Of a DNA stretch of 21,230 nt, positions 1 through 21,230 are shown piece after piece. The DNA comes from a virus. Position numbers and translations under genes: made by a program. The stretch spans positions 1-21,230 of IMG/VR virus record IMGVR_UViG_3300032893_000300; one strand, given 5' to 3'. Every line of letters starts with the position of its first letter. Positions within the stretch are counted from its first letter, which is position 1. The notes beneath the pieces were generated by a model. It was not told the DNA's origin. It saw nothing but the letters and a program-made list of their open reading frames with translations, and made no database searches.

Positions 1-567
1 TCCTATTTGATTAGGTCCACCATAAAGTTGAATATATCCTTCTTGAACTGCATTGGAGGTAGAGTCAGTTCCACCGGCTTGTAGTATTAGATTTCCACCG
101 GCTGCTGCGCTTCCTGCCTTGGCGTATTGTGCTTGTATGGTAAATGGTACTCCGGATCCTGATGTTGAGGTTGCCTGATTGATTCCTACCGAAGTTGCAG
201 ATTGCGAAAACTGAAGTAAATTAGGAGCAGAATTAAAGCCGATATAAACGCTGTTGCCGCCATAAACCAAACCACCGGACGCACCAGAGATAATAGAGTA
301 TCCACCAGCATTTAAAACGACAGATGTGGATGCATAGATAGAGGTGGTGACCGTATTAGTTAGATCGCCAATGTTGATGTTGTTAGATGAGTCTGTAGCA
401 ATAACCGGTAAATCAGCTGTATTTGCTGCATTTCTGGCGCCAATGATGATGTTGTTATTGCCAGTATTGATTAGAGCGTTAGATGACCAAGGAGATAAAC
501 CTAAATTCAATTGGCTTACATCAGCGATATTGTTCAGTTGTGTTAGATCGATAAATTGATTTGCCAT
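1..567 (-). CDS. Beta-rich virion surface/fibre-like protein, 3' end outside the window
   Basis: An open frame starts at an ATG at 567 and runs without a stop through the left edge, giving 189 visible codons (MANQFIDLTQLNN...). The start is supported by a strong TAAGGAG ribosome site at 573-579, which also contains the stop codon of the preceding gene. The product is rich in Asn, Ser, Thr, Gly and short hydrophobic strands (NNNIIIGA, NNINIGD, GGNLILQAGG, GYIQLYGG). This periodic pattern is typical of beta-helical or beta-prism phage fibre and spike proteins. No enzyme motif, signal peptide or membrane segment is visible. It lies last in the late block, after the ejection-type genes, where podoviruses often keep receptor-binding genes. 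The role is inferred from composition and position only. The missing C-terminus would show whether a chaperone or receptor domain follows. Confidence 0.75.
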   Translation of the reverse strand, partial: MANQFIDLTQLNNIADVSQLNLGLSPWSSNALINTGNNNIIIGARNAANTADLPVIATDSSNNINIGDLTNTVTTSIYASTSVVLNAGGYSIISGASGGLVYGGNSVYIGFNSAPNLLQFSQSATSVGINQATSTSGSGVPFTIQAQYAKAGSAAAGGNLILQAGGTDSTSNAVQEGYIQLYGGPNQIG

Positions 568-576
568 GGTATCTCC

Positions 577-966
577 TTATTGCTTGGTTGAGATCCAGGC
601 GTCTAATTGACAAGTTCCAGAGGCAGCGGTGTAGACTAATCGCAGCCATCTTGCTGTCTGAAAGTACTGTTGATAGGTTATGGTTCCGGCTGCTGATACT
701 GCTATAGAGCTACCAGGCACCGTATTCCATCCGACTCCACCATTTCTATTTAAACCTGGCTGCATATATCTGGCTGCAGGATCGTCGCTTTCGTCGGTCA
801 CCTGTACAGATAAGGTTCCGTTAGGTGTGCCGTTTGAGAAGACTGCTGTGATTGAATAACCTTTTTCCGAGGTCATTTTAATAGGTATACTTTGAAAGCT
901 GTATCCGTCTGCTGCGTTTAATTGATAACCGTCTGCTAATTTAAGATTAAGAAAACTTGATGACAT
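577..966 (-). CDS. Small beta-type structural protein (129 aa), function unknown
   Basis: A 129-aa product (MSSSFLNLKLADGYQ...) starts at 966 behind an AAGGA ribosome site (GAAGGAACGATATG) and ends 9 nt before the next gene. It is predicted by eye to be all-beta: alternating strands (IPIKM, YSITAVF, GTLSVQVTD), a central W-x-x-V-P-G-S-S turn, and a C-terminal R-W-L-R-L-V-Y-T...S-G-T strand pair. This arrangement resembles small structural proteins seen in many uncultured tailed phages, where the RWLRLVY-type strand is recurrent. I recognise the pattern but cannot name a family. There is no signal peptide and no catalytic motif. Its placement next to the partial fibre-like gene suggests a virion surface, fibre-base or decoration role, which is inference. 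Confidence 0.75.
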   Translation of the reverse strand: MSSSFLNLKLADGYQLNAADGYSFQSIPIKMTSEKGYSITAVFSNGTPNGTLSVQVTDESDDPAARYMQPGLNRNGGVGWNTVPGSSIAVSAAGTITYQQYFQTARWLRLVYTAASGTCQLDAWISTKQ

Positions 967-1034
967 ATCGTTCCTTCGCTGATTTATCTCGTTGTTGAGA
1001 GTTTGTTCAGGCTTATTATTATGCTATTCCTTAC
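967..1034. other. 68-nt intergenic gap, no strong signal beyond a ribosome site
   Basis: This is the second longest gap in the window. On the coding strand it holds the AAGGA ribosome site of the 129-aa gene and an A-rich stretch. A short CTC...GAG pairing is too weak to call a terminator. I see no convincing promoter. Confidence 0.5.
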
Positions 1035-3278
1035 CTATTTATTTTCGAGTCGTTGTGTGTTTGTTTCGTCTTTTGGTAGTTTATTAAGTTTGGCGTGCTG
1101 ATTTCTTGGCGCCTTAATTGGTTGTTGCTGTTGAGGTTGAGCCTTTTGGTAGGTAGATTGCAGCTGTGGTAAACTCTGTAAGCTCTGATCTAAAGGCAGA
1201 CCGGTAAATCTTGATAAGGTTAGTTTGGTTGATAGCGGTAAGTTAACAGATTTTTCGTGATAAGAGTTTTGAATGATTGCGTTCACCATATCCTGATAAA
1301 GAAGAGGATACACAGCTTTTAATGCTTCGATATGGCTTTTGTTGAGTTGAGAGTTATGTATTAAGGTGATAACAGAATAAGGATCCTGAACGATATGAAG
1401 CTTATCCATCCAAGACTTTTGTTCTATTGGCGGAGGTATGTATTCGTTTTTTGAGAAAGGTTGTGGAGTTAACGGAGATTTTGGTATGGTTTGCTTAAGA
1501 TATTGTAATGCGTTAACGGACTTGGCAGAGAAGTTGTTAGCTAATTGATCGTCGTGATGAAAGACTCCTGCTAACTGTCCGATATGCGAGAAGGTTTGTG
1601 GATCATCTGCCTTCTCGTTAACAATATCTACTGCTCTTAAAAACTGTGCCTGTTGATTCTTGGAGTTAGAGCCGGTGATAGCAACTAACGGATGTTTGAC
1701 TGCATTAATTCTCACGGCAGCATTGATTATCGGTTTGCCTTTGATTAATGATTCGCCTAATGTTTGTATATTTTCTGCGGCTGTATCAACTGCTTTCTTG
1801 GTCAATGATAAGCCGATTGTTTTAACTCCATCTTCGGTTAGGTTTTCTGCTATTTTGGATCCTATTTTTGTGGACAGCCATTTTGATAGCGGTTCAGCAA
1901 CTCTATCGGCTATTCCTTCAGAGAGCTTATCGGCAACATAAGCTCCGCCAAAACCTCCAAATTTTAAGCCTGCTACTCTGGCTGCTCCTTTTACGGCAGA
2001 GCGAACATTATCCTTGTCGGTGATAAATGATTGTACCTCTTCGCCAAATGTTTTCTTACTCATTTGTGCGATATATTCTTCAAAGGCTTTATTGGCTACC
2101 TCATCATTTTTTAAGGTTGACATGGTTTTGTTAACTGCCTCATCAACATTAGATTTAAGAACCGATAAGGCTGCTTTTTTAAATTCTGCCTGTGAGCTAT
2201 TAGTAGTCTCTAAATCTGCTATGGCATTTCTTGCTTTAATTGACGACTCAAAATCATCTATGGTGTTAAGGTGTTCTTGTACTTTAGCAACGAAGTCTTT
2301 GGTTGCTGGATCATTATCTGCCACAACTTTAAACTCCGGTGTGTTTGCCTTATCAAGATCGGCTATGATTTTGGATTTATCAAGAGGATCATCCATTCCG
2401 AACAATGATGTTTGTTTGTTGTGTGCTTCTAATCTATCATCTATGGTATTAAGAAAATTATCAAAAGCCTCCTGTTTTGCTGCTGCCGCTGCTGCCTTGG
2501 ATGCCTCTGATTTTGATATTGATTCGGTTAATGCATCGTTGACAGATCTGGATGTATCGTTAAGAGCTGCGGATATTCTTGATCCTCCTACCTCTGCTGC
2601 TCCGGTCAAACCTCCTAATACAACACCAAGACCTCCGCCGGCTAATAAGGTTTCTGCTGCCTTATCTTTTTCTCCGTAATAGGCATAGGTTGCAGCTGCA
2701 GGCGTGGAATAAATCGCTCCTTCGGTTCCAAGCTGGATTGCCTTTCCTGCGATTGTTCTGGCTGCACCTTGTTCAAAACCTTCTAATGCTGCTCGTTCGG
2801 CTAATTGTCCTCCTTTAGTTGCCAAACCTCCAAAGGCTAATGTGGACGCTAAACCGGCTGCTGATCCTGTCCAATGTGCAATAGGATGTTTCTCATCGGC
2901 TAATTCATCTGCCTCTAATTGTGCAGGAGTTGATATGTGCTGTCTGATAATATCGGTGACGCCAAACGATGCATTCTCAACTAAATGACGCATAAATTGA
3001 GCTTCAGCGCTATCTCGTCGTGCGAACGCCTTGGCTAATTCAGGATTCTCCATTAGCTTCTTTTGTAATTCTTCTTCCTCTATTTGTTCCGGTGTTCTTG
3101 TATCCTGAACTGGAACCGTAGGAGGTGGAGCGTTATAACGAGCGATAGCAGCCTTTGCAATATCGTCCGCCTCATCAACTGTATTCTTATCATCAGTTGG
3201 TTTTGCGCCGTATCTGACTAAATCACGATGAGCAAGTTCGTGTACCTGCTTTAATATATCGTCATTGTTATCGGTCAT
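1035..3278 (-). CDS. Large internal virion / DNA-ejection-type protein (747 aa)
   Basis: This 747-aa protein overlaps the upstream gene by ATGA (3275-3278). Residues 1-100 are charged and helical. Residues about 137-156, 177-198 and 208-232 are Gly/Ala-rich hydrophobic segments with glycine-zipper spacing (LLAGGGLGVVLGGLTGAAEVGG), and another lies at about 433-450 (LKFGGFGGAYVA). Between and after these are long Lys/Glu/Ala helices, including A-rich coiled-coil-like stretches at about 250-275 and 360-400. The tail is Gln/Lys-rich (QPQQQQ). This mix of large helical regions and membrane-insertable glycine zippers is characteristic of phage internal (ejection) proteins that leave the capsid ahead of DNA and help form a channel across the cell envelope. 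No lysozyme or transglycosylase motif was seen. The name is therefore based on architecture and position, not on a recognised domain. Confidence 0.7.
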   Translation of the reverse strand: MTDNNDDILKQVHELAHRDLVRYGAKPTDDKNTVDEADDIAKAAIARYNAPPPTVPVQDTRTPEQIEEEELQKKLMENPELAKAFARRDSAEAQFMRHLVENASFGVTDIIRQHISTPAQLEADELADEKHPIAHWTGSAAGLASTLAFGGLATKGGQLAERAALEGFEQGAARTIAGKAIQLGTEGAIYSTPAAATYAYYGEKDKAAETLLAGGGLGVVLGGLTGAAEVGGSRISAALNDTSRSVNDALTESISKSEASKAAAAAAKQEAFDNFLNTIDDRLEAHNKQTSLFGMDDPLDKSKIIADLDKANTPEFKVVADNDPATKDFVAKVQEHLNTIDDFESSIKARNAIADLETTNSSQAEFKKAALSVLKSNVDEAVNKTMSTLKNDEVANKAFEEYIAQMSKKTFGEEVQSFITDKDNVRSAVKGAARVAGLKFGGFGGAYVADKLSEGIADRVAEPLSKWLSTKIGSKIAENLTEDGVKTIGLSLTKKAVDTAAENIQTLGESLIKGKPIINAAVRINAVKHPLVAITGSNSKNQQAQFLRAVDIVNEKADDPQTFSHIGQLAGVFHHDDQLANNFSAKSVNALQYLKQTIPKSPLTPQPFSKNEYIPPPIEQKSWMDKLHIVQDPYSVITLIHNSQLNKSHIEALKAVYPLLYQDMVNAIIQNSYHEKSVNLPLSTKLTLSRFTGLPLDQSLQSLPQLQSTYQKAQPQQQQPIKAPRNQHAKLNKLPKDETNTQRLENK

Positions 3279-5119
3279 TGTTCACCGTTATCATTATCGT
3301 CAACGCTTTCTGGTTTATAGGTTTCCATAAAGTATTTGAAGCCAGCTTGTCTCTGTCTTATCTCCTCATCGCTCATCCAAGGATAGATCTTATATGCCTT
3401 GGTAATAGTCTGGTTTTTTTCTGGATCTCGATAAACTTTCGCTAACGCATCAACTCCTCCGTTATATGCGTCGTATTGCTGGCGTAGTAATTGTGGATCC
3501 TTAACTCCAAATAATCTTGACGCTGCATCAAGACCAAGACCAGATCGCACAACTCTTGCTGCAGGACTCATGTCTGAACTTCCGGATGCTAATGTTCTGC
3601 CAACGCGTCCTCCTGCAAATACTCCAGTTCCATCTCCGGAAAATACACCTCCGTTCTGTGGATGTCCGGACGCATCAAGCATTGGAGCAACATCTACTTT
3701 TGGTTTCTTACCTCTTGCTCTATTATCATCTTCTTCCATTTGGTTTTTGTGTTGCAACATAAGCTTATCGATTTCAAATCTGCGTGCACTTTCTTGCTCT
3801 GCTTTTGCTCTTGCTGCCGCTGCCGCTTCTGTTTCATCTTTCTTTCTGACATTATACATCATCTGTTGAGATTCGATGCGGAGTTTATTTTCTTGTCGTT
3901 CAATTTCGTTAATCATCATTTGACCTCGTTCCTTCACAACCTTTGAATCTGTGAGGTTCATTAATGACTGAATCTTATCTTTTACAAGACCATAGGAAAC
4001 GCTGCTTAAATCGGCTTTTTCCTTATGCATAAAGGCGTTTCTTGCAAACTCTCGGTCATTTAAGCTGATAGTTTGCTCAACTTGTTTCCATTGCTTTTCG
4101 ATATTGCTTTTTTGTGCATCGATATTATTGACGATAGCCTGATTGATTAATTGCATTGCTGTGTTAGGTGTGGCTTGTCCGTGGATTGCCGATACACCAG
4201 ATCCAAATGCGCCAAGTCCGATAGAGATAGCAGCTCCAATACTTCCTGCAATTCCGGCATTCTTCCAAAACTGATTAGGATCAATGTCTTTGATTTCAGC
4301 AATTCTATCTCTGATTGCTTGATCACGCTCTGCATTCTTTTGTTGGATCGCATTCCAGTCGTTTTCTTGTTTGAGTAAATCATCCTCTCGTTTCTTAATT
4401 GCATCGTCCTGTAATTTTGACGCTGCTGCATATCCATCGGCTTGTAGTTGTGCGATTGTTCCTGTGTGCGTTTTATCATCCTCAAAACTTGCATCGTTTC
4501 TTTTTTGGTATTCTCCTAACTGTTTGATGAATTGCGATGATGCTGACGGTCCTCCTGGTCCTGCATTCCTGTTATCCTTCTTTATTGCTTCTCCGGCAGG
4601 TTCTTCAGCCTTTCCATTTGGTTGCGTTTGTGGATCGGTTAATGTTGGAGCCTTATAGTTTAATTCTTTATCTAAATCAGTTCCAGGATGATAGGCTCCG
4701 AGTCCGCGAGTTAAGAATGTTGTTCCTGCATAGAGAGGATCTTGAGCGAAGTCTTTTTTGAAGTTGTCGGCTGATCTACCAAGGTTATCAACTGCACCAT
4801 TGACATATCTACCAACGGCTTGACCTGCTGGACTTTGTGCAAATGCTTGTCCTGCATTTCTACCTGCCGCCACAAGAGCAGGATTACCGGTAATAGGATC
4901 GCCAGGTCCTCCGTTTAATGCCTTATGAAGTCCGCCTGATAATGCTTGTCCTGCATCATTAGCAGCGCCAGCAACAGATCCAGATAAGATAGGATTGCCG
5001 TTTCCTGCAGCAGCTTGACCGGCAGATTGAGCGGCAAGGTCAGCATCGATCATTTTCTTGGTTTCTTCTGGACCAAGTTTATAAACCATACTTGCGATTT
5101 CTTGTTGTGTGTAAGGCAT
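3275..5119 (-). CDS. Coiled-coil internal virion / ejection-type protein (614 aa)
   Basis: A 614-aa protein (MPYTQQEIASMVYK...) whose ATG shares one base with the stop of the previous gene (TAATG at 5119). Its stop overlaps the next start by ATGA. Residues 30-110 are Gly/Ala/Asn-rich with zipper-like spacing. Residues about 196-280 are strongly helical and charged, a likely coiled coil. Residues 286-313 form a hydrophobic segment (FWKNAGIAGSIGAAISIGLG), followed by N-T-A-M-Q-L-I-N-Q-A-I-V-N-N-I-D-A-Q-K and a second coiled coil to about 470. The pattern 'DPNxFW, Gly/Ala hydrophobic hairpin, then xxINxAIxxxIxAQK' recurs in ejection proteins of uncultured podoviruses as I know them. The C-terminal 110 residues look globular (Y-P-W-M-S-D-E-E-I-R). 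The proposed role is genome delivery in complex with the neighbouring proteins; no enzymatic motif is visible. Confidence 0.72.
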   Translation of the reverse strand: MPYTQQEIASMVYKLGPEETKKMIDADLAAQSAGQAAAGNGNPILSGSVAGAANDAGQALSGGLHKALNGGPGDPITGNPALVAAGRNAGQAFAQSPAGQAVGRYVNGAVDNLGRSADNFKKDFAQDPLYAGTTFLTRGLGAYHPGTDLDKELNYKAPTLTDPQTQPNGKAEEPAGEAIKKDNRNAGPGGPSASSQFIKQLGEYQKRNDASFEDDKTHTGTIAQLQADGYAAASKLQDDAIKKREDDLLKQENDWNAIQQKNAERDQAIRDRIAEIKDIDPNQFWKNAGIAGSIGAAISIGLGAFGSGVSAIHGQATPNTAMQLINQAIVNNIDAQKSNIEKQWKQVEQTISLNDREFARNAFMHKEKADLSSVSYGLVKDKIQSLMNLTDSKVVKERGQMMINEIERQENKLRIESQQMMYNVRKKDETEAAAAARAKAEQESARRFEIDKLMLQHKNQMEEDDNRARGKKPKVDVAPMLDASGHPQNGGVFSGDGTGVFAGGRVGRTLASGSSDMSPAARVVRSGLGLDAASRLFGVKDPQLLRQQYDAYNGGVDALAKVYRDPEKNQTITKAYKIYPWMSDEEIRQRQAGFKYFMETYKPESVDDNDNGEQ

Positions 5120-6108
5120 TATTTTTTGTATCCTTTTATAAATTGTTGTTCTATATGATCTAATCTCTTATTAATCATAGCAACGGCAGCTAATGTGATA
5201 CCGCCTAATCTACCATAGTTAACCATCTTTCCTTCTGGTGTATCTACAACGGCAGATTTACCTACATCTGTTTTTTCTAATTCTTGTGCCATAGGTGAGA
5301 CAAATCTACCTTCTCCGTGTTTAGGATTTTTGTACTCGTAAGAATGTGCACCAAGAGACTTAATAAAGTCTGATACGGTTTTGTCTGCCGGCTCGATATC
5401 CTTTTTTTTATCCTCATCTGATAATAGGTTGTTGGTTGCGATAGGTGGATTATATACTAAAGGCTTGTGATATCCGAGAGTTTGAGAGGCTAAAAAATGT
5501 GTATCTATTGGATTGTAGACTGGAGGATTGTATGTTGGAGGTTTTTGATATCCGAGAGTTTTAGCGGCTGTTGTTGTATCTGTAGAGCCACCTGAATCAT
5601 CATTGGCTGGTTTTTGATATCCGAGAGTTTTAGCGGCTGTTGTTTTATCTGTAGAGTCGCTTGAATCATCATTGGCAGGTTTTTGATAGTCAGAGCTTTT
5701 AGCGGCTGTTGTTGTATCTGTAGAGTCGCTTGAATCTGAATCATGTTTTACATTGTCGGTTGCAAACTTGTCAGCAAATGTTCCGTCTCCTGTCTTATAG
5801 TTTTGTGTGCCTGGCGTGTCATAAGGTCCAGAGTAGGTTGTAGGATTTTGAAATGTTTGTCCGATGTTAGTTAAGGTTCCTTTGTTGCCTAACGGATTGA
5901 GGTTTGAGGTATTGACTAACGGATTAGCTTGTACCGGTTGTTGAGGTTGCTGAACATTCATAAAAGCATTGTTCGATCCTGCCTGTGGTTGCTGTCTTAA
6001 TGATTGAAGGAAACTCTGTATTTGTGCAGGATTTCCGCTTAATGATTGCTGTTCATTAGGCAACGGTGCAGGTTGTGATTGTGCTAAATTTCCTAAAGAG
6101 TTGATCAT
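5119..6108 (-). CDS. Repeat-rich protein with C-terminal S74-like (intramolecular chaperone) domain (329 aa)
   Basis: This 329-aa protein starts at 6108 in an ATGA overlap with the upstream stop. Residues 1-120 are Gln/Pro/Asn-rich and probably disordered. Residues 125-190 hold three near-identical 23-residue units (D-S-x-x-S-T-D-x-T-T-A-A-K-x-x-x-Y-Q-K-P). A degenerate fourth T-L-G-Y-H-K-P occurs at about 210-216. Residues 230-329 resemble the intramolecular chaperone/peptidase S74 domain: S-D-E-D-K-K-K-D-I at the start, H-S-Y-E-Y, then F-V-S-P-M-A-Q-E-L-E (equivalent to the family's G-F-I-A-Q-E-V) and V-N-Y-G-R-L...A-A-V-A-M-I-N-K-R-L-D. In characterised family members the domain trimerises a fibre and then cuts itself off at the opening Ser using a nearby Lys. 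Ser230 and Lys235 fit that spacing. It is unusual that the body is low-complexity rather than a beta-helical tailspike. Confidence 0.8.
   Translation of the reverse strand: MINSLGNLAQSQPAPLPNEQQSLSGNPAQIQSFLQSLRQQPQAGSNNAFMNVQQPQQPVQANPLVNTSNLNPLGNKGTLTNIGQTFQNPTTYSGPYDTPGTQNYKTGDGTFADKFATDNVKHDSDSSDSTDTTTAAKSSDYQKPANDDSSDSTDKTTAAKTLGYQKPANDDSGGSTDTTTAAKTLGYQKPPTYNPPVYNPIDTHFLASQTLGYHKPLVYNPPIATNNLLSDEDKKKDIEPADKTVSDFIKSLGAHSYEYKNPKHGEGRFVSPMAQELEKTDVGKSAVVDTPEGKMVNYGRLGGITLAAVAMINKRLDHIEQQFIKGYKK
5122..5421 (-). other. S74 / intramolecular chaperone-like domain, full-length copy
   Basis: The last 100 residues of the 329-aa protein. S-D at the start, Lys five residues after the Ser, the P-M-A-Q-E-L-E core, and a terminal coiled-coil-like helix (ITLAAVAMINKRLDHIEQQ) match the family layout. 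The usual Leu before the Lys is replaced by Lys (DEDKKKD). Confidence 0.75.
5540..5746 (-). repeat. Three tandem 69-bp coding repeats
   Basis: Units begin at about 5540, 5609 and 5678 (each starts ggtttttgata on the plus strand), so the period is exactly 69 bp or 23 codons and the reading frame is kept. The first two are nearly identical. The third differs mainly at TLG versus SSD. A related half unit lies at about 5462-5494. In-frame expansion or contraction is expected for such an array. Confidence 0.9.
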
Positions 6109-6698
6109 AAGGTCCTGTAGATATGTTTGAGAAAACTGCGTATGTCTCTATCTGCTGCGGTGATATTCTTTTTTAGATTTCTATCCGATACAAGATAAGG
6201 ATTTTCTTTTGTAGAAGGTGTTGACGGACTGTTAGATACGGTATTGATTGACGGTGCAGATTGTGAGCTTTGAGTTTGAGGTGGCGCTGAATAGATTTGA
6301 TGAAAGGTTGAGTTAGTTCCATCTCCTGAACTGTCTATTTTAGTAGGCGTTCTATTACCGGTATCAGATGCAAGTCCTGATATCTGCTTATTTGGAGCTG
6401 CCGGAGTAATAGGACTTCGCATATAATTAGCTAACTTGTCATAGTTGCCATTTAAGGTATTATCAACATCCGAGTAATCCTGAAAGAATTTGGTATCTCC
6501 TTTTTGTGTAGGTGCATTATCGCCGTGAGAAACAACATTCTTGATATCTCGATACTGTGCAGCAACATATGGAGCAGAGGCAATAGCTCCTCCAATGATC
6601 GATCCTACCGGTCCTGCTCCTGCTCCTGCCATCATTCCTCCGCCAGCAGCTAATGCTCCGCCTAACATATGCTCAAACCAGTCAGCTGATGAACTCAT
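6105..6698 (-). CDS. Glycine-zipper protein with truncated S74-type C-terminal tag (197 aa)
   Basis: A 197-aa protein whose ATG at 6698 overlaps the upstream stop (ATGA), with AGGA inside the preceding gene's last codons as ribosome site. Residues 11-50 form a strongly hydrophobic Gly/Ala/Met segment (MLGGALAAGGGMMAGAGAGP then VGSIIGGAIASAP), a good membrane-insertion or glycine-zipper candidate. Residues 55-165 are polar, Ser/Thr/Pro/Gln-rich and probably disordered. Residues 171-197 are S-D-R-N-L-K-K-N-I...R-S-F-L-K-H-I-Y, the opening of an S74-type domain, cut off after the first helix. The context (between two other proteins ending in the same tag and next to ejection-type proteins) points to an internal virion protein. 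The function of the tag is unknown. Confidence 0.75.
   Translation of the reverse strand: MSSSADWFEHMLGGALAAGGGMMAGAGAGPVGSIIGGAIASAPYVAAQYRDIKNVVSHGDNAPTQKGDTKFFQDYSDVDNTLNGNYDKLANYMRSPITPAAPNKQISGLASDTGNRTPTKIDSSGDGTNSTFHQIYSAPPQTQSSQSAPSINTVSNSPSTPSTKENPYLVSDRNLKKNITAADRDIRSFLKHIYRTL
6108..6188 (-). other. Truncated S74-type C-terminal tag, copy 3
   Basis: Residues 171-197 of the 197-aa protein: SDRNLKKNI, TAADRD, IRSFLKHIYRTL. The first codons are almost identical in DNA to copy 2 (TCGGAnAGAAATCTAAAAAA). The last codons (CATATCTACAGGACC) also supply the AGGA ribosome site of the next gene. Confidence 0.85.
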
Positions 6699-7174
6699 TT
6701 TGTCCTGCTGTAGATATGGTTAAGGAAGTTTCGTAATTTATCTTCTGCCGGCTTGATTTTCTTTTTTAGATTTCTGTCCGAATAGCTAATCATTTGAGGC
6801 TCGCGGTATTCGACTGGTTGATAGCCGATACCTGTTTGCTGCAGATTGGTTGTTGGTGTTGCTTGTTTTTGGACATTGATTTGTGGATAGTTGTAGATTG
6901 AGGAGAATGCATCGCTCTGCATTTGAGCCATAGCCGCGGACATTAAACCTTGACCGGCTGTTGCTACGGCTTGACCTGCTCCTTTGATTGCTTCCTTCTT
7001 GGACTTCTGTTCTTCAGTTTCTTTTGGCTTATCTGGTTTAGCATTTGGATCAGATGCATTTGGATTAGCATTTGGATCCGGTTGAGCCGTGTTGTTATAC
7101 GGTATGACATTTGCCGGAGGTTGTTGTGGCTGATTCTGTTTATTAGGATCGTTTGGATCATCGTATGCTAACAT
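6695..7174 (-). CDS. Disordered protein with hydrophobic segment and truncated S74-type tag (159 aa)
   Basis: The start at 7174 follows a TAGGA ribosome site formed partly by the stop codon of the upstream gene. Residues 1-60 are Asn/Pro/Asp/Gln-rich (DPNDPNKQNQPQQPP), ending in a Lys/Glu cluster. Residues 62-86 are a Gly/Ala/Met hydrophobic helix (GAGQAVATAGQGLMSAAMAQ), borderline for membrane insertion. After a polar linker, residues 132-159 read S-D-R-N-L-K-K-K-I-K-P-A...R-N-F-L-N-H-I-Y-S-R-T-K, an S74-type opening with nothing behind it. The layout 'variable body, hydrophobic segment, SDxxLK tail' is shared with the two flanking genes. A small ejection protein is the most likely role. I do not recognise the body from any named family. 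Confidence 0.75.
   Translation of the reverse strand: MLAYDDPNDPNKQNQPQQPPANVIPYNNTAQPDPNANPNASDPNAKPDKPKETEEQKSKKEAIKGAGQAVATAGQGLMSAAMAQMQSDAFSSIYNYPQINVQKQATPTTNLQQTGIGYQPVEYREPQMISYSDRNLKKKIKPAEDKLRNFLNHIYSRTK
6698..6781 (-). other. Truncated S74-type C-terminal tag, copy 2
   Basis: Residues 132-159 of the 159-aa protein: SDRNLKKKI, KPAEDK, LRNFLNHIYSRTK. It is the copy closest in protein sequence to copy 1 (IKPAE shared) and closest in DNA to copy 3, and so links them. Confidence 0.85.
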
Positions 7175-7183
7175 TGTGGTATC

Positions 7184-8308
7184 CTATTTGGTCAATGAGT
7201 TAAGAAATGATCTAACGGTTCTTTCTGCAGGCTTAATGGCTTTCTTCAATCGTCTATCTGATGCTGCTTGTATAGCTGCTCCTCCGATTGCTCCGGCTGC
7301 TGATATACCGGCTCCTGCAAGACCGAGGTTTTGTGCGTTTTGGTCGGCTGTTTGCTTCGCGTCTATCTGTGCTGATACTGCCTGTTGGTTTGCGATGAGC
7401 TGCCAATATGCTGCCTGGTTAGAGATATCTGTTTGGTTCTGGTTCATATAGTTGGATAGCAAGTTAGCATAGGTCTGGTTGTTTAATGTGTTGGTGTTCA
7501 GTTGTGATTGCTGATTAGCCAATTGCACCTGTTGATCCATTGCACCTTGCTGTCCGATTAGTTGATTGTATTGTGCAGCGTTAGCCAGTCCTGCTTGCTG
7601 ATACAATGCTGCCTGCTGTTGATCGGTTGTATTCTTTGCCGCCTGATTTGCCAGTCCTGCTTGTTGATAGAGTTGAGCCTGGTTAAGAGTCATATTCTGA
7701 CCTTGACCTCTGGCTGTTGATAAGGCGCTATTCAAGGCATTTTCGGCATTCATTTGCTCCTGTACCTTACCTAATACTCCGGCTTGGACTGCTTGTTGAT
7801 TGGCTTGCGAACCTGCATCCATAGCGGCTCGTTGTGCTAACGCTGGATTAGACGATCCTCTGGCAGATGCGAGCATTGCCATTTGTCCTTGGATGTTTTG
7901 TTGTGCCTGCTGTTGAGCCTGCATTTGAGCGATTGAAGGTGCTGAACCGTTAGCCTGTGCGTTTAGCTGATTGATAAATTGAGCCTGTGCATTGGCAAAG
8001 CTTTGATCTTGTGCAGAGGCTACCTGTGCTCCGCCGTACAGAGAAGGAGAGGCGATACTTGCTCCGCCATACTGTTTTGCTGCTCCTAATGTGGTGAGGT
8101 TAGCGATTGGCGAGACGGTTTGAGCGTTGTTGTTTAGACCGGCAGCGATAAGATTATAAACATTGCCAGCGTTATTATCGTTAAATGCTGCAGTATTAAT
8201 AGGAGACGCATTTGGACCGAATGCGCTTGCTTGCGGCTTGCCTGTAGTCGGATCCATTAGTCCTGTTGTTCCTGCGCTATTTGCTAAATAGGAAAAATCT
8301 AATGCCAT
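7184..8308 (-). CDS. Gln/Ala-rich ejection-type protein with truncated S74-type tag (374 aa)
   Basis: A 374-aa protein (MALDFSYLANSAGTTG...) starting at 8308 behind a GAGG ribosome site. Residues 100-315 are extremely Gln/Ala/Asn-rich and predicted helical or coiled coil. They include the L-A-S-A-R-G-S-S-N-P-A-L-A-Q-R-A-A stretch (146-162), which I associate with putative DNA-transfer proteins of many environmental podoviruses, and a duplicated L-Y-Q-Q-A-G-L-A-N (213-221 and 235-243). Residues about 328-348 are a Gly/Ala hydrophobic segment (LGLAGAGISAAGAIGGAAIQ). Residues 350-374 are S-D-R-R-L-K-K-A-I-K-P-A-E...R-S-F-L-N-S-L. It is the first of a run of internal-protein genes after the nozzle gene. 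A role in forming the ejection conduit is likely but inferred. Confidence 0.78.
   Translation of the reverse strand: MALDFSYLANSAGTTGLMDPTTGKPQASAFGPNASPINTAAFNDNNAGNVYNLIAAGLNNNAQTVSPIANLTTLGAAKQYGGASIASPSLYGGAQVASAQDQSFANAQAQFINQLNAQANGSAPSIAQMQAQQQAQQNIQGQMAMLASARGSSNPALAQRAAMDAGSQANQQAVQAGVLGKVQEQMNAENALNSALSTARGQGQNMTLNQAQLYQQAGLANQAAKNTTDQQQAALYQQAGLANAAQYNQLIGQQGAMDQQVQLANQQSQLNTNTLNNQTYANLLSNYMNQNQTDISNQAAYWQLIANQQAVSAQIDAKQTADQNAQNLGLAGAGISAAGAIGGAAIQAASDRRLKKAIKPAERTVRSFLNSLTK
7187..7261 (-). other. Truncated S74-type C-terminal tag, copy 1
   Basis: Residues 350-374 of the 374-aa protein: SDRRLKKAI, KPAERTV, RSFLNSLTK. The tag follows directly on the Gly/Ala hydrophobic segment. 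The DNA differs from copies 2 and 3 more than the protein does (TTGAAGAAA versus CTAAAAAAG for LKK), so this copy is older or came from another source. Confidence 0.85.
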
Positions 8309-8338
8309 TCTTTGCCTCTACTATATATGATATATTAG
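8309..8338 (-). promoter_or_regulatory. AT-rich imperfect palindrome in a 30-nt gap
   Basis: Between the nozzle-like gene and the 374-aa gene the coding strand reads TAATATATCATATATAG, then the GAGG ribosome site. ATATAT-C-ATATAT is self-complementary, and TATATA could also be a -10-like box. No matching -35 is obvious. It may be an operator, a weak promoter or simply a short AT-rich linker. Confidence 0.25.
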
Positions 8339-11300
8339 CTATTTCGTTCCGTAGGTTGAGGAGGCAGGCAAACGATTTCCGCCAGGCAACGCTCCAACCT
8401 CAAAAGTAATAGCTGATATGCTGTATCCTTCGTTGTAGTTTGATGATTGTGAGTCTGATATTTGTAGTCTTATTGAGGTGCATAACTGTTGCGAGAAATC
8501 GATCCTAAATTCGTAGATATTGTATTCTCCACCGAACGGACTTGATTCGCCATAGATACTATCGTCTCCGTAGATTGTGGTTCCTTGGCTTGCTAATACG
8601 GTTGCAGATTGTGTGTAGGTAGGATTGTTATCATACGCCACATTAACTAATAAATTATGAACGCCTTTGTAGGTACCTAAAATATAGGCTCTGAAGACTC
8701 GCTGATATCCGTTCAAACCTGCAAAAGAAAGATTAGGCGTAACGAACGATAGCGGTATAGGTGCTCCGTTATCTGTATACGATCCTGGTGTTTGCTTCAT
8801 TACCATACCGTTTGATTGGATATAATAAAAAGATCCGTCCGGTGTGGTATCGCTATCTACTGCATATTGATTGGTCCAGGTACTCCATTGCTGGAAGTAA
8901 TAATCGTAGACTAATGTGGTTCCGGTGTTGGTGACGAAAACAACCTGATTGGTATTTGGTATAAGAGAGGATGAGGTGATAACATTAGAATTATATTGTT
9001 CTACCGGTGCTCCGATATAGCTAACATTTAATGCCTGATCCAATAAATAGATACCTTTGTCTGATTGGAATATTAAGCCACCAGGAAAGATGACCACGCT
9101 GTTAGGATTGTTGCAACCAATATCCGACGAAATCATTTGTGGATCCGGAAACTGATCTCCTCCACCGGTTGCATTAGGTCCGTCTCCATTCAGCACGAAA
9201 ATAGCTGTTTTTTTGAAGATGATAAGGTTGTTGTTTAAGAGTCCTAATGCCGTAATTGCTCCGCCTCTTGGATCTACTCCTATTGTTAAGGATGCAGAAA
9301 ATTCAACCGGCAAGGTGTTAAATGAACTGTTATCAAACCTGTTTTGTGAGAACCATAAGAGATTTGGATCATCAAGTCCGCCAACGATAACTCTGTTTTG
9401 ATAGGCTGTGATTAACGAACAAGAAGGAGGTGCAGAGTTAGGTAAGACTCCTCCGGTTGTGTAGAGGTAGGCATTTGCGCTAATTGAGTTGTCGGACAAG
9501 TAATCAGTAAATGTAACCGTATCAACTGTTGTGTCATTTAGTAGAGGTGAAAGATTGGATGTGACCTGATTAAAAACAACACCATTGGCAGCAGTTCTAT
9601 AGATAACGATATTGACATTGCTGCGGTTGTTTTGCTTTGCCGTTAAGCGTAATGTAGGTATTGTCAAGGTGATATGATTGTTAGCAGCTGCATTAACGGT
9701 TACGGTAGGACTTGGAGAGGATCGTTGTATCTGTCCATAGCTATCCATCCATTCGTAGGTGACCTGATACTGATAGGTTCCTGCAGATAAGTATCCGTCT
9801 GATCCTGATGCAACGGCTAATACATTTTCTGGATACAAATGAAACAGATGCTCAACAAAAGAATTGCCGTCATAGCTTTGTAAGATTCCTCCTCCTAATA
9901 AGAGGTTATTAGAAGAGGTGACCGATAAGAAGTCTGCTATGTTAGAAAAATCTAATGAGGTAGAACAAACACCTAATAAAGTAAAGATAACAAGGCTTTC
10001 GGATAATACCTGTCCTTTCTGTAAGGTGGCAACTGCAGCAAGAGTAGAGGTTTGCCAAGCTACTTCCGATAATGTGTTATTGGTTCGTAAGCCTCCTCCG
10101 GTTCCTGATGAGGTTTTGGAAATAATTGAAAACGGTGCTGCTGTGATATTAACACAAAAATAAGTTGATTGTAATGGCGATTGAAAGGTCACCATTGCAT
10201 AGATCTGTGAATTAAGTTTAAATGCTTTTGATGCCAGTCCTACCGATCGTAATGTTCCTACGGTTGATACGGTTCCTGTCTTGGTTATGGTCTTGCTAAC
10301 GATTTTGGTGTTCATTTGGTTAGCGTTATAGACTTCGTAGGTTAGTTGTAAGGTTCCGGCAGAAGGACTTTCGCAACCGGTTAATGTGCTCGCCTGTACG
10401 GTATCAACAACTGTATCTGCAAGAACCTGAACCAAATTATAGGAATAGCAGGAAGTTCTAACATGTTGTCCTTCTAACCAAGAGATCCAAAGATTGGTGT
10501 TAGAATCGGAACAAATGTTGAGAGCTGATGAATAGCCTGTATTTATAGCCTTTCCTGCGCTGCTTTCGATAACGGTAGTAAGGCTCTTGTTGAGTTGAGT
10601 ATCTAAATAAAAAGCAGAGATTTGACCGGACGCAACATAATTTGATAAATAGGCAACAAAGATTCTGGATCCTACAACTGTTGCATCAAAGGAGAAGTTT
10701 GTGTATCCATCATTAAGCAATAAGGTTTGGCTCTGAATGACCGTTGGATTCTTTGGACTAACAATTTGATAGTAGAGCGCGTGAGAGGAACTATCATTAT
10801 AGAAAATAATGAATTGATTTTGAAAGGAAACAACTTTAGGTTTTTGATAAGAACCAGATAAGCCTATTTGCACATCGGAAACAATAATCGATCCTGATCT
10901 GGTGTCTCTAACTGAATATCTAATACCTCCTCTGCTGTCCTCATATACATAGAGGTTCATACCATTGCAGTAACAAACATCCGGATTAAGTTGTTGTGCA
11001 GCGCTTGATCTGGTTATCTTGGTGGTGTTTGAGATAACTGATTGAGCATTGCCACGATTGATCCAAGTTCCTGTTGTATTGATATAGGAATAGATACTGT
11101 TGCCGTCCATAAGAAGTAATTCGTTGTTAAAAGATTGAACGGCTTTTCCTGTTGTGATTGATGATGAGGATCCTTCGATTGTTCGTGATAGAGCTGTATA
11201 TCCGTATCGCTTATTGATTTGACCTTTTTGCGAGAACTGTCCGTTTTGCAAAGATAATAGATTACCAGCCAATACCTGATGAGGATCGGTCTTTGTATCG

Positions 11301-11356
11301 ATGCCGCCTGTAAAAGCGATTGGAAAAAGTTGTTTCTCTACAAATGCCATCATCAT
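8339..11356 (-). CDS. Tail nozzle / hub-like structural protein (1005 aa)
   Basis: A 1005-aa, mostly beta protein. It opens with F-T-G-G-I-D-T-K-T-D-P-H-Q-V-L-A-G-N-L-L then K-R-Y-G-Y, a signature I associate with podoviral nozzle/stabilisation proteins (P22 gp10 / T7 gp12-like position). Around residues 645-670 is Q-N-R-V-I-V-G-G-L-D-D-P-N-L-L-W-F-S. It is followed by L-I-I-F-K-K-T-A-I-F-V-L-N-G, D-I-G-C-N-N-P-N-S-V-V, L-I-F-Q-S-D-K-G-I-Y-L-L-D and V-Y-D-Y-Y-F-Q-Q-W-S-T-W, as expected for beta-propeller blades of a nozzle. There is no transmembrane segment. The start is ambiguous among three consecutive ATG codons (11356, 11353, 11350); the first overlaps the stop of the preceding gene. The likely role is to close the tail channel and carry fibres. 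The family is recognised by pattern, not by alignment. Confidence 0.72.
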   Translation of the reverse strand: MMMAFVEKQLFPIAFTGGIDTKTDPHQVLAGNLLSLQNGQFSQKGQINKRYGYTALSRTIEGSSSSITTGKAVQSFNNELLLMDGNSIYSYINTTGTWINRGNAQSVISNTTKITRSSAAQQLNPDVCYCNGMNLYVYEDSRGGIRYSVRDTRSGSIIVSDVQIGLSGSYQKPKVVSFQNQFIIFYNDSSSHALYYQIVSPKNPTVIQSQTLLLNDGYTNFSFDATVVGSRIFVAYLSNYVASGQISAFYLDTQLNKSLTTVIESSAGKAINTGYSSALNICSDSNTNLWISWLEGQHVRTSCYSYNLVQVLADTVVDTVQASTLTGCESPSAGTLQLTYEVYNANQMNTKIVSKTITKTGTVSTVGTLRSVGLASKAFKLNSQIYAMVTFQSPLQSTYFCVNITAAPFSIISKTSSGTGGGLRTNNTLSEVAWQTSTLAAVATLQKGQVLSESLVIFTLLGVCSTSLDFSNIADFLSVTSSNNLLLGGGILQSYDGNSFVEHLFHLYPENVLAVASGSDGYLSAGTYQYQVTYEWMDSYGQIQRSSPSPTVTVNAAANNHITLTIPTLRLTAKQNNRSNVNIVIYRTAANGVVFNQVTSNLSPLLNDTTVDTVTFTDYLSDNSISANAYLYTTGGVLPNSAPPSCSLITAYQNRVIVGGLDDPNLLWFSQNRFDNSSFNTLPVEFSASLTIGVDPRGGAITALGLLNNNLIIFKKTAIFVLNGDGPNATGGGDQFPDPQMISSDIGCNNPNSVVIFPGGLIFQSDKGIYLLDQALNVSYIGAPVEQYNSNVITSSSLIPNTNQVVFVTNTGTTLVYDYYFQQWSTWTNQYAVDSDTTPDGSFYYIQSNGMVMKQTPGSYTDNGAPIPLSFVTPNLSFAGLNGYQRVFRAYILGTYKGVHNLLVNVAYDNNPTYTQSATVLASQGTTIYGDDSIYGESSPFGGEYNIYEFRIDFSQQLCTSIRLQISDSQSSNYNEGYSISAITFEVGALPGGNRLPASSTYGTK

Positions 11357-12216
11357 TCAAAATAAATTATTGTAAGTTGTCCGCTTCCACCGTTTCCTCC
11401 GCCTGCTCCTACTCCTCCTCCGCTGCTTCCGTTTCCTGTTGCGCCTCCTCCGCCTCCTCCTGCTCCGGAGTTAGCTGCTGCATTTGATCCTACCGATCCA
11501 GCCACTCCGGTTCCAAGATTGTTTCCGCTGCCACCATTTCCTCCGTTTCCTCCGGCTCCGTAAGGTCCTGCTCCGCCTCCGCCTCCTCCTCCTCCGCCGA
11601 AATAACCTACAACGGTTGCTCCTGTTGTTCCTGCTGTTCCTGGTGCGTATCCGCCTATGACATGCGATGATCCTGCTGTTGATACTTGTCCGTTGGTGAC
11701 TGCGTTTCCGTTTGTGCCAAAACCTCCTGCTCCTGGACATCCGATATGAGGATTAACAGAGGTGGTTGAGGTTCCTGGTACCAATGCCTGACCTGCTATT
11801 ACTCCACCTTGCGCCAATAAAACTGTGGTTGACGGAGATAAGATAGCGGATACCTGACCTCCTCCTCCGCCAGCAAAAACGGCAACATCAGAACTGCCGT
11901 GTACTGTAAATTTGGTTGGATTACCGTCATTACCTGCTGTTCCTCCGCCGGATCCGCTTCCTCCTGTTCCGCCTGTTCCTATGGTTACATCATAGACTGT
12001 ATTAGGAGATACTTGGATCCACATACTAACATACGGTGCCGCTCCTCCGCCTCCGCCACCACAAGCAGCTGTGTTAGTTGCAGAGGTTCCTTGACTGCCT
12101 CCTGCTCCGCCTCCGCCTCCTCCGCATCCTTCTAAATAAACGAAGGTGACACCAGGCGGACAAGTCCAAGCCGATGAAGTTGTAGAGGTCCAAGTTTTTG
12201 TCGCTATGTTTGCCAT
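11353..12216 (-). CDS. Glycine-rich adhesin-like protein (287 aa)
   Basis: A 287-aa protein with an N-terminal beta segment (TKTWTSTTSSAWTCPPGVTF then VYLEGCGGGGGGAGG). It is followed by many Gly runs separated by short strands, including about ten Gly in a row near residue 206, and it ends G-Q-L-T-I-I-Y-F-E. The 'W-x-x-P-x-G-V-x-x-V-x-x-x-x-x-G-G-G-G-G' opening and the strand-like ending match the glycine-rich domain found in phage receptor-binding proteins. The best-studied relatives in style are gp38-type adhesins, which pack as polyglycine-II helices. The start at 12216 has an AAGGA site that overlaps the TAA of the upstream gene. Its place between the fibre-like gene and the nozzle gene supports a host-recognition or fibre-tip role. 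Receptor and trimer state cannot be told from sequence. Confidence 0.75.
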   Translation of the reverse strand: MANIATKTWTSTTSSAWTCPPGVTFVYLEGCGGGGGGAGGSQGTSATNTAACGGGGGGAAPYVSMWIQVSPNTVYDVTIGTGGTGGSGSGGGTAGNDGNPTKFTVHGSSDVAVFAGGGGGQVSAILSPSTTVLLAQGGVIAGQALVPGTSTTSVNPHIGCPGAGGFGTNGNAVTNGQVSTAGSSHVIGGYAPGTAGTTGATVVGYFGGGGGGGGGAGPYGAGGNGGNGGSGNNLGTGVAGSVGSNAAANSGAGGGGGGATGNGSSGGGVGAGGGNGGSGQLTIIYFE

Positions 12217-12223
12217 TGTTTCC

Positions 12224-13690
12224 TTATGCTATTATCCAGTTGGTTCCATCTGATATGCAAGTCCAAGATCCAAATGCTGATGATACGACCTTACTTGCCG
12301 CTACTCCGTTGATTGTTTCGGATCCGTATCTTGCTATGGTGACGCTGTTGGTTGATAGTTTTCCTGTCTTGTCCATTATCTTAATGACTCTTCCGGTTGT
12401 TGGTGCCGGTAAGGTCAAGGTGAATGCTGTTGAGGTTGAGTCAAGCAAAACTAATAAATCTGTGGTTGTGGTATCTAACGAGAGATTTCCGGTTACGGTT
12501 CTAACGGTTGCTGCTAATGAACCGGTTAAGGTATTGGCAGAGGTTGAGATTCCTAATGCTGATGTTCCTGCTGTTAATGCTTGCGATCCAAAATTAGGAT
12601 TGATTTTACTTCCGGCTATGGCTGCTGACGATGAGACATAACCATCTACTATCTTACTCCATACCGAGCTTGATGATGAGGTTGCTACTAATACTGTGTT
12701 TGATGCAGGCGATGAGTTAACAGAGGTGCCGTTGATCTTATTAACTGTATTGGCTGCTGTGGTTCCTCCAACATCTCCTGCCATTGATTGAGAGACCTGA
12801 TTGGCTGTTGGTAGTTGTCCGCTTACATAATTAGCTCCGCCTGCAAGATTAACCGGTCCATAACTAACTGCGCTTGATCCTGATACCTGTAAGACATTTC
12901 CGGTTGTTAATGATCCTGCTGCCGGAACTGAAGCGCCATTGATCTTATTAACCGTATTGTTTGTTGAGGTTCCGCCAACATCTCCTACCATTGGCTCATT
13001 TCCGCCTAATCGTATAACCTGCCATGATGAGCTACCGTCAGAAACAAAGCCGGTCATTTGATAGGCAGCATTCATAACCAACGATGATGCTTGGTCGATT
13101 AGGTCTGATCCTCCGCCGTTTGCATTGACTGTGATATTGTTCGTTGCAGCATTACCGGTCTTGTCTTTCAATAAATAAAATCTACCAGCAGCAACCGAGT
13201 TAGCCAACGGAAGAGTAATAACACGAGACGAAGAGGTATCGATATCATAAAAAGAAAAGGTATCAGACGGAAGAATTGATAAGTTGCCTGCTACCGATGC
13301 GAATACATAATTTTGGTTTAAGATTAATGAGGTGTTGAGCGATGAGCCGTTTGTGATTTTGATTGCAGTACCGGATCCGTTATTATACCAAAGATCTCCG
13401 TTAACCACATACACATTGTCTACATCTCCGGATCCTGATAATGTTGATGATTGAGAGAGAAAGCGGATTGATCTGGCGCTGTTAATGTTGTTTTGGTTGA
13501 ACGGTAAATCTGCATTGATATTAATTGCCGCCGAAACTATATTTACTCCGTCGTTAGGTGCTCCTGTGTGTCCGTGCGCTCCTATCTTGGTTAATGCCGC
13601 TGATATTTCATTGGCGTAATTAGGTCCGGTTTCTTCTCCTGGTATTGGATTTTGAAACGACATATTTGGATCAACTGTATAATTAGCCAT
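12224..13690 (-). CDS. Tail fibre-like protein with internal duplication (488 aa)
   Basis: A 488-aa protein. The N-terminus (MANYTVDPNMSFQNPIPGEE, then H-G-H-T-G...G-V-N-I and I-N-I-N-A-D-L-P-F-N) follows a layout common at the attachment end of phage fibres. Two copies of a beta domain follow, at about 130-228 and 400-488. Both have L-P...G-R-x-x-x-x-x-D-K-T-G...T-N-x-(I/V)-T and end S-D-G-(S/T)-x-W-x-(I/V)-I. Between them lie two copies of G-D-V-G-G-T-x-x-x-N-T-V-N-K-I-N-G-x-S-V (236-255 and 305-324). The ribosome site GAGGT sits 9 nt before the start and the upstream stop is 1 nt away. The domain ending in DGTNWII is frequent in fibres of uncultured phages. The likely role is as a trimeric fibre or fibre adaptor on the tail; receptor unknown. 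Confidence 0.75.
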   Translation of the reverse strand: MANYTVDPNMSFQNPIPGEETGPNYANEISAALTKIGAHGHTGAPNDGVNIVSAAININADLPFNQNNINSARSIRFLSQSSTLSGSGDVDNVYVVNGDLWYNNGSGTAIKITNGSSLNTSLILNQNYVFASVAGNLSILPSDTFSFYDIDTSSSRVITLPLANSVAAGRFYLLKDKTGNAATNNITVNANGGGSDLIDQASSLVMNAAYQMTGFVSDGSSSWQVIRLGGNEPMVGDVGGTSTNNTVNKINGASVPAAGSLTTGNVLQVSGSSAVSYGPVNLAGGANYVSGQLPTANQVSQSMAGDVGGTTAANTVNKINGTSVNSSPASNTVLVATSSSSSVWSKIVDGYVSSSAAIAGSKINPNFGSQALTAGTSALGISTSANTLTGSLAATVRTVTGNLSLDTTTTDLLVLLDSTSTAFTLTLPAPTTGRVIKIMDKTGKLSTNSVTIARYGSETINGVAASKVVSSAFGSWTCISDGTNWIIA

Positions 13691-13691
13691 T

Positions 13692-14012
13692 TTAAAATAC
13701 CTCTAAATCGACGGTTACATTCGCATTACTGATAAGCCATAAGGTTGCGGCTGGTGTAGGATTGGAGTCTTGCAGGTCGTAAACATCTGCCATTGATCGT
13801 TTTCTAATGACCTTCCATCCAACAAGAGTTCTGCCTAATAGATGATTGATTTGATTGATTGTTCCTACTGTCAGATTAATATTTTTGAGGATATTGCTGT
13901 CTAACTGTTCTCGACCAACAAACTGATCTAATGCATCTGATATATTGTCCTGAATCTTGGTGATGATTGGATCTTGTGTTTTTAGTTTTTTGAACCGTTT
14001 AAAGACTGCCAT
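13692..14012 (-). CDS. Small tail-region structural protein (106 aa)
   Basis: I place the start at the ATG at 14012 (MAVFKRFKKLKTQDP...), two bases after the TAA of the adaptor-like gene and just behind its AGAGGA. An alternative upstream ATG at 14051 would overlap that gene by 38 nt and has no better ribosome site. The body contains V-N/I-N-H-L-L-G-R-T-L-V-G-W-K-V-I-R-K-R-S-type spacing (N-Q-I-N-H-L-L-G-R...G-W) and ends L-W-L-I-S-N-A-N-V-T-V-D-L-E-V-F. 'NHxLGRxxxGW...VTVDLxVF' is a recurring small domain in podovirus-like tail loci, mostly annotated only as hypothetical. A compact beta fold and a tail or fibre-attachment role are likely. Confidence 0.75.
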   Translation of the reverse strand: MAVFKRFKKLKTQDPIITKIQDNISDALDQFVGREQLDSNILKNINLTVGTINQINHLLGRTLVGWKVIRKRSMADVYDLQDSNPTPAATLWLISNANVTVDLEVF

Positions 14013-14013
14013 A

Positions 14014-14730
14014 TTATCCTCTGAAGAAAGGTCCGAAACCATCAAGGTCATTCATATACCTTGTGTTAGCAGTCTTCTTTGGCATACCAGCATCAAGATT
14101 CGCTGCCATGGATAAGATGCGTTGTTTTAACTGTTCTTTTTGCGCCATAAAAACAGACGGATCCATATTCTGTTTGTTGTAGACTTTGATTGCGGTATCA
14201 ACAACTGCATACTCACACCAGGCTTGCGTATCCATATAAGGTTGTAAGGTATCGGTTGTATTAACCAGCATTACATATTGAGGCACATAGGCAATACGAT
14301 AGGTGGCAGCAGAGTTAGCAGCCGGTATGATAACCACATTCCTGCCTTCTATGCGATAGTTGAGGTAGAGTCTGCCGTATTGCTGGCGTATAGTAGGATA
14401 GCTATCTCGGTTTCTTGATTGAAATGAGAAACGAGTTAATGTCATCCAATGGTTAGGATCTCCGTCCATCTGTCTTTCAACTCCTCGCAATTTTAAAAAA
14501 TCTGAAGGAAGAGGAAAATTGTTATAGCCATCTAACGGTGTGGTGATTGTATATGTCTGAAATGCCATCTTATAATCTTCATAACGAGAGATTAAAAGAT
14601 CATCCATTTCTGCCAACGAACTATTGATGTAGGTGGTTAATTCTGCATCGGTTACATACTGGCTATTTTCCATACCAGTTCGTTGGCGGACTTGTGTGAT
14701 TAGGTTTTGTAAGGTAGTAGATGCATTCAT
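14014..14730 (-). CDS. Head-tail adaptor-like protein (238 aa)
   Basis: A 238-aa product. It starts with helical segments typical of phage adaptor (head-to-tail connector) proteins: T-L-Q-N-L-I-T-Q-V-R-Q-R-T-G, then V-T-D-A-E-L-T-T-Y-I-N-S-S-L-A-E-M-D-D-L. A central beta region follows (F-P-L-P-S-D-F-L-K-L-R-G-V, Y-P-T-I-R-Q-Q-Y-G-R-L-Y, Y-R-I-A-Y-V-P), and then a C-terminal helix with repeated K-E-Q-L-K-Q-R-I. The 'helix-VTDxELxxxIN..., PLPxDFxKL' layout matches SU10/P22-gp4-like adaptors. Such proteins form a dodecameric ring under the portal and receive the nozzle. It is the first gene after the hairpin at 14741-14796. Its ribosome site is weak (AGG, 10 nt upstream of the ATG), weaker than those of its neighbours. 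Confidence 0.78.
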   Translation of the reverse strand: MNASTTLQNLITQVRQRTGMENSQYVTDAELTTYINSSLAEMDDLLISRYEDYKMAFQTYTITTPLDGYNNFPLPSDFLKLRGVERQMDGDPNHWMTLTRFSFQSRNRDSYPTIRQQYGRLYLNYRIEGRNVVIIPAANSAATYRIAYVPQYVMLVNTTDTLQPYMDTQAWCEYAVVDTAIKVYNKQNMDPSVFMAQKEQLKQRILSMAANLDAGMPKKTANTRYMNDLDGFGPFFRG

Positions 14731-14740
14731 ATATGTTGCC

Positions 14741-14796
14741 TAAAGAAAAGCGCGCAAACAACGAAATAAAGTAATTCCGATCGAATGCGCGCTCTT
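14741..14796 (-). terminator. Probable intrinsic terminator or processing hairpin between head and tail blocks
   Basis: On the coding strand an 11-bp stem (AAGAGCGCGCA paired with TGCGCGCTTTT, including one G-U) encloses a 29-nt loop that itself contains ATTC/GAAT, and runs directly into TTTTCTTT. A GC-rich stem followed by a T-tract fits rho-independent termination. The long loop weakens the case and would also suit an RNA processing site. It occupies most of the longest intergenic gap (79 nt). Confidence 0.55.
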
Positions 14797-14809
14797 AAGG
14801 AAAAAGGTA

Positions 14810-15076
14810 TTATTCTTGTTCTTCTTCGTCGCCATCTGGTTCTGATTCATCTTCTGATTCATCCTCATCGTCGGACATCATCAAATGAATAGCATCCTTA
14901 AGCGCTTCGTGAGCTGCATCTACATCACCGGATTTTATGGCATCGATTAGGTCAGATACGGCAGACTTTTCCATATCATCAGACTTACCAAGATCCTTTT
15001 CGTGATCTGGTTTGTCGTCTCCGTGCTTTGCCATATGCTTACCGATTAGTAGCATTATTCCTGGTTTTGCAGCCAT
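14810..15076 (-). CDS. Small acidic protein (88 aa), function unknown
   Basis: An 88-aa product whose ATG shares one base with the upstream TAA (TAATG at 15076). The N-terminus is basic to neutral (MAAKPGIMLLIGKHMAKHGD). The middle has a helix with S-A-V-S-D-L-I-D-A-I-K-S-G-D-V-D-A-A-H-E-A-L. The last 20 residues are almost entirely Asp/Glu/Ser (SDDEDESEDESEPDGDEEEQ). Very acidic C-termini occur in DNA mimics and in capsid-associated or nucleic-acid-displacing proteins, but no family is recognised. It is translationally linked to the 160-aa capsid-adjacent gene and is the last gene before the terminator-like hairpin. It is therefore likely made in head-protein amounts and may be a minor head component. 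The function is unknown. Confidence 0.75.
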   Translation of the reverse strand: MAAKPGIMLLIGKHMAKHGDDKPDHEKDLGKSDDMEKSAVSDLIDAIKSGDVDAAHEALKDAIHLMMSDDEDESEDESEPDGDEEEQE

Positions 15077-15558
15077 TATACCACCGAACTATTTTTGAGC
15101 TTGATGTGAAGTAAGAAGCCACCACCGTTAGGAGGATCAACTGCCGAACCGCTTGAGTTAACAAATTGAATAACAAGAGAACTCATATACTGTCCGGTTG
15201 ATCCAGGAGAACCGCCAGGAGAGGTAAGATTCCAACTAACAACTTGGTCTTTGATATCAGTTGCAGACGGACATACTGGTGTGGCTTTGCAGCTCAAGAG
15301 GTCCCAGTAGGTATCTACTCCTGATACTGACGCCTGTGTATTAGGCGAGCCAAGAGCTATTGTATATTTACCGGTGCTATTTCTGGTGATTGATAGCACT
15401 CCTTTTGGTAGATAGAGCGGTAAACCTGCTGCATTGAGGTTGGTTCCGGCAGCGGTGTTTAGAACCGCGCCGGATGAACCTGTTGCAACATAACCGTCTA
15501 CTGATACGACGCCAGGCACTAATGCTGACGAAAACTGAAATTTATAACGATCAGCCAT
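15076..15558 (-). CDS. Capsid-adjacent beta protein, possible head decoration protein (160 aa)
   Basis: A 160-aa protein starting at 15558 behind TAGGAG, 12 nt after the capsid gene stop. Alternating hydrophobic strands and Gly/Ser turns (FQFSSALVPGVVSVDGYVAT, GKYTIALGSP, SSLVIQFVNSSGSAVDPPNG) suggest an all-beta fold. The C-terminal G-G-G-F-L-L-H-I-K-L-K closes it. Two Cys (L-S-C-K-A-T-P-V-C) are close together. The position directly after the major capsid gene and the size suit a capsid decoration or cement protein, and similar beta proteins occupy this slot in many phages. No direct family match can be asserted from the sequence. Confidence 0.72.
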   Translation of the reverse strand: MADRYKFQFSSALVPGVVSVDGYVATGSSGAVLNTAAGTNLNAAGLPLYLPKGVLSITRNSTGKYTIALGSPNTQASVSGVDTYWDLLSCKATPVCPSATDIKDQVVSWNLTSPGGSPGSTGQYMSSLVIQFVNSSGSAVDPPNGGGFLLHIKLKNSSVV

Positions 15559-15570
15559 TTTTTGCTCCTA

Positions 15571-16848
15571 TCAAGCCGAGACCTGGATATTGATTTGGTT
15601 GCGTGGAGCTTTGCAAACTAACTGACCTAACGAATAGAAACGAATTTCCATACCGCTATCAGATGCAGAGCGTAACCATACCTTACCATCTTCGTCCCAA
15701 ACATGCACTATTTTGCCGATTGAGTTTAGCTGCCAGTCTTTGACATTGACGCCAGCTATCATTGTTGATGGACAGTTGCGATCTGGAATGCAGGTTACTG
15801 TTCCACGAGGTCCAACAACTTCGATTCCTTTATAACCGATTTGTGGACTGACTTTTGAGTCAACGATTTGAGCTTTGCTGCCTAACGATTTTGCGAGGTC
15901 AGCAAATTTCTTAAACGGCATAAGGAAATGAGTTAGGTTACCACCTACTTCACCGACTTGTGCTAATGCCTGTTCAAGAACTTCTTCTGTAGTACCGCCT
16001 TGTCCGTTTAACCAGTTGCCGGCTAACATAACTGGATTGGCTGAACGGTTGACGCCAAAAAAGCTGTCATTGCTTGCTACGCCACCATAAGGTATCCAGG
16101 CGCCGAAACCAGCAAGACCGTTGTTTCTGTCGCCTACTGCGAAGATATAGTCTCCGGTTGCGATAGTAGGAATACCATTGGTTGAATCGTTTAGCGGACA
16201 AGCTGTTGCACCTGGTGTTGGCGTGGTACCGATGCTAATTGTTGCGTTAGCATAGTCTACTGCTGATACATATAGACCGTGACCTGCTGAACCGTATGCT
16301 CTAACATTTCCGCTTGTTTCTGCAGCGGCGACATCCAATGCCATACCGACTGAAAAACGAAGGACATCTTTAGGATTGACAAACGAGATTGTTGATCCTG
16401 AAAGCGATACAGAGCTCGCTATCTGACCTCTTGCGCGTGAGGTACCACGGAAGAGAGAGTCAGCAATTTCATTTGTTAAATTTTGAAGTTGGTTATCTGA
16501 TATTAGAGTAACCGCCTCCATAAAGGCGCCTTTATCATTCTGTGTTGCTGCGATTGTCTGACTTGACACATTTGCTACTGCGTGGTTTTCTGCGCGAGTA
16601 AGCAAGAAATCTACGGCTAATTCGCCTGTAAGCGATGCCATTGACTGTGCAGTTGAGAATGATGCTGAACGACCTTGACCAGCCGAGTAAACTAACGGCT
16701 GAACAAAATGCCTACCGGTCTGTTTCTCCATTTTTGGAACAAGACCAAGGAAAGGATTCTCTGAAAAGATCTCATTTTCAAGCGCGTCATCCGAGTAGTA
16801 TTCTTTCAGAAGCGCGTCATAACTTGTAAAACTATTACCAAATGCCAT
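15571..16848 (-). CDS. Major capsid protein (425 aa)
   Basis: A 425-aa protein (MAFGNSFTSYDALLKEYYSD...) with a strong GGAG ribosome site 6 nt before the ATG. The start of the protein (L-K-E-Y-Y...N-P-F-L-G-L-V-P-K-M-E-K-Q-T-G-R-H-F-V-Q-P-L) and the long helical region with E-A-V-T-L-I-S-D-N-Q-L-Q-N-L-T-N-E-I-A-D-S-L-F are as expected for an HK97-fold capsid protein N-arm and spine helix. The central stretch (about 150-280) is strand- and Gly-rich, compatible with an insertion domain. The C-terminal third (D-W-Q-L-N-S-I-G-K-I-V-H-V-W) completes a P-domain/A-domain pattern. Size and position between scaffold and decoration-like genes support the call. No protease gene is seen nearby, so cleavage of the N-arm is not indicated. 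Confidence 0.88.
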   Translation of the reverse strand: MAFGNSFTSYDALLKEYYSDDALENEIFSENPFLGLVPKMEKQTGRHFVQPLVYSAGQGRSASFSTAQSMASLTGELAVDFLLTRAENHAVANVSSQTIAATQNDKGAFMEAVTLISDNQLQNLTNEIADSLFRGTSRARGQIASSVSLSGSTISFVNPKDVLRFSVGMALDVAAAETSGNVRAYGSAGHGLYVSAVDYANATISIGTTPTPGATACPLNDSTNGIPTIATGDYIFAVGDRNNGLAGFGAWIPYGGVASNDSFFGVNRSANPVMLAGNWLNGQGGTTEEVLEQALAQVGEVGGNLTHFLMPFKKFADLAKSLGSKAQIVDSKVSPQIGYKGIEVVGPRGTVTCIPDRNCPSTMIAGVNVKDWQLNSIGKIVHVWDEDGKVWLRSASDSGMEIRFYSLGQLVCKAPRNQINIQVSA

Positions 16849-16870
16849 ATGTATCTCCGATTAGGTTAGT

Positions 16871-16883
16871 CCTCTTTTTGAGG
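16871..16883 (-). other. Short hairpin upstream of the capsid gene
   Basis: CCTC-AAAAA-GAGG on the coding strand in the 41-nt gap between scaffold and capsid genes. The stem is only 4 bp and no T-tract follows, so it is not a terminator; at most it is a local RNA structure ahead of the capsid ribosome site. Confidence 0.25.
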
Positions 16884-16889
16884 CAATTA

Positions 16890-17921
16890 TTATTTGAATT
16901 TGCTCAAAACATTCTTTATCCGCTGATCTCTGTCTTTGGTATATGTGAACGATTTGACTTGTGTTGGTGCTGCTGCGATTTCGTTGGTTAGCGTTTTGTT
17001 CCTAATCGGATCGTCTTTTGGAACTGGTTTTTGGTCGTTAGTTTCTGAGGATGGTGCTAACGCCTTGCCATACCTTGCAGAAAACTTTTTCATTCTTAAT
17101 GCTCTTTCAATACCGGTAGCTGTTTGTTCTTCGTGATATTTTTCAAGTCCGTCAGCTAATTCCTCAAACGATGGAGCCGATCCTTGCTCAAAGAAAATTG
17201 TCTTGGCTGTCTCATATACATACTTTGCAGCCTTAATTGGATCATCACCGTTATAAGCAATAATCGTCTCATACTTATCAGGATTGTTAGCGATGACCGG
17301 CACAACTAACTGATGCAATGCTGTTGCTTCCATAGCTGCTTCTTCTTTTTTCTTTAACTCGGCTTGCTGTGCCTCTAATCGTTCGGCAACCTTTTTTAGT
17401 TCTAACTCCTGTGCCTCTAACTTCGCCTTAATTGGATCTTCTGGTAATTGCTTTAATGCATGTTTGGTTAATGCGTCATATACTTCAGCTTCGTTTAGTC
17501 CTAATGCTTTGAGTTGTGATACCAGGTCCTTTTGCTCTTTTGCCTTTTCAAACGCCTCTGCTTTTTTGATTGATTCTTGTGAGGCTTTTAATTGCTGTTG
17601 TGCCTTGCGTTCTGCCTTCTGTGCTTTTAAGAATAGTTTTCTGGCTTCTTTATCAGATTTGCTTTCATCCTTACTTTCGGCTTTGTTTTCTGCCGCTGCT
17701 TCTGGTTTGGCTTCTTCTGATGATGATGATTGAGCTTGTTCCTGCTCTTGTAATTGGACGGCTTTTGTTTTTAGTCGTTCAAGTAATGCTTCTTTCGAGT
17801 TGAATGTGGCTCCGCTGTTAGAGACATCCATTGGTGATGGTGCTGTTTCGGTTGTGGTGTTGTTAGACATATCAACTGTTTTTACTGGTTTCATCTGCTC
17901 TTGTGGTGATACGATAGGCAT
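16890..17921 (-). CDS. Capsid assembly scaffolding protein (343 aa)
   Basis: A 343-aa highly charged, helical protein. Residues 1-90 are Ser/Glu/Ala-rich and disordered (QAQSSSSEEAKPEAAAENKA). Residues about 84-135 and 162-198 are Lys/Glu/Gln-rich coiled coils (KAQKAERKAQQQLKAS; LELKKVAERLEAQQAELKKK). Residues 200-285 are a small globular part (V-V-P-V-I-A-N-N-P-D-K-Y-E-T-I-I). The end is basic (YTKDRDQRIKNVLSKFK), as in scaffolds whose C-terminus contacts the coat. The position between portal and major capsid genes is diagnostic. An AAAGGA site overlaps the portal stop codon. It is expected to fill the procapsid and leave on maturation. Confidence 0.87.
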   Translation of the reverse strand: MPIVSPQEQMKPVKTVDMSNNTTTETAPSPMDVSNSGATFNSKEALLERLKTKAVQLQEQEQAQSSSSEEAKPEAAAENKAESKDESKSDKEARKLFLKAQKAERKAQQQLKASQESIKKAEAFEKAKEQKDLVSQLKALGLNEAEVYDALTKHALKQLPEDPIKAKLEAQELELKKVAERLEAQQAELKKKEEAAMEATALHQLVVPVIANNPDKYETIIAYNGDDPIKAAKYVYETAKTIFFEQGSAPSFEELADGLEKYHEEQTATGIERALRMKKFSARYGKALAPSSETNDQKPVPKDDPIRNKTLTNEIAAAPTQVKSFTYTKDRDQRIKNVLSKFK

Positions 17922-17932
17922 ATATTTTTCCT

Positions 17933-19798
17933 TTATTGAGGTGGTTGTGGTTGTGGTTGTGGTTGTGGTTCTTGCGGAGGTTGAGCTTGTGGAGGTGGTT
18001 GTTGTGATTGCTGTATTAGATCTTTAATATCCATAGCAAATTGTTCTAATACTGTGATATGAGCCGGATCCACATTTTGTAATTGAGCCGATACGATCTC
18101 TCTGATAGCTATATTAAGCGCTAACGGAAGGTTCATGTATGGCGTAGGAGGTTGATATCCTTTTTCTCCTTTTTCTTTAATGTCGGAAATAATCTTATGC
18201 ACAAGTCTAACTGTTCCGGTTTCAAGATTGACATAACCTTCAAGATCAGGAAAATCTAATAACTCCATTGCCTGCTCTTGCGATATCCAACCATTTTGAA
18301 CATACTCGGTGATCGTTTCTAATCTGCCTTCTGGTGTTTTTGGCAAGGCAGAAATCGGAAAGAGATCAATACCAAGATTATCATCATCTAATTCTACCTC
18401 TGACCAGTCGATTGACATAATAGATGACTTGTCTTTTACCTTGACTGTTTGTTTTAGGTCCTTACTCATATCAACAATGACGCGAGCGATATCCATAAAG
18501 AACTGTTCCCAGCGTTGACCTACAACCTCAAATCGTCCTGAAGCGATATCCTGGACCTCTCGTATTGCTACTCCTGATTTTACTTCTGGTGGTTTTGTTC
18601 CGGTTGCATTCGGTTGTGATATACCTACTATTTTGTACGCTCTATCCTCAAGATATTGGATATGCTGATAGAGTTCCGGTTGGACGGCTGCAGGTGTGGC
18701 TAATGATGGAGGTGTGCCAGTATATTCAACGAACCTACCTATCTCGTTATTGAGTAGATGATCCTCTGCTATCATACTTGCGTTTTCGACGAACCAAACT
18801 GGAACGGCTATTAGTTCTTGAGCTTGCTGTATGGTTTGCAATATCTTGTTGATTTCTGATTGTATTTTGTGAATTTCTTGTGCAATACCTCGTCCAAAGA
18901 AACCTGATGATTGTGAATACCAGCGGAAAAAGAGTATTGGATAATAATTCTTTTTGTATGGTTCGCACAATAAGGTTTTGTTTTCAATGACGATAGTATG
19001 CATTCCGTCTTTGGCTTTTCTTCCTGACGGTAGATGCCAGCTTTCGAGGACCGGTATAACATCTGACGCCGATCCTGATATCTTAAGTCCTGGTAATGAA
19101 CTGTTAGCCGATGCGATGTCCTCTTCTGCGTCAGGAAATAATGCCGTTAATTCATCTCTGCTAACGAATTTTAATTGATGAAGTTGTCTTGGTTGTTCTT
19201 TTCGTCCGTCAATATCGTCCACTAATATTTCTTCAATAAAGCACCATTCGGCTCTTATCTTATCGTTTTCGTCGCCATAGATTTTGATAGCTCCTGTTCC
19301 GTATAGGCAGGCATCGCGGAATACTAATTGAGCGATATCATAGATCTTGGCATCATCAAAAATACCAGATACATACTTGGTTAGTTTCTTGGCTTTTTCT
19401 GCTATTGAGTAGTCTTTGGATCCGTCTGTCAAAAATTGTGGCTTTGGTTTTTCTTTAGCTATCATTGCGGAAGCTGTATCAATACAGTTTTGGACAACAT
19501 TAAGAGTTATTCTTGAGTACTGATAGCTCATTGATGAGGTTCCACCAGATGATATACCTGATGTGGTTTGCATACCTTCGTTGATTAAGTTGCCGTTATC
19601 GTTGTAGAGAGTTGCAAAATAATAGTTTTGTCTTCTTCTTGAGCTGTTGTTGTGTCTGATCGCCATAGCTACAGACCATACATTTTCGTGCACCTTATCT
19701 TTTTCAGCGGTCCACCAACGAGACTGATAAGCGCCTCGTTCATCATTGTTATAAAGTTGTTGCGTTTTAATGTTTTTAGGATCTGCTTGTATTGGCAT
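17933..19798 (-). CDS. Portal protein (621 aa)
   Basis: A 621-aa protein starting at 19798, 7 nt after the previous stop, with an AGGT ribosome site. Near residues 161-176 is R-D-A-C-L-Y-G-T-G-A-I-K-I-Y-G-D, the typical portal helix-turn before the wing domain. Residues about 296-335 (F-R-W-Y...F-G-R-G-I-A-Q-E-I then a long Gln/Ile helix) fit the stem and crown helices. F-E-V-V-G-Q-R-W-E-Q-F-F-M-D-I-A-R-V-I lies further on. The C-terminus is a low-complexity Gln/Pro tail (QQSQQPPPQAQPPQEPQPQ), probably disordered and pointing into the capsid. Size and location next to terminase and scaffold make the call firm. It would form the dodecameric DNA channel. Subtype (P22-, T7- or other podoviral) cannot be fixed by eye. 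Confidence 0.88.
   Translation of the reverse strand: MPIQADPKNIKTQQLYNNDERGAYQSRWWTAEKDKVHENVWSVAMAIRHNNSSRRRQNYYFATLYNDNGNLINEGMQTTSGISSGGTSSMSYQYSRITLNVVQNCIDTASAMIAKEKPKPQFLTDGSKDYSIAEKAKKLTKYVSGIFDDAKIYDIAQLVFRDACLYGTGAIKIYGDENDKIRAEWCFIEEILVDDIDGRKEQPRQLHQLKFVSRDELTALFPDAEEDIASANSSLPGLKISGSASDVIPVLESWHLPSGRKAKDGMHTIVIENKTLLCEPYKKNYYPILFFRWYSQSSGFFGRGIAQEIHKIQSEINKILQTIQQAQELIAVPVWFVENASMIAEDHLLNNEIGRFVEYTGTPPSLATPAAVQPELYQHIQYLEDRAYKIVGISQPNATGTKPPEVKSGVAIREVQDIASGRFEVVGQRWEQFFMDIARVIVDMSKDLKQTVKVKDKSSIMSIDWSEVELDDDNLGIDLFPISALPKTPEGRLETITEYVQNGWISQEQAMELLDFPDLEGYVNLETGTVRLVHKIISDIKEKGEKGYQPPTPYMNLPLALNIAIREIVSAQLQNVDPAHITVLEQFAMDIKDLIQQSQQPPPQAQPPQEPQPQPQPQPPQ
17941..17970 (-). repeat. 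Hexanucleotide repeat encoding the portal Pro-Gln tail
   Basis: Five uninterrupted gtggtt units on the plus strand (CAACCA on the coding strand) encode the (Gln-Pro)n end of the portal protein. The period of 6 keeps the frame, so the array can change length without breaking the gene. Confidence 0.9.
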
Positions 19799-19805
19799 CT
19801 ATTAC

Positions 19806-20039
19806 CTATATTTTGCCGCCGGATATACTCCAGGCTTCTATTTGTTCGTTGGTGGCGATATCCATTTGCTCGGCTATGGTTCTCTCTCTATCCATTTGTT
19901 TTAGAGTATCGATTTCAGATTTTTTAGGAGGCGAAAAAACAGACTTAACAACTTGTAGGTCATTGATTTTTAAACTTGATATTTGATGTTTGTTCATGAG
20001 ATCAAACAATGCATCCAGATTACTAATATTCCATTCCAT
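19806..20039 (-). CDS. Small hypothetical protein between terminase and portal (77 aa)
   Basis: A 77-aa product (MEWNISNLDALFDLMNKHQI...) with an excellent AAGGAG ribosome site 6 nt before the ATG, 24 nt after the terminase stop and 7 nt before the portal start. It is predicted to be mostly helical, with a Pro-Pro-Lys-Lys turn near residue 37 and a charged helix (LKQMDRERTIAEQMDIATNE). No domain recognised. The gene is real judging from its ribosome site and spacing. The slot is sometimes used for small head-completion or portal-associated proteins, but there is no sequence evidence for that here. Confidence 0.75.
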   Translation of the reverse strand: MEWNISNLDALFDLMNKHQISSLKINDLQVVKSVFSPPKKSEIDTLKQMDRERTIAEQMDIATNEQIEAWSISGGKI

Positions 20040-20063
20040 AGCGGTCTCCTTATATGTCTCCGA

Positions 20064-21230
20064 TTAGCGCTTGTTAGATCGGAAGGTGTCGATAATGTGT
20101 CTGTTCTCTATTCGTTCTTCCATTTCCTGCCAATAATCTTTAATAACTGGTCTGGTGCGCTGTTTTTGTTTAATGAGTTCTGCAGCAAAATCATGTCGTT
20201 GTTGAGGCTCTGGTGTGGCTCGATAATGTTTTGCCTCTCGATAGCAATAGAGAGCGGCATCGGCAAGGTGGTTTTGATATTGTTCAGCCTCTTTAAAGAC
20301 TCCTATTACTCGCTTTTTTTCATCTACTAATAATTCTTGCCATTCTTTGATTAGCTCTTTGTTTTGGCTTTCTATTACTTTGATATTCTCACTAACAAAA
20401 TCGCTGTTCATTCTGGCTATAATTGCTGCTTTTTCTCCGGCTTTATCTGCGGCTTTAAAAGGTAGGTTATATACTTGGCGCAAACTTTCAGCTGCTAATT
20501 TTCCGCCGCCTCCGGTATCTATCACCATAGTTTTAAAATGATACTTATCGTGCAGGAGTTGTGTTATTTCCGCTATTTCCTTGAGATTGATATGATTCTT
20601 TTTCATGCTCTCAACAAAATAGAAATTATTATCATGTCGGTTAAATGCTCCTACACACCAGGCAGTTGCGTCTTCATATCCAAGGTCAACTCCTAATAGA
20701 TAATACCATTTATTATCGATAGCTCGTAAGGATCGTATGATGTCTATCTCACGATCTAACTGTGCCTGCCTGATAGCTGTTGGATTCTTTCGCTCATCAT
20801 CTGGCAGTTTTTCTAATAGGTTGTTAACAGATTGACACTTATAAACTCTCGATTGAGTCTCTATGATCCATTCGTTTTTCCACTGCTGCCGGAACCATAT
20901 CTGATCCTGATATCCTGGTATTCTCGCCTCAAAGTCATTCCATGTGTCGAGTATGTTTTGGCGCATATGAGGATTATCTAACGGACTCCAGGTATGTACG
21001 ATCCAGCCTGGTTCTCTTGTTCCATCTTTCGTGATTCGGTGCCAGTATGTATCTATCTTATTACCTGCTGTACCTGCTAATAGGATTTGTCCGCCTCCTT
21101 CAATATCTACATAGTCTGATACTGCAGGAGCCAATGTTTCAAAAACTAATTTCTCAAGATCATATGAATGGCTCTGACACTCATCGATAGCTACCATTAT
21201 GTATTTTCCGCCTAATAATCGGTCGCGTTC
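20064..21230 (-). CDS. terL: Terminase large subunit, 5' end outside the window
   Basis: The frame is open from the right edge; the first in-frame Met (21197) is internal, because 11 upstream codons (E-R-D-R-L-L-G-G-K-Y-I) are also coding. Immediately after comes a Walker B-type motif (M-V-A-I-D-E-C), so the Walker A part lies beyond the window. A-G-T-A-G (about 41-45 from that Met) fits the coupling motif. The nuclease half has three acidic residues in RNase-H-like spacing: D-L-G-Y-E-D-A-T-A (Asp171), V-I-D-T-G-G-G-G (Asp227) and N-H-L-A-D-A-A-L (Asp313). The ATPase drives DNA into the procapsid through the portal and the nuclease cuts the concatemer. The C-terminus is basic. It is followed by the 77-aa gene and the portal gene, as expected. 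Confidence 0.93.
   Translation of the reverse strand, partial: ERDRLLGGKYIMVAIDECQSHSYDLEKLVFETLAPAVSDYVDIEGGGQILLAGTAGNKIDTYWHRITKDGTREPGWIVHTWSPLDNPHMRQNILDTWNDFEARIPGYQDQIWFRQQWKNEWIIETQSRVYKCQSVNNLLEKLPDDERKNPTAIRQAQLDREIDIIRSLRAIDNKWYYLLGVDLGYEDATAWCVGAFNRHDNNFYFVESMKKNHINLKEIAEITQLLHDKYHFKTMVIDTGGGGKLAAESLRQVYNLPFKAADKAGEKAAIIARMNSDFVSENIKVIESQNKELIKEWQELLVDEKKRVIGVFKEAEQYQNHLADAALYCYREAKHYRATPEPQQRHDFAAELIKQKQRTRPVIKDYWQEMEERIENRHIIDTFRSNKR

Follow-up and report, generated by a model that had tools for sequence, protein, structure and literature searches.

A family of uncultured, short-tailed-type phages was found to place the first 25-28 residues of the S74 domain, a self-cutting folding domain, on neighbouring proteins of virion type while omitting the remainder, and to keep this in split-gene as well as fused-gene versions. 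The pattern suggests that the peptide serves to plug several different proteins into a common domain. The window analysed here is the whole of a 21,230-base virus record of IMG/VR (IMGVR_UViG_3300032893_000300, positions 1-21,230). The genes of interest all lie on its minus strand, in the order terminase, portal, scaffold-like protein, major capsid protein, adaptor, 1005-aa nozzle-like protein, four genes with an S74 motif, 614-aa protein and 747-aa protein. The major capsid protein scores 58.6 bits against the NCBIfam podovirus capsid model, which is under the model cut-off of 80, and the adaptor gene matches SU10_adaptor in Pfam. Our ORF check reproduced the coordinates and tail lengths that a preliminary description had given for the four consecutive genes. 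The Gln-rich gene that opens the four is referred to below as slot 1 and the position after it as slot 2.

8339..11356, minus strand: 1005-aa putative nozzle or tail-hub protein upstream of the four genes, named from a match to phrog_3287 (1.5e-9)
7184..8308, minus strand: 374-aa protein, Gln/Ala-rich, slot 1 (ORF; 43% over 365 aa to a 456-aa protein of L003)
7187..7261, minus strand: bare S74 opening of the 374-aa protein, residues 350-374, SDRRLKKAIKPAERTVRSFLNSLTK
6695..7174, minus strand: 159-aa protein, slot 2 (ORF)
6698..6781, minus strand: bare S74 opening of the 159-aa protein, residues 132-159, SDRNLKKKIKPAEDKLRNFLNHIYSRTK
6105..6698, minus strand: 197-aa protein, second copy of slot 2, with a Gly/Ala-rich hydrophobic N-terminal part (ORF)
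6108..6188, minus strand: bare S74 opening of the 197-aa protein, residues 171-197, SDRNLKKNITAADRDIRSFLKHIYRTL
5119..6108, minus strand: 329-aa protein with a helix-only motif copy, repeats and a full S74 (ORF)
5122..5421, minus strand: full S74/ICA domain, residues 230-329 of the 329-aa protein (PF13884, 3gud, AF2, Foldseek)
5353..5421, minus strand: the full domain's own opening (Ser-Lys strand and alpha1), the part that stands alone in the three tails
3275..5119, minus strand: 614-aa protein, downstream and kept in relatives, candidate ejection protein by position
1035..3278, minus strand: 747-aa protein, downstream and kept in relatives, candidate ejection protein by position

The 374-, 159- and 197-aa proteins end in a bare S74/ICA opening of the form SDxxLKxxI...FLxxL. 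Counted from the start of the S-D-x-x-x-K motif, 25, 28 and 27 residues respectively remain to the C-terminus, and 100 in the 329-aa protein. In alignment, the tails cover the initial 25-28 residues of the full S74, that is the Ser-Lys strand, in which the two residues are 5 apart, and then alpha1; they stop ahead of beta1, and the donut strands and the trimer helix are absent in all three proteins. BLASTP relates the 159-aa protein to the 374-aa protein (E=3.6e-6 over 23 residues) and to the 197-aa protein (E=1.4e-6, 66 residues), and the 197-aa protein to the 374-aa protein (E=3e-4). With a 26-column motif HMM the window copies score 32-39 bits and the best of the reversed ORFs 5.4 bits; the window copies are themselves in this HMM and the fair test is given by homologues found later, of which L111 scores 35 and 26 bits. 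Lys-rich low complexity as the source of the likeness is rejected by this control. A Pfam search gives no S74 match at E=1 for the bare tails, and a profile built from them alone is too short for scanning. Halves of S74 hidden downstream of the tails are excluded for the 159- and 197-aa genes, as each overlaps the next gene by 4 bases (ATGA); the gap between the 374- and 159-aa genes is only about 10 bases. A second S74 match, in the 614-aa protein (4448-4543, E=5e-4), is under the cut-off, has no opening motif and was put down to chance.

The full domain of the 329-aa protein passes the Pfam S74 model (PF13884; 9.1e-8, 32.7 bits, cut-off 22). The Ser-Lys dyad at a spacing of 5 and the YxY of beta1 are invariant in 20 homologues, and in the PDB a profile of these finds 3gud, the neck appendage of a phage (1.7e-5), and 6f45, a long tail fibre (2e-3). 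The AlphaFold (AF2) model of the domain, with a mean pLDDT of 86.8, has a helix at 28-37, strands at 41-44 and 54-57, short helices, strands at 73-76 and 79-82 and a long helix at 84-114. Its best Foldseek match is the MyRF ICA domain (7dc3; probability 1.00, TM 0.64, E=2.4e-3), followed by the endosialidase chaperone 3gw6. The 329-aa protein is thus predicted to carry the ICA fold with its long C-terminal helix, and the assignment of the tails to S74, made in the preliminary description, stands on the motif alignment together with these searches and the model.

Known S74 domains are homotrimers, and in the phage endosialidase and the T5 fibre an arginine of the upstream triple beta-helix takes part; no triple beta-helix stalk is apparent here. 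The 329-aa protein resembles the S74 domains of fibres and spikes in fold class, in the Ser-x4-Lys spacing, in alpha1 followed by the YxY of beta1 and in the terminal helix. Those domains, however, are found whole on the one fibre or spike which they fold and then leave, whereas here a whole domain is accompanied by two to three openings that lack the remainder of the domain, on other proteins of the nozzle-to-ejection block. In MyRF the catalytic dyad consists of Ser587 and Lys592, equivalent to S911 and K916 of endoNF, the cut falls before Ser, and the cut strand (the 'cable') comes from the neighbouring subunit and threads a 'donut' of beta strands (PMC8326128). The T5 protein pb1 uses Ser1264/Lys1269 likewise (PMC4690869), and in ICA trimers with a defective trimer helix in one chain all three chains are still cut (PMC6972908). 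The spacing from Ser to Lys(+5) in the tails is that of the MyRF and endoNF pairs. The MyRF ICA domain (7DC3) is further alike in its donut without a long tentacle and in its cable from a neighbour, but there a single protein forms the homotrimer. The literature searched, which covered few subscription journals, gave no account of S74 openings detached from their domain. For the MyRF ICA domain, we know of no detached cables.

The bodies of the four proteins may be of the ejection type, as gene order and one distant match in a relative suggest. This match is between the 387-aa Gln-rich, S74-bearing protein of L008 and phrog_4287, 'DNA ejection protein' (E=1e-5); the window's own 374-aa protein, in contrast, does not match this family. 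The four proteins of the window match no ejection family of Pfam, PHROG or NCBIfam, and the 374-, 159-, 197-, 614- and 747-aa proteins have no convincing PHROG or Pfam match.

The bodies had been described as unrelated in sequence. This holds for the 374-aa protein against the rest, but not for the 159- and 197-aa proteins, which have a short box in common, and a further trace of the motif was found in the 329-aa protein:

6893..6907, minus strand: FSSIY box of the 159-aa protein, common to slot-2 proteins (short, weak)
6291..6305, minus strand: FHQIY box of the 197-aa protein, common to slot-2 proteins (short, weak)
5956..6039, minus strand: helix-only copy of motif 2 (SGNPAQIQSFLQSLRQ...NNAFMN), lacking the Ser-Lys strand, near the N-terminus of the 329-aa protein (hhalign)

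The FxxIY box stands 39-42 residues before the tail in the two window proteins and is also found in the counterparts of relatives; in slot-2 proteins in general an FxxIY/F box stands 33-51 residues before the tail. As the box is common to both and their tails are the closest pair at the DNA level, the 159- and 197-aa proteins are probably diverged duplicates, on weak evidence. A 273-aa Ala-rich protein in the split cluster of L014 (L014:14902-15723) has an FxxIF box and no S74 opening, and is a possible slot-2 relative. The helix-only copy aligns with the second motif of the fused relatives described below (hhalign, 95.3%, E=2.2e-8), and the 329-aa protein and its counterparts in L003 and L011 are homologous in their N-terminal part to the motif-2 region of the fused proteins, with the helix alone kept. 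Elsewhere in the 329-aa gene, a 69-base unit occurs in frame about three times in tandem ahead of the S74 (5535-5736); it encodes a repeat of the DDSxxSTDTTTAAKTLGYQKPAN type.

Relatives were sought with the nozzle family and with the S74 domain as queries, which gave more than 150 loci of uncultured phages, all of them on uncultured contigs and some being overlapping stretches of the same contig; the 374-aa protein as a direct query found none. Four arrangements were seen after the nozzle gene. Where S74 is absent, the Gln-rich protein has another ending, frequently a PAMLSPGE-type domain. Where one S74 is present, the full domain is on the Gln-rich protein itself (L008, L038, L085, L089, L092, L095, L096, L104, L114, the marine L124/L144 and others), and the 374-aa protein is the orthologue of this gene, which bears the full S74 in many relatives. 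In the split arrangement, found in four genomes (the window, L003, L011/L013 and L014), the slot-1 and slot-2 genes carry bare tails, and the full S74 is on the gene that follows; slot 2 is occupied twice in the window. In the fused arrangement a single protein of 934-1348 aa contains two bare motifs in its interior and ends in a full S74; this form occurs in six genomes of a sister clade (L015, L094, L098, L100, L111, L191) and in L084. By BLASTP the fused proteins match the 374-aa protein in their Gln-rich part and the 329-aa protein in their S74, in the same order. Two bare slots and one full S74 are present in 11 of the 11 genomes with split or fused architecture.

Several other features of these loci were recorded. 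In relatives that have no bare tail (L004, L005, L006, L007, L009, L010, L016, L112, L141, L163, L174, L185), the Gln-rich protein encoded after the nozzle often ends in a 'PAMLSPGEVVVPRS'-type domain, and L004 and L097 have this domain plus S74. A gene for 110-160 aa, GNAT acetyltransferase-like by eye, lies between the nozzle and Gln-rich genes in many relatives (for example L004:5725-6135, L005:11300-11695, L008:12879-13265 and L112:11848-12222) and is lacking in the window. Directly upstream of the window's nozzle gene is a gene for a 287-aa Gly-rich protein (11353-12216), and a similar gene occupies the same place in the fused relatives L015, L084, L100 and L191. Among INPHARED phages no match was found to the nozzle, to the relatives' Gln-rich and S74 proteins or to the S74 domain (1e-5), and there was one weak portal match. 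In the genome contigs searched, S74 matched none and the nozzle two, and the one of these examined, L185 (a Burkholderiales MAG), is without S74.

In the nozzle tree the four split genomes form one clade (SH-aLRT 100), the six fused genomes are its sister (100) and both together form one clade (99); L084 falls outside, and a single origin for all eleven is not rejected (p-AU 0.37). Nozzle identity within the split and fused group falls to about 34-40%, and both bare slots have therefore long been kept. Ser1, Asp2 and Lys6 are invariant in all 23 bare motifs, copies that were found partly by a motif requiring these residues, although the slots were also located by position and both are present in all eleven genomes. 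Position 9 is Ile or Val, position 19 is Phe in 22 of the 23 and position 20 is Leu, Phe or Met. Across five fused proteins, pairwise identity averages 0.70 in motif 1 and 0.63 in motif 2, against 0.61 in S74 and 0.29 in between; the bare motifs are conserved to the same degree as the full S74 domain.

Comparison of the 374 and 159 tails gives 0.91 synonymous changes per site, near saturation, and 0.32 non-synonymous, from small numbers in one region. Recent duplication or recombination linkers are rejected for these two tails on that account. The pN/pS values of the L011 and L013 tails are 0.27 and 0.18. At L013:14110-14563 the slot-1 and slot-2 motifs begin with the same 20 bases, which differ from those of L011; this suggests gene conversion between the tails of one genome. 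Tail identity in the split genomes is 0.44 within a genome against 0.36 for the same slot across genomes, whereas the fused genomes show the opposite trend (0.42 against 0.65), so that likeness within a genome is not a general rule.

We favour the reading that the bare tails are detached 'cable plus helix 1' modules of S74/ICA used as docking peptides, and give it a probability close to, though short of, an even chance. The 329-aa protein would supply the only complete S74, with its donut of beta strands and trimerising helix, and the tails of the 374-, 159- and 197-aa proteins would insert in trans into the S74 donuts, as a neighbour's strand does in the normal trimer. Docking would gather the tailed proteins into one heteromeric assembly, and the sister clade would have the same parts in one fused chain; the presence of these parts in the same order, whether fused or split, suggests that they associate. 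Of the possibilities named in the preliminary description, we thus prefer assembly on the full domain, since in MyRF the element that crosses to the neighbouring subunit is the one to which the tail corresponds (PMC8326128). As the catalytic Ser and Lys are kept in all bare copies, the full S74 domain would probably cut before Ser, trimming the tails once the assembly is correct. The possible conversion of slot-1 and slot-2 cables in L013 may be a sign of matched tails.

The motif might instead be a self-standing oligomerisation or assembly motif in which S74 is no longer involved, acting by helix pairing among the tailed proteins or by binding some other part of the virion, for example the nozzle or the 614- and 747-aa proteins. 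The conserved helix residues (I9, a hydrophobic residue at 16, F19 and L20) agree with this, and so does the fact that the 329-aa protein and its counterparts still have a copy of the helix that lacks the Ser-Lys strand, but the invariant Ser, Asp and Lys would be needless for a helix-only interaction and the full S74 is always downstream in the same cluster, and we regard it as unlikely. If the helix were all that mattered, the dyad would drift. It is rather less likely still that the motif is a cleavage site only, the split copies being the relic of an ancestral fused polyprotein cut at its motifs by the C-terminal S74. The motifs do stand at segment boundaries in the fused proteins and at gene ends in the split genomes; there is, however, nothing to separate in split genomes, yet S, D and K are present in 9 of 9 tails (L003, L011, L014 and the window), the 374 and 159 tails have diverged to near synonymous saturation, and the direction from fused to split is an assumption on which the nozzle tree gives no order. 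Split genomes thus keep the motif without a polyprotein to cut, and polyprotein separation is not its sole use.

The preliminary description had proposed a C-terminal tag, possibly for sorting into the head. A C-terminal tag is too narrow a description, as the motif is internal in the fused proteins of the sister clade, and head sorting found no specific support. A sorting tag of this kind would contact scaffold or portal and so bring proteins of ejection type into the procapsid. It would suit a motif on several different bodies adjoining the nozzle gene, and one homologue resembles a DNA ejection protein; the 614- and 747-aa ejection candidates nevertheless lack the tail, the same gene in most relatives has the full S74 or a different C-terminal domain, and no link of the motif to scaffold or portal was found, which leaves this reading little probability. 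Least probable, and already disfavoured, is that the tails are decayed S74 remnants or recombination linkers without a function as protein. Slot 1 is the exact place of the full S74 in relatives, which makes truncation the likely origin of the tail, and the L013 tails show apparent gene conversion. Against decay stand the conservation at the protein level across deep divergence, the two slots with their invariant residues in every split or fused genome, and a motif identity above that of the S74 domain in the fused proteins; together with the near-saturated synonymous change, these bear out the earlier view that the tails are functional rather than decaying.

For docking in trans, the simplest reading of split genes with an intact, non-drifting dyad is that a donut is still engaged by the opening and may also be where the opening is cut; this donut could only belong to the full S74 protein encoded beside the tails. 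The ICA trimers in which one defective chain leaves all chains cut (PMC6972908) are a precedent. It counts against docking that the full S74 has its own opening, with which the bare tails must compete or else join mixed trimers, and so do the homotrimeric action of known S74 domains and the lack here of an apparent triple beta-helix stalk. The 273-aa L014 protein, a related paralogue that has no tail, also counts against docking. An AlphaFold model of a fused fragment (pLDDT 41) is too poor to show docking. A bolder and more doubtful proposal is that one complete S74 receives and cuts, in trans, the dyad-bearing peptides of several virion proteins, which would be an assembly checkpoint for a multi-protein ejection complex whose split and polyprotein forms are interchangeable.

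S74/ICA domains have so far been viewed as homotrimeric sensors of folding, each private to a single spike or fibre or, in animals, to MyRF. The detached openings and the equivalence of split and fused forms suggest that the contact of cable and donut can work between different proteins. The tail and the S74 domain may supply a natural peptide-docking pair, and they offer a handle on how, across a large group of phages that are uncultured, an unusual set of virion proteins is assembled.
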